From Brevibacterium sp. S22 (GTDB lineage Bacteria; Actinomycetota; Actinomycetes; Actinomycetales; Brevibacteriaceae): a stretch of DNA of 64,000 bases. The stretch's first letter is position 1; each line of letters starts with the position of its first letter. Positions 1 to 64,000 of the stretch are shown here, piece by piece. Made by a program: the position numbers and the translations under genes. Location of the stretch: NCBI RefSeq assembly GCF_004745485.1, contig NZ_RHFG01000002.1, forward strand, positions 124,001 through 188,000, given 5' to 3'. Under the pieces are notes generated by a model. That model worked only from the letters and a program-made list of their open reading frames with translations, made no database searches and was not told where the DNA came from.

Positions 1-71
1 ATGGCTCGATAGGCTGCCACCAGCCGGGCAGTGTCGGTGACATCCGAAATCAGTGACTGTTTGCGAGTCAT
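1..71 (-). CDS. SAM-dependent methyltransferase, N-terminal fragment (runs off window)
   Basis: The first 23 codons of a minus-strand gene are visible before the window edge, reading MTRKQSLISDVTDTARLVAA and onward. This opening resembles the N-terminus of actinobacterial class I methyltransferases of the leucine-carboxyl-methyltransferase/PPM type, which begin with a similar SDVTDTARWVAAYRA stretch. The ATG is preceded by an AAGGA Shine-Dalgarno element about 7 bases upstream. It lies just downstream of the broken MerR-VOC gene on the same strand, so the two may have been co-transcribed. Catalytic motifs are outside the window, so the family call rests on the start only. Confidence 0.5.
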   Translation of the reverse strand, partial: MTRKQSLISDVTDTARLVAAYRA

Positions 72-84
72 GGTGGAGTCCTTC

Positions 85-900
85 TCACGTCAACGCAGTC
101 AGGAATGACCAGAGTCGCTGTTCGGGATCGCGGGCTCCGTACTCGCGATAACCATAGGGCTGATCGATCGGTTCGTAGACGATCTCTGCGCCGTGCCGAA
201 CAGCGTGCCGATAGTGGGCATCGACGTCGTCGACGATGATTGACATCTGCGCGGTCGATGCCCCCAGCGTCTGCGGAGTCTGCAGGCCGAACTGCTCAGA
301 AGCCTGGTGCAGCTAGATGACTCCGTCGCCGGCAGTGACCTCAGCATGGAAGATGTCTCCGTCCGGCGAGCGGGCCAGACGTCCGGGTTCGAAGCCGAAG
401 GCGGTGGTCAAAAACTCGGCTGCTGCCTCGATGTCGTCGTAGACGAGTGTCGGTATGCGTCGTTTGATCGTGCTGGTGAGCATGGACATATCCTCCAGAA
501 TGTCGAGGAAATCGTGGATATTGAGAGCGCTGCTTCGTCGGTCAAGCGCATCGGAGACGGCAGCGAGTCGGTTGCGCAGCCGGTGTTCGACGCTCAGATG
601 GTCGTCGATGCGTTCGAGGTGGTGACTTATTGTGGCTGGGAGATTCCACTGGGGATCGTCAAGGGCGGCAGCGATGTCGTCGAGTCCGAAGGCGAGTTGG
701 CGCAAAGCGACAATTCGGTAGAGTCGATGCACATCCTGGGTCGAATAGAGCCGATGCCCTGCCCTTGAGCGCTCAGACGGAGTGAGCAGCCCGATCTCGT
801 CATAGTAGTGCAGAGTGCGAACGGTCAGGCCCGTCGCGTCGGCCAACTCCCCGACCCTGACGGAGTTCTGGCCCGATAGTTCGTCGATTGCTTTCTTCAT
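85..900 (-). pseudogene. MerR-type regulator fused to VOC (glyoxalase-like) domain, interrupted by in-frame TAG
   Basis: The start is the ATG at 900 (MKKAIDELSG...). The N-terminus is a MerR winged helix (VRVGELADATGLTVRTLHYY, DEIGLLTPSER) followed by a dimerisation helix. About 140 residues in, a VOC domain begins (IPTLVYDDIEAAAEFLTTAF). The frame stops at a TAG (313-315) after GDGVI. The same frame then continues without another stop as LHQASEQFGLQTPQ... to a TGA at 85-87, ending in YREYGARDPEQRLWSF, a typical VOC C-terminus. VOC relatives have VIWLH at this point, so TGG to TAG is the simplest explanation. Known MerR-VOC fusions sense small molecules through the VOC part. The truncated product would keep DNA binding but lose half the sensor. 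An IS5-type element ends 18 bp upstream of the start and may have displaced the promoter. Confidence 0.75.
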
Positions 901-918
901 ATTTCCGACACTGGGCCA

Positions 919-1881
919 TGTCTCCTTTATCGGCGGAGCCATGTCAGGATCGCGCTGATCACGACTGCCGCCCGGTAGGTGGTGGGGAGCTTGTCGTATG
1001 TCGTCGCTAATCCTCGCCATTGCTTGACGTACGAAAACGAACGCTCCACCACGTTGCGGTTCCGATAGGCACCGGCGTCGAATTCCGAGGGCCGTCCACC
1101 TTTGGTGCCGCGTCTTTTCCGAGTCGCGATCTGGTCCTGCTTCTCCGGGATAACCGCCCGAATGCCATGGGAACGCAGGTATTTGCGGTTGCGTTTGGGC
1201 CCAAACTCACGATCAGCCAGAATAGCGTCTGGACAAGTGCGAGGGCGACCGCCGACGGCCCGCGGTACTCGGATGTCAGCCAGGGCCTGCGGCAGGATCA
1301 CCCCGTCATGGCACTGTCCACCAGTGACTACCACTGCCAGCGGCCAGCCTTTACCGTCGACGGAATGGTGGATCTTCGTCGTCAGCCCACCACGTGAGCG
1401 ACCAATGCCATGCCCGGCTGGTTCACACTCCTGATCGGGCAGATTCTTGCAATTCGACGTAGCCCCCTGTGTCCTGGTCAGGGCGCGTAGTGTTGGTCGC
1501 GTGCTGGTGGGCACGATTGATGGTGCCGTCGACGGAGATATTCCAATCGATGCCACCGGCCGCGTCGGCTTCAGAGAGCACTCGGACCAGCACACGGTCC
1601 CACGTGCCATCAGCGGCGTAGCGGTGATGGCGTTTCCATACCGTCTGCCAGAGTCCGAAGTGCTCACGAGGCAGATCGCGCCAGGCGATGCCTGCACGAT
1701 ATCGATAGACGATTCCTTCGACTATCCGGCGATTGTTCTCAGATGGTAGGACTCTCTTGCCGATATTCGAGGGCAGAAGAGGTTCGATTCGCGCCCACTG
1801 CTCATCAGTGAATACTCGGAGTCATTGCTGTGTCGTCACGACTCCACCGTGCCAGTGCTGGATTGGTCAATAAAGGAGACA
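919..1881 (-). mobile_element. IS5-family insertion sequence (decayed or frameshift-expressed)
   Basis: About 0.96 kb bounded by a 12-bp inverted repeat, TGTCTCCTTTAT at 919-930 and its complement at 1870-1881, with one minus-strand transposase split over two frames. The transposase TAA lies inside the left repeat, as is common in small IS5 elements. I could not define a target-site duplication. The left end abuts the MerR-VOC gene. Confidence 0.75.
927..1821 (-). pseudogene. IS5-family transposase in two reading frames
   Basis: Frame 1 (1821 down to a TGA at 1423-1425) encodes the N-terminal part: FTDEQWARIEPLLPS, then YRYRAGIAWRDLPREHFG and a first catalytic Asp in ISVDGTINRAHQHA. Frame 2 (open from 1697, stop at 927-929) supplies the rest: RSRGGLTTKIHHSVDGKG, ILADREFGPKRNRKYLR and NVVERSFSYVKQWRGLATTYDK with the catalytic Glu. 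The halves overlap near 1425-1450. Many IS427/IS1031-group elements express the two parts by programmed frameshift, so the shift alone does not prove inactivity. However, frame 1 has no ATG or GTG after an in-frame TGA at 1822-1824, which argues for decay. Confidence 0.75.
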
Positions 1882-1987
1882 CACCCTGATGCGCGACGGA
1901 CTCCAGTTCACAACCGGAGTGCCTCATGTCAAGACCCCCGGGAAATGCAGGCCGTGCCTCACACATATTTCCCCCGCCAACCGGGTC

Positions 1988-3052
1988 TCAGCCAGCCCGG
2001 GTGTGGTGGACCTTGATGCCCGCGGGATCCGGTAGCGCCTGAGCCTTCTCGATCTCGCGTTCAAGTCTCGCGGTCTTGCCTGCGGCGAGCTTGATCAACC
2101 GTTGTTGGATCTGGTCAATCCCGGCAGCGAGGTCGACCAAGTCCAGGCCTGCCCGGTATTTCTCAAGCTCTCGTTTCTGCTTGGCGTTGAGGATCCCGGA
2201 ATCAAGCAGTCGCCGGTACGGGGTCTTCGGGGTGTCGTAGAGGCGTTTGCGTCGGCCGACACGATCGGTGGAATACCCCGTCGGTTTCTTCGTCGGGGTG
2301 AAGTAGTTGAGCCGATCATTGACCAGGGCCCATAGGCGTTTGAGCAGATCGAGTTCGGTCGGGGTGTCGTAGCGGTAGTAGAACCCGTATCGGCGCACGA
2401 GGTGGTTGTTCTTCGACTCGATCGTGGCCTGATCGTTCTTCGTATACGGCCGTCCCCGGGTGAAGAAGATCTTCCTCTCAGCGGCCCAGTCGATGAGGTT
2501 GTAGTTGATGAACTCGGACCCGTTGTCGAAGTCGAGTCCAGTCACCAGGTAGGGCACGGTATTGACGAATTGTGTGCAGGCATCGACGACGTGGGTCGCA
2601 GCGTTGTTCCTGATCGCGTGGGTATAGACCCACCCAGTGTGCATGTCGGTGTAGTTCACAGATCGGGCGAACTCACCCTTGAGCGTCGGGCCGCAGTGGG
2701 CGACGGTGTCGACTTCGAAGAAGCCGGGTTCGTCTTCGACTTCGTCACCGGCTTTGCGCACGGTGATGGAGTTGCGCAGCAGGCTTCCGGGTTTCGTTGC
2801 TGATTTCCCGCGCAGGGGGTCCTTGTCGCGGACGGGTTTGAGATACCGGTCGATGGTGGCCGGACTCATCGCCAACAGTTCCCCACGCACGATTTCGCTG
2901 TAGCGGCCTTTGCCCGGGATCAGGTGCCGGTGGGTTTCGAGGGAATCGAGGAGACCGTCCATGGCCGCGGCGAGGTACTTGCCGCAGATGCCACCGGCGA
3001 TCGACCACACGTATTGCAAGATCTTGACCGCATCGTAGGAGTATTTGCGGGC
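1988..3052 (-). pseudogene. Integrase-core transposase, C-terminal part of an interrupted gene
   Basis: This is an open frame of about 354 codons with an rve/DDE core: FFEVDTVAHCGP (first Asp), VTGLDFDNGSEFINY (second Asp) and NDQATIESKNNHLVRRYGF (Glu). A conserved YYRYDTPTELDLLKRLW stretch and a basic C-terminal helix follow. The annotated-looking ATG near 3058 lies in inserted IS3 sequence and is fortuitous. The true N-terminus is the helix-turn-helix half at 5663-5890. The catalytic core is intact, but expression as one protein is impossible without excision of the insert. Confidence 0.8.
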
Positions 3053-3094
3053 TGTCAAGCCCCGGGTTTCGTAGAGGCTCCTTTTCTTGGTTTC

Positions 3095-3897
3095 CTAAGC
3101 AGCCGCGGGCTCTGCCGCGGACTGGTTGATCCATTCAGAATGAACCTCGGTAGGCGGTCGGTAGCCAATCGCTGAATGCAACCTGGACTGGTTGTACCAA
3201 GCCACCCACTTCGACGTCTCCGCCATCACCTCAATCAGCCCCGACCACACCTTCCGGTCGATGAGCTCTGCCTTGTAGACCGAGTTCAATGCCTCGGCCA
3301 TGGCATTGTCGTACGAGTCCCCACGCGACCCCACCGACGCCACGACCTCGGATTCTGCCAGGGTCTCCCCATAGCGAATCGACCGGAATTGCACCCCGCG
3401 ATCCGAGTGGTGGACGAGCCCGGAGACGTCTTCGCCGGCCCGGTATTTCGCAGCGAGAGCCATCGTCAGAGCGTCCCTGGCCAGTGACTCCCGCATATGG
3501 TTCGTCACCTGCCAACCGACGATCTCCCGGTGGAAGACATCAAGGATGAACGTCGTGTACACCCACCCAGCAGACGTCGGAACATAGGTGATGTCCGCGA
3601 CCCACAAACAATTCGGTGCCGGCGCTGCGAACTCACGTTCAACCAGATCATCCGGACACTCCTCAGCCCTAGCCGAAGCCGTCTTCGGACGCTTCCTCCT
3701 GCGTCGAATACCGTCGATGCCCAGCTGGCGCATCAACCGCTCCACCGTGCAGCGGGCCACCGGCCCGAACTGATCGGCGTACTCGCGGTTGATCGCCTTC
3801 CACATCTTCCGCACCCCGTAACAGGAATAGTTCGCCTCATAGACATCCTGGATCACCACCATCAGCGCCTGGTCCCGACGGGCCCGGGCTGATAGTT
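3095..3897 (-). pseudogene. IS3-family OrfB (element A), C-terminal catalytic part, interrupted
   Basis: Codons from LSARARRDQALMVVIQDVYE onward encode an HTH_21 segment followed by the DDE core: CLWVADITYVPT (Asp), GLVHHSDRGVQF (Asp) and DNAMAEALNSVYKAELI (Glu), ending YNQSRLHSAIGYRPPTEVH. The 5' codons are at 5177-5297, and the two parts join in frame as KKRE-LSARA once element B and one GTT are removed. The ATG that appears to open this frame near 3976 belongs to the inserted element and is not the natural start. All three acidic catalytic residues remain. Confidence 0.85.
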
Positions 3898-3929
3898 GGG
3901 ACTGCTGAAGGTTGAGTTGACTCCGGGGT

Positions 3930-4814
3930 TTATGCCGCCAGGGCGACGGCCTTGTGATGAACAAACTCGTATTCAACCGGAGTCAGTTTACCTAACCTCC
4001 GCTGTCGACGCTTCCGGTGATAGGTCCGCTCGACCCAGTGCACGATCGCTGTGCGCAACCTCGCTCGCGTGTCCCAGCGGCCCCGGTCGAGGACGTTCTT
4101 CTGCAGCACGGCGAAGAACGATTCCATCGCCGCATTATCACCAGCAGCACCGACCCGGCCCATCGATCCGACGAGCCCATAATGCCGTAAGGTCTGCTGG
4201 AACTTCCGAGAACGAAATTGCGACCCGCGGTCCGAGTGGACCACGCAGCCGGCCACGACGCCAGCCCCGCCACGACGGGCTACAGCATCGTCAATCGCTT
4301 CCACAGCCAGTCGGGATTTCATCCTCGAATCGATGGCATAGCCAACGATCCTGTTGCTGAACACATCCTTGACCGCGCACATGTACAGCTTGCCCTCACT
4401 GGTGTGATGCTCGGTAATGTCGGTCAACCATAGTTCGTTGATCCCTGTCGCTGAGAAGTCGCGTTCGACGAGGTCATCACACACCGGCGGGCCAGGCTTC
4501 TTACCGTGTTTCCGGGCCCGTTTGATCGTGTGGGAAAACAGCTCCTCCTGGGAGCACAATCGCCACACACGACGTTCTGACGCCTCGTGCCCAGACGCCT
4601 GGAGTTCATCTGCGATGAACCGGTGCCCGAATTCAGGATCGTCCATGTGCACGTCGTAGGCGGCATTGATCACGTACGCTTCGTCCCAGTCCCGGGCCGG
4701 GACCGGATTTGCACACCACTTGTAGAACCCCTGCTTTGTAAAGCCGAGCACCCGACAGGTCACTGCCACCGGCACACCGGCAGCAGCAAGGTCACGGACC
4801 AGCGGGTACATCAT
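3930..4814 (-). CDS. IS3-family transposase OrfB (element B)
   Basis: A 294-residue DDE transposase subunit. The N-terminal part (MMYPLVRDLAAAGVPVAVTC) is a helix-turn-helix-like region. The core has NELWLTDITEHHT (Asp), VVHSDRGSQFRS (Asp) and DNAAMESFFAVLQKN (Glu), with the C-terminal RKRRQRRLGKLTPVEYE expected for the family. It overlaps orfA by 4 bases (ATGA at 4811-4814) in the -1 frame, the arrangement used by IS3 elements to make the OrfAB fusion transposase by programmed frameshifting. It is full length with no stops, so the element could be active. Confidence 0.9.
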   Translation of the reverse strand: MMYPLVRDLAAAGVPVAVTCRVLGFTKQGFYKWCANPVPARDWDEAYVINAAYDVHMDDPEFGHRFIADELQASGHEASERRVWRLCSQEELFSHTIKRARKHGKKPGPPVCDDLVERDFSATGINELWLTDITEHHTSEGKLYMCAVKDVFSNRIVGYAIDSRMKSRLAVEAIDDAVARRGGAGVVAGCVVHSDRGSQFRSRKFQQTLRHYGLVGSMGRVGAAGDNAAMESFFAVLQKNVLDRGRWDTRARLRTAIVHWVERTYHRKRRQRRLGKLTPVEYEFVHHKAVALAA

Positions 4815-5122
4815 TTTGGGTGGTTGCCACCAAGTTTCAGATTCGCTTGCGAGAGATAGGCGGCGGCCTCGCGGAGAATCTTGTTCTCTCGTTCAAGTTC
4901 CCTGATGCGTTTCAGCGCTACCGCTTGAGCGCGTGACTCGTCGGGCTCGGTCGCGGGCTCGAGTCCGTGGTCGCGTAGCCGTGAGTCGCGGACCCAGGCT
5001 TGCAGGGCTGATTTCGAGATGCCGAGGTCGGCGCAGACCTGCTTCTGGGTCATCCCGTCGCCCAGGAGCTCGAGCGCTGACTGCTTGAACTCATCGGTGT
5101 AGATCTTTGGCATGACTTCCAT
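4811..5122 (-). CDS. IS3-family OrfA (element B), helix-turn-helix protein
   Basis: A 103-residue OrfA. Residues 5-55 form a homeodomain-like helix-turn-helix (YTDEFKQSALELLGDGMTQK, GISKSALQAWVRDSR). Residues 70-95 form the leucine-zipper segment RIRELERENKILREAAAYL used for multimerisation. In IS3 elements OrfA binds the terminal repeats and regulates transposition. It starts about 50 bp inside the right terminal repeat and overlaps OrfB by ATGA. Confidence 0.9.
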   Translation of the reverse strand: MEVMPKIYTDEFKQSALELLGDGMTQKQVCADLGISKSALQAWVRDSRLRDHGLEPATEPDESRAQAVALKRIRELERENKILREAAAYLSQANLKLGGNHPK

Positions 5123-5176
5123 CCTTCCTGGAACTTATCCAGTCGTGAAGTCAACCAAACCTTCAGCAGTCCCGTT

Positions 5177-5297
5177 CGCGTTTCTTGAACGCGTAATACG
5201 AGCTCACAGCAATCCGTGCCGCAGTCCCTTTCAGGGCGCGCACGATTGGCTCGACTCCGAACTCGTGGCGATTGTCGTCGATGAAGGCGACGATCAC
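5177..5297 (-). pseudogene. IS3-family OrfB (element A), N-terminal part
   Basis: A GTG at 5295-5297 overlaps the orfA stop (GTGA) and opens a frame reading VIVAFIDDNRHEFGVEPIVR, then ALKGTAARIAVSSYYAFKKR, the standard OrfB beginning. After about 40 codons the frame runs into element B at the GTT duplication (5174-5176) and soon meets a stop. The remainder of the gene is at 3095-3897. Confidence 0.85.
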
Positions 5298-5626
5298 TTC
5301 GATGGGCGGTCGAGCTCCGCCGCGAAGAAAGCCGATGCTCTCTTCAGAATCTCGTTGGCCCTCTTCGCTTCGGCCAACTCAGCCCGCAGCCGACGATTCT
5401 CCGCTTCCAAGTCGACCGACTCGGCCGGGGTGGCTTTGCCGGAATCCTTGTGCTTGCGCACCCAGACTCGCAAGGTCTCTTTACTCAGACCGAGTTCGTT
5501 CGCGACGCGGGTGATTGCTCCGTTCGCGGTGTCCGGATCGGCCTGGGCATGGATGACGAGCTCGACGGCACGAGCCTTGAGTTCGTCGGTGTATTTCACT
5601 GGCAAGAGAGAAACTCCTTCTTCCAA
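5294..5626 (-). CDS. IS3-family OrfA (element A)
   Basis: A 110-residue OrfA with the IS3 helix-turn-helix (YTDELKARAVELVIHAQADP, GLSKETLRVWVRKHK) and a coiled coil (LEAENRRLRAELAEAKRANE). It lies just inside the right inverted repeat of element A. The gene itself is intact, but its partner orfB is split by element B, so element A cannot make a normal OrfAB transposase. Confidence 0.85.
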   Translation of the reverse strand: MEEGVSLLPVKYTDELKARAVELVIHAQADPDTANGAITRVANELGLSKETLRVWVRKHKDSGKATPAESVDLEAENRRLRAELAEAKRANEILKRASAFFAAELDRPSK

Positions 5627-5662
5627 TCTCCCTGCCTCTATTATCCCCGGGGCGATTCAGGC

Positions 5663-5890
5663 CTTCGTCTTCCTGCCGTCGATGACCGCGACTGTCGCTT
5701 GCGCCCGTCCTTTGGGCTGTCGGGTGCGGCGGGTCAGTTGCTGGCGTGCATGGTCGCGATTCCAACCGGTGAGGTCGGTGACGGTGTCGAGGATCGCGGC
5801 TTTGCGCTTCTTCGAGGCCGTCGTGTAAGCGGTGGCGTACTTCTTTGTGATCTCGATTCTCGTGGTCATCGAAACGTCCTTGTCGGCCAT
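5663..5890 (-). pseudogene. Integrase-core transposase, N-terminal helix-turn-helix part
   Basis: From the ATG at 5890, 76 codons read MADKDVSMTTRIEITKKYAT, then AYTTASKKRKAAILDTVTDL and TGWNRDHARQQLTRR, a helix-turn-helix typical of this transposase group. They end at GRKTKA where element A begins. The next natural codons (RKYSYDAVKILQYVW) are at 3052 and downwards. The GCC at the junction (GGC on the plus strand) is the 3-bp target duplication of element A. Confidence 0.8.
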
Positions 5891-5961
5891 GACCCCATCG
5901 TCGTCGTGCCTCGTGGCGCGGTGGAAGTGTTTCGCGGGGATATTTCTGTGAGGCACGACCC

Positions 5962-6687
5962 CTTGCTACGCGGGGACTTTCTACGAGTCTCGTCGACAAC
6001 TACTGTTATTGCTGAAGATGCAATACGCTTGGGTTGCTGGGCGAGAGCAACTTCGTATCGACACCGGCAAGCACCACAACCCGATCAGGCTCTGACGAAT
6101 GAGTAGTATGCCAGCAGGCGCCCGCGGCGATCCTGGTTGGATGATCCGAGATACCGAACTGCGCCCTCACATTACGGAACTCAATGCTTTCCGGCAAGTT
6201 TTCCAGCTTGACCCATTGGCGGAGGCAATGTCGACCCTCGCTTTCGGTTTCATCCTGCCTTCACCGATGCAGTGCAGGCACTTTCTGCCACCGGTTACAA
6301 ACCTGTCAACGCAGATAGAGGTCAGAAAGACTTTCACCTACGAGGTGTTCCTTGATCGGGTCGAAAGTGATTCGATCGTAAGTTCCATTTGCCCTGGTCA
6401 CAGGAAGCGTTCTCTCTATCGCCGCCGCTACAGGCCCTCCGGCATCGGTGGATTCAGGCTTAGATACTGCGCTTAGAAGCCTGTATCCGCGTGTCGGCGG
6501 GGCTACAGAGTTTGGTCACGATGCGGGCGTTTCGAACCCCTGGCACTCCATCTACTCCTGTAGCAGCGTGGGCAGATTCAACACTCTCAACCTTCAAGAA
6601 CCGGAATACCTGCTGATAAGCTCACGGTCATAGGCAGAGGCGCTGAGCCTCGCGACTAACAGTAAATCAACTATTGAATTGATTCTC
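5962..6687. other. Intergenic remnant DNA without a supportable gene
   Basis: About 700 bp between the IS nest and the MocR gene. Only short overlapping frames on both strands are present, none with a recognisable domain or a Shine-Dalgarno site, and base composition shifts toward AT at its right end. It is probably decayed sequence at an island border. No tRNA, CRISPR or clear terminal repeat was seen. Confidence 0.5.
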
Positions 6688-8148
6688 ATGGCGCGCACTG
6701 AACTACCCTTTTCTCTGCAGCTTGACTTCTCTGGTGAGGGCACGCTAGCTAGACGGCTAGCACGATCTATCGTTCAGGCACTGGCGGAAGGTCAACTATC
6801 CGATGGAGATCGGATGCCGTCTACACGAGCGTTGGCGAAACACAAGAGAGTTTCCCGTTCTGCAGCTGTTGATGCCTATGAAGAATTGATCGCCTCCGGT
6901 TTTCTTGTTGCTCGAGCAGGAAGCGCAACAATGGTCGAGGAAGGTGCCCGGCGAGCAGCACTTTCAGGAGTAAGAACATCCTCGATGCCTCGAACTACCC
7001 CTCCTCGGGGTGGCGAGCCGTCACAGTGTGCAGATAGCCCCCGTTATAATCTATTACCCGGATTCCCAGACCCGGTCTTGCTAAACAATCAGAGCTGGAG
7101 ATCCGCGTGGCGTAAAGCTGCGGCTGGGTCCACCGCTGACTGGGACGATAGCCATCCAAAAGAACATCACGCGCATCAATCGCCATATCATTTTTTCCCC
7201 GACTTGAGGTTAGCTCTGGCTGACCATATCCGCCGCACTAGAGGCATCGTCTGCGCCCCGGAAGATATTTTCATCTTCCCAGGATTCGCCGTGGCTCTGC
7301 GCATCCTAGTGCCGACGCTAGTCAACCATGCAGGTCCTATAGCGTTTGAGAATCCAGGATTTGTTAGCGGACGTCGTGCACTGGAGCAGGTCGGCTACAG
7401 GCTGAGGCCTATCACCGTCAACCATGACGGGATATCTGTGGACCACTTGAAATCCGCAGATGTTGCAGTCTATGTAACCCCTGCACATCAGTACCCACTT
7501 GGAGCACGAATGAGCGTGGATCGCCGCCGCAAGCTACTTGAATGGGCTGCCGCAGACGACAGACTCATTTTCGAAGATGATTATGATGGCGAGTTCCGAT
7601 ACGACGTTCCTCCGATGCCCGCACTGCGCAGCATGAACCTCGGCGGCAATCACGTTGTCTACCTCGGCACAGCTTCCAAGGTCCTATCGCGCGACCTGAG
7701 AATCGCTTGGGCAGTGGTACCAGAACGTTTTCGAGAGATTGTCCGACAGCGTGTAATCAGCCAGGGTGATTATGCGAACCCGGTGGCGGCGAGAGCTCTC
7801 ACTTATATGCTGGAATCTGGATCGATGATAAGACAAATTGCTTCATCTCAGCGCACCTATGGTGCTCGACGAGCCGCCCTTACCGCTGCGCTGAACAAGC
7901 AACTACCTGAAGCGACACTTCACGGAATCGACGCCGGATTGCACCTAGTGCTCACACACCCGAGACTGCGCGACGATGTCGCAATAGTCCGCAAATTGGC
8001 CTCGCAAGGTCTCATTTGTGTTGCTCTTAGCGAGACCTATCTGAGCAACGAAGAAAGTAGGAGCGGGCTAATCTGCGGATACTCTCGGTTGCCTGAGTCC
8101 CTGGCTGCCAGTGCAGCGGGTCTACTTGCCGATGTCATCAACAACTAA
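6688..8148 (+). CDS. MocR/GabR-type regulator (GntR winged helix fused to aminotransferase-like domain)
   Basis: About 486 residues. Residues 15-80 form a GntR winged helix (LARSIVQALAEGQLSDGDRM, STRALAKHKRVSRSAAVDAY, EELIASGFLVARAGSATMV). From about 125 onward there is a fold-type I aminotransferase domain with VTPAHQYPLGARMS, FEDDYDGEFRYD and the PLP-binding lysine (about K331) in YLGTASKVLSRDLRIAW. Members of this family (GabR, PdxR, TauR, EhuR) use PLP to sense amines or amino acids and usually control neighbouring catabolic or transport genes. The likely target is the downstream operon at 8885-15294, which also carries PLP- and FMN-type enzymes. The ATG at 6688 has no clear Shine-Dalgarno; an upstream in-frame TTG (6679) is possible. 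Confidence 0.9.
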   Translation: MARTELPFSLQLDFSGEGTLARRLARSIVQALAEGQLSDGDRMPSTRALAKHKRVSRSAAVDAYEELIASGFLVARAGSATMVEEGARRAALSGVRTSSMPRTTPPRGGEPSQCADSPRYNLLPGFPDPVLLNNQSWRSAWRKAAAGSTADWDDSHPKEHHAHQSPYHFFPDLRLALADHIRRTRGIVCAPEDIFIFPGFAVALRILVPTLVNHAGPIAFENPGFVSGRRALEQVGYRLRPITVNHDGISVDHLKSADVAVYVTPAHQYPLGARMSVDRRRKLLEWAAADDRLIFEDDYDGEFRYDVPPMPALRSMNLGGNHVVYLGTASKVLSRDLRIAWAVVPERFREIVRQRVISQGDYANPVAARALTYMLESGSMIRQIASSQRTYGARRAALTAALNKQLPEATLHGIDAGLHLVLTHPRLRDDVAIVRKLASQGLICVALSETYLSNEESRSGLICGYSRLPESLAASAAGLLADVINN

Positions 8149-8884
8149 GCCTGGATCCACCGATCGGGTTACGTTCGTGACAGTGCGTTAACATCGAGGA
8201 TGACCCTGTGGTCAGGGTAAATGGAACTTACCGCAGCTCGTCTTCTTTCAGACCAAAAAGCATCTCTTAGATGCAACTATCTAATCGCCCCGGCGAAACG
8301 TCAGCGACCTTCTACGATCCGAATCTCGTGTCGATCGCCGGCTCGTACCTAACGACAAAAGTGCCAATCCAGGCGAAAGCGTCACTTCTCTTGTGGCCGG
8401 GATGGTCGGCGGCGCGGATTCCATTGATGACATAACCCTACTCAAACAAGACAGCACTGGCGCAGTCTTCACGAACCGACACACGCAGTCGATGCCGTCG
8501 ACTCCAGGAGCCTGACCAAATTGAGCAAACAGCTCCCGCGGGCGACCAACAGCCCGGCGAGGTGGATCCAGGCTTATATGACCGGCCAGTATCATGATCT
8601 AGCTCAGTACCGGAGAGAAGCTGTGGCTATCACCGAGTCTATGAGATTGCGACTCATTCACGACCCTGTCGCGAAGGTCATCGGCGGCCAACTGCCAAGT
8701 TTAGCTTCGGAGCAATAGATTACTGGTCTGCCGTTTGTAGATCAAAGTGGATCTTCCTTAATACCACTTAGGTCTTGCAAGATTGAGGGACCAATTCGGC
8801 TTACCTGCACGGAGCAGTGCAGCTTCCGTCAGGGTCAGCCGATAGCCAAGGTCCGCTCATTGTCTTTAAATGGAGTAGCACTAA
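8149..8884 (+). pseudogene. IS1380-like transposase remnant and degenerate DNA
   Basis: Within this 730-bp gap, plus-strand frames read FYDPNLVSIAG near 8310 and, after a frame change, SLVAGMVGGADSIDDITLLK near 8384-8450. Both resemble the N-terminal region of IS1380-family transposases (LVAGMVAGADSIDD-like core). The frame is broken and the catalytic region is absent. A short frame at 8521-8718 (MSKQLPRATNSPARWIQAYM...) is open but I do not recognise it. The operon promoter is presumably within about 150 bp before 8885. Confidence 0.5.
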
Positions 8885-9625
8885 ATGACATCGACACCAC
8901 TTTCGAATACATCACGTACCACGATATCAAGCAAAGGGCCAAGGGAACTCCTGGCACAAACTGAACGACAAAATCTTTATGACGTGCTTGACGCTGGCTT
9001 CATCGGCAATCTTGGAGTGACGCTTGACGAGCGTCCCCTCGTGGTCCCGACTGCATATGCACGTAACGGGGACAAAATATATATGCATGGGTCAAGCGGA
9101 GCAAGCACTTTGCGTGCTGCTAATTCAGGGGCCCTAGTCTGCTTCACAGTCACGCATGTAGACGGGATTGTCTACGGACGCGCCGTTTTCAACAATGCAA
9201 TGAACTATCGCAGTGCTGTAGTTTATGGAGTCGCTCGGGCATTAACGGATTCGGACGAACGCCTCGTTGCACTGCGCCACTTCAGCGAGCGACTCGCCCC
9301 AGGAAGTTGGGATACTGCACGCAAACCGAATTCGAAAGAGCTTGCACAAACAACTCTTCTGGAACTATCGCTCGAGGAAGCAAGTGTAAAGATCAGCGAT
9401 CGGTTTTGCAGAGTAGCAGATCAAGATCTAGACAGAAATCAGACATGGTCGGGAGTGTTGCCAATTCCAGCACCGCAGTTCGGAGAACCCATCACGGACC
9501 CAAGTCTTGCTCACCCGGTCCCCTCGGTCCCAGAAGCGGTTTATTCGCGCAACTACCCAGAAGCGCCGCCTCGCAAATACTCGGGTACGGCACAGGCCAA
9601 AGAGAGCAGTGTAAGTCAAGTATGA
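8885..9625 (+). CDS. Pyridoxamine 5'-phosphate oxidase family protein (FMN-binding split barrel)
   Basis: A 246-residue protein resembling the flavin/nucleotide-binding split-barrel family PF12900. The core has [60 protein letters not shown], then [20 protein letters not shown], the usual order in that family. The exact reaction is unknown; relatives bind FMN, F420 or haem. It is the first gene of the operon, and its TGA overlaps the ATG of the ABC ATPase (ATGA at 9622-9625), so it is translationally coupled to a transporter. The C-terminal 60 residues (Pro-rich, [19 protein letters not shown]) are lineage-specific. Confidence 0.8.
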
Positions 9626-10425
9626 CTCTAGAGAGCGATTCCACAAGCGCCCCGACCGTGGCGCCTGATTTCGCGGTCCACGTCCGTAAGTTGGGTAAAA
9701 GCTTTGGTTCACAAGAAGTATTGCGGGATGTTGATATCGAGATAGCCGTGGGTGATGTCGTCACACTTATCGGACCAAGTGGCTCGGGGAAGAGCACTCT
9801 CATCCGCTGTCTGAATCTATTGGAAACACCGACTACTGGCTCAATGACAGTATTGGGCGAGTCCGTGTTGCGTAATGGGCGTGTACTACTGAGTGGGTCG
9901 AGACAGCAAGGCTACAGGGCAAAAGTTGGCATGGTATTTCAATCATTCAACCTCTTTCCAAACTTGTCCGCGCTCGAGAACGTGACACTTGCTCAAGTGC
10001 ATACCCTAAAACGCAGTGCTAAAGAAGCGAAGGAACGTTCAGCACAGTTGTTGGAATCCGTGGGGCTGGGCAACCGAATGAGCCACAAGGCTAATGAGCT
10101 CTCTGGAGGACAACAGCAGCGTGTCGCGATCGCCCGGGCATTAGCTATGGATCCACAGGTTATGCTCTTCGACGAGCCGACTAGCGCGATTGATCCTGAA
10201 CTTCGAATCGAAGTGTTGCGAGTGATGAAGGATCTCGCTACAGCAGGCATGACCATGGTGGTCGTGACTCACGAACTGAAGTTCGCAAGAACTATTGCTG
10301 ATCATGTGATCTTCTTGGCCGACGGATCAATCGTCGAGCAAGGACCGCCTGAGCAAATCTTTGAAGCGCCAGAGAATGAACGTACACACCAGTTTATCGC
10401 GGCGCTCGAGGAGACCGAATTGTGA
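9622..10425 (+). CDS. Polar amino-acid type ABC transporter, ATP-binding subunit
   Basis: A 267-residue ABC ATPase. It has Walker [10 protein letters not shown] (about 51-59), Q-loop VFQSFNLFP, signature [16 protein letters not shown] (about 160), Walker [16 protein letters not shown] and the switch His in [10 protein letters not shown]. The pattern is that of the GlnQ/HisP group (PAAT importers). The start at 9622 ([11 protein letters not shown]) overlaps the preceding stop. A longer upstream frame exists but runs through the previous gene and is a shadow. Its TGA overlaps the GTG of the first permease (10422). In this operon it would power uptake of the compound bound by the lipoprotein at 11838-12704. 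Confidence 0.92.
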
Positions 10426-11111
10426 TCTGGTTAATAGACCTGCTCAGAGTAGTACCGCTTACATTGATGCTATGGGGTGTCTCCTTCGTCACCGGGGCCA
10501 TCATCGCCGTGTTTGTAGCGGCAGCAAGGATGAGTACGTACCGAATGCTGCGGGTTTCCGCAACCGTCTTCATTGAAACCCTGAGAGGGATCCCCACGCT
10601 GGTCTGGTTGTTCATCGTCTTCTTCGGGATAGTCCAGTTTGGATTTAGCCCTACCGCGACCGCATCGGCAATCATTGCCCTATCTTTATCTTGCTCGGTG
10701 TATTTAGCGGAAGTGTACCGGTCTGGCATCTCCTCAGTAGATAAGCAACAGCGGGAAGCGACCCAGGCTCTCGGCCTACCACGGTTGATATCGATGGTAA
10801 AAATCATCCTTCCGCAGGCCAGGCCTATAATTCTTGCGGGGATGGGAACGTTCGCCATCCATCTGCTTAAAGAGACCGCTTTAGTGTCTCTGCTGGGTGT
10901 TGTCGACATCATGAACATCGCGAACTATTTAGTTCAACAGGGCGAAAATGGTCTTTCCGTGTTCTTCGCAGCAGGACTAATATACATGGTTTTATGTGTG
11001 CCGATTGCCATCGTTGCTCGATTACTGGGAGATATCCAAATCAAACGTGGTGGGAAACCAGCCGTCCGAAACGATGCCGACTCAGGATCGCAAATACTAA
11101 AGACAGGTTAA
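10422..11111 (+). CDS. Polar amino-acid type ABC transporter permease 1
   Basis: A 229-residue His/Glu/Gln/Arg/opine-type permease (HisM group) starting at GTG 10422. It has several hydrophobic segments ([20 protein letters not shown] at the N-terminus) and the EAA loop [20 protein letters not shown] that docks on the ATPase, followed by [20 protein letters not shown]. It overlaps the ATPase stop and is followed after 3 bases by permease 2, so the two probably form a heterodimeric pore. Confidence 0.9.
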
Positions 11112-11114
11112 AAA

Positions 11115-11804
11115 ATGCAGTATGTATCTGACCTGCTTCCCGGATTAGCAACAACGTTCAGTCTATGGCTTTTTATTTTAGCAATTGGAGTTCCGGGGGG
11201 AATAGTTTTTGGCTATCTTCTACGCTATGGGCATTCGGTCGTCAAAATTTTTATACTTGTCCTGACAAACTTCGGTCGTGGCTTTCCCGGGTTGGCTGTT
11301 GTCTACTTGGTATACACCGGGATGCCAGGTGTCGGCATTCTGTTGTCTGGCTTTCAAGCGGTTGTGATCGCGCTGGGATTCATGACAGTTGCGTACACTG
11401 CGGAGATTTTTCGTTCCGCAATCCATAAGGTGCCCCAGTCGCAGACGGAGGCAGCGATGGCCTTGGGATTGAGCTTCTGGAAGACACAGATAAAGATCAT
11501 ACTCCCCCAAGCTCTTCGGTCAGTGCTTCCGAGCCTGTTGGCCTTCTCTGTGCTTGTTCTTCAGGCCACCGCGCTCGGTTATGCGGTAGGGCTTCGAGAG
11601 TTGACTGGGTTGAGCTACAACTTCGGATCCATCACTTTTCAAGCACTTCCCTACATGGTTGCTGCGGGAGTCATCTATCTTGCAGGGTGCTTGTGCATCT
11701 CGACCTTCGCAAGCCGACTGAAGCTTGAGTATAGAAGACCGAAAGGACGCTCAAGAAGAGTTGATAGAGCGTCGGCAAGTGCGTCAATCGCTTCCAACGC
11801 GTAA
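11115..11804 (+). CDS. Polar amino-acid type ABC transporter permease 2
   Basis: A 229-residue partner permease with the same fold: hydrophobic segments, an FRSAIHKVPQSQTEAAMALG EAA loop and LSFWKTQIKIILPQALRSVL. It begins 3 bp after permease 1. Equal length and paired order with permease 1 are typical of two-permease amino-acid importers such as EhuCD or HisQM. The C-terminal tail is basic and cytoplasmic (RRPKGRSRRVDRASAS). Confidence 0.9.
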   Translation: MQYVSDLLPGLATTFSLWLFILAIGVPGGIVFGYLLRYGHSVVKIFILVLTNFGRGFPGLAVVYLVYTGMPGVGILLSGFQAVVIALGFMTVAYTAEIFRSAIHKVPQSQTEAAMALGLSFWKTQIKIILPQALRSVLPSLLAFSVLVLQATALGYAVGLRELTGLSYNFGSITFQALPYMVAAGVIYLAGCLCISTFASRLKLEYRRPKGRSRRVDRASASASIASNA

Positions 11805-11837
11805 ATTTAGAGTTAAATTTTTAGGAGAGGAAATACG

Positions 11838-12704
11838 ATGCGTATCACCTCACGCGTGATTACCGTGTGTTGTATATCTACCATATTGTATGCTTCAGGA
11901 TGTAGTGAAAGCGGGTCTTCGGTATCCACAGACGTCCCAGGCAATTGTGAGCCCAAGGCCGAGTTTAACACTGTGGTCGAAGGAACTCTCACCGTGGCCT
12001 CGATTCAACAATTACCTGGAAGTAATGTCAATGCGGCTAACGGGGAGTATTCCGGTGTCGATTCTATTTTAATGCCTCGCTTCGCTGAAGAGAACTGCCT
12101 AAAACTGGATGTCAAACCCCTAGATGGCGCCGCCGCAACTGCGTCTCTGACCGAAGAGCGAGCTGACATTGGTGGTGGCGGCTGGACCAAGACAGAAGAT
12201 CGCGCAAAAATCCTTGGCTTGACGAAAGAAACTCTCTGGTATTCGCAGACGGGCATACTGGCACACCAAAAAATGGCGCCGTCAGTGGAGTCACTGCGTG
12301 GGCAGAAGGTAGGAATAATAGGCGGGTCTCTCTACGAAGAACCCTTGAGTAAATTCCTAGGTGAAGGCTCCGTGACGACCTACTCTTCTATGGATTCTAT
12401 TCTCAACGATCTTGAAATTGGTCGCCTTGACGTGACATTGGCAAGCGAAGAGACGATGAAAACCACCGTTGAGAAGCGCAATGATTCTGAAGAACTCCAA
12501 TTCGTGCCGTTCGATTACGATCCTGATCACGAAGCTGTGACCGCGGTACGTGAAATTGGCTACGTCTACACTGACGGAAATGACTCACTTGGTGCAGCAT
12601 TGGATGACTTCATCATACGTTCCAAAGACGAAGGCCTCATTTCCAATGAGCTTGAAACCTACGGACTGAATTCTAAAACCACGTTGGAGGGACCAGATCA
12701 GTGA
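11838..12704 (+). CDS. Substrate-binding lipoprotein of the ABC transporter
   Basis: A 288-residue solute-binding protein. A short signal peptide (MRITSRVITVCCISTILYAS) ends in a lipobox ASGC, so the mature protein is anchored through Cys22. The body fits the SBP family 3 fold (LPGSNVNAANGEYSGVDSIL, ADIGGGGWTKTEDRAKI, LRGQKVGIIGGSLYEEPLSK, GRLDVTLASEE), which binds amino acids and related small molecules. An AGGAGAGG Shine-Dalgarno lies 9 bases upstream. The TGA overlaps the GTG of the amidase (12701-12704). The ligand cannot be told from sequence. Confidence 0.88.
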   Translation: MRITSRVITVCCISTILYASGCSESGSSVSTDVPGNCEPKAEFNTVVEGTLTVASIQQLPGSNVNAANGEYSGVDSILMPRFAEENCLKLDVKPLDGAAATASLTEERADIGGGGWTKTEDRAKILGLTKETLWYSQTGILAHQKMAPSVESLRGQKVGIIGGSLYEEPLSKFLGEGSVTTYSSMDSILNDLEIGRLDVTLASEETMKTTVEKRNDSEELQFVPFDYDPDHEAVTAVREIGYVYTDGNDSLGAALDDFIIRSKDEGLISNELETYGLNSKTTLEGPDQ

Positions 12705-14152
12705 TGCATGAACAACTTGATAGACTAACTCAACAGCAAGAGAGAACTGACAGCGATCAGCTCTATTATAAAGACGCTTCAAGTCTCTGCGATGGCTATT
12801 CCAGAGGATCTTTCACTCCTGTGGACGTGGTTAAGGCTTGCATAGATCGCATTGCAAAGCTGGACGGAACCTTGAATGCAATGGTCCATTTGGACGCAGC
12901 TCGAGCCATTCGTCTTGCAGAAGAATCGGAAGATCGATACGCTAACGGCCTCTCGCTAGGGCCGCTTGACGGTGTTCCCGTGACGTTGAAAGAAAGCGTC
13001 GCCGCCGCTGGTTGGCCAGTAAGCGTGGGGTCTGCAGCCCTCGACGCAAAAATTGTTTCTGAGAACGCGCCACTTGTCGATCGTCTGCTGGAAGCTGGAG
13101 CTGTTTTGGTGGGTACAACTAGGATGCCCGACCACGGCTGGAAAGGCGTGACCAACGGGCCCCTAGGCGCAGTACCCAGCCCGTGGGATTTGAATACCAA
13201 TGCGGGGGGTTCGAGTGGTGGTGCCGCAGCAGGACTCGCTGCTGGTTACACTCCGATAGCCATTGGGTCGGATGGGGCCGGCTCGATTCGCTTTCCGGCC
13301 GCATACTGTGGGGTTGTGGGTCTAAAACCAACTTATGGACGAGTGGCAGCCTTTCCACGGGGCGCCGCCGGCACCTTGACTCATTATGGTCCTATGGCTA
13401 GGTCGGTGGGTGACGTCGAATCTTTGTTCAAAGTAGTTGCCCAACCCGATGAACGAGACTACACATGCTCGCCTGTGCCGGATAGAGAATCCCTTCCGCC
13501 ACTGACAGGTAGTTTGAAAAAGTTGCGAGTCTATCAATGGGTCGCTCCAGAACTCACGGTAGAGAAAGATGTCCTTGATGCGGTCAACCACACAGCAGAG
13601 CTTCTAGAAGCGCACGGTGCGACTGTTCATAGAGGCCAGATCGACACCACTGGCATTCTGGAGGCACATACAGCTCTTTTCGCGGGGCCGATGCAGGCCA
13701 TTATTGATTCTGTAGGACCTGATCGTGTTGCTGACCTCGATCCGGAGATGGTGAAGTTCTCCAGACGTGCTTCGGATATCAGCGTCGTTGACTTCATTCG
13801 GGCACAGCAGTATCGGTCAAAACTGGCTGAACAGCTCACCCATCTACAGCAACATTACGATGTGATCCTATCACCGGTCTCGACAACCTCGACTGCCCCC
13901 CTTAACGCTCCTATCCGACCGGATGCAACGCCTGATCGCTCACCGTTTGCGTTTGTTCACAATCTGACAGGGCGCCCCGCACTGACAATACCCATACAAC
14001 TGTCGCAGGGGACCAGGCCGGTTGGCATTCAACTGTCCGGTCGTCGTTTTGAAGACGAACACCTACTTCAGGTGGGTCGCTGGTTGGAAAGATTCGAAGG
14101 GACCTTTCTGCAGCAAAGCTCAAACGGGAAACTACTGGATATTAATGCATGA
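12701..14152 (+). CDS. Amidase signature family hydrolase
   Basis: A 483-residue amidase-signature enzyme. The Ser-cisSer-Lys triad is readable: Lys97 in PLDGVPVTLKES, cis-Ser at 171/172 in NAGGSSGGAAAG and nucleophile Ser195 in GSDGAGSIRFPAA. Length and motif order match GatA-like and aryl/fatty amidases. No gatB or gatC lies nearby, so a catabolic amidase is more likely than tRNA amidotransferase subunit A. Coupled translation with the transporter and the aminotransferase suggests that it opens an amide bond in the imported compound. It starts at GTG 12701; ATG at 12704 is the alternative. Confidence 0.92.
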   Translation: MMHEQLDRLTQQQERTDSDQLYYKDASSLCDGYSRGSFTPVDVVKACIDRIAKLDGTLNAMVHLDAARAIRLAEESEDRYANGLSLGPLDGVPVTLKESVAAAGWPVSVGSAALDAKIVSENAPLVDRLLEAGAVLVGTTRMPDHGWKGVTNGPLGAVPSPWDLNTNAGGSSGGAAAGLAAGYTPIAIGSDGAGSIRFPAAYCGVVGLKPTYGRVAAFPRGAAGTLTHYGPMARSVGDVESLFKVVAQPDERDYTCSPVPDRESLPPLTGSLKKLRVYQWVAPELTVEKDVLDAVNHTAELLEAHGATVHRGQIDTTGILEAHTALFAGPMQAIIDSVGPDRVADLDPEMVKFSRRASDISVVDFIRAQQYRSKLAEQLTHLQQHYDVILSPVSTTSTAPLNAPIRPDATPDRSPFAFVHNLTGRPALTIPIQLSQGTRPVGIQLSGRRFEDEHLLQVGRWLERFEGTFLQQSSNGKLLDINA

Positions 14153-15294
14153 ACATACAAAACTACGGTCGACTGCACCAACTCGAAGAAGGTGCTGTGG
14201 CTTCGTTGTCTATCGTCCCTCGTGAGCCAGTCGCCACGCTGCCAGCTTATTCTGCTGGCAGCGCGGCACCTGCATCCCTAAAGTTTACCAGCTATAAGCT
14301 GTCATCCAACGAAAGTCCGCTGGGCCCGGTGCCGGCAGCCGCTATGGCCGCTTCTAGCGTCACCTCCCTGAATCGTTACCCGAACCCTGGTGCCGAATTA
14401 TTGCGCGAGGCTCTGGCTGATCATCTAGCGGTACCGTTTGATGACATCGTTGCTGGGGCTGGAAGTCTCGGGGCATTGACTCAGATCGTCTCCGCATTCG
14501 CAGGGACCAATTCGAACGGAACACTTGACGAAGTTATCTACTCTTGGCGCTCTTTTGAAGCCTATCCAATCGTAGTTCGTACTGCTGGAGCCAAGCCGGT
14601 CGAAGTCCCAAACGATGAGGATGGGAGTCACGATTTAGAGGCGATGAGCAGCGCTGTCACGCAACGTACCAAGATAATTATATTGTGTACTCCGAATAAT
14701 CCAACCGGACCAGCCCTGACTCACGCCGAAATCGTTGCATTCTTGGATAGTATACCGAGACATGTAGTAGTAGTAATCGACGAAGCGTACCACGAATTCG
14801 TTCGAAGCCCAGACCCTGTGGAGACGTTGAAGATCTACTTTCAACATCCGAACGTGGCTGTACTAAGAACCTTTTCCAAAGCTCACGGTCTGGCAGCCCT
14901 CAGAGTTGGATATTCCATTGCCCAGAACGAAATTACTCAGCACTTGAGGAAAACCGCCACGACCTTTGCAGTCAGTTCTGTTGCCGAATCTGCTGCGATA
15001 GCTTCGTTGGAACATTACGATCAAGTGAATGGTCACGTTTCTGAAATTGTTAAGGAGCGCAATCGTGTCACAACCGCGCTTTCAGGTGATGGTTGGGCGA
15101 TTCCATCAGCACAGGGAAATTTTGTGTGGTTGCCGTTGGGGGCGAAGTCCCTTGATTTCTCTAAAGCCGCTTGGCGAGAGGGCCTGGCTGTTCGCGCGTT
15201 TGATGGCGAGGGTGTCCGAGTAACCATCGGGGAGTATGAAGCGAATAGCCGCATTATTGAGCTGTGCCGCGCGTATATGGCTCTTGACAATTGA
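14149..15294 (+). CDS. HisC-like class I/II aminotransferase
   Basis: A 381-residue PLP enzyme. It has the HisC/Pat-type pattern: YKLSSNESPLGPVPAAA, LNRYPNPGAELLREALADHL, CTPNNPTGPALTHAEI, VVIDEAYHEFV and the Schiff-base lysine K244 in LRTFSKAHGLAALRVGY. Histidinol-phosphate and aromatic aminotransferases share this scaffold, and the operon context favours a catabolic or modifying role rather than histidine synthesis. It overlaps the amidase by ATGA and is the last gene. The hairpin at 15301-15324 follows. Confidence 0.9.
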   Translation: MNIQNYGRLHQLEEGAVASLSIVPREPVATLPAYSAGSAAPASLKFTSYKLSSNESPLGPVPAAAMAASSVTSLNRYPNPGAELLREALADHLAVPFDDIVAGAGSLGALTQIVSAFAGTNSNGTLDEVIYSWRSFEAYPIVVRTAGAKPVEVPNDEDGSHDLEAMSSAVTQRTKIIILCTPNNPTGPALTHAEIVAFLDSIPRHVVVVIDEAYHEFVRSPDPVETLKIYFQHPNVAVLRTFSKAHGLAALRVGYSIAQNEITQHLRKTATTFAVSSVAESAAIASLEHYDQVNGHVSEIVKERNRVTTALSGDGWAIPSAQGNFVWLPLGAKSLDFSKAAWREGLAVRAFDGEGVRVTIGEYEANSRIIELCRAYMALDN

Positions 15295-15300
15295 GAGTGT

Positions 15301-15324
15301 AGAACTGGCGCATGTCGCAGTTCT
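15301..15324 (+). terminator. Hairpin after the aminotransferase gene
   Basis: AGAACTGGCG and CGCAGTTCT pair with one bulge around CATGT, 7 bp after the operon stop, followed by CACTTTCAT. The T-run is weak, so this is a probable but imperfect terminator. Confidence 0.5.
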
Positions 15325-15472
15325 CACTTTCATGAACTACGACCAGTAAACTCTGATCTGCGCTGAAAAGCGACAAACCGAGCGCAGTACTGATCGGGGA
15401 GGTGGATTAATCGCGTGAAGGGTGACCGCTTGCCGCATGCAGAGTGAAGTCGGTGTTGATTGTAGTGATGCG

Positions 15473-15525
15473 TGTTCGGAAGCGGCATTCGGTAGCACCT
15501 GTGTAACGAATGCCGCGTCCGAACA
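15473..15525. repeat. IS21-end-like unit forming a long inverted repeat
   Basis: TGTTCGGAAGCGGCATTCG and CGAATGCCGCGTCCGAACA are inverted around GTAGCACCTGTGTAA. The unit shares TTCGGTAGCACCTGTGTAAC with the IS21 left end at 15668. It is probably the end of another IS21 copy or a duplicated terminus. Confidence 0.6.
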
Positions 15526-15787
15526 CTGGGGCAGCACGACAGCAACGATCTCGGAGCCTGTGAGCCCCTCCGCCGGTTCCCGGCTCCCCTTCCAGCAGCC
15601 CCGACAGGTCGCGGGCAGTCTGCTGGTCCGTCGCATCCCCGATGCTTAACACGCAACACGTCGAGATTGTTCGGAAGTGCCATTCGGTAGCACCTGTGTA
15701 ACGAAGTGGTAAGGACCCGGTAGCAGTAGAGCAGGATTGCTTTCACCCACGACAGTGAAGTCGTGATCAGCGAAAGGAATCCTGCTC

Positions 15788-17395
15788 ATGGCCGACTACC
15801 GGCTCATTCTCTCCCTGATCGTTCAGGGATACTCCTACAGACAGATCGAGGCGATGGCTAGTTGCTCTCATCGCGCGATCGCGAAGGCTCACACGATCGT
15901 CAAGAACGAAGCGTTGACGACAACGGACCAAGTCGACGACCTCGACCGGTTCTTCACCGACGGCCGCAAAAGCACCGACGAGGACTTCGCCCCAATCGAT
16001 ATCGATGCCGTCATCAACGCCCGGATCGGGCGGAAAAAGCCACCCTTGAAAGTGTTGTGGGCCCGCTACCTCAACACCCCAGCACCCACCCCAACAACGC
16101 GGCATTACAGGTATGAACGGTTCTGCCAGATCATCGCCGACCACGTCCGCACCCACGACCTCACCAGCCCGATCACCCACATCCCGGAGCATACGATGCA
16201 AGTCGACTGGGCCGGAACCCCGATGTGGATCACCGACCCGATCACCCGCGCAGCTACGAAGGTTTCGATCTTCGTAGCTACACTGCCGTATTCGGGAATG
16301 ATCTTCGCCTACGGGTGTCTCGATGAGAAACTCTCTGCCTGGTGCGACGCCCACAGGCGTGCCTTCGAATACTTCGGCGGTGTCGGTCAGGTCGTCATCC
16401 CCGACAAAGCTTCAACAGCGTCGAAACAGATCAGCAAGTACGACAAGACCCGTGACGTCAATGCCTCCTACACGGGGTTCCTCGAGCACTACAACAATGC
16501 GGCCGTGCCCACCCGGGCCTATAAGCCGAAGGAGAAAACCAACGTGGAATCCGGTGTCAAGATCGTCACGAACTGGATCATCCACTACCTCGCCGACCGA
16601 CACTTCGCCGACATCGATGACCTGGGTGATGCTGTCGTCGACCGGGTGGATTGGATCAACGACCGCACCCCGTTCCGTAGCCAGCCGAAGTCCCGGCGGG
16701 ACTGGTTCACCGCCGATGAAGCCGGCGACCTGCTCGGCCTGCCTGATCAGCCTTGGCAGGACGTGAGTTGGAAGAAGGCGAAAGCCTCTCGCGACTGGCG
16801 CATCCAGGTTGAGACCATCAAGTACTCCGTGCCCGCAGCCTTCGTCGGTACTATCGTGGATGTGCGCATCATCGGTACCCGGCTCGATATCCTCGCTGCC
16901 GGCGACATTATCGCCAGCCACCGAGTGGCTACGAAGAAGCATTCGTATGTCACCGATGCCGACCATGCCCCAGCATCTCAAGGCCAAACAACGGGGTTGT
17001 GGACTCGCAGCTACTTCCTGCGCCAAGCCGCGAAAGCGGGACCGAACACAGTCGAAGCGCTCACCCGGCTGTTGGATGCCAAGAAGATCGAAGCCCAAGG
17101 GTTCAGAGCCTGTATGAAAATCCTCTCCCTGGGCAATGGCGATAACCGTCCGTTGCTGGAACAGGCCTGCCACACATTGTGTGCCGATGAGCGTCGGCCG
17201 ATTAGCTACACCGCGGTCAAGCACCAGCTGACCGCTATTCGTGCTCAAGCCAAGCAACGACCAGCAGTCACACCACCACCATCACCGGTGCCAGTCCCTG
17301 CAATGTCGAGGGATACCAGCCGGGCCCACCTGAGCGGTGTTGATCAGTTTCGGCTTCAGGCGCTGACGAACGATGAGGAAGGATCCGACCAATGA
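15788..17395 (+). CDS. istA: IS21-family transposase IstA
   Basis: A 535-residue IstA. The N-terminal helix-turn-helix (ILSLIVQGYSYRQIEAMASC) is followed by a DDE/rve core: EHTMQVDWAGTPMWI (Asp), VVIPDKASTASKQISKY (Asp) and KEKTNVESGVKIVTNWI (Glu). A C-terminal beta-rich domain follows (KYSVPAAFVGTIVDVRIIGT). It is full length and apparently intact. Its stop overlaps the istB start by ATGA. Confidence 0.92.
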   Translation: MADYRLILSLIVQGYSYRQIEAMASCSHRAIAKAHTIVKNEALTTTDQVDDLDRFFTDGRKSTDEDFAPIDIDAVINARIGRKKPPLKVLWARYLNTPAPTPTTRHYRYERFCQIIADHVRTHDLTSPITHIPEHTMQVDWAGTPMWITDPITRAATKVSIFVATLPYSGMIFAYGCLDEKLSAWCDAHRRAFEYFGGVGQVVIPDKASTASKQISKYDKTRDVNASYTGFLEHYNNAAVPTRAYKPKEKTNVESGVKIVTNWIIHYLADRHFADIDDLGDAVVDRVDWINDRTPFRSQPKSRRDWFTADEAGDLLGLPDQPWQDVSWKKAKASRDWRIQVETIKYSVPAAFVGTIVDVRIIGTRLDILAAGDIIASHRVATKKHSYVTDADHAPASQGQTTGLWTRSYFLRQAAKAGPNTVEALTRLLDAKKIEAQGFRACMKILSLGNGDNRPLLEQACHTLCADERRPISYTAVKHQLTAIRAQAKQRPAVTPPPSPVPVPAMSRDTSRAHLSGVDQFRLQALTNDEEGSDQ

Positions 17396-17520
17396 GTAAT
17401 CATCTGACCACATCAAATGCCACATCGATGCTGTTAAATGACGGCACCATCCTGGACAACCGAACGTACGAGATCTTGCATCGTCGACAACCATTCAGGG
17501 CACCGCCGAGCACCCGATAA
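17392..17520 (+). pseudogene. Truncated IS21 helper ATPase IstB
   Basis: The ATG at 17392 opens MSNHLTTSNATSMLLNDGTI, a plausible IstB beginning placed exactly as in IS21 operons. After about 18 codons the sequence leaves the family and stops at 17518-17520. The AAA+ ATPase domain with Walker motifs is missing. The break marks a deletion at the right side of the element. Confidence 0.7.
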
Positions 17521-17531
17521 CCAACGAAGAT

Positions 17532-18053
17532 TCAAGGATGCACGAATGGAGAGACTCGCAAAAACCTGAAATACCACCCGACATCAGCACAAGACCGAGC
17601 GGTACGACGAGAAGCTAATAAAAACCCTTCATCCTGCCGAATCTCAGCGCGAGCATCCCAAACAGTGACTTCGCCTTCAGAATCAACCGACAACAGATCT
17701 GGAACATGTTCGAGGCCATCGAGCCACCTCAACCTCAACGGTTGAGAACCAAGGTGCCTCGTCGCGGGCAAACGGTCAAGTGTCAACATCAACTCGAACT
17801 CGAGCCCAGACTCGAGATCCAATGATGCACCCGCCACCTGGGAATACCCCTGAACTGGGATATGTCTCGAGTGGGCGTACGATGCCGGACTCCGAACTGC
17901 ACCCAGTTGCTGAATATCCGGCGGACCCTTGGCCCAGTCCCATTCCACCATCTGAGCTTCGAGACAGAACATCCACGCCTTAACACCCGGGTCGATGGCG
18001 CCAGCGACGGCAGTGATGATCTCATCGGTCACTTCATCACGACCATTGACCAA
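17532..18053 (-). CDS. TnsA-like endonuclease domain protein (possibly truncated)
   Basis: A 173-residue protein. It aligns by eye with actinobacterial TnsA-like heteromeric transposase endonuclease subunits: a Glu-containing helix LESGLEFELMLTLDRLPATR, a strand GSQPLRLRWLD, the PD-(D/E)xK-like core EHVPDLLSVDSEGEVTVWDA and a C-terminal RTARSCADVGWYFRFLRVSP. TnsA proteins cut the 5' ends of Tn7-like elements together with TnsB. No tnsB, tnsC or tniQ is in the window, and the protein stops earlier than its relatives, at the IS21 deletion border. It may be a relic or a domesticated nuclease. The lysine after the second acidic residue is replaced (WDAR). Confidence 0.5.
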   Translation of the reverse strand: MVNGRDEVTDEIITAVAGAIDPGVKAWMFCLEAQMVEWDWAKGPPDIQQLGAVRSPASYAHSRHIPVQGYSQVAGASLDLESGLEFELMLTLDRLPATRHLGSQPLRLRWLDGLEHVPDLLSVDSEGEVTVWDARAEIRQDEGFLLASRRTARSCADVGWYFRFLRVSPFVHP

Positions 18054-18207
18054 ACTGTGTTCCGTGTCACAAGACCATCGAATCGCGAACCTGGTTGGAG
18101 ATCAACACTTTCCAATTTGCGTCATGTCAAGCAAAACAGGCCGTTTTCACGAAGGTAACCTTCAGAGCAGTTTGAGCAAAGTAGGACGCATCTCTACACA
18201 CCGCTCA

Positions 18208-19545
18208 TCACTGCGGCATATTGACGAACCGGGACTTCGCGCCCTGGAACGCCACGGGGATGTCCATCGTCGGTCCGGCACGGTGCTTGGCGACGATGAT
18301 ATCGGCCTCGCCGGCGCGTTCGTGCTCCTTGTCGTACATGTCCTCACGGTGGATGAGGAGGACCAAATCGGCGTCCTGCTCGATCGAACCGGATTCACGC
18401 AGGTCCGAGATCATCGGCCGCTTGTCGGTGCGCTGCTCGCTGCCGCGGTTGAGCTGGGACAAAGCGATGACCGGCACCTCGAGCTCCTTGGCCAGCAGCT
18501 TGAGCGAACGGGAGAACTCCGAGACCTCCTGCTGGCGAGATTCGACGCGTTTGCCCGAGGACATCAGCTGCAGGTAGTCGACGCAGACCATCTGCAGATT
18601 GTGCTGCTGCTTGAGCCGCCGGCACTTCGCACGGATCTCGGTGAGCGCCATGTTCGGAGAATCGTCGACGAACAGCGGCGCGCTGTTGATCCGAGCCTCG
18701 GTCGCGGCCAGGGTGGTCCAGTCGTGCGGGCTGAGTTCGCCGCGGCGCAGATTCTGCAGAGGGATCTCGGATTCGGCCGAGAGCAGACGCATGACGAGTT
18801 CGTTCTTTCCCATCTCGAGTGAGAAGAACACGGCGGCGGCATCGTTGTGGATCGCGGCCGATCGGATGATGTCGAGCGCCAGCGTGGACTTGCCGACACC
18901 GGGACGGGCGGCGATGACGATCATCGTGCCGGGATGCAGACCGTTGGTGAGGTTGTCGAACTCAGTGAATCCGGTGGGCACACCCGCGGTCTGACCATCG
19001 GTGTTGCCGTTGCGTTCGATCTCCTGGGCGACCTCGCCGAGGATGTCGGAGAGGATGACGTAGTCCTCGGTCGTATGCCGTTCGGTGACCTTGTAGATCT
19101 CCGCCTGCGCGGAGTTCACGACGTCATCGGTGTCGCCTTCGGCATCGTAGCCCATCTGCACGATGCGGGTTCCGGCCTCGACGAGGCGACGCAGCACGGC
19201 CTGTTCGCTGACGATCGCAGCGTAGTAGCCGGCGTTGGCGGCGGTCGGGACTGAGGAGATGAGGGTGTGGAGGTAGGCGGCACCGCCGACGCGGGCGAGG
19301 TCGCCGGTCTTCGTCAGGTAGTTCGCCACCGTCACCGAGTCGGCAGGTTCACCGCGGGAGTAGAGGTCGAGAACCGCCTCGTAGATGGTTTCGTGAGCGG
19401 GCTTGTAGAAGTCGTCACCATTCATCGTCTCGACGCAGTCGGCGATGGCGTCCTTCGACAGCAGCATCGCACCGAGCACGCTCTGCTCGGCCTCGACGTC
19501 CTGCGGAGGGGTCCTCAGACCGTCATAGCCCTGGTCGTTGCTCAC
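18208..19545 (-). CDS. dnaB: Replicative DNA helicase DnaB
   Basis: The 445-residue hexameric helicase that unwinds DNA at the replication fork. The N-terminal domain (TPPQDVEAEQSVLGAMLLSK) binds primase. The RecA-like domain has Walker A ARPGVGKST (about 214-221), Walker B VCVDYLQLM, ALSQLNRGSEQR and DLRESGSIEQDADLVLLIHR. No intein is present, unlike some mycobacterial DnaB. GTG 19545 is preferred because AGAGGAA lies 5 bases upstream; an upstream ATG at 19596 has no ribosome site. In mycobacteria dnaB follows rplI directly, but here the two are separated by about 15 kb. Confidence 0.95.
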   Translation of the reverse strand: MSNDQGYDGLRTPPQDVEAEQSVLGAMLLSKDAIADCVETMNGDDFYKPAHETIYEAVLDLYSRGEPADSVTVANYLTKTGDLARVGGAAYLHTLISSVPTAANAGYYAAIVSEQAVLRRLVEAGTRIVQMGYDAEGDTDDVVNSAQAEIYKVTERHTTEDYVILSDILGEVAQEIERNGNTDGQTAGVPTGFTEFDNLTNGLHPGTMIVIAARPGVGKSTLALDIIRSAAIHNDAAAVFFSLEMGKNELVMRLLSAESEIPLQNLRRGELSPHDWTTLAATEARINSAPLFVDDSPNMALTEIRAKCRRLKQQHNLQMVCVDYLQLMSSGKRVESRQQEVSEFSRSLKLLAKELEVPVIALSQLNRGSEQRTDKRPMISDLRESGSIEQDADLVLLIHREDMYDKEHERAGEADIIVAKHRAGPTMDIPVAFQGAKSRFVNMPQ

Positions 19546-19711
19546 TCGATTTCCTCTTTCTGATCCCTCGTCCGCGTGGTACGCGACGGCGGTCACCCGC
19601 TTTCGGCGCCCTCCAACTGTACCCGGGTGGCGGTCCTGGTCTCAGACACCAGGGTAGGAGATGCCCCTGACACAGGGACTGTTCACGACACCGCCTCGGT
19701 GACGGACCGGG

Positions 19712-19753
19712 ACCGCCTCGGCGACGGTCCCGCCATGGGCCCGCCGAGGCGGT
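19712..19753 (-). terminator. Inverted repeat between the FtsX-like operon and dnaB
   Basis: ACCGCCTCGGCG at 19712-19723 and CGCCGAGGCGGT at 19742-19753 form a 12-bp perfect stem with an 18-base loop, just after the permease stop. There is no T-run. It probably ends the exporter operon before dnaB. Confidence 0.5.
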
Positions 19754-19759
19754 GGGCAC

Positions 19760-21142
19760 TCACTCTCGAGAGCGCCCCTCTGTCGCGACGGATACGAGTA
19801 TCGGCTTCGCCGCTTGGAGTCCGAGGCGAATGATGAGCACGCCGATGACGACTGCCGCGATGATCGTGAGGAAAGTGACCGGTTTGAACACGAGCGCCGC
19901 ACCGGCCAGCGGCAGGACGAGTACGATTCCGAGGCCGCCCGCCAGCAGTGAGACCCAGATGACGGGACCGATCACCGCGCGCACCATGGCCCGGTGCATG
20001 GCTTCGGGATCCATCCCCGCGGCATAGAGATCCTGGAAGGTGTCCGTGCGGTCGTAGATGTCGGCAACCTGGTTGATCAGCGCGGAGACGGCGATGAGCA
20101 GGATCGAGATCCCCAGGACGAGCAGGACTCCGGTGAACACGTCCTCCATGAGGTTCATCTCGGTCTGGGACATCGGATACTCCGAATCGTTCGCCGATTC
20201 GGAGCCGACCTGCATCAGTGAGACCCCGGTGCCGCCGACGGCAGCGACGAAGGCGGTCATCGCGACTCCCGAGACTCGGCGCCAGAAGCGCTTGGGCTCG
20301 TCGGAGACCAGGCGTGCAGCGATCAGTCGGGCGGGTGTGGCCGCACGATTGCCGCTGAGATGCGCGAACCACCTCATGAGCAGACCGCCGACGAGGTCGA
20401 CGACGAGGAGGCCGATGAGGAAGACGGAGAGGACCGCCGACATCATCACACCGAGCCCGAGGCTGCCCGTCTTGGCGATCTGGAGAGCGATCGGCAAGGC
20501 GATGATCAGCAGCACTGCGAGACAGACGCGGACAACGGGGAACCTTCGTTCGAGCGCCTTCGTCCGCACTCCGAGAGGTGAGACCGCGACCTTCCGCAGA
20601 CCGATGAGCGCCGAGATGATGCAGACGAGGATCAGGAAGACGACGACACCGGCCACGAGCAGAGGGGGCATGAGCATATCGCCGTAGCCGATCGGCTCGC
20701 CCATGAAGTGGATCAGGCTGACGGGCACTGACAGGACGAGGTATCCGAGCACTCCGAGGACGATCCCGCAGATTGCGGGGACCAGCGGTTCGGCGACGGC
20801 GAGCGCGACGATGGACGATCGCTTGGCTCCCAACAGCGACATGGTCGACAGCCGTTCGTCCTGGCGACGCGCGGACAGGGTGGCCGACGCCGAGGCCAAT
20901 GTACTGGCCGGGATGACCAGGAGCACCGTGGCCAGGCCGGCGAGGAACTTGTAGACGAAGTCGATTCCTTGGAGATCAGGATCCGTCGAGGGTGGGAGCT
21001 GGAAGAACATCCACGCTCCGGCGGCCACCGTGAGGAACAGTGTGGCGCAGGCGAAGAATGCGGCGGCCACGAGGACTGAGCTCGCCGAGGTCAGCGAGCG
21101 TCGCCCGAGGACGAGGGGGATCGTGCGAAGTGAAGTGGACAT
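19760..21142 (-). CDS. FtsX-like ABC exporter permease (second)
   Basis: A 460-residue membrane protein from the ATG at 21142 (MSTSLRTIPLVLGRRSLTSA), chosen for AGGAG 6 bases upstream. It is homologous to the permease encoded just upstream: both open with a membrane segment (FFACATLFLTVAAGAW), carry the cytoplasmic ARRQDERLSTMSLLGAKRSS stretch and end in a matching FtsX-like four-helix half. About eight to ten hydrophobic segments are present. It is the third gene of a ligand exporter or antimicrobial-peptide-type operon (ATPase - permease - permease). Confidence 0.85.
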   Translation of the reverse strand: MSTSLRTIPLVLGRRSLTSASSVLVAAAFFACATLFLTVAAGAWMFFQLPPSTDPDLQGIDFVYKFLAGLATVLLVIPASTLASASATLSARRQDERLSTMSLLGAKRSSIVALAVAEPLVPAICGIVLGVLGYLVLSVPVSLIHFMGEPIGYGDMLMPPLLVAGVVVFLILVCIISALIGLRKVAVSPLGVRTKALERRFPVVRVCLAVLLIIALPIALQIAKTGSLGLGVMMSAVLSVFLIGLLVVDLVGGLLMRWFAHLSGNRAATPARLIAARLVSDEPKRFWRRVSGVAMTAFVAAVGGTGVSLMQVGSESANDSEYPMSQTEMNLMEDVFTGVLLVLGISILLIAVSALINQVADIYDRTDTFQDLYAAGMDPEAMHRAMVRAVIGPVIWVSLLAGGLGIVLVLPLAGAALVFKPVTFLTIIAAVVIGVLIIRLGLQAAKPILVSVATEGRSRE

Positions 21143-21153
21143 GAGTGCTCCTT

Positions 21154-22521
21154 TCAGGCCGGGACCGCGGTGACGCGGCGGACGAGAGGACGGGTGAACT
21201 GCAGACCCAGCCACACCATCGCCACCCCGGCGACGAGGACGATGGCGACGGTGCCGATGGTGAGCGGATCACCGAGGTCGCCGACCGACGCCATGAGAAC
21301 GGCGAGTCCTCCTCCGAGCAGCAGGGAGACCACAGTGACGAGCAGGATCGGCGACATGACGGCTCGGACGGTGACCCGGTGCATCATCGTCTGCGGCATC
21401 CCGGCGGCATGGAGTTCGCGATAGGTGTCGGCCCGGTCGAGGATGTCCGCGGCCTGATTGATCGTGGCGGAGACGATGACGAGGATGAAGGCGATGGTCA
21501 GGGTGAGGATGAGTCCGGTGAAGATATCGTCGCCGAGGTATTGGTACGGACCCATGATGGCCCGTTCTTCCGCGGTGAAGTCCGCTTGACCGCCGCGCAT
21601 CATCGCTGTTCCGGTCCCGCCGACGACGGCGATGAAGGTGATCATCGCCAGCCCAGCGACCCGGCGCCAGTACTGTCCGGGGGCGTCGGCGACCATTCCG
21701 GCGGCGATCACCGAGGCGGGACCGCGCGCGGTCTTCCTCGCGATTCCGGCGTGGATGCGGATGCACAGCACACCGATGACGCTGATGAGCAGGAGGGCGA
21801 GTCCGGTCGTGGCGATGCTCGAGACGATCGTGGCCGTGGTCGACAGTTCCATCTTGGTGGAGACGTAGGTGGCGATGGCCACGACGAGGACGAGCAGGAT
21901 CGCCGTGATCACGCGGGCCAGTGGGAATCGCCGTTCCATGGCGCGGGTGCGCACACCCAACGGAGAGACGGTGATCCTGCGCAGGCCCAGCAGTGAGGCG
22001 AGCAGGCAGATGAGGACGAGACCGGCTGCGACTGCTGCGAGCAGCCAGGCCGGCATGACGAGCGCCTGGTAGCCCAGCGCCGCTCCGGTGAAGGTGATGA
22101 AACTGAGCGGCCAGGCGGCCAGCAGGTAGCCTCCGATGCCGGCCACGATGCCGATTGCGGCGGGGATGACGGGTTCGGCGACGGCGATGAGGCGGATCGT
22201 GCCGCGGCCGGCACCGAGCAGGGAGAGGGTGGAGAGGCGTTCGTCCTGTCGGCGGGCGCTCAATTTCGCCGAGGCGACTCCGAGGCTGACGGCGGGAACG
22301 ACGAGGAACACGGTCGCGAAGATGGCGAGCAGTTGGTAGAGCTCGGCGATTTCGGAGTATCCGGGGACATCGGGACGGTCGGTGAATGCCCAGGCACCGC
22401 CGGCGACGGTGAGGAAGATCGTCGAGCATGCGAAGAAGGCGATGCCCACGAGCTTCGCAGTCGTCGAGGTCAGGGACTGTCGGGACAGGAGGATGGGAAG
22501 GATGTTCATCGCGGTGCTCAC
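21154..22521 (-). CDS. FtsX-like ABC exporter permease (first)
   Basis: A 455-residue permease starting at GTG 22521, whose first bases overlap the ATPase stop (GTGA). Features match the neighbouring permease: ARRQDERLSTLSLLGAGRGT, SPLGVRTRAMERRFPLARVI and a C-terminal FtsX segment (AILDRADTYRELHAAGMPQT). The pair most likely arose by tandem duplication. It ends 11 bp before the second permease starts, consistent with one transcript. Confidence 0.88.
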   Translation of the reverse strand: MSTAMNILPILLSRQSLTSTTAKLVGIAFFACSTIFLTVAGGAWAFTDRPDVPGYSEIAELYQLLAIFATVFLVVPAVSLGVASAKLSARRQDERLSTLSLLGAGRGTIRLIAVAEPVIPAAIGIVAGIGGYLLAAWPLSFITFTGAALGYQALVMPAWLLAAVAAGLVLICLLASLLGLRRITVSPLGVRTRAMERRFPLARVITAILLVLVVAIATYVSTKMELSTTATIVSSIATTGLALLLISVIGVLCIRIHAGIARKTARGPASVIAAGMVADAPGQYWRRVAGLAMITFIAVVGGTGTAMMRGGQADFTAEERAIMGPYQYLGDDIFTGLILTLTIAFILVIVSATINQAADILDRADTYRELHAAGMPQTMMHRVTVRAVMSPILLVTVVSLLLGGGLAVLMASVGDLGDPLTIGTVAIVLVAGVAMVWLGLQFTRPLVRRVTAVPA

Positions 22522-23354
22522 CTGTGGTTCTGGGTGGGAGCCTGCTGTGGCGATGTCGTCTGCATCCCAGGGTTCTGTATGCCCTGATTCTGTATGCCCT
22601 GGTTCTGTGCGGCAGGGTTCTGCATTGCTGAATCGGCGACGATGCGGCCGTCGGCGAGCCGGACGACTCGGGAGCAGCGGGCGGCGACGTTCTCATCGTG
22701 GGTGACGACGACGAGTGTGGATCCTCGGCCGGTCGTGGAGCCCAGCAGCTCGGTGAGGACTTCGGAGGAGGTGCGTGAGTCGAGGGCGCCGGTCGGTTCG
22801 TCGGCGAAGGTGACGACGGGCTGGGTGACCTGGGCACGGGCGATGGCCACTCTCTGGGCCTGACCGCCGGAGAGCTGCCCGATCCGTTTGTTCAAGTGCT
22901 CGGTCAGGCCGAGTCGGTCGAGCCAGGCTCGGGCGTGCGCTGTGGCATCGGCTCGGTTCATTCCGGCGAGCATGGCGGCGAGTGCGACATTGTCGACGGC
23001 GGTGAGTTCGGGCAGGAGCAGTCCCTGCTGGAAGACGAAGCCGAAGACCTCGCGGCGCAGGGCCGTGCGGCCGGATTCTTTGAGGGACGTGATCTCGGCG
23101 GCGGCGCTGCGGTCGGTGGCCGAGAGGCCGATGCGGCCGCCGTCGGGGCTGATGATTCCGGCAAGACAGTGCAGGAGGGTGGTCTTGCCCGAGCCGGAGG
23201 GACCCATGATCGCCAAGGACTCGCCGAGGCCGATCGTGAGGGCGACTCCGGCGAGCGCATACGTCTGGTTGAAGTGTTTCGAAACGTTGCCGGCGGTGAT
23301 GATTGCGGGGTTCTGGTGAGCGGCCTGCTGCGCAGCATTCGGTGAAGAAGTCAT
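22518..23354 (-). CDS. ABC transporter ATP-binding protein (LolD/MacB type)
   Basis: A 278-residue ATPase. It has Walker A MGPSGSGKTTLLH, Q-loop FGFVFQQGLLLPEL, signature [16 protein letters not shown], Walker B VVTFADEPTGALDSRTS and switch His VVVTHDENVA. The VVTFADEPTGALD pattern is typical of ATPases paired with FtsX-like permeases. The start at ATG 23354 (MTSSPNAAQQ) is chosen because the upstream extension overlaps the divergent VOC gene. The C-terminus is unusual: a Gln/Asn-rich tail NPAAQNQGIQNQGIQNPGMQ beyond the ATPase fold, built from 5-residue repeats. Confidence 0.88.
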   Translation of the reverse strand: MTSSPNAAQQAAHQNPAIITAGNVSKHFNQTYALAGVALTIGLGESLAIMGPSGSGKTTLLHCLAGIISPDGGRIGLSATDRSAAAEITSLKESGRTALRREVFGFVFQQGLLLPELTAVDNVALAAMLAGMNRADATAHARAWLDRLGLTEHLNKRIGQLSGGQAQRVAIARAQVTQPVVTFADEPTGALDSRTSSEVLTELLGSTTGRGSTLVVVTHDENVAARCSRVVRLADGRIVADSAMQNPAAQNQGIQNQGIQNPGMQTTSPQQAPTQNHR

Positions 23355-23526
23355 GTCTCTATGATTTCTCGCGGCTTCTGCGCCGACCATGAAGTCAGCC
23401 CACGAGTGGGGGAAGGAAAACCCAACCCCTGTTGATGGAAAGCCGAAGCCGGGCACTGGGCCTGATAGTCTCCAGACTCCGCGACATCGACCGAGCCGGC
23501 GCACGACCGGAAGCTGAGGAGCCATC

Positions 23527-23916
23527 ATGAAGGTCAACTGGACATCCATCTTCGTCACCGATCAGCAGAAAGCCCTGGCCTTCTACACGGACACTCTCGG
23601 CTTCGTGCTCAAGCACGATATCGACCTGGGTGGTCCGCGCTGGCTGACCGTGGTCTCACCGGAGGATCCCGACGGAGTCGAGATCGTCCTCGAACCCAAC
23701 TCGCACCCGGCTGTCGTGCCCTTCACCGAGGCGCTCGTGGCCGACGGGATCCCGATGAATCAGTTCGCCGTCGACGATGTTCAGGCCGAATACGAGAGGC
23801 TGAGCAGCCTCGGCGTCATCTTCACTCAGGAACCCACGACGATGGGACCGATCACCACGGCTGTACTCGACGACACGGTCGGCAACCTCATTCAGCTCGT
23901 CCACCAGGACGAATGA
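23527..23916 (+). CDS. VOC family (glyoxalase-like) protein
   Basis: A 129-residue single VOC module. It has MKVNWTSIFVTDQQKALAFY, TDTLGFVLKHDIDLGGPRWL, VEIVLEPNS and a C-terminal TAVLDDTVGNLIQLVH with the usual metal-ligand positions (Glu in VEIVLE, Gln in LIQLVH). Substrate is unknown; such proteins are often dioxygenases, isomerases or drug-binding proteins. It runs divergently from the ABC ATPase and overlaps the 3' end of the ligase gene by 29 bp tail to tail. Confidence 0.85.
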   Translation: MKVNWTSIFVTDQQKALAFYTDTLGFVLKHDIDLGGPRWLTVVSPEDPDGVEIVLEPNSHPAVVPFTEALVADGIPMNQFAVDDVQAEYERLSSLGVIFTQEPTTMGPITTAVLDDTVGNLIQLVHQDE

Positions 23917-25456
23917 CCGGCCGAGCCTCCTGCAGCAGCTCGTCGCGAATGTCGACCTTGAGCACCTTCCCGACCTTGGACCGCGGCAGGTCCGACCAGG
24001 CTTCGATGAGCTTCGGGGTCTTCACGCTGCCGATCCGAGCCTTGACGTGAGCGCGCAGATCCTCCATCGACGCCTCACCGCCTCGGCGCAGCTGGACGAC
24101 AGCGGCGACCTTCTCACCCCAGTGGTCGTCGGGAAGGCCGATGACGGCACAATCCTGCACATCCGGATGTGAGAGCAGCGCCTGCTCAACCTCGGTGGAG
24201 TAGACATTGAACCCTCCGGTGATGATCATGTCCTTGGCCCGATCGACGACAAAGAGGTAGTCATCCTCGTCGAGGTAGCCGATGTCACCGGTGTGGTGCC
24301 ATCCGAAGCGTGACGCCTCCTCGGTGGCTGCGGGATTCTTATAGTAGCCGTCCATGACGAGTGAGCCGCGGACGACGATCTCCCCGCGCTCACCGCGGGG
24401 CAGGATCGAGCCGTCGACATCCATGATCGCCACCGTGCACAGCGGAGTCGGCCTGCCGGCCGAACTCAAGCGATCAGCAGCCACGGAGCCGTCGGGCAGG
24501 AAGTGGTCCCGGGGAGCCAGAGTCGAAATCATCATCGGCGCTTCGGTCTGCCCGAGCAGCTGCGCCATCACCGGACCGATCCTTGTCAGCGCCTCCTCGA
24601 GGCGCACGGGAGACATCGGAGCAGCTCCATACCAGAGGCATTCCAAAGAGCTGAGATCTGTGGAATCGAGCCCCTCCTCGGCGAGGATCATGTACACGAT
24701 CGTCGGCGGGAGGAACGAATGCGTCACCGCGTGCGTTTCGACATTCGTGAGGAACTGCCCGACGTCGGCGGTGCGCATGATGACGATCTGACCACCCAGG
24801 GCGAGGATCGGAAAGCACAGCACTCCTGCGGCATGGGTGAGCGGAGCCATCGTCAGATAGACCGGCCGCCCGGTGAACGGGTAGGACATCAGAGTCAGCG
24901 CCGTCATCGTCTCGAGGCTGCGATTGGACAGCATGACCCCCTTCGGGCGGCCGGTCGTGCCGCCCGTGCCGACGACCATCGCGAGATCGTCGACCGGCTC
25001 ACCCCCGACCGAAGCATCCCGTCCTCCGTCGAGGAAATCCCTCCAGGTCAATGCCCCTTCCGGTGCCTCATCGAGGCACACCCATGTGTGGACCAGCGGC
25101 AGATCTGCCCTGATCCTCTCGACCAGGTCGGCATATGCGCCTGCGAAGATGACGACTCGACAATCCGAGAGCTCCAAAAGCTCCCGATTCTCCCCGGCTT
25201 CGTTCCGCGGATTGATCGGGCACCACACTGCTCCGAGACGACTGATGCCGAACACACAGGTGAAAGCCGTGGGGTCGTTGCTCGAGATGATGGCCACCTT
25301 GTCACCGGGCTCCACCCCTCTCGCAGCAAGCGCGGCTGCGATATCGTACGACAGCGACACCACCTGTTCGTAGCTGCGTGTCTGACCATCCGTGGTCAGA
25401 CACGGAGCATGAGGGTCGATCGTCGCTCCCTTGTCGAGGAAGTCCGCGAGTCTCAT
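23888..25456 (-). CDS. AMP-forming acyl-CoA ligase
   Basis: A 522-residue ANL-superfamily enzyme. It has the P-loop-like VGTGGTTGRPKGVMLSN, a QTEAP motif, HHTGDIGYLDEDDYLFVVDR, the hinge AKDMIITGGFNVYSTEVEQA and the C-terminal catalytic lysine in LPRSKVGKVLKVDIRDEL. It activates a carboxylic acid with ATP and transfers it to CoA. The closest style is fatty-acyl or aryl-CoA ligase. It is third in a minus-strand cluster with a saccharopine-dehydrogenase-like protein and an SDR, under the divergent TetR gene, suggesting a small catabolic pathway for a carboxylic acid or ketone. Confidence 0.9.
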   Translation of the reverse strand: MRLADFLDKGATIDPHAPCLTTDGQTRSYEQVVSLSYDIAAALAARGVEPGDKVAIISSNDPTAFTCVFGISRLGAVWCPINPRNEAGENRELLELSDCRVVIFAGAYADLVERIRADLPLVHTWVCLDEAPEGALTWRDFLDGGRDASVGGEPVDDLAMVVGTGGTTGRPKGVMLSNRSLETMTALTLMSYPFTGRPVYLTMAPLTHAAGVLCFPILALGGQIVIMRTADVGQFLTNVETHAVTHSFLPPTIVYMILAEEGLDSTDLSSLECLWYGAAPMSPVRLEEALTRIGPVMAQLLGQTEAPMMISTLAPRDHFLPDGSVAADRLSSAGRPTPLCTVAIMDVDGSILPRGERGEIVVRGSLVMDGYYKNPAATEEASRFGWHHTGDIGYLDEDDYLFVVDRAKDMIITGGFNVYSTEVEQALLSHPDVQDCAVIGLPDDHWGEKVAAVVQLRRGGEASMEDLRAHVKARIGSVKTPKLIEAWSDLPRSKVGKVLKVDIRDELLQEARPVIRPGGRAE

Positions 25457-25474
25457 AATTCTCGATCCCCTGAC

Positions 25475-26608
25475 TCAGTTCTGCACCGTGAGCACCGGTT
25501 CGGCGACGAGGCCGAACTCCCGCAGCACACCCAGGAGCTCCAGGTGTCCGAACGCCTGGCATCCCGAGGCGAATCCCACTCGCCGAGGCGGTTGTTGGAT
25601 GAGGTGATACGCGAAGTAGGCCTGGAGCAGTCCGGTCTGCTGATAATTGCTGTTGCCGTGGATGACACAGTGCGCTCTGCCGAGCGGTCCGCTGGCGTGG
25701 ACCGAGTCGAGTGACTTATTCACCAGTGGATTCTCCCGCGGCGGCATCTCGCTCATCACCTGTGCAGCCGTCTCGGTGAGCACCGCATCGCGTTCGTCAT
25801 CGGACATGTCCTTCGTCTGTTCGAGGGCGTTGGCCACGATGACCGGTACCCCGCGCATGAGCGGTGTGTTGAAGACTCCGCCCTGGGCCTTGACGTTGGC
25901 GACCCGCGGGTCGTTCTTGAACCACACCGGGTGACTCGTCCCGCCCCAGGGAAGCGACTGAGCCAACTCATGCTGGCCGGGAACGACGAGCGGAACGAGA
26001 CCCTCGTTCGGATCGAACTCGGTGTAGGCATTGCGCTCGAGGTAGTACGCCCTCGAGGTCGCTGCGTTGACGAGGATCGTCTGCGTCGAGGCGATCGTCG
26101 GACTGCCGCCCCAGAACACCGCGATGTCCAAGGTGTCGAGGCCGGGCTTGTCGAGGCAGAGGTTCGCGGCGATCTCGCCGATCGTGTACATCTGGGCCAG
26201 ACCGGGAGAGAGCAGACGGTCCTTTGCGGCGAACTGCTCACCGAACTCCTCTTGGCAGGTGATCAGCCAATCCTGCTCACCCGAGGTGTCGGAGTAATGG
26301 ACACCGGCGTCGAGAGCCGCCTGGACGACCGTGGGCCCGTACTTGCTGAAGGGTCCGACGGTGTTGATAACGACTTCGGCGTCGGAGAACAGCTCGGTGA
26401 GGGCGCCGAGTTCGTTGTCGACGGCTCTGACCTCGAAGTCAGCGGTCTCGATGCCGGGAACGTTCGTGGCCATCGAGTCCTTCAGTCGCTGCTCGTTGCG
26501 CCCGGCGGCGATGAACGGCACACCATACTGACGCAGGTATTCGCAGACGATCCGGCCGGTGTAGCCGCTTGCGCCGTAGACGATGACGGGTTTGCTGGAT
26601 GCTGACAT
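25475..26608 (-). CDS. Saccharopine dehydrogenase-like NAD(P)-binding protein
   Basis: A 377-residue protein from ATG 26608 with AGGAGA 7 bases upstream. The N-terminal Rossmann motif VIVYGASGYTGRIVCEYLRQ is followed by AGRNEQRLKD and VVINTVGPFSKYGPTVVQAA, the signature of the saccharopine-dehydrogenase/trans-acyl enoyl reductase-like group. In that group DTSGEQDW follows the Pro-Phe loop, as here. The reaction is unknown; relatives reduce enoyl or ketone groups. A frame starting at GTG 26659 overlaps the SDR stop and is a possible longer form. Confidence 0.85.
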   Translation of the reverse strand: MSASSKPVIVYGASGYTGRIVCEYLRQYGVPFIAAGRNEQRLKDSMATNVPGIETADFEVRAVDNELGALTELFSDAEVVINTVGPFSKYGPTVVQAALDAGVHYSDTSGEQDWLITCQEEFGEQFAAKDRLLSPGLAQMYTIGEIAANLCLDKPGLDTLDIAVFWGGSPTIASTQTILVNAATSRAYYLERNAYTEFDPNEGLVPLVVPGQHELAQSLPWGGTSHPVWFKNDPRVANVKAQGGVFNTPLMRGVPVIVANALEQTKDMSDDERDAVLTETAAQVMSEMPPRENPLVNKSLDSVHASGPLGRAHCVIHGNSNYQQTGLLQAYFAYHLIQQPPRRVGFASGCQAFGHLELLGVLREFGLVAEPVLTVQN

Positions 26609-26655
26609 ATCTGTCTCCTTCTTCGTTGCTGTCTTTGTCGTTTCTCTTGGGGTGG

Positions 26656-27447
26656 TCACATGCCCATACCTCCGTCGACTTGGAGGGCGGCGCCGTTGAC
26701 GAACCGAGACTGGTCGGAGGCGAGGAACAGGAGGGCATCGGTGATGTCCTGCTCCTCGGCGAGACGACCCGACGGTGTGAGTTCGACGACTGCTGCGACC
26801 GCCGCCTCGGGGCTTTCGAAGAGACCGAGCTCCGAGACGTCGTTGGCCAGCCCCGCGCCCATCTCATTGGGAACGAGACCGGGGAAGATGCAGTTGACCC
26901 GAACTCCGTAGCCGAGCTTGCCGCTCTCCATCGCCGCGACCCTTGTGAGCCGGTCGATGGCCGATTTGGTCGCCGAGTACACGGAGATACCGGGGAATGC
27001 GATCGTGGCTGCCACCGAGGCGACGTTGATGATCGTCCCGCCGCCTTCGGCGGGACCGCCTGGCCGCATCGCGCGCAGGCCGTGCTTGAGCCCGAGAACC
27101 GTACCCAGGACGTTGACATCGAGCATCGTCTTCGCTTCGGCCGGGTCGATCTCAGTGACCAGGCTGGTGATCTCCACTCCAGCGTTGTTGATGACGATGT
27201 CCAGACCGCCCAGTGCCCCGACCGTCGATTCGATCGCTGCCTGCCAGGACGCGTCATCAGTCACGTCGAGCTTGACGAAGTGATGGCCGACGCCGAGGTC
27301 GGCAGCCACCTCCGCGCCGCGTTCCTGCAGGTCAGCGACAGCGACCTTCGCCCCTGCTGCGGATAAGGCGCGAGCGTAGGACTCTCCCAGCCCCTGCGCT
27401 CCACCGGTCACCAATGCGCGCCTTCCGGTCAGATCATAGGTAGACAT
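26656..27447 (-). CDS. Short-chain dehydrogenase/reductase
   Basis: A 263-residue SDR. It has the cofactor motif ALVTGGAQGLGESYARAL, an acidic residue after strand 2 (VAVADLQE) favouring NAD, INNAGVEI, and the catalytic Ser-Tyr-Lys in NVASVAATIAFPGISVYSATKSA (split here as INVASVAATIAF and VYSATK). Similar to 3-alpha/20-beta-hydroxysteroid dehydrogenases. It is the first gene of the minus-strand cluster and is divergent from TetR across 121 bp containing a palindromic operator candidate. The start at 27447 has GGAG upstream. Confidence 0.9.
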   Translation of the reverse strand: MSTYDLTGRRALVTGGAQGLGESYARALSAAGAKVAVADLQERGAEVAADLGVGHHFVKLDVTDDASWQAAIESTVGALGGLDIVINNAGVEITSLVTEIDPAEAKTMLDVNVLGTVLGLKHGLRAMRPGGPAEGGGTIINVASVAATIAFPGISVYSATKSAIDRLTRVAAMESGKLGYGVRVNCIFPGLVPNEMGAGLANDVSELGLFESPEAAVAAVVELTPSGRLAEEQDITDALLFLASDQSRFVNGAALQVDGGMGM

Positions 27448-27499
27448 TGCGGCTCCTTTGCCGTCGTTTCCATGTTGGGTGTTCAGCGTCACATTCATT

Positions 27500-27515
27500 C
27501 TTGACAACTGTCAAG
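27500..27515. promoter_or_regulatory. Palindromic operator candidate for the TetR regulator
   Basis: CTTGACAACTGTCAAG is a perfect 7-bp inverted repeat around AC in the 121-bp space between the divergent SDR and TetR genes. Size and symmetry fit a TetR operator, and it contains a TTGACA -35-like element. Confidence 0.65.
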
Positions 27516-27568
27516 ACCATCTGTCCAAACCAATTGCCCAGGCAGAGCGGAAAAGCTACCATCGAGAC

Positions 27569-28222
27569 GTGGCCAGTACTGAGTCTCAACAGAAGCCTGC
27601 CCGCAGCAGACGGGGCACGGGCAGCTATGACGAGCGTCGGATCAAGCTCGCGGAGTCCGCTCTGCAGACGCTCGGCGAGCTCGGCTATGCCCGGACGAGT
27701 CTGCGCGAGATCGCTGCCAATTCAGAGTTCAGCCACGGGGTCATCCACTACTACTTCCGCGACAAGACCGAGCTCATCGTCTGCTGCGTCAAGCACTATA
27801 AGACCCAGTGCATGCACCGCTACGACGCGGTCGTCGAGGAAGCTGCCACTGCCGAGGGCCTGCTCGCGGGCTTCGCCGACAAGCTCGTACAGACGCTGAC
27901 GGAAGAGCCGTCGATGCATCGGCTCTGGTACGACCTGCGGTCGCAGAGCATGTTCCAGGAGGAGCTGCGGGAGGACGTCTACGACATCGACCGTGGGCTC
28001 GAGGACATGATCTGGCGCGTGGTCAGCCGGTATGCAGACCTCGCCGGAAATCGGCCACTGGTCGGATCGCGCGCGGCCTATACGATGTTCGATGGCATCT
28101 TCGAAAGCGCGCTGCGCGATCACATCGCCGGCCGCGCGGGAGCGGTGGAATGGATCAGGGAGCAGATCGCCACTCTGATACCGGCGCTGTGTTCACAGAG
28201 TGCAGAGACCAGGCCCACCTGA
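27569..28222 (+). CDS. TetR-family transcriptional regulator
   Basis: About 217 residues from GTG 27569 (VASTESQQKPARSRRGTGSY); longer frames begin inside the promoter region. Residues 20-65 form the TetR helix-turn-helix (RIKLAESALQTLGELGYART, SLREIAANSEFSHGVIHYYF). The ligand domain has LVQTLTEEPSMHRLWYDLRS and resembles BetI/PfmR-type regulators. It is divergent from the SDR-dehydrogenase-ligase cluster and is the likely repressor of that cluster and of itself. Confidence 0.88.
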   Translation: MASTESQQKPARSRRGTGSYDERRIKLAESALQTLGELGYARTSLREIAANSEFSHGVIHYYFRDKTELIVCCVKHYKTQCMHRYDAVVEEAATAEGLLAGFADKLVQTLTEEPSMHRLWYDLRSQSMFQEELREDVYDIDRGLEDMIWRVVSRYADLAGNRPLVGSRAAYTMFDGIFESALRDHIAGRAGAVEWIREQIATLIPALCSQSAETRPT

Positions 28223-28239
28223 CCTCGCAGTCACGACTG

Positions 28240-28611
28240 TCATTTCGAGGGAGCGAAATCGCGGCCGACCTCTTCAGCGGCGCGAACGAGTCTCTTGTCA
28301 CGAGTCCACAGACGAGCGCCGTCTACGACCAACGCTGAACCGAGCAGGTGAACGTCAGCTGCGCTCAGTCCTCGGCCCCACAATGACCTCATCGATATGA
28401 AGCTCATGAGCTCCTCGTGAGCCAAATCAGGAAACCGGAACAGTGCTTCGAGGCCGTTGAGAACCTCTTCGCGAGACTTCAAAGTGCCGAGGGCCAACTC
28501 TTCGACAACAGCGGAGTGGCTTCCGACCTCATCGATCTCCAGCAGATGCTGGAGCAGAGGATCAGCGCGATGAAGATGATCGATCCACACCGAGGTGTCG
28601 ACGAGGATCAT
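28240..28611 (-). CDS. vapC: VapC-type PIN-domain toxin
   Basis: A 123-residue PIN-domain ribonuclease. Acidic active-site residues are at MILVDTSVW (D5), in VVEELALGTL (Glu), SAADVHLLGSA (Asp) and TRDKRLVRAA (Asp), the usual VapC set. VapC toxins cleave specific RNAs when released from the antitoxin. Its ATG overlaps the vapB stop (ATGA). It runs tail to tail with the TetR gene. Confidence 0.88.
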   Translation of the reverse strand: MILVDTSVWIDHLHRADPLLQHLLEIDEVGSHSAVVEELALGTLKSREEVLNGLEALFRFPDLAHEELMSFISMRSLWGRGLSAADVHLLGSALVVDGARLWTRDKRLVRAAEEVGRDFAPSK

Positions 28612-28805
28612 GCGACTTCGTTACGTCGTCGTGGTGCGGCGGAGCTCTCCGGATCAGAACCCCCCAGAGCCGCAAGGCGACGTGCACTCTCCACCCTGAC
28701 AAGCGTCTTCAGCCCTTCGCGGATCAGAGCAGAACGTTCGGTGATTCCGCTGACTTCGACGGCCTTGTCCACGAGATCATCATCGATGGTGACTGTCGTT
28801 CTCAT
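28608..28805 (-). CDS. vapB: VapB-type antitoxin
   Basis: A 65-residue ribbon-helix-helix antitoxin from ATG 28805 with GGGAGG close upstream. The beta strand MRTTVTIDDDLVDKAVEVSG and helix RSALIREGLKTLVRVESARR match the VapB2/MetJ-type fold. The C-terminal tail (DPESSAAPRRRNEVA) would thread into VapC. As in other modules the pair should autorepress its promoter. Confidence 0.85.
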   Translation of the reverse strand: MRTTVTIDDDLVDKAVEVSGITERSALIREGLKTLVRVESARRLAALGGSDPESSAAPRRRNEVA

Positions 28806-28960
28806 CGCATCTCCCTCCCACGGAGCCATCGGCAACCCAAATTGCAGCTGGCTGTGAACATCAATTCTAGCATCAGTAAATTCTGGTTATGATGCTCGAA
28901 TGACGACCAGGGGACTGCATCAAAGTCATCATCAGACAAATAGCCAAGATGGCCTGAACC

Positions 28961-30277
28961 TCACCCCGGCAGGAGCACGATGACGGTGTGGATCACGAGT
29001 CCGACGAGTGCGCCGATGACGGTGCCGTTGATGCGGATGTACTGGAGGTCGCGACCGACGTAGAGTTCGATGCGCTCGGCGGCTTCCTTCGCATCCCACC
29101 GTTCGATGGTGTCAGAGATGACGCTGGCGATCTCGGGCCCGAAACTCTCGGCCAGATCACCGGCGGTGGTGGCGATCTGGTCATCGATGCGGCGGGAGAA
29201 GTCCGAGTCGGTCTGCAGTCGTTCGGCGAATTCCCCGATGAGCTGCCAGATGCGGGCACGGACCTCTCCATCGGAGTCGATGATGGCCTCGCGCAGAAGC
29301 TGTTTGAGCGAACCCCAGATCTCGAGGACCGAGTCGACGACTCCGTCTTGGCTGAGGAGATCGTTGATGATCTCTTCGGCCCTTTGGGACAGCGACGAGT
29401 CGGATTCGAGGTCGTCGGAGAGATCGACGAGCCAGGCATCGAGGGCCTGCCGAGCTTTGTGGTACTCGTTGTCGCGGACATCGGCGACCCAGCCGAGGAC
29501 TTCACGCTGCAGCCGGTTCGCCAGCTGTTCATTGACGAAATCGGGCACCCAGGACGGTGCCCGGTTGTGAACGATCTCGTCGATGACCTGCGGATTGTCA
29601 CGCAGCCAGGAGTAGGCCTCGGTGACGACGAGGTCGACGAGTCTGTGGTGAGCACCGTCGAGCACGATCTGACGCAGCAGCTGCGCCAGTACCGGAGTCT
29701 TCCTTGTGGCCACCAGCCGAGGGATGATGACGTTCCTGGTCAGCGCCTTGATGGAATCGTCGTCGATGCGCGCGAGCACATACTCGAGGCCTCCTGCGGC
29801 ACGGTCGACGACGATGTCACGGTTGCCGGGTTTGGCCAGCCATCCTCCGGCACGATGGGAGATCTCAGCGGATCGGATCTTCGTCGACACCGCCTCGGCG
29901 TGGAGGAAATTCGCGGCGACGAACGCCGACAGACTCGCACCGAGAGTGTCCTTCTTGCGCGGGATGATCGCGGTGTGCGGGATCGGCAGACCGAGAGGGT
30001 GGCGGAAGAGCGCGGTGACAGCGAACCAATCGGCGATCGCGCCGATCATCGCCGCCTCCGAGGCTCGGGAGACGAAGCCCCAGATCCCGGTGTTGTCGGT
30101 GAAGATGTGGGTGGAGAGGAAGATGAGCGTGGCGAGGATGAGCAGAGACAGCGCGAGCGTGCGCATCTTCCTCAGCCCGCGAGCGCGCTCTTGATCCTCC
30201 GGCGTGAGCTCTGACGGTCCGCCGGTTCCGCCTCCGGCGCCGAAGCGCGGTACGGATGGTGTCTTCTCGATCGACAT
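28961..30277 (-). CDS. DUF445 family membrane protein
   Basis: A 438-residue protein of the DUF445/YjiN family. A membrane segment LALSLLILATLIFLSTHIF lies near the N-terminus, followed by the conserved SRASEAAMIGAIADWFAVTA and LFRHPLGLPIPHTAIIPRKK block. A long helical region and a C-terminal membrane segment (IGALVGLVIHTVIVLLPG) complete it. Function is unknown. The start at ATG 30277 has GGGGGT upstream. It is not obviously part of an operon. Confidence 0.88.
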   Translation of the reverse strand: MSIEKTPSVPRFGAGGGTGGPSELTPEDQERARGLRKMRTLALSLLILATLIFLSTHIFTDNTGIWGFVSRASEAAMIGAIADWFAVTALFRHPLGLPIPHTAIIPRKKDTLGASLSAFVAANFLHAEAVSTKIRSAEISHRAGGWLAKPGNRDIVVDRAAGGLEYVLARIDDDSIKALTRNVIIPRLVATRKTPVLAQLLRQIVLDGAHHRLVDLVVTEAYSWLRDNPQVIDEIVHNRAPSWVPDFVNEQLANRLQREVLGWVADVRDNEYHKARQALDAWLVDLSDDLESDSSLSQRAEEIINDLLSQDGVVDSVLEIWGSLKQLLREAIIDSDGEVRARIWQLIGEFAERLQTDSDFSRRIDDQIATTAGDLAESFGPEIASVISDTIERWDAKEAAERIELYVGRDLQYIRINGTVIGALVGLVIHTVIVLLPG

Positions 30278-30609
30278 CGTTACCCCCTGCTCCACGACTT
30301 TAGCGAAATCGGCGGCCTCGACCCGCATCCGCCGGCGGGTTCACAGCTGAGAATTCGGCGTGCAGTCCGGGCGCGAGATCAGCTGAACCGCAGTCAGACA
30401 TCCGACACCGCACGCAACACCCCATCCCACCCGCATCCAACACCGTTGCCCTCACTCCCACTCGCAAGCGGCATCGGCCACTGTTCGCGACATAACGCCC
30501 CGGTGCACCGGGTGGCTGTGCCGCTAACTGTAGGTGTTGAACACAAAAGCACACCGCGCCAGGTTCGAGCCAGGGCCTGCCCCACACCCATCGAGCTAGA
30601 GTAGCCACC

Positions 30610-31050
30610 ATGGCTCGCCCCCTGAGTACCCGAGAACGCAGCGTTGCGCTCTTGATGATCCGCTCGGCCACGACGTCTCCCGACGAGGCCGACTATGCGA
30701 AGTTCACTCCTGAGCAGCGTGAAGGATGGGATCCACCGGTGCCGATCACCACCGAACAGAGACGACTCTGGGAGAGCAGCCTCGGCGAGGTCCTGGTGAC
30801 TAGCGAATGCGATTGCGGGACCTGCCCGAGCATCGGCATGCGTCCCCACCTTCACGTCGACGATGAATCGCGCGATGATCAGGGAGGCGACGGAGATTGG
30901 TCGAATCGCGTCGTCCTCGCCGCTGGCACCGCTGGGGCGATGCTCCTCCTCTTCATCGACGACGGCTGCCCCAGCTATCTCGAACTGGCACCGATCGATG
31001 ACGATCTGAGCTTTGGGGAGTTCCCCGATCCTGCATCGGTCGAAGTCTGA
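30610..31050 (+). CDS. Conserved hypothetical protein with Cys cluster
   Basis: A 146-residue acidic protein of unknown function. A notable motif is SECDCGTCPSIGM near the middle (three cysteines in CDCGTC), with another Cys in LFIDDGCPSYLELAP. Such Cys spacing could hold a metal or redox disulfide, but no family is recognised. No signal peptide or membrane segment. The N-terminus (STRERSVALLMIRSA) is amphipathic. A stand-alone gene upstream of a methyltransferase gene. Confidence 0.7.
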   Translation: MARPLSTRERSVALLMIRSATTSPDEADYAKFTPEQREGWDPPVPITTEQRRLWESSLGEVLVTSECDCGTCPSIGMRPHLHVDDESRDDQGGDGDWSNRVVLAAGTAGAMLLLFIDDGCPSYLELAPIDDDLSFGEFPDPASVEV

Positions 31051-31108
31051 TGAGGAAAGGGGCCGGGAGACGTCCGGCGAATTCCCTGAAGGCCGATAGG
31101 CTCGGTGG

Positions 31109-31981
31109 ATGGAGTACTTCGAGAATCGTGAGCGAGCGGAATCCTTCGGCGAGGTGGCCACGGACTACGACGCCTACCGACCGAAATATCCTGCCGCGCT
31201 CGTCTCGACCATGATCAACGCCGCCGAGGCGGGGGCAGGTTCACGTGTTCCGCGCATCCTCGATGTCGGTTCGGGCACGGGCATCCTCGCCGTCCAACTC
31301 GGAGAGGCCGGTGCCGACGTCCTGGCGGTCGAACCCGACGCGGGGATGGCTGACGTCGCCCGGGCCAAGGGCCTCGACGTCGAGATCTCGGGGTTCGAGA
31401 CCTGGGACAGCCGCGGCCGCACTTTCGACCTCGTCAGCTTCGGCCAGTCCTTTCACTGGGTCGACCCGATGATCGCTCTGCCGAAGATCCGAGACCTGCT
31501 CGAACCGGGCGGGAGTCTGGCTCTGGCCTGGAACGATATTGAGCCGTGCGGGGAACTGCGGACCCGACTCGACGCCATCACCGCAGGCTTCCATTCCGAG
31601 GGAACCACAGCGAGCCTCGGAACTGCAGCGAGCGCGGGGTCGGCTGCAAGTGCAGAGATGACGGCAAGTGCAGAGACGGCGGGGAACCAAGGACCTGCGG
31701 GGAATTCGGCAACGACGACGTCGAAGAACAATTTCGAACCCGTCGAGCACCCGGCACTCGCCCAGCTGCGCGCCATGAACCTCACCCCGCGGGAGTCCAC
31801 TTTCACCGAAGACCTGCACTATTCACGGCACGGTTGGCTGTCGATGGTGTTCACTCATTCGGCTCAGCTGACGATGGACCCGGTCAAGCGAGCAGTCATG
31901 CGCGAAGAGATGAACGCCGAAATCCCCGCAGAGGGCCTCGCGGCTCGCAACGAGGCCCTGCTCATCCTCGCTCATAAGTGA
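31109..31981 (+). CDS. Class I SAM-dependent methyltransferase
   Basis: A 290-residue methyltransferase. Motif I is ILDVGSGTGILAVQLGEAGA, the acidic loop is VLAVEPDAGMADVARAK, and post-I motifs are FDLVSFGQSFHWVDP and LLEPGGSLALAWNDIE (UbiE/Methyltransf_11 type). An insertion of about 45 residues rich in Ala/Ser/Thr/Gly (TAASAGSAASAEMTASAETA) interrupts the C-terminal part before HPALAQLRAMN. It looks like expanded low-complexity sequence and is likely a surface loop. Substrate unknown. Confidence 0.85.
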   Translation: MEYFENRERAESFGEVATDYDAYRPKYPAALVSTMINAAEAGAGSRVPRILDVGSGTGILAVQLGEAGADVLAVEPDAGMADVARAKGLDVEISGFETWDSRGRTFDLVSFGQSFHWVDPMIALPKIRDLLEPGGSLALAWNDIEPCGELRTRLDAITAGFHSEGTTASLGTAASAGSAASAEMTASAETAGNQGPAGNSATTTSKNNFEPVEHPALAQLRAMNLTPRESTFTEDLHYSRHGWLSMVFTHSAQLTMDPVKRAVMREEMNAEIPAEGLAARNEALLILAHK

Positions 31982-32316
31982 GTACCCCTCACTGTCACCG
32001 ACGCTTCGCACCGTTACCAGCACACCAGACTGGTGCAAAGGGAGGTTACGCGACCACCAGGACGTTGTGCGGCCGACGGGAGGATGAGGCCCTCACAGTG
32101 CGGGACGCATAGGACCACACCGTAAGAGCTCCGCACCCGTGCTCAACCCGTGGTCCGGTTCCACGCGGCACGAGCACGACACGTAGAGTGGGAGTGTCTG
32201 GTCACCGCAGTCCTGCACGGGGGCCACGGCCCTCTGGGGACCATCATGGCCCTTCGCCGCAGCCGACGCGAGACGACCGGATCGACGCCAACCGCATCCG
32301 AGAGTCAGGAGCAGTC

Positions 32317-33492
32317 GTGCCAGCGACACCCGCAGAGGCCACCATCACCGAGATCACGAATCTCATCACCTTCGATACGACGAGCCGGGACACGAACCTC
32401 CCACTCATCGACCACGTCGAAGCTCGCCTCGAGGCCGCCGGAATCGAATCCCGCCGGATCCCGAACTCGGAAGGCACGAAGGCGAACCTGCTCGCGACCA
32501 TCCCCGCAGCCGACGGCACCACGACCGGCGGCATCGTGCTGTCCGGCCACACCGACGTCGTCCCCGTCGACGGCCAGGATTGGGCCTCGGACCCGTTCAC
32601 CCCCGAGATCCGCGACGGAAAGTACTTTGCCCGCGGCAGCGCGGACATGAAATCCTTCATCGGCGTCATCCTCTCCCGCCTCGAGACGCTCAAGTCCGCG
32701 AACCTGCGCGAACCCATCCACCTCGCCTTCTCCTATGACGAGAAGATCGGATGCGTCGGCGCCATCGACCTCGTCAAGGCCGTCACCGAGGAGGGACTGG
32801 CTCCCCGCGGATGCGTGGTCGGCGAACCCTCGAGCATGCGCGTCATCCGCGGCCACAAGTCGATGAACGTCTTCCGCGTCGACTTCCACGGCGTCGCCGC
32901 CCACTCATCGCTCACTCCCGAAGGCGTCAACGCCATCTCCTATGCCTCCGAGTTCGTCGCCTTCGTCCACGCAGTCGCCGCGGAATTCCGCACCGAAGGG
33001 CCCTTCGACGAGGCCTATGTCGTGCCCTTCACCTCGGTCACGGCGAACACCTTTAACGGCGGCATCGCCGTGAATACGATCCCCGCCGAGGCGACCGTGC
33101 AGTTCGAGTTCCGCTCACTCGGATCCGTCGACCGTGAAGCTCTCATCGCCCGTTTCCGCGACGAGGCCGATCGTCTGGGCCGCGCCATGGCCGCCGAGAA
33201 CGAGGCCGCCGGTGTCGATTTCACCATCGAGGCCGCCGCCCCGGGCTGCGAGACCCCGGCCGATGCCGACATCGTGACACTCGCCGCGAACTGGGGCGGC
33301 ATCGCCACCGACGACAAGGTCACCTACGGCACCGAGGCGGGACTGTTCTCCGAGGCCGGCATCCCCACCGTCGTCTGCGGCCCCGGAGACATCGCCCAGG
33401 CCCACGCGCCCGACGAGTTCATCGAACTCGACCAGATCGCCGCCTGCGAAGCCTTCATCGACGCCCTCATCACCGACCTCAGCGAAGCCTGA
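32317..33492 (+). CDS. M20-family deacetylase, ArgE-like
   Basis: A 391-residue metallohydrolase from GTG 32317 (AGGAG 5 bases upstream). Zn-site motifs: SGHTDVVPVDGQDW, ARGSADMKSFIG and a late His in IAQAHAPDEFIEL. The catalytic segment is SYDEKIGCVGA, where most acetylornithine deacetylases have DEEVGC, so one Glu of the pair is Lys here. The ArgE group removes the acetyl group from N-acetylornithine, but many actinobacterial members act on other N-acyl amino acids. There is no arginine gene nearby. Confidence 0.85.
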   Translation: MPATPAEATITEITNLITFDTTSRDTNLPLIDHVEARLEAAGIESRRIPNSEGTKANLLATIPAADGTTTGGIVLSGHTDVVPVDGQDWASDPFTPEIRDGKYFARGSADMKSFIGVILSRLETLKSANLREPIHLAFSYDEKIGCVGAIDLVKAVTEEGLAPRGCVVGEPSSMRVIRGHKSMNVFRVDFHGVAAHSSLTPEGVNAISYASEFVAFVHAVAAEFRTEGPFDEAYVVPFTSVTANTFNGGIAVNTIPAEATVQFEFRSLGSVDREALIARFRDEADRLGRAMAAENEAAGVDFTIEAAAPGCETPADADIVTLAANWGGIATDDKVTYGTEAGLFSEAGIPTVVCGPGDIAQAHAPDEFIELDQIAACEAFIDALITDLSEA

Positions 33493-33508
33493 ACCAGCAC
33501 GACCGTGC

Positions 33509-33542
33509 AGGACTGGTCCGAACTCTGATTCGGGTCAGTCCT
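33509..33542 (+). terminator. Hairpin downstream of the M20 deacetylase
   Basis: AGGACTGGTCCGAA and TTCGGGTCAGTCCT form a 14-bp stem with two mismatches around CTCTGA, 17 bp after the stop. There is no strong T-run. Confidence 0.5.
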
Positions 33543-33670
33543 GCTGTCTGGGTCGCCAGGATCGCAGCTGCCGGAGTCCTGGGCCTGAGCCGATCGTGCC
33601 GGCGCAGTTCCCAATGTGCGATCTTCGTGTTTGGATGGAAGAAGTTCATCCGGCGCAGGCAGGAGGCATC

Positions 33671-33889
33671 ATGGCACACGACTTCTTCGTCGGCGACCAC
33701 GTGGGATGGAACTCGGAGGCCGGGCAGGTCTCGGGCACCATCACGAAGGTCCACACCGCCGATTTCGACTATATGGGCCACACCCGTCGCGCCTCGGCCG
33801 ATGACCCGCAGTACGAGATCAAGAGCGACAAGACCGATCACATCGCGGCTCACAAGGGCAGCGCTCTGCACCTCATCGACCACGAATGA
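33671..33889 (+). CDS. DUF2945 (TUDOR-like) small protein
   Basis: A 72-residue protein beginning MAHDFFVGDHVGWNSEAGQV and ending in a conserved YEIKSDKTDHIAAHKGSALH stretch, the layout of DUF2945/hypervirulence-associated TUDOR-domain proteins. It probably binds nucleic acid or another partner, but function is not established. The ATG has GGAGG 5 bases upstream. Its TGA overlaps the next ATG (ATGA at 33886-33889). Confidence 0.85.
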   Translation: MAHDFFVGDHVGWNSEAGQVSGTITKVHTADFDYMGHTRRASADDPQYEIKSDKTDHIAAHKGSALHLIDHE

Positions 33890-34536
33890 CAGACAGAACT
33901 CCCGACCGAGAACCGAGCACGACCGCCCGCGCAGAAAACAGCACGGAGCCGCCCAGCCTGCCGCCGTTCCTCACCGTCGGGCACTCGAATCGTTCACTCA
34001 ACGAGTTCATCGAGCTCCTCACCGACACCAGCACCGAGGTGGTCGTCGACGTCCGCAGGCTGCCCGGATCGAACAGGTATCCCCAGTTCAATGCCGACAC
34101 CCTCGAGACCGACCTCGCCGAGCACGGCATCGAACTGCGTCGCCTCGACGGGCTGACCGGCCGTCGACCTGTCAGCCGCACGGTGCCCTTCGACGTCAAT
34201 GCTTGGTGGCAGAACCGCAGCTTCCACAACTATGCCGACCACTGTCTGACCGACGAATTCCGCACCGACCTCGACACCCTCATCGACTGGAGTGAAGACA
34301 CACGTTGCACGCTGATGTGCTCGGAGGCCGTCTGGTGGCGCTGCCACCGCCGGATCATCGCCGATCAGCTGCTCGCCCGAGACCTGCCTGTCGCACATAT
34401 CCTCGGCGCGGGTCATATCGACTCTGCCGAACTGAGCGAAGGAGCACGCCTCAACACCGGTCGTGAGGCCGGTCCAGAGGGAAACAACGCCGGCCCAGTC
34501 ACCTACCCAGCCGACACAGATCACCCGGACTCCTGA
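33886..34536 (+). CDS. DUF488 family protein
   Basis: A 216-residue DUF488 protein. The conserved core is FLTVGHSNRSLNEFIELL, VVVDVRRLPGSNRYPQFNAD and the Cys/Arg-rich CTLMCSEAVWWRCHRRIIAD, as in the family. Function is unknown; the paired Cys/His residues suggest metal or nucleotide handling. It is translationally coupled to the DUF2945 gene. Residues 1-25 and the C-terminal 35 residues are low-complexity extensions. Confidence 0.85.
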   Translation: MTDRTPDREPSTTARAENSTEPPSLPPFLTVGHSNRSLNEFIELLTDTSTEVVVDVRRLPGSNRYPQFNADTLETDLAEHGIELRRLDGLTGRRPVSRTVPFDVNAWWQNRSFHNYADHCLTDEFRTDLDTLIDWSEDTRCTLMCSEAVWWRCHRRIIADQLLARDLPVAHILGAGHIDSAELSEGARLNTGREAGPEGNNAGPVTYPADTDHPDS

Positions 34537-34674
34537 CCATCCATCACCGTCAGCGGCACACCTCACCGATGCAACGAGAGGTTATGCCACCCCCGCGATG
34601 ATCTGAGAGCAACCCCGTCTCTGCGACGGCCACGTCGATATGAGGATCCGACCGCCCACCCACACCCACCCCAC

Positions 34675-34718
34675 AAAAAACGCCGAGGCGGCACCTGAGT
34701 TCAGGTGCCGCCTCGGCG
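34675..34718 (-). terminator. Strong intrinsic terminator of the rpsF-ssb-rpsR-rplI operon
   Basis: A perfect 18-bp stem (CGCCGAGGCGGCACCTGA, 34681-34698, with its complement at 34701-34718) and a 2-base centre is followed on the minus strand by TTTTTTGTGG. It lies 18 bp after the rplI stop. Confidence 0.92.
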
Positions 34719-34735
34719 GTGGTGCGGTGTTCGGA

Positions 34736-35194
34736 TCAGGCCTTGCCGATGACCTCGAACTTGATCTTCGCGGTGATCTCGTCGCCGACGCGCACAACAG
34801 CGTTGTAGCTGCCGGGAGTCTTGACGTGACCGGTCAGAGCAATCTGGCGGCGATCGAAATCGCGGCCGGTGGCCGTGTGCAGGGCCTCTGCCACGAGGGC
34901 GGGGGTGACGGCGCCGAAGAGGCGACCGTTCTTGCCGGCCTTCATATCGATGCGAGCCGTGGCCGACTCGAGTTCGCCCTTGACCTTCACTGCTTCGTCG
35001 TGATCGGCGATCTGCTTGGCCTGGCGGGCCTTGCGCAGAGCCTCGATGTGCTTCTCGGCGCCAGCGGACCAGGCCGAAGCCCAGCCACGAGGCAGAAGCA
35101 GGTTGCGTGCGTATCCGGCACGAACCTCGACGACATCGCCGGCGGCACCGAGGCCGTCGACTTCCTGGTTCAGAATCACTTTGCGGTTAGGCAT
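34736..35194 (-). CDS. rplI: 50S ribosomal protein L9
   Basis: A 152-residue L9. It opens with the rRNA-binding domain MPNRKVILNQEVDGLGAAGD, AGYARNLLLPRGWASAWS, then the long connecting helix (about 45-75) and the C-terminal domain with KNGRLFGAVTPALVAEAL. It is the last gene of the S6-SSB-S18-L9 operon. GGAGGG lies upstream of the ATG. Confidence 0.97.
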   Translation of the reverse strand: MPNRKVILNQEVDGLGAAGDVVEVRAGYARNLLLPRGWASAWSAGAEKHIEALRKARQAKQIADHDEAVKVKGELESATARIDMKAGKNGRLFGAVTPALVAEALHTATGRDFDRRQIALTGHVKTPGSYNAVVRVGDEITAKIKFEVIGKA

Positions 35195-35210
35195 GTCTGT
35201 CTCCCTCCGA

Positions 35211-35450
35211 TCAGCGAGCTGAGCTCGAGTAGGGCAGAAGTGCCATCTCGCGGGCGTTCTTGACAGCCTTTGCGATGACGCGCTGTTCCTGCACGGTCAC
35301 GCCGGTGACGCGACGTGCACGGATCTTGCCGCGGTCGGAAATGAACTTACGGAGCGTAGCGGTGTCCTTGTAGTGGATGGTCGCCGCTTCGCCCTTCTTG
35401 AGCGGATTAGCCTTCTTCTTGATAGGCTTCCGGATCTCTGGCTTTGCCAT
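35211..35450 (-). CDS. rpsR: 30S ribosomal protein S18
   Basis: A 79-residue S18. The core [20 protein letters not shown] and [20 protein letters not shown] is diagnostic. There is no Cys at all, so it is a zinc-independent (C-minus) form. It lies 16 bp upstream of rplI. AGGAGATACTC precedes the ATG. Confidence 0.97.
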
Positions 35451-35496
35451 GAGTATCTCCTGTTAACGAATGTCTCGAAATGTCTTCAGACGTGGA

Positions 35497-36126
35497 TCAG
35501 AACGGTGGTTCATCGGCGCCGGGGTTGCCCCAGCCGCCGTTGCCGCTCTGCGGGTTCGATGATGCCCACGGGTCGTTGGCGGGACCGTTGTTGCCCTGAC
35601 CGTATCCCTGGCGCTGACCACCCTGCTGGCCGCCCTGAGGGCCGCCCTGCTGGGGGTTGTTGCCCCATCCGGAGGACTGCTGGTTGCCGAAGCCGCCCTG
35701 CTGGCCGCCTCCGCCCTGGCTTCCGCCGAAGTTGCCGCCGCCGAAGTTTCCTCCGCCGCCGGGGCTGTTCTTCGTCACCTGGGCGGTGGCGCGTCGCAGG
35801 CTGGGGCCGACTTCGTCGACGTCCAGCTCCATGACCGTGCGCTTCTCGCCTTCCTTGGTTTCGAAGGACCGGGACTTCAGTCGGCCCTGAACGACGACCC
35901 GTGTACCGCGCTGCAGAGATTCGGCGACGTTCTCTCCCATTTCACGCCACACCGAGCAGCGCAGGAACAGGGTCTCCCCGTCCTTGAACTCGTTGGCCTG
36001 ACGGTCGAAGATACGCGGCGTCGAGGCCACGGTGAAGTTTGCGACTGCCGCACCGTTCGGTGTGAAGCGCAGTTCGGGATCGCTGGTGAGGTTCCCGACG
36101 ACCGTGATGACTGTTTCGCCTGCCAT
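35497..36126 (-). CDS. ssb: Single-stranded DNA-binding protein
   Basis: A 209-residue SSB. Residues 1-110 form the OB fold ([40 protein letters not shown]). A long Gly/Gln/Asn-rich linker ([20 protein letters not shown] and onward) leads to the acidic tip DEPPF that recruits repair and replication partners. Length and linker style are typical of actinobacterial SsbA. Confidence 0.96.
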
Positions 36127-36159
36127 TGGATCTCCTTGAAGCGAGGTAGCTGAGAGGCC

Positions 36160-36450
36160 TTACTTGGCGTCTGGGCGGAGGATCTTCGTGCGCAGAACGG
36201 ACTCGTTGAGTCCGAGCTGACGATCGAGTTCCTTGGTCGTTGCAGGCTCGGCATGGAAATCAACCACGACGTAGTAGCCTTCGGACTTCTTCTGGATCTC
36301 GTACGCGAAGCGACGACGTCCCCAGATGTCCACGTTGTCGACGGTGCCGTTCTCAGCCGGGACAACCTTGATCAGGTTGTTCACGGTGTCAGCCAGCGTC
36401 CGCTCTTCGAGGTCGTTATCAAGAATGAGCATGAGCTCGTACTTGCGCAT
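36160..36450 (-). CDS. rpsF: 30S ribosomal protein S6
   Basis: A 96-residue S6 ([55 protein letters not shown]). It is the first gene of the operon. AGAGGAGGTGGGTGAC is a strong Shine-Dalgarno. S6 and S18 bind together on the 30S platform, consistent with co-transcription. Confidence 0.97.
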
Positions 36451-36558
36451 ATGTCACCCACCTCCTCTGGTCTTTGCGGCCATGGTCGGTCCATGGCAGG
36501 AGGGTATATGCCTGTCCGTCCCGAATCCGCACTGTTTACGAAATGGGAACAGACCACA

Positions 36559-37953
36559 CTAGTCTAGTCGACCGGTGCGCACGCTGTCATGTCCGGATTC
36601 GTGCTCTTCCTTACGTCCCTCATCGTGGTGATCCCCGCCTGCGGCAACGGAATCATCCGTGGGCATGCCCCCGGGTTCTTCCCCTCGCCGAGGCGGCCCT
36701 GGCGTGGCCATGGGACCGCGGATCCGTCGCCGGTAGAGGTTCTCCCCGGCCATGATCACAACGAGGACGAGCGCCAGCAGCCGCAGCAGGGTGAACAGGG
36801 CGACGAATGTGGAGTCGAGTCCTTTGTCCGCTTCGAAGCCGGAGACATCGCCGAGCTGGACGGCGATGGCGAAGACCGCCTCGGCGAGAGTCCAGACGAT
36901 GAGCACCCACCAACGGCTGATGGACAGCGCTATGAAGGGCAGCAGCCACAGGCTGTCCCAGGGCATGAGGCCCGGTGCCAGCAGCAGACAGCCCCCGATG
37001 AGCAGACAGGTGGCGACTGCCGGATCGAGGCCGGTGCGGCGGACCATGTAGAGGGAGATCGCGACGGCGAGGATGACTCCGCCGCAGGCGATGATCCACA
37101 GCGGCGCCCAGACGGAGACGTCGCCGAGTTCGGCCATGAGCAGGATCGAGGCGAAGGATCCGCCGTCGACAGCATCGGAATACCAGTGGACGATCCGGTC
37201 GATCGCCGTCAGGTCGACGACCAGCAGCAGCGCCGAGGTGATCGTGGCCGCGGCCAGCAGCATCCGCGGATCCCGCGACTTCAGTCCCCGCGCCGGGTTC
37301 GGCCCGGCCAGGGTCAGTGCCAGGAGGACGAGCAGGGCGAGCGGGTTGATGAATCCTGCGATGCCCAGCAGCACTCCGGCCAACCAGCCGCGCGGGCGCA
37401 GCGGCGGGGATCCGAAGAAGAGGAGCATCGCCCACACGGCCAGGGCGAGAGCAAGCGGATCGAGAGTCGAACCGAGTGTGAAGAGGATGAGCGGGGAGGC
37501 GAAGACCGCGACCAGCCATCCCCGGTGGCGGGCAAGGACGAGGAGTCCCGCACCGAGGGCAGCGATGCCTGCGGTGTTGAGCAGGAGCACGCCGACCATG
37601 AACAGGGAGACATCGTTGGTGAACAGGTGGAACAGGTCGACCAGGCGGGCTTCGATAGGCGCCAGTGCTGATGCTCCGCCATGGGCGCGTCCGAGCACTT
37701 CGGGGTTGGCCTCACCGACGAAGGCCGTGGACAGAGGCCCTGTACACAGCCTCGCCGAGGCGGCCGGCTGTGCATATCCCGAGCTCAGACACGGGCCCTG
37801 CAGAGCCAGGGCGAGGAAGGTCGTGACGCCGAGGACAGCAGCCAGCGCATAAGCCTGGGAGCTGCGGAACCGGCGCCCGGCGACACCCAGATGAATGCCG
37901 ACCGGACCGCCGAGCAGAGGCTCGGCGATCCGGGTAGACGACTTCGAGGACAT
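36559..37953 (-). CDS. Multispanning membrane protein, GT87/DUF2029-like
   Basis: A 464-residue polytopic membrane protein with roughly ten hydrophobic segments (AYALAAVLGVTTFLALAL, FMVGVLLLNTAGIAALGAGL, PLALLVLLALTLAG and others). The position between the PBP1 gene and rpsF is that of Mycobacterium tuberculosis Rv0051, a putative GT87-like membrane protein. If so it would use polyprenyl-phosphate sugars on the outer face, but a catalytic Asp motif is not clear to me. The C-terminal 50 residues are cytoplasmic-looking and charged with a His-rich stretch (GGDHHDEGRKEEHESGHDS). Confidence 0.75.
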   Translation of the reverse strand: MSSKSSTRIAEPLLGGPVGIHLGVAGRRFRSSQAYALAAVLGVTTFLALALQGPCLSSGYAQPAASARLCTGPLSTAFVGEANPEVLGRAHGGASALAPIEARLVDLFHLFTNDVSLFMVGVLLLNTAGIAALGAGLLVLARHRGWLVAVFASPLILFTLGSTLDPLALALAVWAMLLFFGSPPLRPRGWLAGVLLGIAGFINPLALLVLLALTLAGPNPARGLKSRDPRMLLAAATITSALLLVVDLTAIDRIVHWYSDAVDGGSFASILLMAELGDVSVWAPLWIIACGGVILAVAISLYMVRRTGLDPAVATCLLIGGCLLLAPGLMPWDSLWLLPFIALSISRWWVLIVWTLAEAVFAIAVQLGDVSGFEADKGLDSTFVALFTLLRLLALVLVVIMAGENLYRRRIRGPMATPGPPRRGEEPGGMPTDDSVAAGGDHHDEGRKEEHESGHDSVRTGRLD

Positions 37954-37984
37954 GACTCGAGGTTACTAGCCAATACTCTCGAAA

Positions 37985-40378
37985 CTAGTCATCTTCTCCA
38001 GGGGGCTTTGGCGGCTCAATCGGGAGCCCACCTGCTGGCCCATCATCCTTCGAGGATTCATCACCTTCCGATGATCCACTTCCGCCGTCTTCGGAGTCTT
38101 TATCACCGTCTCCGCCGTTGCCGTTGTCGGAGCCGTCGTCGTCGCCGGAGCCGCCGTCGTCGCCTCCGTCATTCTCATCATTGCCTTCGGAGCCGTCCTT
38201 CGAGCCTTCTTCCCTGCCCTTCTCGTCGTCCTTGGAGTCCGAGTCCTTGTTCTTGTCTTTGTCCTCGTCGTCCTTCGGAGTCTCGACAGGTGCCTCGTCC
38301 TCGCCCCCATCGCTGCCGTCGTTGCTGCCCGACGGCGCCTTGGGCTCGGGCTTCGGAGCCGGGGCCGGGTTCGTGTTCTTCGGCTTCGGCTTATCGGGCA
38401 GTTCGCCGCGAGCCGGGAACTGTTCGACCTTCTCGCCCTGCAGCGCGTCCTGCATGTATTCAGTCCACACCTGCACGGGGAAGGATCCACCGGTGACCTC
38501 ACCGCGTCCGCCGTAGGCACCGATCGACGTCTGCTTGCCGTCGACTTCACGGTAGAGGACAACCGACGTCGCGAGGTTCGGGGTGTAGCCGGAGAACCAG
38601 GCCGCGGTATTCCCGTTCGTCGTACCGGTTTTACCGGCCGCGGGGCGTCCGAGGTTCTGAGCGTAGCTGCCCGAACCGCCGTTGACGACCTGGCTCAGAG
38701 CGTAGGAGGCCTCGGCACCGACAGCTTTGTCGAAGACGCGCTTGCCCTTGCCCTCGGCCTTGTAGACTTCCTCATCCTCGGCGCCCTTCATGACCTTCTT
38801 GATCGAATGGGTCTCGTGGTGAACACCATTGGCGGCGAACGTTGCATATGCCGAAGCCATGTCGAGGGGCTTGACGCTCGGCGTACCGAGCACATTCGAG
38901 GGGTTCTTGGTCAGCTCGATCGTACAGCCGCCGGTATCGCCGGATTTCATCTGCGCTTTCGTGCAGTTCGGGCTCAGACCCGCGCGTTCGGCGACGTCGA
39001 CGGTCTTCTCCGGCCCGACCTGCACATTGAGGGCAGCATAGGCAGTGTTGATCGAGGACTGCGTGGCCTTGAGCAGGCTCACGGGTCCGTAGCTGGTGTT
39101 GCCGAAGTTGTTCACCGGCCAGGGAGTGCCGTCGTTGTTCAGCGTCGTCGGGCTCGAACCCGGATAGCTGTCCGTCAGCCGCACACCGTTCTCAAACCCG
39201 GCAACCAGTGCGAAGGGCTTGAACGTCGAACCGGCCTGCACATGGCTCTGCGTCGACGCGTTGAACGCCTGGTCGAGGTAGTTCTTGCCGCCGTAGAAGG
39301 CTTCGATCCCACCGTCGTCCGGGTCGATCGAGACGAGTCCGGCCTGCATGCCTTCCGGCTGGTCCTGCGGCAGAGACTTGATGGCCTGTTCGGCGGCCTT
39401 CATCCGATCCTTGTCGAATGTGGTGACGATGTTGTAGCCGCCGCGGTCCAGCTGAGCTTCGTCGATGTCGAGCTTCTTCAGCGCCTCACGGCGGACGAAG
39501 TCCCACATGTAGCCCTTCTGACCCGACAGCGAGGACTCCTTGTTCTGCTTCCTCACATCCGGCAGCTCGACCTTGGCGGCCTGCTCCTCGGTGAGGAAGC
39601 CTTCCTCGACCATGTTCTCGACCACATAGTCGAAGCGGTCTTCATAGGCCTCGGGGTTGTCCGAGGGGTCGGCTGCACCCGGGCGCTGGATCATCGCGGC
39701 CAGCAGAGCGGACTCGCTGACGTTGAGTTCCGAAGCCGACTTGTCGAAGTAGTTCTGGGCGGCCACTTCGACACCGTAGGAGCGACGGCCGAGGTAGATG
39801 GTGTTGAGGTAGTTCGCGAGGATCTCGTCCTTCGACTGCTGCTGGTCGATCTTGAGCGAGATGAACATCTCCTTGATCTTGCGATCAAACGAGTGCTCGT
39901 TCGTGAGGTAGAAGTTCTTCACGTACTGCTGGGTGATCGTCGAACCGCCACCCGCGTATTTGTTCGTGGCCACGCCGACGACAGCGCGGGAGAGACCCTT
40001 GATCGAGATGCCGCGGTTCTCATAGAACGAGGTGTCCTCGGCGGCGATCGCGGCTTTCCGCATGGGTTCGGAGATCTCATCGATCTCCACTGACTTGCGG
40101 TCCTCGACCTTGTACTGACCGATGGGCGTCTTGCCGTCGCTGTAGTAGATCGTCGAGGTCTGACCGGTCGCCTCGAGGTTCGGCTCAGGGATGTCGGTGG
40201 CCGCATATCCGACGGCGAAAGCCACGCACAGAGCGATGACGAGGCTGAGCCCGCCGACGACGAGCACGCGGATGCTCGGCAGGAAACGAGTCCATCCGCT
40301 CACACCCGCTCTGGGGTAGTTGAGCAGGTTCTTCGTATTCCTGCCGATGTTCTTGGCTGTGTGTTGTCCCTTAGCCAC
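37985..40378 (-). CDS. Bifunctional class A penicillin-binding protein
   Basis: A 797-residue PBP1. There is a basic cytoplasmic N-terminus, a membrane anchor (VLVVGGLSLVIALCVAFAVG), then the transglycosylase domain with catalytic Glu in AIAAEDTSFYENRG (about residue 113) and AGGGSTITQQYVKNF. The transpeptidase has SxxK in AGSTFKPFALV (about 385), SxN in TQSSINTAYA and KTG in AGKTGTTNGNTAAW (about 582). It polymerises and crosslinks peptidoglycan. The last 120 residues form an extracellular D/E/S/G-rich tail (NDGGDDGGSGDDDGSDNGNG) ending PPKPPGEDD, much more acidic than usual. Confidence 0.95.
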   Translation of the reverse strand: MAKGQHTAKNIGRNTKNLLNYPRAGVSGWTRFLPSIRVLVVGGLSLVIALCVAFAVGYAATDIPEPNLEATGQTSTIYYSDGKTPIGQYKVEDRKSVEIDEISEPMRKAAIAAEDTSFYENRGISIKGLSRAVVGVATNKYAGGGSTITQQYVKNFYLTNEHSFDRKIKEMFISLKIDQQQSKDEILANYLNTIYLGRRSYGVEVAAQNYFDKSASELNVSESALLAAMIQRPGAADPSDNPEAYEDRFDYVVENMVEEGFLTEEQAAKVELPDVRKQNKESSLSGQKGYMWDFVRREALKKLDIDEAQLDRGGYNIVTTFDKDRMKAAEQAIKSLPQDQPEGMQAGLVSIDPDDGGIEAFYGGKNYLDQAFNASTQSHVQAGSTFKPFALVAGFENGVRLTDSYPGSSPTTLNNDGTPWPVNNFGNTSYGPVSLLKATQSSINTAYAALNVQVGPEKTVDVAERAGLSPNCTKAQMKSGDTGGCTIELTKNPSNVLGTPSVKPLDMASAYATFAANGVHHETHSIKKVMKGAEDEEVYKAEGKGKRVFDKAVGAEASYALSQVVNGGSGSYAQNLGRPAAGKTGTTNGNTAAWFSGYTPNLATSVVLYREVDGKQTSIGAYGGRGEVTGGSFPVQVWTEYMQDALQGEKVEQFPARGELPDKPKPKNTNPAPAPKPEPKAPSGSNDGSDGGEDEAPVETPKDDEDKDKNKDSDSKDDEKGREEGSKDGSEGNDENDGGDDGGSGDDDGSDNGNGGDGDKDSEDGGSGSSEGDESSKDDGPAGGLPIEPPKPPGEDD

Positions 40379-40655
40379 CCAAGGTCCTCCAGGTCAGTCA
40401 GCCTGCCGCAATGCGTGGCGACGAGGTCCGAAAAAGGTCAAAGACGCCAATCAGTCTGGCACGCATTCTTTAGTAGAGGGTGAAAAAGTGCTGAGCCTGA
40501 CACCCTGCACAGGCACCAGGTTACCGAAAGGTTCTGTGAGTAACCCAGAATTCGGCGTCTCACCAGGCATTTTAATTCATGGCCGGAGAATCAACTATGA
40601 CAGGTGCGTTCTTGCTCACATTCACCTGCCGATCCGGGCTTCCGCCAGCACCTCG

Positions 40656-40762
40656 TTCAAGCGTACGCCCACTTTTCGGCTCCCACCGACAGTCTGCGCC
40701 CCGATCAAGCGGGAGCTCACTTTTCGGCCCGAGTAACGATCGAAAAGCGAGCTCCGGCTTGA
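40656..40762. repeat. Short triplicated repeat with long inverted arms
   Basis: Three related copies of TTCAAGC...GCCCACTTTTCGG lie here: 40656-40679 and 40704-40727 direct, and 40741-40762 inverted. The last two form 22-bp arms with two mismatches around CGGCCCGAGTAACG-like spacer sequence. It is between the divergently placed 3' end of the acyl-CoA synthetase and the PBP1 5' region, and could act as a terminator of the former or be a mobile repeat. The rest of the 40379-40780 gap shows no gene. Confidence 0.6.
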
Positions 40763-40780
40763 ACGAGCGCCGCTGCGCCC

Positions 40781-42487
40781 TCAGCTCTTGAGGTCGAAGT
40801 CCGTATCGGCGTACTCATTGCCCTCAACGGCGGGTTCGCCGCTGAAGGGGTGGAGCTGGTCTTCGCGGGCCCGCAGCTCGACGCGACGGATCTTTCCGGA
40901 GATCGTCTTCGGCAGCTCCGCGAACTCGAGTCGGCGAATGCGCTTGTACGGTGCCAGGTGCTCCCGGCAGTAGGCGAGGATCGACCGAGCGGTCTCGGCA
41001 TTCGCCTCGAACTTGCTCGACACGACCACATAGGCCTTGGGCACCGCCAGCCGCACCGGATCCGGCGAAGGCACGACAGCCGCCTCAGCGACGGCCTCGT
41101 GCTCGATGAGCACGCTTTCGAGCTCGAAAGGGGAGAGGCGGTAGTCACTGGCCTTGAACACATCGTCGGCGCGACCGACATAGGTGATGTAACCGTCCTC
41201 ATCGCGAGAGGCCACGTCACCGGTGTGGTAGACGCCGCCTTCGAATGCCTCAGCGGTCTTCTCCGCATTGCTCCAGTAGCCGGTGGTCAGTCCGATGGGA
41301 CGAGGATCGAGGCGCAGACAGATCTCGCCCTCATCGCCTTCCTCACCGGTCGCCGGATCGATGAGCACGACATCGAATCCGGGCAGAACCTTGCCCATCG
41401 AACCGTATTTGAGTTCCTGATCAGGTGAGTTGCCGATCTGGAGGGTCGACTCGGTCTGCCCGAAGCCATCGCGGATGAGCACACCCCATTCGCTGTGAAC
41501 GCGGTCGATGATCTCGGGGTTGAGCGGCTCACCGGCACCGAGGGCCTTCGTCGGGGGATTCTTCAGGTGGCCCAGGTCGGCCTGGATGAGCATGCGCCAT
41601 ACGGTCGGCGGGGCGCAGAAGCTCGTCACTCCCACGCGATCCATGGTCTCCATGAGGTCGTTCGCGTCGAAGCGGGAGTAGTTGTACAGGAAGACGCAGG
41701 CCTCGGCGATCCACGGGGTGAAGATGTTCGACCACGCGTGCTTGGCCCACCCTGGTGAGGCCACATTGAGGTGGACGTCGCCGGGTGTCAGTCCCATCCA
41801 GTACATCGTCGAAAGATGACCGACAGGGTAGGAGACATGGGTGTGGGCGACCATCTTCGCCTTCGAGGTGGTGCCCGAGGTGAAGTAGAGCAGCATCAGA
41901 TCATCGGCGCGCGACGTGCCCTGGGGGTCGAATTCGGTGCTCTCATCATCAGCATCGGAGTAGCTGTAGTCCTGCTGGCGAGTGGGCTCTCCGCCGACGA
42001 CGATGCGGACGACATCGACATCGACGTCATCGAACTTCGCGGCATCCTCGGTGCCGGCGACGACGAACTCGGCATGACCGCGCTCGGCACGGTCGGTGAG
42101 GTCGATGGGACCCAGCTGTGTGGTTGCGGGCATGAGCACGGCACCGAGCTTGATGCCGGCGAGCATCGTCTCCCACAGCTCGACCTGGTTGTTGAGCATG
42201 ACCATGACGTGGTCACCGCGTTTGATCCCGGCGCGGCGGAAATGATTCGCCACCTGGTTCGAACGCGCGGAGAGCTCCGCGAAGCTCCACTTGCCCTCGG
42301 AACCGTCCTGTTCGACGATCCACAGGGCCGGATTGTCGTTGTTGACCGCGACCTTGTCGAACCAGTCGAGGGCAAAGTTGAAGTGTGTGAGACGCGGCCA
42401 TTCGAACTGATCACGGGCGGCCTCGTAGTCGGTGCGAAGCTCGATCAGCTTGTCGCGGGCCGCGCGGAATTCCTCGGTCACTGTCAT
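40781..42487 (-). CDS. Acyl-CoA synthetase (AMP-forming, medium-chain/acetyl-CoA synthetase-like)
   Basis: A 568-residue ANL enzyme from ATG 42487 (GAGGAGA upstream). It has LYFTSGTTSKAKMVAHTHVS, DGFGQTEST, YHTGDVASRDEDGYITYVGR, ADDVFKASDYRLSPFELESV and the lysine of LPKTISGKIRRVELR. The ASDYRLSPFE hinge and overall length fit acyl-CoA synthetase (ACSM)-like enzymes that activate short or medium acids. It is monocistronic, on the same strand as cca upstream. Confidence 0.9.
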   Translation of the reverse strand: MTVTEEFRAARDKLIELRTDYEAARDQFEWPRLTHFNFALDWFDKVAVNNDNPALWIVEQDGSEGKWSFAELSARSNQVANHFRRAGIKRGDHVMVMLNNQVELWETMLAGIKLGAVLMPATTQLGPIDLTDRAERGHAEFVVAGTEDAAKFDDVDVDVVRIVVGGEPTRQQDYSYSDADDESTEFDPQGTSRADDLMLLYFTSGTTSKAKMVAHTHVSYPVGHLSTMYWMGLTPGDVHLNVASPGWAKHAWSNIFTPWIAEACVFLYNYSRFDANDLMETMDRVGVTSFCAPPTVWRMLIQADLGHLKNPPTKALGAGEPLNPEIIDRVHSEWGVLIRDGFGQTESTLQIGNSPDQELKYGSMGKVLPGFDVVLIDPATGEEGDEGEICLRLDPRPIGLTTGYWSNAEKTAEAFEGGVYHTGDVASRDEDGYITYVGRADDVFKASDYRLSPFELESVLIEHEAVAEAAVVPSPDPVRLAVPKAYVVVSSKFEANAETARSILAYCREHLAPYKRIRRLEFAELPKTISGKIRRVELRAREDQLHPFSGEPAVEGNEYADTDFDLKS

Positions 42488-42594
42488 TGTGGTCTCCTCA
42501 CCTCTCGCCGCCGTCACCGCCTGTGACGTCAGACACAAATCTAAACGATTACGAAACTATCAGCACTGATCAGTCGGTGAGTAAGCGGGGTCGG

Positions 42595-44070
42595 TCACTG
42601 ACCGTGGGACTCCCACCAGGCTCGCAGCTCCGCTTCGGCGCGTTCGGGCCCAAGTGGTCCGTGCTCCATCCGCAGCTCGAGCAGATGCTTGTACGCCTTT
42701 CCCACCAGCGGCGATGGTTCGATATCGAGGATCGTCATGATCTGCCGACCATCGAGATCCGGCCGGATCGAATCGAGCTCCTCCTGTTTCGCCAGGGCCT
42801 CGATGCGCGTTTCCAGGTCGTCATAGGCGAACGCCAGCCGGTCGGCTTTGCGTTTGTTGCGCGTGGTCACATCCGCACGGGTGAGGATGTGCAGGCGCGA
42901 GAGCAGCCGTCCGGCGTCCGTGACGTATCGGCGCACTGCCGAATCCGTCCACCCGGCATCGCCGTAGCCGTAGAACCGCAGATGCAGTTCGACGAGGCGG
43001 CCGACCGCCTTCGTCGTGTCCTTGTCGAAGCGCAGCGCCTTCATCCGCTTGGCCGTGAGCTTCGCACCCACCGCATCGTGATGGTAGAAGGTCACGGCAC
43101 CACCGGGCTGGAAGCGGCGGGTGGCGGGTTTGCCGACGTCGTGCATGAGCGCTGCGAAGCGGACGACGAAGTCCGGCACTCGCAGACGCTGCGGGTCGTC
43201 GTCGGTCATTCCGGCTTCTTCCTGAGCCGCGGCGTACCGGCTCTCGAGCTCGAGAGCCTGACGCAGCACGGTCAGAGAATGCTGGTAGACGTCCTTGTGC
43301 CGATGGTGCTCGTCGGTCTCGAGCTGCAGTCCGGACACCTCGGGAAGAACGTGATGGGCGATGCCGGTGCGCACCAGCAGGTCGATTCCGGCGACCGGAT
43401 CGATGCCGGTCATGAGCTTGACGAGTTCGACCTGGACGCGCTCTGCGGAGATGATCTCGATCCGATCGGCCATCGCCGTCATCGCCTCTTCCACGTCGGA
43501 GACGGGATCGAGCCCGAGCTGAGACGTGAACCGAGCCGCGCGCATCATCCGCAGCGGATCATCGGAGAACGAGTCCGCTGCCGTCCCAGGGGTGCGGATG
43601 CGACCGGCGATGAGGTCGTCGAATCCCTGGTGCGGGTCGACGAAGGTCTTCGAGGGCAGACGCACCGCCATCGCCCCGATCGTGAAGTCACGACGGACGA
43701 GGTCGGCATCGAGCTCCGAACCGAAGGCCACCATCGGTTTGCGTGAATCCTCTTCATAGGCTTCGGCACGGTAGGTCGTGATCTCGATCTGCACACCGGA
43801 TTTCACGGCCCCGATGGTGCCGAATTCGCGTCCGATGTCCCAGTGCGTGTCGACCCAGTCCGCGATCAGTCCGAGGATGTCGTCGGGGTGGGCATCAGTG
43901 GTGAAGTCGAGGTCGGGCATGGGACGACCGAGCAGCGCATCACGGACGGAACCGCCGACGAGGGCGAGTTCGAAACCGGCTGAGGAGAACCTCCGACCCA
44001 GTGGGCCGAGGATGTGCTCGAGCTCATCGAGCTTGTCGTGCAGTCGGTTGTGCGCGGTCTGCGGATCCAC
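42595..44070 (-). CDS. cca: CCA tRNA nucleotidyltransferase
   Basis: A 491-residue class II nucleotidyltransferase starting at GTG 44070 (AAGGAG upstream). The head has GGSVRDALLG (39-48) and the catalytic DLDF (D53, D55), then RRDFTIGAMA, DDPLRMMRAARF and the neck. The C-terminal HD domain shows VRFAALMHDVGKPATR. Adds or repairs the tRNA 3' CCA. In Actinobacteria it lies divergent from the Nudix - DUF6049 - murJ cluster, as here. Confidence 0.95.
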   Translation of the reverse strand: MDPQTAHNRLHDKLDELEHILGPLGRRFSSAGFELALVGGSVRDALLGRPMPDLDFTTDAHPDDILGLIADWVDTHWDIGREFGTIGAVKSGVQIEITTYRAEAYEEDSRKPMVAFGSELDADLVRRDFTIGAMAVRLPSKTFVDPHQGFDDLIAGRIRTPGTAADSFSDDPLRMMRAARFTSQLGLDPVSDVEEAMTAMADRIEIISAERVQVELVKLMTGIDPVAGIDLLVRTGIAHHVLPEVSGLQLETDEHHRHKDVYQHSLTVLRQALELESRYAAAQEEAGMTDDDPQRLRVPDFVVRFAALMHDVGKPATRRFQPGGAVTFYHHDAVGAKLTAKRMKALRFDKDTTKAVGRLVELHLRFYGYGDAGWTDSAVRRYVTDAGRLLSRLHILTRADVTTRNKRKADRLAFAYDDLETRIEALAKQEELDSIRPDLDGRQIMTILDIEPSPLVGKAYKHLLELRMEHGPLGPERAEAELRAWWESHGQ

Positions 44071-44210
44071 CGAGCTCCTTCAATTCTTAAGATTTCTGCT
44101 CTTGCCCACGGGAACTCACCTCCCGCGTCCAGGCGCAAGTTCCGGTATCCATAAGCCTACCGGGAGCCGATGACACGAAACTTCCAAGCTTCGCCTACTA
44201 AGGTAGGAGA

Positions 44211-44699
44211 ATGACCACACCGATGCCCAAGCCGGGACCCCGCACGTCCCGCCGCACCACAGTGGAGGAGATCTCCGCCGGTGGCATCGTTGTCGACTTC
44301 TCCCATCCGCTGCTGGCCGTGGCCGTCATCGCCCGCATCAATCGCGCCGGGCGGATCGAATGGTGCCTTCCCAAGGGACATCTCGAAGGTACGGAGACCC
44401 CCGCCGAGGCGGCCCGCCGTGAGGTCGAAGAGGAGACCGGGATCGCGGGGCAGATCATCTGCCCGCTGGGAACCGTCGACTACTGGTTCACCGTGACCGG
44501 AATCCGGATCCACAAACTCGTCCACCATTTCCTGCTGCGTGCACAGTCGGGGACTCTGACCGTGGATAATGATCCTGACCAAGAAGCGATCGATGCGGCG
44601 TGGGTGCCCTTCAATGACCTGCGTTCGCGACTGTCGTTCGCCAATGAGCGCCGAATCGTCGCCGCCGCCCGACCGATGGTGTCCCGACTGGAGCAGTGA
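44211..44699 (+). CDS. Nudix hydrolase
   Basis: A 162-residue Nudix protein with an intact box GHLEGTETPAEAARREVEEE followed by TGI, preceded by EISAGGIVVD and WCLPK. The box coordinates Mg and hydrolyses nucleoside diphosphate-linked compounds; substrate unknown (MutT-like). It is divergent from cca across 140 bp and its stop overlaps the GTG of the DUF6049 gene (44696-44699). Confidence 0.93.
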   Translation: MTTPMPKPGPRTSRRTTVEEISAGGIVVDFSHPLLAVAVIARINRAGRIEWCLPKGHLEGTETPAEAARREVEEETGIAGQIICPLGTVDYWFTVTGIRIHKLVHHFLLRAQSGTLTVDNDPDQEAIDAAWVPFNDLRSRLSFANERRIVAAARPMVSRLEQ

Positions 44700-46984
44700 A
44701 ACCCATTCCCATCCGCCGACTGCGATTCCTCACCGCCCTGCTGAGCACGCTCCTGCTGCTCGCAGGGCCGGTTTTCGCATACCCGCTGCTGACCGCCGCC
44801 CCGGCCGCTGCCAGCAACGATGCGAACAAGGACGATGTCTCGATCACCCTCGACGAAGTGACTCCCTGGATCGATGACAAAGGCACACTGACCGTCCGCG
44901 GAAAGATCTCGAACACGACGAAGAAGGCGATCGAGAAGCCGAGCCTGAGTCTGCAGATGTCGACCCGCAAGCTCGATTCAGAATCCCGTCTGAGCTCCTG
45001 GAAGCAGGGACAGGCCCAACACCGCACCGTCGCCGACCTCGAACACGATGGAACCGAAGCCAGAAAGAAGGCGGAGAAGGACAAGGAGGCCGATTCCGAC
45101 GACACCTCCGGAACCAGCCTCGGCACCTCCTTCGACGACACCATCGATCCCGGCACCACCGCGGAGTTCACCTTCCGAGTGCCCGCCGATGACCTCGACC
45201 TGAGTAAGTCCTCGCCCGTGAGTTCCTGGGGCCCGCGGGGACTTGCGATCCAACTCGGCGACGACACCGGTCTGCGGGCCTCTGCCCTCGGCTTCACCAC
45301 GTGGTACCCGGACCCGGATTTCGACCAGACGAAGATCAGCCTGCTCGCTCCCGTCACCCTGCCCGGCCATTCCGAGGCCGGACTCATCCCTTCCGACCGA
45401 CTCGATGCCGCCATCGCCGAAGGCGGTTCGCTCGACACGATCGCGAAGCTGCTCCGACACAAGGAGCTCGCTCTGGCGATCGACCCCAGAATCATCGCCT
45501 CCTTCGAAGCTGCGATCGCCGAACCGCCCCCCGCCGACGCACCGGAGGAGACCGAAGAGTCCGACGATGACAAAGGTGAAGAGACCCAGTCGCCGCCGGT
45601 CGCGGCCCCCGACAACGATGACGCCGATTCCAGCGCCGCCGAGCTCGAAGCCGCAGAAGACCAGCGCAAACGCCTCGACTCCTGGTATCAGGACTTCGTG
45701 GAGGCAGCACAGAAGCATACGATCGTCGCTCTGCCCTATGGCGATCCCGACCTCAGTGCTCTGCGCGGAACGAAGATCGACCTGCTGAGCACCTTCGCAC
45801 AGAAGCAGCGCGAGATCGTCAAGGACGTCTTTCCCGATGCCCGCACGGACATCGCCTGGCCGGTGGCCGGAAGCGCGACGAAGAACGGGCTGCGTGCCCT
45901 GAAGAAGTCCGGCAATTCCACCGCGATCATCAGCGATGGTCAGCAGCCCTCGATCACCGGCATCCACGATGATGCGCATTCGCAGACGACGGTCACCGAT
46001 GACGGGGAGTCGACGATCGACACTCTCATCTCCGATTCGAAGCTCACCGACTTGAGCGCCGAAGTGATCGCTGAGGACGACCCGGCCGGACCGATGTCCG
46101 AACTCGTCGCAGAGGCCGCAGTGATCCAATCCGAGGCGCCCTATCGCACTCGCAGCCTGTTCGTACCGCTCCCACGCGCGGCCGCCTCGGCGAATTGGGA
46201 GCAGACCGTCGAGGAACTCAGCTCGGCGCCGTGGATCGCCCCCACCGGGGTCGACGAGATCCTCGACTCCGGCTCCGAGGCGCGCGGACTGCTGCGCACC
46301 GATTCCGACGCTCCGCACATCCGGAAGAAGGCCGTGGAGTCCCTGGTCGAGACCCGGACGAACCAAGAGGACTTCAACAGCGTCTTCAGCGACCGCGACA
46401 GTGCCGATGTCCGGCTCGACCGCGAGCTGCTCACCTGCACCTCGGCGGCGTGGACGCTGGGCCGGAACGCGAACATCTGCGCCGGCCAGGCCCGTGAGCA
46501 GAGCCAGAAGCTCATGGACAGCCTGCACCTGCGCAAGGGATCGTCCGTCCTCCTCGTGACCGGTGAGAAGACGACGATCCCGGTGACGATCGTCAATGAT
46601 TCCCCCGCCGAGGCGACCCTGCGGATCCGGATGAGACCGAACACTCCGCAGCTGCGGGCACAGGAGACGGAGACCGTGAAGGTACCGGCCGCGGAGACGA
46701 CGCGTGTCGACGTGCCCGTCGAGGGCCTCGCCAACGCCGATGTGCCCACGACGATCGAGATGGTCACCGCCGACGAGGTGGTCCTGCCCAATCACGAATC
46801 ACTCATGGTTCGGGTCCGCGCCGATTGGGAGAACATCGGCACCGCTGTGATCGGATTGGCTCTGGCCGTTGTGTTCGTGATCGGCTTGGTCAAGACCATT
46901 TCGCGCGGGCGCCCGAAGATCCCGGAACAGCAGCTGGCCGATGCGATGGCCCGCGCCAAGACCGACGAGAGCGAAAAGAGGTAG
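44696..46984 (+). CDS. DUF6049 family secreted/membrane protein
   Basis: A 762-residue envelope protein. A signal peptide (RRLRFLTALLSTLLLLAGPVFA) starts it and a single C-terminal membrane segment (AVIGLALAVVFVIGLVKTI) followed by a short cytoplasmic tail ends it, so the bulk is extracytoplasmic. This layout and the position before murJ match DUF6049, conserved in Actinobacteria (Rv3909 in M. tuberculosis). Function unknown, presumably linked to peptidoglycan precursor export. An acidic loop (EETEESDDDKGEE) occurs near residue 285. Confidence 0.88.
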   Translation: MKPIPIRRLRFLTALLSTLLLLAGPVFAYPLLTAAPAAASNDANKDDVSITLDEVTPWIDDKGTLTVRGKISNTTKKAIEKPSLSLQMSTRKLDSESRLSSWKQGQAQHRTVADLEHDGTEARKKAEKDKEADSDDTSGTSLGTSFDDTIDPGTTAEFTFRVPADDLDLSKSSPVSSWGPRGLAIQLGDDTGLRASALGFTTWYPDPDFDQTKISLLAPVTLPGHSEAGLIPSDRLDAAIAEGGSLDTIAKLLRHKELALAIDPRIIASFEAAIAEPPPADAPEETEESDDDKGEETQSPPVAAPDNDDADSSAAELEAAEDQRKRLDSWYQDFVEAAQKHTIVALPYGDPDLSALRGTKIDLLSTFAQKQREIVKDVFPDARTDIAWPVAGSATKNGLRALKKSGNSTAIISDGQQPSITGIHDDAHSQTTVTDDGESTIDTLISDSKLTDLSAEVIAEDDPAGPMSELVAEAAVIQSEAPYRTRSLFVPLPRAAASANWEQTVEELSSAPWIAPTGVDEILDSGSEARGLLRTDSDAPHIRKKAVESLVETRTNQEDFNSVFSDRDSADVRLDRELLTCTSAAWTLGRNANICAGQAREQSQKLMDSLHLRKGSSVLLVTGEKTTIPVTIVNDSPAEATLRIRMRPNTPQLRAQETETVKVPAAETTRVDVPVEGLANADVPTTIEMVTADEVVLPNHESLMVRVRADWENIGTAVIGLALAVVFVIGLVKTISRGRPKIPEQQLADAMARAKTDESEKR

Positions 46985-46987
46985 CGC

Positions 46988-48607
46988 TTGTCCAGCTTCT
47001 CATCCCTGGCCCGGTCCTCGGCGATCATGACCGCAGGCACCATGACCTCGCGTGTGCTCGGCTTCGTCAAAGCCTCGATGCTGGCCACCGCGATCGGGGT
47101 CAACTTCGTTCAGGCCGACGCCTTCGACATCGCGAACAAGGTGCCCAACACCCTCTACATGCTGCTCGCCGGCGGTGTGGTCAATGCCGTGCTCGTCCCG
47201 CAGCTGGTGCGCGCCTCGAAACGTGAGGACGGCGGCGAGGACTACACGAACCGCCTGCTGACCTTGTCCTTCCTCATCCTCGGCGTGGTGAGCGTTATTG
47301 CGACTCTGGCGGCACCGGTGCTCGTGTGGCTCTACTCCTCGGGATGGAGCCATGAACAGCTGGCGCTGGCCACCGCTTTTGCCTTCTGGTGTCTGCCGCA
47401 GCTGTTCTTCTACGGCCTCTACACGCTGCTGGGCCAGGTCCTCAACGCGAAGTCGTCCTTCGGTCCCTATATGTGGGCACCAGTGCTCAACAACGTCGTC
47501 GCGATCGCCGGGCTCGCCGCCTTCATCCTCATCTTCGGCACGAATAAGGTGTCTCCGCACGGACTCGACACGTGGACCCCGGAGAAGATCGCTCTCATCG
47601 CCGGGACGGCGACCCTCGGCGTCGTCGCTCAGGCACTGATCCTCATCTGGCCGCTCAAGCGGATCGGCTTCAAATACAAGCCGACCTTCGGATTCCGCGG
47701 AGTCGGACTCGGCTCGGCCGGAAAGGTCGCGTTCTGGACGTTCGCCGCGATGCTCATCGGACAGATCGGCTTCCTCGTCATCTCCCGCGTCGCCTCGGGC
47801 GCGTCGATCCCCGGCGATGGGAACGCCGCAAACACGGCATACACGAACGCCTACCTCGTGTTCATGCTCCCGCATTCGCTCATAGCGGTCTCTCTGGCCA
47901 CGGCGCTATTCACCTCCTTGGCCAAGAACGCGACGAACGACGATACCGAGGCCGTCGTCGGCGACTTCTCCATGGGCGTGCGGATGGTCGGAATGGTCAA
48001 CGCCTTCGCCGTCGCCGCGCTCGTCGTGCTCGCTTCGCCGGTGGCGATGATCATCGCAGGCGAGGGCCGGGAGCAGGCCACGGCCATCGGTCTGGTCATC
48101 ATCGCCATGGTCTTCGGCCTCATCCCCTTCAGTGCGAACTATCTCGCGCAGCGGGTGTTCTATGCCTATGGGGACGCGAAGACCCCGTTCCTCATCCAGC
48201 TGCCGCAGATCGTCTTCCAATCCCTGGCGGTGCTCTCGGCGACGATCTTCCCGAAATCGGTGACGGTGGCGATCATCGGTCTCGTCATGAGCCTCGGCTA
48301 CCTGTTCGCGATGGTCCTGTCCTTCTCCCTCCTCAAGAAGCGCCTCGGCGCCATTGATCTGCGTGAGATCCTCACTTCGCATCTGAAGTTCCTCCTCGCA
48401 GCGATCGTCGCCGGCGGGGCAGGGTTCGGTCTGCTCTACTTCTTCCCGGACTTCGCCTTGGCAGGACGATTGCCGGCGTTCATCACAACGGCCATCGTCG
48501 GCACTGTGATGCTGCTGTTCTTCATCGGAGCTTGTTATTTGCTCAGAGTCAGAGAGTTGCATTCGATTATTGGCGTGGTTGCTGGAAAACTAAGAAAAAC
48601 AGCCTGA
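46988..48607 (+). CDS. murJ: Lipid II flippase MurJ (MviN)
   Basis: A 539-residue MOP-superfamily flippase of about 14 membrane segments. The conserved N-terminus (TMTSRVLGFVKASMLATAIG, DAFDIANKVPNTLYMLLAGG) and central GEGREQATAIGLVI regions are present. It moves lipid II to the outer face. It starts at TTG 46988, with AAAGAGG upstream. The mycobacterial homologue carries a fused C-terminal pseudokinase; here that part is the next, separate gene, 22 bp downstream. Confidence 0.93.
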   Translation: MSSFSSLARSSAIMTAGTMTSRVLGFVKASMLATAIGVNFVQADAFDIANKVPNTLYMLLAGGVVNAVLVPQLVRASKREDGGEDYTNRLLTLSFLILGVVSVIATLAAPVLVWLYSSGWSHEQLALATAFAFWCLPQLFFYGLYTLLGQVLNAKSSFGPYMWAPVLNNVVAIAGLAAFILIFGTNKVSPHGLDTWTPEKIALIAGTATLGVVAQALILIWPLKRIGFKYKPTFGFRGVGLGSAGKVAFWTFAAMLIGQIGFLVISRVASGASIPGDGNAANTAYTNAYLVFMLPHSLIAVSLATALFTSLAKNATNDDTEAVVGDFSMGVRMVGMVNAFAVAALVVLASPVAMIIAGEGREQATAIGLVIIAMVFGLIPFSANYLAQRVFYAYGDAKTPFLIQLPQIVFQSLAVLSATIFPKSVTVAIIGLVMSLGYLFAMVLSFSLLKKRLGAIDLREILTSHLKFLLAAIVAGGAGFGLLYFFPDFALAGRLPAFITTAIVGTVMLLFFIGACYLLRVRELHSIIGVVAGKLRKTA

Positions 48608-48629
48608 GCCCTGTCAATCCCCACCGGAG

Positions 48630-51161
48630 GTGGTCGCCCTGATCGATATCGAACCCGGCATGGTGGTGGCCGGCCGTTATGTCGTATCGACCGTCGACCG
48701 CCGGTGGCTGCCCGAGAAGCCCGAAGTCGGTGCCGTCTGCACAGGGCTCGATGCGATCCTCGATGAACCCGTGCTCATCCTCGTCGCCGATGCCGATGGG
48801 TCCAACGACGTCCTCGAAGCCGCCCGCCGCGTATCGATCCTCGGTGACCCGCGAATCGCCCCGACGCTCGACGTCGGACATTCCAATGGGCTGGACTACA
48901 TCGTCATCAAGCGCATTGCGGTGACGCCGTTCAACCAGATCCTGCCGCGTTCGCCGCTGCCGGTCGACGCTGCGTGCGCCCTCATCGGAGAGGTCGGTTC
49001 AGCACTCGTGACCTCGGCCAGGCGAGGACTGTTCCACATGTTCCTGCGGCCGAGCGTGGTCGGCCTGACCTCGAAGGGTGCGGTGGTCATCGCAGGCATC
49101 GGCATCGATGCGGCATTGGCGCTGGACACCGGGCTCGTCGAGCAGAAGGACTACACGCCGACGAAGGCCTCACGTCGAGACGCCCTGGCTCTCGTCCAGC
49201 TCTTCTATACGGCTCTGACCGGGTATTGGCCCGGTGAGGAGTCCTTCGACGGCATTCCGCCTGCGGAGAAGGAGAATGCCCGGATCGCCCGGGCCCAGGC
49301 TCTCAATCCCGAGGTCCCTGACAAACTCGATGATTTCGTCAGTGGAACCATCACGGGTTCGGACCCCGGTCCTGGCTCCGTCGCTGAGGTCCTCGGCTAT
49401 ATCGACAGCTGGGACCCCGAGCTTCTGCGCTACGTCAATCGTGCTCCCGCGGCGGAGAACGAGAACCTGTTCGAGCAGTCGCCCCGCAGCTTCGACGAAG
49501 CCACCAGCCTGCCAGCACCCCGCGCTAAGACCATCGGACCCGGTCCCGGCGGTTCGGCCAGTGCCAGCGAAGATCAGGTGCAGGCTGCCCTCGTGCGAAT
49601 CGGCATCACTCGTCCGGGCACGCGGGGACTGGCTGCCGGAGTGGTCGGACACACCACGGGGCGCTATGCCGACCGGATGCAGATGCGCGAAGCCTCGAGC
49701 TTCCCGATCGCCAAGGAACAGCTCGACAGCGCGGCTCAGGACTGGGAGGAGTGGCAGCCCGAGCAGACGTATTCGGAGTACTCGGAGTACGCCGAGCACG
49801 AGTACGACGAGAACCTCACGACCCCGATCATGAACCGGGACGACGATTCTGATCCCGATACTCAGGCGCTCGAGATCGTGCCCGAGGACGAGGGCGATGA
49901 GAACGATACTCGCGTGATCATGGACAACGACGAGGATGAGGACGACGGTTCCTGGTTCCTCGGCGGCATGTTCGAAACCAATGAACAGCAGCGCGAGCAT
50001 CAGCGGCGTGAGTATGAGCGAGAACGTCGGATCGCGAAGGCCAAGGAGGAAGAGGCGCGTAGGCGTCTTGCCGCCTTCGAAGCGAGTTCGGCCACCCGTC
50101 AGCAGGAAGCCAACGCCGCCGCACCGCCCAAGGAGATGCGTCGGCTGTCCCCGGACACCGTTGATGATCACGGCTCCGTTGATGACACCGCCGAGGAGGC
50201 TGAGAGCTCCTCATCTGTCCGTCCGGCCGAGCGCAAGGCTGGGAGACCACGCCAGCAGCACAGCGATTCGACCGATACAGCTCAGTCTTCGACTGCGCAG
50301 AAACGTTCGGCAGCCGCCGGGACAGCGGGCGTTGCCGGTGCTGCTGCAGCAGGAGCCGGAGTGAAAGCCGGGGCGAACAAGTCCGGGCGCTCGAGTGGAG
50401 CAGGCAACGGATCGAGCAGACCGGGTGGCTCTGCGAGTGCGAGTTCCGCAGCCGCGGGTGCGTCGGCCGGGCCACGAACTGCTGGCTCAGGCGCCGGCAG
50501 CGCTGCTGCGGGCGGCGCAGCCAGCGGCTCCGGTGGTTCCGGTTCCGACGAGCGTGATCCCGCGGCCACACGAAAGCCCTTCCTGTGGTTGGTTCTCGGC
50601 CTCGCGGTCGTCGCGGCCATCGTGGTCGGAATCGTCGTCATCGGCTTCAACTCAGGCGACGAGGATTCCACCCCGGTGAGCGAGACCTCGGCTCCCAGCG
50701 ATCAGCCGACGAAGAAGGAAGAGAAGACTCCGAAGGCCGATCCGCCGAAGATCGAATCCGTCGAATCTCTCGATCCGGAAGGCGATGGAGAAGAACACGA
50801 CAGTGAGACCGAGAACGTGATTCCCAAGACCGAAGGGTCATGGAACACCGACCGGTACAACTCGGCGAGCTTCGGCAACCTCAAAACGGGTGTCGGTCTG
50901 CTCTTCGGATTCGAGGATGAGACCACCATCAGCGAGGTGAAGGTGGCGTCGGAGAGCTCCGGAGGCAAGTTCGAGATCCGCGACGGCGACGATCCTGCGG
51001 ATGCGAAGGTCATCGGCGAAGGCGTCTTCGATTCCGAAGGGGCTGTCACCGTCGAATTCGACGAGAAGGTCGAGACCGACGAGCTCATCCTCTGGGTCAC
51101 TGAACTGCCGCAGACCGATGGCGGCTATAAGGCCACCATCAGCTCCGTGAAGTTCTCCTGA
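48630..51161 (+). CDS. MurJ-associated pseudokinase with extracytoplasmic C-terminal domain
   Basis: An 843-residue protein from GTG 48630. Residues 1-270 resemble a Ser/Thr kinase fold without catalysis: no VAIK lysine (VLILVADADG), the HRD loop is FHMFLRPSVVGL and DFG is IAGIGI. A disordered, acidic region, a coiled coil (about 448-487, EHQRREYERERRIAKAKEEE), an Ala/Gly/Ser-rich stretch and one membrane segment (about 648-670, FLWLVLGLAVVAAIVVGIVV) follow. The outer C-terminal 120 residues look like a discoidin/sugar-binding fold. In M. tuberculosis the equivalent part of MviN binds the FhaA phosphopeptide reader. Confidence 0.85.
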   Translation: MVALIDIEPGMVVAGRYVVSTVDRRWLPEKPEVGAVCTGLDAILDEPVLILVADADGSNDVLEAARRVSILGDPRIAPTLDVGHSNGLDYIVIKRIAVTPFNQILPRSPLPVDAACALIGEVGSALVTSARRGLFHMFLRPSVVGLTSKGAVVIAGIGIDAALALDTGLVEQKDYTPTKASRRDALALVQLFYTALTGYWPGEESFDGIPPAEKENARIARAQALNPEVPDKLDDFVSGTITGSDPGPGSVAEVLGYIDSWDPELLRYVNRAPAAENENLFEQSPRSFDEATSLPAPRAKTIGPGPGGSASASEDQVQAALVRIGITRPGTRGLAAGVVGHTTGRYADRMQMREASSFPIAKEQLDSAAQDWEEWQPEQTYSEYSEYAEHEYDENLTTPIMNRDDDSDPDTQALEIVPEDEGDENDTRVIMDNDEDEDDGSWFLGGMFETNEQQREHQRREYERERRIAKAKEEEARRRLAAFEASSATRQQEANAAAPPKEMRRLSPDTVDDHGSVDDTAEEAESSSSVRPAERKAGRPRQQHSDSTDTAQSSTAQKRSAAAGTAGVAGAAAAGAGVKAGANKSGRSSGAGNGSSRPGGSASASSAAAGASAGPRTAGSGAGSAAAGGAASGSGGSGSDERDPAATRKPFLWLVLGLAVVAAIVVGIVVIGFNSGDEDSTPVSETSAPSDQPTKKEEKTPKADPPKIESVESLDPEGDGEEHDSETENVIPKTEGSWNTDRYNSASFGNLKTGVGLLFGFEDETTISEVKVASESSGGKFEIRDGDDPADAKVIGEGVFDSEGAVTVEFDEKVETDELILWVTELPQTDGGYKATISSVKFS

Positions 51162-51243
51162 GCGGACCCACGCCCACGTTCGGTCGACATCATGCTGCCT
51201 CATCGCTGCGGCCAGGAGAGGGTGTCGGCCCAGATGCAGGTGC

Positions 51244-51269
51244 GGAATAGTCCTCGGCACCGTACCGTT
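51244..51269 (+). promoter_or_regulatory. SigR/SigH-type promoter of trxB
   Basis: GGAAT (51244-51248), 18 bases, GTT (51267-51269): exact fit to the GGAAT-N18-GTT consensus of the redox-stress sigma factor of Streptomyces (SigR) and Mycobacterium (SigH). It lies 75 bp upstream of trxB. Confidence 0.8.
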
Positions 51270-51344
51270 ATAGATACGAACGTCATTTCGCGCGGCAGTC
51301 CGTGGCGCGAGCAGCAGAGCAGATAGAAGCAGGGAACTTTTCAC

Positions 51345-52331
51345 ATGACTGATACTCAACTGGTGATCATCGGATCGGGTCCGGCCGGCTACACCGCAGC
51401 CGTCTATGCCGCCCGCGCGAACCTGGCACCGGTCGTCATCGCAGGTTCGGTGACCGCCGGCGGTGAGCTCATGAACACCACCGATGTCGAGAACTTCCCC
51501 GGATTCCCTGCCGGCGTGCAGGGCCCCGAACTCATGGAGAGCATGCGCGAGCAAGCTGAGAAGTTCGGTGCCGAGGTCATCTACGACGATGTCGAGACCC
51601 TCAAGCTCAACCCCGGTGCCCATGAGATCGAGACCGCTTTGGGCGCTCGCTATACCGCCAAGGCCGTGATCCTCGCGACCGGCTCGGCCTACCGAGAGCT
51701 GGGACTGCCCAATGAGAAGAAGCTCTCAGGTCATGGAGTCAGCTGGTGTGCCACCTGTGACGGATTCTTCTTCCGCGATCAGCACATCGCTGTCATCGGC
51801 GGCGGCGACTCCGCTCTTGAGGAGGCGACCTTCCTCACCCGTTTCGCGTCAAAGGTGACCTTGGTTCACCGTCGTCAGGAGCTGCGCGCTTCGCAGGCGA
51901 TGCAGGATCGTGCGAACGCCGATGAGAAGCTCGAGTTCCTTCTCGACTCCGAAGTCGCCGAAGTCCACGGTCAAGATTCGCTCACCGGCCTGACCATCCG
52001 CAGCACCGTCACCGGAGAGACCTCTGAACTGCCCGTGACCGGAATGTTCGTGGCCATCGGTTCCGATCCACGCACGAGCCTGTTCGCTGATCAGCTCGAG
52101 ATGCGCGCCGACGGATACCTCAGCGTCGATGGTCGCACCTCGAAGACCTCAGTCGAAGGCGTTTTCGCTGCCGGCGATGTCATCGACTCCGTCTACCGGC
52201 AGGCGATCACCGCGGCCGGTTCGGGATGCTCGGCAGCACTCGACGCCGAACACTACCTCGGTGATCTCGAGGCGGCTTCCAAACCGGCCATGGCGGAAGC
52301 AGCTGTTGCGGAAGCATCCATCGCTTCCTGA
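51345..52331 (+). CDS. trxB: Thioredoxin reductase
   Basis: A 328-residue low-molecular-weight TrxB. FAD-binding GSGPAGYTAAVYAARANL, redox CATC (Cys135/Cys138) in SWCATCDGFFF, NADPH-binding VIGGGDSALEEATFLTRFAS and the C-terminal FAD motif FAAGDVIDSVYRQAITAAGS. It transfers electrons from NADPH to TrxA (next gene). The start has a GGGAACTTTTCAC leader, with AGCAGGGAA as Shine-Dalgarno. Confidence 0.96.
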   Translation: MTDTQLVIIGSGPAGYTAAVYAARANLAPVVIAGSVTAGGELMNTTDVENFPGFPAGVQGPELMESMREQAEKFGAEVIYDDVETLKLNPGAHEIETALGARYTAKAVILATGSAYRELGLPNEKKLSGHGVSWCATCDGFFFRDQHIAVIGGGDSALEEATFLTRFASKVTLVHRRQELRASQAMQDRANADEKLEFLLDSEVAEVHGQDSLTGLTIRSTVTGETSELPVTGMFVAIGSDPRTSLFADQLEMRADGYLSVDGRTSKTSVEGVFAAGDVIDSVYRQAITAAGSGCSAALDAEHYLGDLEAASKPAMAEAAVAEASIAS

Positions 52332-52392
52332 TCTCCAATCAGCCGCATGTATGCTGCTCTCCCGCGTCGATCGGGCACAGCAGACCCATCGG

Positions 52393-52418
52393 GGAATGAA
52401 AGACCCAACACCACTGTT
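52393..52418 (+). promoter_or_regulatory. SigR/SigH-type promoter of trxA
   Basis: GGAAT (52393-52397), 18 bases, GTT (52416-52418) in the 122-bp space between trxB and trxA. A second exact consensus match in this window, giving trxA its own redox-controlled start. Confidence 0.78.
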
Positions 52419-52453
52419 CTGGTAGAGACATTCGTTGTGAAGGAAGGTTACCC

Positions 52454-52771
52454 ATGTCGACAGAAGTCACTGACGCAACATTCGAAGAGAACGTACTGAA
52501 GTCCGACAAGCCTGTGCTCGTCGACTTCTGGGCTCCCTGGTGTGGCCCCTGCCGTATGGTCAGCCCGATCGTTGACCAGATCGCAGAAGAGCACGCAGAC
52601 AAGCTCAACGTGGTCAAGGTCAATACCGACGAGAATCTTGAGACCGCGAGCACCTACGGAATCACTTCGATTCCGGCACTCTACGTCTTCAAGGACGGCG
52701 AGGTCGCGAAGACCATCATCGGCGCGCGTCCTAAGCCTGCTCTCGAGGATGAGCTCTCCGACTTCATCTGA
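52454..52771 (+). CDS. trxA: Thioredoxin
   Basis: A 105-residue thioredoxin with WCGPC (Cys30/Cys33), the buried Asp in VLVDFWAPWCGPC and cis-Pro loop ITSIPALYVFKDGE. General disulfide reductase. AAGGAAGGTTACCC precedes the ATG. It is followed by a hairpin terminator and the cwlM-like gene. Confidence 0.97.
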   Translation: MSTEVTDATFEENVLKSDKPVLVDFWAPWCGPCRMVSPIVDQIAEEHADKLNVVKVNTDENLETASTYGITSIPALYVFKDGEVAKTIIGARPKPALEDELSDFI

Positions 52772-52779
52772 TCGAGTTC

Positions 52780-52813
52780 TAAGGCGCCTGTTGTAGTATC
52801 AACAGGCGCCTTA
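52780..52813 (+). terminator. Hairpin terminator after trxA
   Basis: TAAGGCGCCTGTTG and CAACAGGCGCCTTA are a perfect 14-bp stem around TAGTAT, 8 bp after the stop. No T-run follows (GGCATAT). Confidence 0.75.
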
Positions 52814-52875
52814 GGCATATCTGAGCGCCACCGAACACTGACCCTCGAACCGCATCACCGAAGATTGGCACCGCA

Positions 52876-54012
52876 TTGACGAACACGAACCTACCGCGCT
52901 ACTCGCGCGGCGATATTTCTGAGATGCTGCCGAATATCAAAACTCAGATGGCCCGCCTGGGGCTCAGCGTCGGTGATACCGAAATCGCAGACTTCGATCG
53001 TGACTTCGAGCTCGGAGTCAGGCAGTTCCAGCAAGACCGTGGAATCCTCTGCGACGGCGTGCTCGGCCCTGAGACGTTATCAGAGCTCGAACAGGCAAGA
53101 TATCAGCTCGGCGACCGAGTCCTCCGATTCGACCCCGTCAGGGTCCTTACAGGTGACGATGTCGTCAACCTCCAAACCAAGCTGGCAGGACTCGGCTTCT
53201 ATCCGGGCCGGATCGATTCCGAGTATGCCGCTCGCACCGAGTCGGCTGTCAAAGAGCTGCAGATGAGTCTGGGAACAAAGGTCGATGGAGTGACGGGACC
53301 CCAGACCCTTCGAGGACTCACTGCCATCGACCGCAATCAGGACACAGGCAATCTCTTCGCGCTCCAGGAGCGAGCCCGCGTGGCGGCGTCGGGAACATCT
53401 CTCGTCGGCAGAACGTTTGTCATCGAAGCTGCTACTACAGTTGTAGATTTCCAGACCTTGCCGATGACTGATGAGCAGTCCGCCCTCGAACGCCAGATCA
53501 CTCTTGATATAGCAAGCCGCCTTGTTGGCCGATTGGAGGCCATCGGCGCGGGTGCACTCCTTTTGGAAGGCGACGCCGTTGAAGTCAACCGGGCGGATAC
53601 GCTTGATGCATCAGCCGTCATCACAGTCACAGCTGACGTGAGCAAGTCCAAGGACGCCAATGGCGTTGCAACCTTCTACTTCGGTCACGAGCGTCAGTCA
53701 GACCTCAACTCTCCGACAGGACAGAAGCTCGCGCAGCTCATCCAGGGTGAGGTCGTCGCTCGCACCGGAATGCTGGACTGTCGCACACATGCTCGTACGT
53801 GGTCATCTCTCAAGCGACTGAGAACCCCCAAAGTTCATGTCGTCAGCGGCTATCTTACGAACCAAGGGGACCGAGAAAGCCTGCAGGACCCCCATGTCAG
53901 GGATGCAATCGCTGACGGCATCGCAGCCGCCCTGCAGCGCCTCTACATCCTTGAAGACAAGGATCCGCAGACCGGCACGCTCAGCCTGGATGCCATCAAA
54001 GCTCTGAGCTGA
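52876..54012 (+). CDS. CwlM-like protein: two peptidoglycan-binding domains plus degenerate amidase fold
   Basis: A 378-residue protein from TTG 52876. Residues about 10-75 and 85-150 are PG_binding_1 repeats (FELGVRQFQQDRGILCDGVL, VVNLQTKLAGLGFYPGRIDS). The C-terminal half follows the amidase_3 fold in order, but lacks the zinc-ligand motifs: TFVIEAATTVVD replaces the DPGHGG region and VTADVSKSKD replaces the second His motif, while a Glu (SALERQITLDIASRL) remains. Position between trxA and parB is that of cwlM (Rv3915) in M. tuberculosis, an essential regulator of MurA. A non-enzymatic regulatory role fits the lost ligands. Confidence 0.8.
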   Translation: MTNTNLPRYSRGDISEMLPNIKTQMARLGLSVGDTEIADFDRDFELGVRQFQQDRGILCDGVLGPETLSELEQARYQLGDRVLRFDPVRVLTGDDVVNLQTKLAGLGFYPGRIDSEYAARTESAVKELQMSLGTKVDGVTGPQTLRGLTAIDRNQDTGNLFALQERARVAASGTSLVGRTFVIEAATTVVDFQTLPMTDEQSALERQITLDIASRLVGRLEAIGAGALLLEGDAVEVNRADTLDASAVITVTADVSKSKDANGVATFYFGHERQSDLNSPTGQKLAQLIQGEVVARTGMLDCRTHARTWSSLKRLRTPKVHVVSGYLTNQGDRESLQDPHVRDAIADGIAAALQRLYILEDKDPQTGTLSLDAIKALS

Positions 54013-54028
54013 TCGACCAGTCGTCACC

Positions 54029-54060
54029 GGCGCCGTGCTCCGTTGTCGGAGCACGGCGCC
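54029..54060 (+). terminator. Hairpin terminator after the cwlM-like gene
   Basis: GGCGCCGTGCTCCG and CGGAGCACGGCGCC are a perfect 14-bp stem around TTGT, 16 bp after the stop, followed by TCTCCT. Confidence 0.8.
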
Positions 54061-54275
54061 TCTCCTGGTGCGCCGAACCAAGATTCCTATACGCTTGTTC
54101 GTCTACCGGATCGGTCCGAACAAACCTCACCGAACTCAGATCTCGGTGAATGCCCCGACTTGGTTGTCTGCACTGGTCACATTGCGAACGCTGAGCAGCA
54201 ACACCGACCAGAACGCTACATCGGACGATAGCGTATAGCTCGCCTTCAGCCGGGTCAGAAACCGCAAGAGCTGCC

Positions 54276-54289
54276 GTTTCACGTGAAAC
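54276..54289. promoter_or_regulatory. parS: parS site 1 (perfect)
   Basis: GTTTCACGTGAAAC, a perfect ParB-binding palindrome; flanks C and A. Confidence 0.93.
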
Positions 54290-54438
54290 ATACTTTGAGA
54301 GCGTGTTGCTTCGCCACAGAAGTCTCGATCTAATCGAGCACGTCATAGAATGACTTGTAGGATCGAGCACTCGAATAGGAGACCGATCTGCGGACAGTCT
54401 CTACTAATGTGGACATTTCGCCAGTCACAGCCCATGCT

Positions 54439-54452
54439 GTTTCACGTGAAAC
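54439..54452. promoter_or_regulatory. parS: parS site 2 (perfect)
   Basis: GTTTCACGTGAAAC preceded by T, 163 bp from site 1. Confidence 0.93.
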
Positions 54453-54523
54453 TGCCCCTTCACCTTCCAATCCACGTGAAGGGGCGGATCTCTACCACGA
54501 AGCAGATTTCAGTGGCAGACGAT

Positions 54524-54537
54524 GTTTCACATAAAAC
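54524..54537. promoter_or_regulatory. Degenerate parS (two mismatches)
   Basis: GTTTCACATAAAAC: two G-to-A changes in the right half. Probably weak. Confidence 0.45.
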
Positions 54538-54991
54538 ACGGCGCCGGCACAAAGATTGCCAGGATTCCAGCGCCTCACGTCCTGTTCTCGCCAGGACACT
54601 CCGGTGTACATCCGCTCCGGCCTCCGCGACCCTCTGAAATCGATTTGTACGTACTCTAAGGCTGGATCAGGATAACGCGATGACAGTGGCCCGCCGATTA
54701 CGCAAACCAGCTCCCAACGCACGGAGTACTTCTCAACAAGTTCAATCTCAGACCGGGAGTGTCAGTCTGACTGATTCGGGAACGAGATAGGCGCGGGCAC
54801 ATCTACCTCGGTCAGAACCGCACCTAGAGATGGTCAATCTAACGTCCTCTGCAAGGCCATTATCAACAAGAATCCTCGACAACTACGCAGGCGGCTCCTG
54901 GGCACTCATCATTAAGATACCCTCAAATGCAGTTCACCAGGCCCGTCGACTCCCAAGTGTATGATCTGAATGGATTCAAAGCACTCACCGC

Positions 54992-55005
54992 GTTTCACGT
55001 GAAAC
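54992..55005. promoter_or_regulatory. parS: parS site 3 (perfect)
   Basis: GTTTCACGTGAAAC within CGTTTCACGTGAAACG, a 16-bp palindrome. Confidence 0.93.
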
Positions 55006-55146
55006 GCGACCCGATCTTGCGGGTGGGAGGCACGAATCGACGCCAATGATGCACTGCCCGCTCCAACCGGTCTTTAGGCATCCTCGCTTCCGTCTTCGGC
55101 AGCTCAATAGACACGACCAACGGAGGTATTGAAGAATCTGAGTGTC

Positions 55147-55160
55147 GTTTCACGTGAAAT
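55147..55160. promoter_or_regulatory. parS site with one mismatch
   Basis: GTTTCACGTGAAAT: final C to T. Likely still bound. Confidence 0.75.
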
Positions 55161-55497
55161 ATAGATCTACGGACGTTAGGCCAGACGTCGACCCCAGAGC
55201 TTAGCCGACTATGTACCCACCTGATGTTACTAACTACCCTCGGGTTGAGCTCTACAAGATAGTCCGCCAGCGGATGAATCAAACAAACACACCTGGTCAC
55301 CGAGATCTTATGGTTGCCAAGACAACCTAAGTAATGTCACAAAGCGCGGTCTCTAACGGAACATGACCTAGCGTCGTTACCGTTCGGACAAGTCCATGAC
55401 CAATCGCCCAATCTTCGACAACTGAAGGCACTACCCATAACCATTCCCCAGTGAGTGCCTTCTCCTCCTCGTACCTCAGCGCGTGGTTCTACCCGAG

Positions 55498-55511
55498 GTT
55501 TCACGTGAAAC
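55498..55511. promoter_or_regulatory. parS: parS site 4 (perfect)
   Basis: GTTTCACGTGAAAC, spanning two sequence rows; followed by A. Confidence 0.93.
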
Positions 55512-55747
55512 ATTCGTCAGACCATGCGGTTGTCGATCCCGGTGGGGCTAACCCAAACATATATTCGAACCTATCGTGGTGAGAGCCATGTGGCTGACTG
55601 GTCGGCGCCCAAATGAGAGAATACTCGCCCGAAGCCCGGGACCGCTATGTCCTTGTCGAATCATCCTAGTCACAATAGCCTCACTGACCAGCAAACGTTG
55701 CCGGGCACCGAGCGACTACCTGTACAAGAGTAGGAACCATATACCCC

Positions 55748-55761
55748 GTTTCACGTGAAAC
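55748..55761. promoter_or_regulatory. parS: parS site 5 (perfect)
   Basis: GTTTCACGTGAAAC flanked by C and G (16-bp palindrome). Confidence 0.93.
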
Positions 55762-56052
55762 GAACACGTCTTCTGTCCAATTTTCTAGAGCCGAGACGCG
55801 CGTTGCGATAACCGATCGACAGCAATAGACGGGACCACCGTTGAGCTTCTATTCACGACACCCCGCGCTCCGACGCAATCTCTCGTCCGTGGCCGGCAAA
55901 GGGGGAGAGAGACAGACGATAGACCTGTGCATCAGTGAACATTCCATATCAGGTTCTCTCACCTGCGCTACCAAACTGCTTCTAGCCAAACCGGACTCTG
56001 CCATCATCATCGAGCTATTCTCAACCGAAGGGTCGAGACTCAAACAAGGAGC

Positions 56053-56066
56053 GTTTCACGTGAAAC
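56053..56066. promoter_or_regulatory. parS: parS site 6 (perfect)
   Basis: GTTTCACGTGAAAC flanked by C and G (16-bp palindrome). Confidence 0.93.
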
Positions 56067-56246
56067 GGTATCCGCCTTCCAAACATGAGCCGCGCGGCAA
56101 CATACAAGCAGGAAGATTGAAGACACGACACTCGCCAGTTCCAGCACACAAGTATCAAACGAGGTACGTTCATTACCCGGATAATCCGGCGACATCATTC
56201 AGAAACCATCACTCGCGGACATACGGTGCCGCATCTGCAGGGAATA

Positions 56247-56260
56247 GTTTCACGTGAAAC
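56247..56260. promoter_or_regulatory. parS: parS site 7 (perfect)
   Basis: GTTTCACGTGAAAC flanked by A on both sides. Confidence 0.93.
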
Positions 56261-56622
56261 ACACAATCTCAACACCGAAATCGACAGCACCGCAGACTCG
56301 TCAAAGCCTAGACAAAGATCAATGGTAGTTCGCAGGTACACCGACATATCAAACACGAGCAGTCTCTGCGAGTCCTGGTCGCTGCATAAACCAGATCAGC
56401 ATAGTCATAAATACCACCCGTCAGCCAATGGACCGAAGACTATCTGATCCGCGCGTTCACGTGCAGTCTTCAACGTGCGCGAGGCTTGGTAAGCAAAGGG
56501 GCCGAAACGATGGGACGACCCGCAACCCCCTGCCGTGATGGTCTCAACCCGTTCCGCCCTTCGTGCAAACAGAGGCACGTTAACCCCAATTTAGGGGGCA
56601 GCCAACTACGAGAAGCCAGGGT

Positions 56623-56636
56623 GTTTCACGTGAAAC
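56623..56636. promoter_or_regulatory. parS: parS site 8 (perfect)
   Basis: GTTTCACGTGAAAC preceded by T, 166 bp before the parB stop. Confidence 0.93.
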
Positions 56637-56801
56637 GACCATCGCGCCACTGAATACAAATTGAGACTCAGCCAGATCCTGCCGAATTCGTCGGCCCACC
56701 TATGCCTGAGCCATCCAACTCGATGTATTCAGATCGGTTTGAATGCGAATGGGCCCCGCGAATACTGCAGCGGGGCCCATGCGGATAATATTGGTGCTTG
56801 G

Positions 56802-58679
56802 TTACAGGGCATCCTCATTGGAAATTCCGAGTAAGCCAAGAATGCGATCTAGATCCTCTTGGTTAGCAAATTCCACACTCAGCTTGCCCTTCTTCTTCCC
56901 AACCGAAATATTCACCTTGGTCTCGAGCCGATCACCCAAGCGTTCCGCCACAGCTAAGAACTCCGGTGCAACCTTCGTCGTTGCACGTGAAACATTGATC
57001 GAATCGCCCCGATTGAGGAGGACAACGGCTTCCTCGGAAGCGCGTACGGACAGTCCTTCTGCAACGATTCGCTGCGCAAGAACTTCCATGTGCTCAGGAT
57101 CGCGCAACCCCAGAATCGCACGAGCGTGACCGGCCGAGATGACACCGGCGGCTACCCTTCGTTGCACCAGAGGAGGAAGGCGAAGCAGCCGCAGCGTGTT
57201 CGAGATCTGAGGTCGAGACCGTCCGATGCGCTCAGACAGTTCTTCCTGTGTGCATCCGAAGTCCTCGAGCAACTGCCCGTACGCAGCTGCTTCTTCAAGG
57301 GGATTGAGCTCTGCGCGGTGGAGATTCTCCAACAGCGCATCCCGGAGAAGATCAGTGTCTTCGACATATCGGATAATCGCCGGAATGGTCGAGAGACCGG
57401 CATCTTTTGTCGCACGAAGACGACGCTCACCCATAATGAGTTCGAAGCGCGATCGGTCGCTTGGCTTCTGCCTGACGACGACGGGCTGAAGGACACCGAT
57501 CTCACGGATGCTGTGAACGAGTTCCGCGAGCAGATCTTCGTCGAAGACCGTACGAGGCTGTCTCGGGTTCGCATCGATGAGATCGACATCGATCTCCCCG
57601 AATTCCGTGTCAGGGATCGACTCGACGCCTTCGTAGTCATCTACGTCGCCTTCTTCGGAGTCCACCGGCTTTTGATCCTGGCCCTCCTCAGCGATTGCGG
57701 AAGAAGACCCGCCTTCTTCCGGAGCCTCGGATTTCATCTTGGAAGGATTCGTACTTGCCTTCGCACGGACCTCTTCGTCCTTGATCTCAGCCACGCCTGG
57801 CACTTCATCTGTAGTTCCCGGCTCGCCGGTCGTTCCCGATGCGTCCTCTTCGTCGCTGTCATCCTGGCGACCGGAGGAGGTGTAGACACCGGGATGCGTC
57901 TCACGAACATCTTCGTCAGCCGATGGAGCAGTGGCAGTGGTCGCAGCTTCAGCGCCTTTTATCGCCGACTCAGAGTCCACCGGCGGGGATTCCATCCGAA
58001 TATCAGTCGTCGGCTCGTCGGACGCGTTCGCTGACTTCTCAGCAGGGGGCGAAGCGGGGGACGAAGCGGACTTCACCTTCGATGCGTTTGCCTTTGTCGT
58101 CGATGACTTTGACGAAGTCGGCGTCTTAGCAGTGGCCGCATTCTTTCCTGTGGTCGTACTCTTGCCAGTGGTCGTAGTCTCGGACGCGCTCGTTTTCGAT
58201 CTCGAGGAGTTGGATCCAGAGGTCTGATGAGCAGAGGACGTGGACGCTGCCGACTTGGAGGAGGTTTCCTTCGCCGAACCTGCCTTGGCCTGCTTGGTGT
58301 TCGCCGTTCCCGCTTTCGATGCGGTCGACTTCGCAGTTCCCGATTTGGATGCGGTCGACTTCGCAGTTCCCGATTTGGACGTGGTCGACTCAGCGGAACC
58401 AGTCTTCGCGCTGGCGGCCTTGCCCTCTGCAGCCTTTTCGGAGGACGTGGTCGCCGTCTTCGTCGTACCCGCGGCCTTCGGCTTCCGTCGGCGAGAAGAC
58501 TGCATAGACGCTGCCGGATCGGTGCGCGCAGCACGCGAAGTCTTCGCCTCGCCCTCACTATGTCCATCTTCCGTGTTCCCGCCGGAGAAGAAGACATCAA
58601 CCGGACGATCATTCGAGTTCGCGTCGGGGATCAATGCTCCGAGCCCGCGGCCGAGGCCCCTCTTCTTGCGTTCAACCAC
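56802..58679 (-). CDS. parB: Chromosome partitioning protein ParB with very long linker
   Basis: A 625-residue ParB, about twice the usual size. Residues 1-20 ([20 protein letters not shown]) are the ParA-contact motif. Residues 21-360 are low complexity: first Ser/Thr/Ala/Lys-rich with tandem [10 protein letters not shown] units (101-120), then acidic. The core follows: [16 protein letters not shown] (361), CTPase motif GERRLRA (417-423), [10 protein letters not shown] (451-460), the parS-binding helix-turn-helix [20 protein letters not shown] (477-496) and the C-terminal dimer domain. It loads on parS and slides as a CTP clamp. The start overlaps parA by 8 bp. Confidence 0.95.
56980..56993. 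promoter_or_regulatory. parS-like site inside parB (one mismatch)
   Basis: GTTGCACGTGAAAC within the ParB C-terminal coding region; one T to G change from the perfect site, 344 bp beyond site 8. Confidence 0.65.
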
Positions 58680-59598
58680 GACTTACTCCTCGATTCGCAA
58701 TTTCTTCAGCAGCTTCCCGATACGAGAGGGCACCGCTGGAATGTGGGTCATAAGAGATCACGGTCTGTCCGTAGCTCGGCGCTTCGGAGATCCTCACCGA
58801 TCGAGGAATCGCCGTGCCCAGCACCTGCTCCGGGAAATGAGTGCGCACATCCTCGGCGACCTGAGCGCTGAGATTCGTGCGTGCGTCATACATCGTCAGC
58901 AGAATCGTTGTGATCGCAAGTTCAGGATTGAGATGTTTCTGAATGAGCTGAATGTTCTTCAGCAGCTGGCTGAGGCCTTCGAGAGCATAGTATTCGCACT
59001 GGATCGGGATGAGGACTTCGCGGGCGGCCACGAAGGCGTTCACGGTCAGCAGACCCAGGCTGGGCGGGCAGTCGATGATGATGTAGTCGACGCGGTCTCC
59101 CGCCGCCTCCTCTTCCTTCAGGTAGATGCCCAAGGCACGCTGGAGTCGCTGTTCACGCGCAACGAGCGATACCAACTCGATCTCCGCACCGGCAAGATCG
59201 ATGGTGGCCGGCACACACTTCAGTGTTTCGAAGTCAGGACACTGAGCCACAGCCTCCCGCATCGGCACATCGTCGATGAGGACGTCGTAGATGCTCGTGA
59301 CCTCGGAATAGTGGTCGATACCCAAGGCGGTGCTCGCGTTGCCCTGCGGATCGATGTCGACGAGCAGGACATTGAGCCCTTGATTGGCAAGGGCCGCAGC
59401 GATGTTCACCGCCGTCGTGGTCTTTCCGACGCCACCCTTCTGGTTCGCGATCGTGAAGATACGGGTCGAGTCCGGCCGTGGAAAGGTTGTCTGCGACAGT
59501 CGATCCGCACGCCGGTTGTCCCGTGCAATCGCGGCACCAATGGGAGACGACTCATCCATGATCGGCATAGGGCGCACTCCATCATCCATCGGTTTCAC
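58672..59598 (-). CDS. parA: Chromosome partitioning ATPase ParA
   Basis: A 308-residue ParA/Soj. Deviant Walker [22 protein letters not shown]' motif [15 protein letters not shown] and Walker [18 protein letters not shown]. An N-terminal extension of about 40 residues precedes [10 protein letters not shown]. It binds nucleoid DNA with ATP and pulls ParB-parS. The frame opens at GTG 59598; in-frame ATGs at 59589, 59568 and 59559 are alternative starts and none has a strong ribosome site. It overlaps parB. Confidence 0.95.
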
Positions 59599-59635
59599 AA
59601 GACTCTGATCCAGCCTAGACCAACTCTACTTCGTA

Positions 59636-60316
59636 CTATTTCTTGGCGATCTCGACGACACGACTCGGGACCTCGAGGAGGCCGCCTCCGTCGACGATAT
59701 GAATCTTCGGCTGAGACAGTCGATATCGCTTGATCAGCTTCTTCGCCTTGACCAACTCGTCCTCGACCGAGGCTCCCTTCAGGGCGAGGATCCGGCCTCC
59801 GGGGCTGATGACCTCACGGGTCCATTCGATGAGAGTCGTCATCGCTTTGACCGCCCGTGCGGTGACGACCGTGAACATCTCCTCGTCGACGAGTTCTTCG
59901 ACGCGTGCCCGAACGATTCGCACGTTGTTCAGTCCCAGATCATCGACCACCATACTCAGCCATTCGACGCGGCGCTCCATCGGCTCGATGAGGACGACCT
60001 TCGCCTCAGGGCGCATCAGTGCGATCGGGATACCCGGCAGGCCGGCCCCGCTGCCGACGTCGCCGACGACTTCGCTCTCGTCGATGTGCTCGGCGACAAC
60101 GGCGCAGTTGAGGATATGGCGGGTCCACAGACGGTCGACTTCGCGAGGGCCGATGAGTCCCCACTCGATTCCGGTCGTGGCCAGGTGCCAGGCATACCGC
60201 TGGGCCGCTGGGTAGGCGGCACCGAAGTAGGCCTCGGTGCCGGCCGGAGGCGTTTCGATCTCCGCTGTCGTCGATTCGTCCGCGAGCTCGGCGTCCTTCT
60301 CAGGCTGATCAGTCAT
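59636..60316 (-). CDS. rsmG: 16S rRNA (guanine527-N7)-methyltransferase RsmG
   Basis: A 226-residue RsmG (GidB) from ATG 60316. SAM motif VGDVGSGAGLPGIPIALMRP, then VVLIEPMERRVEWLSMVV and VVTARAVKAMTTLIEW are diagnostic. An N-terminal acidic extension of about 20 residues precedes AYFGAAYPAAQRYAW. Its start overlaps the jag stop by 8 bp, so translation is coupled. Confidence 0.95.
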   Translation of the reverse strand: MTDQPEKDAELADESTTAEIETPPAGTEAYFGAAYPAAQRYAWHLATTGIEWGLIGPREVDRLWTRHILNCAVVAEHIDESEVVGDVGSGAGLPGIPIALMRPEAKVVLIEPMERRVEWLSMVVDDLGLNNVRIVRARVEELVDEEMFTVVTARAVKAMTTLIEWTREVISPGGRILALKGASVEDELVKAKKLIKRYRLSQPKIHIVDGGGLLEVPSRVVEIAKK

Positions 60317-60854
60317 CTGCGAGCCGAATGACGACGTGGCGACCGTCGCCCTCACCCTCGGACTCCGACGCCAGACCTGCGCGAGCTGCCTGGTCATGGA
60401 TGATCTTGCGCTCAAAGCTGTTCATCGGCTTGAAAGCGAACTCTTCGCCGCCGTCCTTGACTTCGTCTATCGCAGCCTTGGCCTTCTTGATGAGCTCATC
60501 GCGACGGCTGTTGCGGAAACCGTCGATATCGAGCATCAGCCATGACCGCTGACCCGTCTGCGTCTGCACGGCCAGACGGCTGAGTTCCTGCAGAGCACCG
60601 AGAGTGCGCCCTTCTCGACCGACCAGAGTGTCCAGGTTCGAGTCCTCGTTGTCTTCGCAGACGATGGACAGCTGTGCACGGCCGTCGGCGACATCGATAT
60701 CGATGTCGCCATCGATATCGGCCACGTCCAACAGCTCTTCGAGGTAGTCCGCGGCGATCTCGCCCTCTTCTTCGAGGAGTTCGGCACGGCTCGGCTTCGT
60801 CGAGGTCTCCTCAGGAGTCTGTTCGGGGGTCTCGTCGATCTTCTCTTCGGTCAT
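60309..60854 (-). CDS. jag: KH/R3H-domain RNA-binding protein Jag (KhpB)
   Basis: A 181-residue protein. An acidic N-terminus is followed by a KH-like domain (LDTLVGREGRTLGALQELSR) and an R3H domain (MNSFERKIIHDQAARAGLAS with the Arg-x3-His motif). Associated with YidC in almost all bacteria and thought to bind RNA and modulate membrane or division proteins. It lies 8 bp downstream of yidC. Confidence 0.95.
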   Translation of the reverse strand: MTEEKIDETPEQTPEETSTKPSRAELLEEEGEIAADYLEELLDVADIDGDIDIDVADGRAQLSIVCEDNEDSNLDTLVGREGRTLGALQELSRLAVQTQTGQRSWLMLDIDGFRNSRRDELIKKAKAAIDEVKDGGEEFAFKPMNSFERKIIHDQAARAGLASESEGEGDGRHVVIRLADD

Positions 60855-60862
60855 GTCTGTCC

Positions 60863-61816
60863 TCAGCGCTTCTTGTTCTTCTTACGGTTCTTGCTCACAG
60901 GCTGCTGCCGCTGGCCGCTCTTCTTCGGGGCCTCCTCGGTGACGGTCGATCCCTTGAGCTCGTCCTGCTTCACAGTCTTGCCCTTGCGAGCCTTGCGCTC
61001 AAGCATCTCCTTCTCGGCCTTCGAGCCAGGAGCGGGCATATTGCGGATGACCATGTGCTGCTGGGCCATCGTCCAGGTGTTCGAGACCAGCCAGTAGATG
61101 AGGACACCGAGCGGGAAGTAGATGCCGCCGATGCCGAAGACGAGCGGCATCACATAGAGCAGCATCTTCTGCGACTGCATCATCGGGTTGGCCATCGCCG
61201 ACTCCGACATGTTCTTCGCCATCATCTGCTTCTGCGTGATGAACATGGTGCCGGCCATGACGACGATCAGCACACCGGTGAGCAGCTTGACTGCGAAGCC
61301 CGGGTCGGTGAAGACCGCCGACAGGCTGATGCCGAAGATCGAGGAGTTCTCAGCCTGGATCGCCAACTGCTGCGTGAAACCGCCGATGGCCCCGACATCA
61401 CCGGACGCGACCTTCGGCATGTTGTGGATGACGCGGAAAAGGGAGAAGAAGATCGGCATCTGCACGAGCAGCGGCAGGCAGGACGCCCACGGGCTCGTCT
61501 TGTTGTCGCGGAAGAGCGACATCTGCTCTTCGGCCATCGCCTGGCGCGAGTACTGGTCCTTCTTGCCCTTGTACTTCGCCTGCAGGCGCTGGATCTCCGG
61601 CTGAAGCAGCTGCATCTTGCGCTGCGATTTGATCTGGTAGACGAAGAGAGGGATGAGGAGAGCACGGATGACCACGGTCAGTCCGGCGATCGAGAGCACC
61701 CAGGTCCAACCGCTGTCGGCGGGCAGGCCGATCGCGGTGAAGATCTCGTGGAAGATCGCGAGGATCCAAGCAACTACCCACTGCAGCGGGTAGAGCAGCT
61801 TGTCCATCCAGTCCAT
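60863..61816 (-). CDS. yidC: Membrane protein insertase YidC
   Basis: A 317-residue YidC/Oxa1 insertase with five hydrophobic segments: WVVAWILAIFHEIFTAIGL, VLSIAGLTVVIRALLIPLFV with the conserved hydrophilic-groove Arg, SCLPLLVQMPIFFSLFRVIH, LTGVLIVVMAGTMFITQKQM and YVMPLVFGIGGIYFPLGVLI. The basic C-terminal tail (SKNRKKNKKR) may contact ribosomes. No signal peptide-like lipobox. Confidence 0.96.
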   Translation of the reverse strand: MDWMDKLLYPLQWVVAWILAIFHEIFTAIGLPADSGWTWVLSIAGLTVVIRALLIPLFVYQIKSQRKMQLLQPEIQRLQAKYKGKKDQYSRQAMAEEQMSLFRDNKTSPWASCLPLLVQMPIFFSLFRVIHNMPKVASGDVGAIGGFTQQLAIQAENSSIFGISLSAVFTDPGFAVKLLTGVLIVVMAGTMFITQKQMMAKNMSESAMANPMMQSQKMLLYVMPLVFGIGGIYFPLGVLIYWLVSNTWTMAQQHMVIRNMPAPGSKAEKEMLERKARKGKTVKQDELKGSTVTEEAPKKSGQRQQPVSKNRKKNKKR

Positions 61817-61948
61817 TCAGTTCTCCTCGTTACAACGATGCTTGCGCGTCGTTCATTTTGCCATTGTTCACAGGTCTGCGCGACACATCATGTGCCCCGA
61901 GGCAGTCCGTCTGCTCGCGTCCGCGCGCGGACGGTGAGTTCATTATGT

Positions 61949-62305
61949 TCAGCTGTGTGCCTGACCGCGGTGGATGGTCTTCGACCTGGCCTCCCGCGCT
62001 GAGCCCGGCACATGGTCGACACCGCCGTGCGACCACGGATTGCAACGCAGTATGCGCCACCCAGTTAACACCATGCCCTTGAGAACTCCGTGTATCTCGA
62101 ACGCCTCGAGACCGTACATTGAGCAGCTGGGATAGTAGCGGCACACCTGGCCGTAGAGTGGCGAGATCGCGATCCGATAGGCCCGGATGAACCAGACGAA
62201 CGGCATCCTCGGACCGATCCGGACGATCCAGCCCAGTGTGGGCCAGAAGCCGGCCGGCCGCCGGGGCACTTCGGAGACATGTTTCAGATCATGTTCGGCG
62301 TCCAC
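61949..62305 (-). CDS. yidD: Membrane protein insertion efficiency factor YidD
   Basis: A 118-residue YidD from GTG 62305; the longer upstream frame lies in rnpA. The core is [20 protein letters not shown] and [20 protein letters not shown] with conserved Cys and Tyr residues, then [20 protein letters not shown]. It overlaps rnpA by 17 bp. Helps YidC-dependent insertion. Confidence 0.94.
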
Positions 62306-62654
62306 GGCGATCCAATTTCTTCTCCGCCTTGAGCAGCAGCTCATCCACCTCCGCCGACAGACCGGCGAAGTCCGCCTGGCCGGCATGCGGCAGCGCCCGG
62401 ATGACGAGCAGGTCTCCTGCTCTCAGCTCACCGAGGCGGGCACGTATGATCTCCCGCAAACGACGTTTGGTGCGATTGCGCACCACTGCGTTCCCGACGG
62501 CCTTGGATACGATGAAACCCACGCGCGCAGCGTGGGTATCATCGGTGTCTCTCAGGCTGTGCGCCATGAGATGCTCTGAGCGCACCCGGACCCCGGCCCT
62601 GAAGATTCGTCTGAAGTCTTCGCCGCTGCGGATCCGATGTGCCGCGTCAAGCAT
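62289..62654 (-). CDS. rnpA: Ribonuclease P protein component
   Basis: A 121-residue RnpA. The RNR motif is [20 protein letters not shown] and the N-terminal [20 protein letters not shown] is family-typical. Binds the RNase P RNA for tRNA 5' maturation. It starts 2 bp after the rpmH stop. Confidence 0.96.
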
Positions 62655-62656
62655 GC

Positions 62657-62794
62657 TCAGGCCGAAATGTCGGAACGTCCCTTGCGACGACGTGCGGCCA
62701 GGATCGAACGGCCCGCACGGGTGCGCATACGCAGACGGAAGCCGTGCTTCTTGGCGCGCTTGCGGTTGTTGGGCTGGAATGTACGCTTGCTCAC
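62657..62794 (-). CDS. rpmH: 50S ribosomal protein L34
   Basis: A 45-residue L34: [40 protein letters not shown]. It starts at GTG 62794. Shine-Dalgarno is GGAGAC. Transcribed with rnpA, yidD, yidC, jag and rsmG in the universal order. Confidence 0.97.
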
Positions 62795-62842
62795 TTCAGT
62801 CTCCGATTTCTAGGTTGCGGGTGAACGCCGGTGCGTTCTCAC

Positions 62843-62872
62843 AAAAAACGGCGGTGAGAGTCTCGACCGCCG
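62843..62872 (-). terminator. Intrinsic terminator in the rpmH leader (attenuator candidate)
   Basis: On the minus strand, CGGCGGT/ACCGCCG (62849-62855 and 62866-62872) with an inner GAGA/TCTC pairing is followed at once by TTTTTT. It lies 49 bp before the rpmH GTG and downstream of the only good promoter, so most transcripts reading into rpmH must pass it. Confidence 0.72.
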
Positions 62873-62941
62873 AGCACTCCTGTGCATAAGAGCCAAAGAT
62901 GATCAGGATAATCGGATGAAGCCCGGTACACAGGACACTCC

Positions 62942-62971
62942 ATCTTAGCGAGGTGGAATCCGAGCGGTCAA
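62942..62971 (-). promoter_or_regulatory. rpmH operon promoter
   Basis: On the minus strand TTGACC (62966-62971) and TAAGAT (62942-62947) are spaced by 18 bases, a good housekeeping sigma promoter, about 145 bp upstream of rpmH. Confidence 0.65.
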
Positions 62972-63040
62972 ACGGGATCCCCATGTTTCACGTCACGCTC
63001 GCCCGAAATTCATCACCGTTCGCGTTCCCGCCACCGGAGC

Positions 63041-63169
63041 TCGTCCACAAGTCACACCCATGTAGTTTTCCACAAGCTTATCCACCAGTGTGGAGATTCA
63101 CTGGGCTGAGTCGGCAAGAGTCCACATTCTGTGGAAAACTATGTGGAAGTCATGCACAGGTGTGGATCA
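63041..63169. promoter_or_regulatory. DnaA-box cluster upstream of dnaA
   Basis: Eight 9-mers resembling TTATCCACA lie in 130 bp: TCGTCCACA 63041, TTTTCCACA 63066, TTATCCACC 63078, GAGTCCACA 63118 on plus; TGTGGAGAT 63089, TGTGGAAAA 63130, TGTGGAAGT 63142, TGTGGATCA 63161 on minus. It can serve dnaA autoregulation and/or be part of the origin; the dnaA-dnaN gap is outside the window. Confidence 0.75.
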
Positions 63170-63203
63170 CGCCAGAACGAATTTTTTTGAAAGCTGAGGA
63201 AAT

Positions 63204-64000
63204 GTGACGGTGTCGAATTCCAAGAATGAGCTCATCAGCCGCTGGCGCACGGTGGTCTCAACCCTGGATCAGGACCCGGAGCTCACGGCCCACCAGAAGG
63301 GATTCCTCTCTCTTGCCGTGCCCAAGGCCCTTGTCGACAACGCACTCGTCCTTCTCGCCGTGCGCGACGAACATACCCGCCGCACCATCGAGACCCGGCT
63401 GCTGGGACCGCTGACCAGGGAGTTCTCCAAGGTTCTCGGTTTCGAGGTGACCTTCGGCTTCGTCGTCGACCCTGAGCTCGACGTGCCGATCCGCTTCGAG
63501 GATCTCATCGGCGAACCGACTCCGGGACCGCAGGTTCCCATCGATCCGGTCACGTCCACCTCGGCGATGGGATCGCCTGAACCCACCCCCGCTGAGGCGG
63601 CCGAACCGGTGCGCCGGATCTCCGCCGATCACTCAGAGTCCGGTATCGGTCAACCGACTCAGGACCGGCAGCCGGCCCAGCACAGTCCGAATGCTCGGAT
63701 CCCGCATGAGCAGACGTCGGCGCCCCAGGCGCCGGAGCCGCAGACCCCGCATGAGCAGACGTCCCAGTCTCCGGTCGAATCGGGGATGACCGACCGTGAG
63801 ATGAAGATCGCCGAGGCGACCGCAGCCCCGATGGGACCTCCCGTCGATGCACCCGGTGTCGCTCAGCTCAACCCGAAGTACACCTTCGACACCTTCGTCA
63901 TCGGCGCCTCGAACCGATTCGCCCATGCCGCGGCCTTCGCCGTCGCCGAAGCGCCGGCCAAGGCATACAACCCTCTCTTCATCTATGGGGACTCGGGACT
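63204..64000 (+). CDS. dnaA: Chromosomal replication initiator DnaA, N-terminal part (runs off window)
   Basis: The first 265 codons. Domain [21 protein letters not shown] to about residue 100 ([20 protein letters not shown]). Domain II is a 115-residue Pro/Gln/Glu-rich linker with a repeated PHEQTS (DNA repeat CCCGCATGAGCAGACGTC). Domain III begins [20 protein letters not shown], and the window ends at FIYGDSGL just before the Walker A GKTH. Start is GTG 63204 or GTG 63210; the latter (VSNSKNEL) has better spacing to GAGGA. Confidence 0.97.

Follow-up and report, generated by a model that had tools for sequence, protein, structure and literature searches.

A gene-free island of about ten parS sites beside parB is a predicted chromosomal centromere of a Brevibacterium

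Most bacteria have parS clusters within 5 to 40 kb, and clustering is thought to limit SMC collisions (PMC8357415). Separated sites are frequent in chromosomal systems and a single cluster is commoner on plasmids; it has been suggested that separated rather than clustered sites could favor SMC loading (PMC10387095). Why parS sites cluster is a question raised by a review (PMC7333895). Condensation in vitro requires five to seven parS sites, with a force that grows with their number (PMC8299390), and roadblocks bound to DNA halt sliding ParB (PMC10387095). The actinobacterium Corynebacterium glutamicum has ten sites near oriC in 35 kb, nine of them intergenic, for which ParB binding and SMC recruitment have been shown; one of the ten suffices for near-normal segregation (PMC7083940). 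Myxococcus xanthus carries 22 sites within some 3 kb, and this cluster lies about 4 kb upstream of parA (PMC3899335), and 24 in total (PMC3778016). Our literature search, which covered few subscription journals, found no title on parS in Brevibacterium, and an earlier description is possible. Among the matches listed, there was likewise no title on parS in Brachybacterium, Dermabacter, Microbacterium or Actinomyces.

Here we describe a parS array in Brevibacterium sp. S22. The 64,000-nucleotide stretch that we analyzed (contig NZ_RHFG01000002.1, positions 124,001 to 188,000) is referred to as the window. A pattern scan located eight exact parS copies, one copy with a single mismatch and one with two mismatches between parB and an amidase gene (Table 1); an earlier sequence-only reading of this DNA had listed the same copies, and its positions and nine spacings are all exact. 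When up to three mismatches were allowed, the window held 13 matches versus a mean of 2.2 and a maximum of 6 in shuffled windows. Across the 4.51 Mb draft genome (72 contigs), all 11 sites with at most two mismatches fall within 54276-56993, that is, inside the island or parB, and no equal density occurs elsewhere. The reversed parS pattern, our control, occurs at six sites per strand across the same genome. The array spans 2.4 kb, or 2.7 kb counting the parB copy, and falls short of an arrangement scattered across 5-40 kb and partly within genes. It resembles the C. glutamicum cluster in site number and intergenic location, but there the sites are distributed over several intergenic regions rather than one gap (PMC7083940). 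The M. xanthus cluster is also a dense array near parAB and oriC, denser still, but has the consensus TGTTCCACGTGGAACG and sits upstream of parA (PMC3899335).

Table 1. Features of the parS island and its surroundings (window coordinates).
Feature	Position	Strand	Basis
N-acetylmuramoyl-L-alanine amidase gene (PG_binding_1 + Amidase_3), convergent with parB	52876..54012	+	Pfam
Gene-free parS island (parB-amidase gap), 2,789 bp	54013..56801	.	Stop codons of convergent genes as bounds
Perfect 14-nt inverted repeat, possible amidase terminator	54029..54060	+	Repeat search
parS, exact	54276..54289	.	Pattern scan
parS, exact	54439..54452	.	Pattern scan
parS-like, 2 mismatches	54524..54537	.	Pattern scan
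parS, exact	54992..55005	.	Pattern scan
parS, 1 mismatch	55147..55160	.	Pattern scan
parS, exact	55498..55511	.	Pattern scan
parS, exact	55748..55761	.	Pattern scan
parS, exact	56053..56066	.	Pattern scan
parS, exact	56247..56260	.	Pattern scan
parS, exact	56623..56636	.	Pattern scan
17-nt inverted repeat (88%), probable parB terminator	56743..56786	-	Repeat search
parB, 625 aa	56802..58679	-	ORF list, Pfam, PDB match
parS variant, 1 mismatch, inside parB coding sequence	56980..56993	.	Pattern scan, codon comparison
parA, adjoining parB	58672..59598	-	ORF list, Pfam AAA_31
Two presumed DnaA boxes, opposite orientation, at 63066 and 63130	63066..63138	.	Box-pattern scan

The gene order is trxB, trxA, amidase, island, parB, parA, and then on to the probable oriC. 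Names for trxB, trxA and the genes toward oriC are assumed from their ORFs, and the two presumed DnaA boxes, which probably mark oriC, lie 6-9 kb from the island. The ParB protein has an N-terminal GLGRGLG motif and a long linker followed by ParB_N, HTH_ParB and ParB_C, and its best PDB matches are Spo0J (6sdk, top) and ParB. ParA is 98.7-99.0% identical in B. iodinum, permense, sediminis, linens and epidermidis. The locus thus combines, as far as sequence can tell, the features of a chromosomal ParABS centromere: parS copies, adjacent parA and parB, proximity to a probable oriC and confinement of the sites genome-wide.

The gap itself has a GC content of 0.54 versus 0.60 in the flank. It runs from the stop codon of the amidase gene to that of parB, and the earlier statement that no gene lies between them agrees with our searches. 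Seven of the gap's ten ORFs of at least 60 aa (the longest reaching 138 aa) were scanned and gave no Pfam match at E 0.1, and the spacer sequence is unconserved in relatives. The single Rfam match on the island had an E value of 0.58, far under its gathering score and at chance level, and a tRNA search of the window found none. Nor did the spacers share a further motif: in a set of 28 core islands (core defined below), thinned and with parS masked, no 6-, 8- or 10-mer was shared more often than in shuffles. DnaA boxes were discarded as a feature of the island, with one box among 36 islands. Tandem duplication was rejected as the origin of the array, given that 35 of 36 parS-masked islands had no internal repeats (blastn self-comparison, E 0.01). 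The hairpin past the parB stop codon was stronger than every mid-island window in 32 of 36 core loci, versus 11 of 36 for the amidase-side hairpin. Strong hairpins at both ends are therefore not a general feature, and the idea that the island is shielded from transcription is only half supported.

We compared this arrangement across the genus. Of 57 Brevibacterium genomes searched, 56 gave a place for parA, and 55 fetched loci were read together with the window. The 52 loci measurable on both flanks comprise 36 core loci, with ParA at least 89.9% identical to that of the window, and 16 basal loci, with ParA at 74-84%. Left out were G051 (no parA match), L112 (no parB in its stretch) and L072, L103 and L108 (contig stops before the amidase gene). 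Exact parS sites are present in 54 of the 57 genomes, at 2-10 each. All 36 core loci have a gap of 2,312-4,063 bp (median 2,891), which contains 8-14 sites (median 10) with at most two mismatches, and the count of exact sites in the gap equals the genome-wide count in each of the 36 core genomes. One core genome, G021, has zero exact sites, and its gap holds nine one-mismatch and five two-mismatch sites. Gap length and site number are correlated (Spearman 0.80). The sequence-only reading had proposed a dedicated, compact noncoding parS locus; it is the only one in its genome and is retained throughout the core genus.

In the basal loci the gap ranges from 54 to 2,317 bp. Where it is shorter than 300 bp, as in six of them, the stretch contains 2-6 exact sites, of which only 0-2 fall in the gap, and those with gaps of 54-102 bp carry parS in or beside parA/parB. 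Where basal gaps reach 1.7-2.3 kb, one to six exact sites lie inside. Contrasts on a midpoint-rooted FastTree phylogeny of ParA, ParB and the amidase relate gap length negatively to the number of exact sites lying upstream, within or next to parA/parB (r -0.47, p 0.0005), and positively to the number of sites inside the gap (r 0.32, p 0.02). The three other genera of the family also have sites in or near parA/parB, and one, L201, has an additional four in a 1.3-kb gap. Given the placement of sites in short-gap basal species, the centromere seems to have shifted out of genes, with sites departing from parA/parB as a dedicated gap grew, a direction that we infer from these comparisons. A coupling of island length to ParB length was considered and dropped; the raw Spearman coefficient was 0.52 (52 loci, with inexact ParB lengths for basal L100 and L104), but phylogenetic contrasts, for which these two were remeasured, gave r 0.25 and p 0.07.

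One copy within a gene has persisted in the core genus. The codons GTT TCA CGT GCA, which spell the parS variant inside parB, are each retained in 34-36 of the 36 core loci, versus a median share of 0.54 for the commonest codon at 204 invariant residues in the C-terminal part of ParB. This variant is probably still used.

Spacing within the gap had been called irregular in the earlier reading, and this is statistically wrong. In the window, the spacing CV is 0.45 versus 0.83 for random placement (p 0.019). Among 28 core islands, thinned by eye, the mean CV is 0.48 versus 0.82, with 27 of 28 under expectation and 21 at p<0.05, under a random-placement null that ignores shared ancestry, an effect of kinship that thinning lessens but does not abolish. 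The pattern holds for sites with at most one mismatch (CV 0.51 versus 0.82; 15 of 28 islands at p<0.05), and the regularity is weaker for exact sites only (0.55 versus 0.77; 4 of 24 islands at p<0.05). The median spacing in the 28 islands is 248.5 bp, and spacings below 100 bp occur 24 times versus 68 expected, about a third. The sole island above expectation (L089) has a 1,135-bp IS481-family insertion between two sites; once the length of the insertion is removed, this interval measures about 296 bp.

Conservation drops sharply over the island between close relatives (250-bp windows, five pairs). Flanking genes are mostly 0.8-1.0 identical, falling to 0.64-0.72 in the linker of ParB for the window and L063, the most distant pair. 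The inner island is 0.45-0.67 identical in four of the pairs, and the closest pair reaches 0.70-0.79; values at the island edges are intermediate, and alignments of shuffled islands give a baseline of 0.40-0.43. The spacers are less conserved than fourfold degenerate positions of the neighboring genes in L065/L066 (0.45, with shuffled islands at 0.41-0.42, versus 0.66-0.92), L059/L064 (0.55 versus 0.73-0.92) and L081/L082 (0.73 versus 0.78-0.91). The parS copies of these three pairs co-align at 9-10 sites with an identity of 0.95-0.97 (0.95 in L065/L066). Spacer identity lies between 0.40 and 0.59 in 12 of the 13 related-species pairs that were chosen. Distant relatives of the window have spacers at the random level (0.40-0.44) and fourfold sites at 0.29-0.50, many as low or lower; the argument on rates is therefore carried by close pairs only. 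As a control, 15 other intergenic regions from two genome pairs (at least 60 bp, lengths within 1 bp) were 0.87-0.99 identical, with ten more regions of unequal length, aligned at 0.49-0.97, excluded from this set. These comparisons suggest that the spacers are unconstrained in sequence.

The distances between sites have changed far less than the letters. In nine related pairs, the median difference between corresponding intervals of shared parS sites is 1-16 bp, despite differences at 26-56% of spacer bases. L081 and L082 have gaps of identical length (2,845 bp) that are separated by 713 substitutions and 24 indel events, the indels being counted in near-saturated alignments without a neutral control. 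Hypermutation of the island was also considered and set aside: by hand estimate from the better-aligned pairs only, spacers change about 1.2 to 2 times faster than fourfold sites of parB and the amidase gene, and relaxed constraint alone may explain this. Elsewhere in the L065/L066 genomes, a second long stretch without recognized genes (5,449 and 5,139 bp) aligns at 0.49, an observation that counts against our reading.

We consider it likely, and hold with good confidence, that the stretch is the chromosomal centromere of this Brevibacterium, a predicted ParB-loading platform of about ten parS sites in gene-free DNA. An ordinary origin-proximal cluster, assembled by mutation and drift near parAB beside an incidental long gap, is an unlikely substitute. 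Site number does differ between species, from 8 to 14, parS near parAB is common in the order, and a single site can be enough elsewhere (PMC7083940). Such a cluster would nevertheless have to keep a gap of 2.3-4.1 kb in 36 of 36 core loci although spacers are saturated between distant members, and to arrive by chance at over-dispersed sites that rarely come within 100 bp of each other. Substitutions are resisted by parS and not by the spacers. Bacteria usually lose unused DNA, which also speaks against an incidental gap.

We give little credence to the gap being a decayed gene or mobile element later filled by parS. The scanned ORFs bear no Pfam trace, internal repeats are absent from all but one of 36 islands, the basal species with 54-102 bp gaps have nothing to decay, and other families have gene-free islands upstream of parA; the GC content below that of the flank is what lifted coding selection would produce, and one relative's island does contain an IS481-family insertion. 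Slightly less probable again is an array that chiefly tunes its flanking genes, with ParB spreading to silence parAB or the amidase gene as feedback, rather than serving segregation. KorB, a relative of ParB, can silence genes as a sliding clamp (PMC11790492), and the array abuts both flanking genes, but at their 3' ends and not at promoters; the islands upstream of parA in other families mean that position relative to promoters is not constant. A functional RNA or small protein hidden in the gap is the least probable account, for although ORFs of up to 138 aa exist, spacer identity in nearly all pairs is far under that of flanking genes, the best Rfam match is at chance level and no k-mer is common above shuffles in 28 islands.

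If the island is a centromere, as we favor, every parS would load ParB-CTP clamps, which would then slide over the spacers and flanks. Some ten such loaders in 2.4 kb, roughly 250 bp apart and uncrossed by genes, should build one dense ParB condensate. ParA would pull this condensate, and SMC would find in it its one point of entry, 6-9 kb from oriC. Selection would keep site number, rough spacing and the gap, but not spacer letters. It is not self-evident that ten sites should be under strong selection, given that one of ten suffices in C. glutamicum.

Similar architecture occurs in other genera of the order. We surveyed 80 loci hand-picked for genus breadth, 77 from the 145 genomes outside the genus with a ParB match (among the matches listed) and three from the same family; one locus, L203, is a short contig. 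Exact parS is present in 62 of the 77 order genomes with a known count, and 52 of these 62 hold all their sites within the stretch of at most 20 kb fetched around parB. At least seven sites with at most one mismatch lie within 3 kb in 21 of 80 loci. In 16 of 80, at least seven lie in one gap free of conserved genes, meaning that none of its ORFs has relatives in two other loci, a definition under which lineage-specific genes could hide. These 16 belong to five other families (f13, f3, f11, f6 and f19), indicating that the architecture recurs. The islands of these families and of Brachybacterium (L030) resemble that of Brevibacterium in having 7-12 sites of at most one mismatch in a gap of 0.9-5.8 kb by parAB, but they lie downstream of parB in some cases and upstream of parA in others. 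L030 and L182 are unlike it in having mostly or only variants with one or two mismatches, and L143 in having near-tandem sites at 28-bp steps. Of the 21 dense arrays from other genera, six show regular spacing at p<0.05 and several do not, and near-tandem arrangements also exist, a result that weighs against our reading. The contrast that the sequence-only reading drew with scattered sites in other bacteria thus stands for compactness against 5-40 kb, but not for rarity, in view of these loci and of M. xanthus with 22 sites in 3 kb. Typical clusters are wider, yet others are dense, and the Brevibacterium island is compact but not alone.

A broader proposal, which we put forward tentatively as somewhat short of probable, is that these are spacer-defined centromeres. 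In core Brevibacterium, and perhaps through independent events in several other actinobacterial families, the centromere would have become a dedicated locus without genes. Selection would act there on the number of parS sites and their spacing of about 250 bp, while spacers would diverge at the rate of silent sites or above it. Spacer length, not spacer letters, would be needed, as sliding room for ParB or as an entry for SMC, and sites would have left genes as the gap grew.

The likely gain for the cell would be a dense condensate of ParB and a single, compact entry for SMC on DNA uncrossed by genes. Within a single genus the arrangement forms a graded natural series: at one end the gap measures 54 bp and four sites lie in or next to parA/parB, and at the other it measures 4 kb and has a dozen sites. 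This series, combined with spacing that is conserved over sequence that is unconstrained, allows direct tests of what site number, spacing and gene-free room each contribute. In addition, mutation bias may be read from the islands, which amount to kilobases of DNA that is probably neutral and fairly constant in length.

The island of locus L089 carries a natural insertion that its parS array tolerates. The inserted DNA is bounded by inverted ends of 32 nt that are 91% alike, and it encodes a 346–amino acid transposase with Pfam matches to rve, rve_3, and LZ_Tnp_IS481. Among 12 Brevibacterium loci (L077 to L088), the last parS lies 15 to 17 bp short of the gap boundary formed by the amidase stop codon. 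This amidase-end site is anchored, and the other sites drift. The island of strain S22 (54013-56801) is also richer in AT than its flanks and has a GC skew of approximately −0.12 on the + strand; both properties are expected for unselected DNA with leftward replication from the probable oriC. Note that in a control pair of genomes (G019/G043), used to compare other intergenic regions with the island, a 5.4-kb stretch without recognized shared genes (position 33852 in the joined L065 stretch) has an alignment identity of only 0.49 between these two close species.

Positions of features in the parAB loci
Feature	Position	Extent	Remark
Insertion	L089:8216-9350	1,135 bp	between two parS of the L089 island
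parS variant inside the parB coding sequence	window 56980-56993		codon conservation across the core genus
ParB linker	window 57630-58630	ParB residues ~20-350	

One basal species (genome G023, locus L101) has 10 exact parS genome-wide, just two of which fall within the 18-kb parAB stretch. This distribution represents either a scattered arrangement or an artefact. Outside the genus, Brachybacterium epidermidis (L030) has 12 degenerate parS downstream of parB, with three DnaA boxes (13906-14116) shortly past them. Near-tandem arrays were found upstream of parB in two further loci, with six sites in 28-bp steps (L143) and five sites in 54-bp steps (L173).

ParB itself contains a linker of more than 300 residues, rich in Ser, Thr, Ala, and Lys, between its N-terminal motif and its CTPase domain. 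In basal relatives with gaps shorter than 1 kb, ParB is approximately 375 to 465 amino acids long. The correlation between ParB length and island length loses significance under phylogenetic contrasts.

We tallied mismatches at 381 sites with no more than two mismatches from 36 core islands. T4C/A11G, which gives the half-site GTTCCAC, was by far the commonest mismatch (84 occurrences), with a twofold difference on the parB strand (56 A11G versus 28 T4C). All 14 sites in the gap of the Brevibacterium locus L086 carry one or two mismatches, several being GTTTCACGTGGAAC, and the exact parS count is zero across the whole genome (G021). The specificity of ParB may have shifted in this genome. In strain S22, a variant site lies within parB, and its codons are almost frozen throughout the core genus. 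Judged from this codon conservation, the coding stretch probably serves as a ParB site as well.
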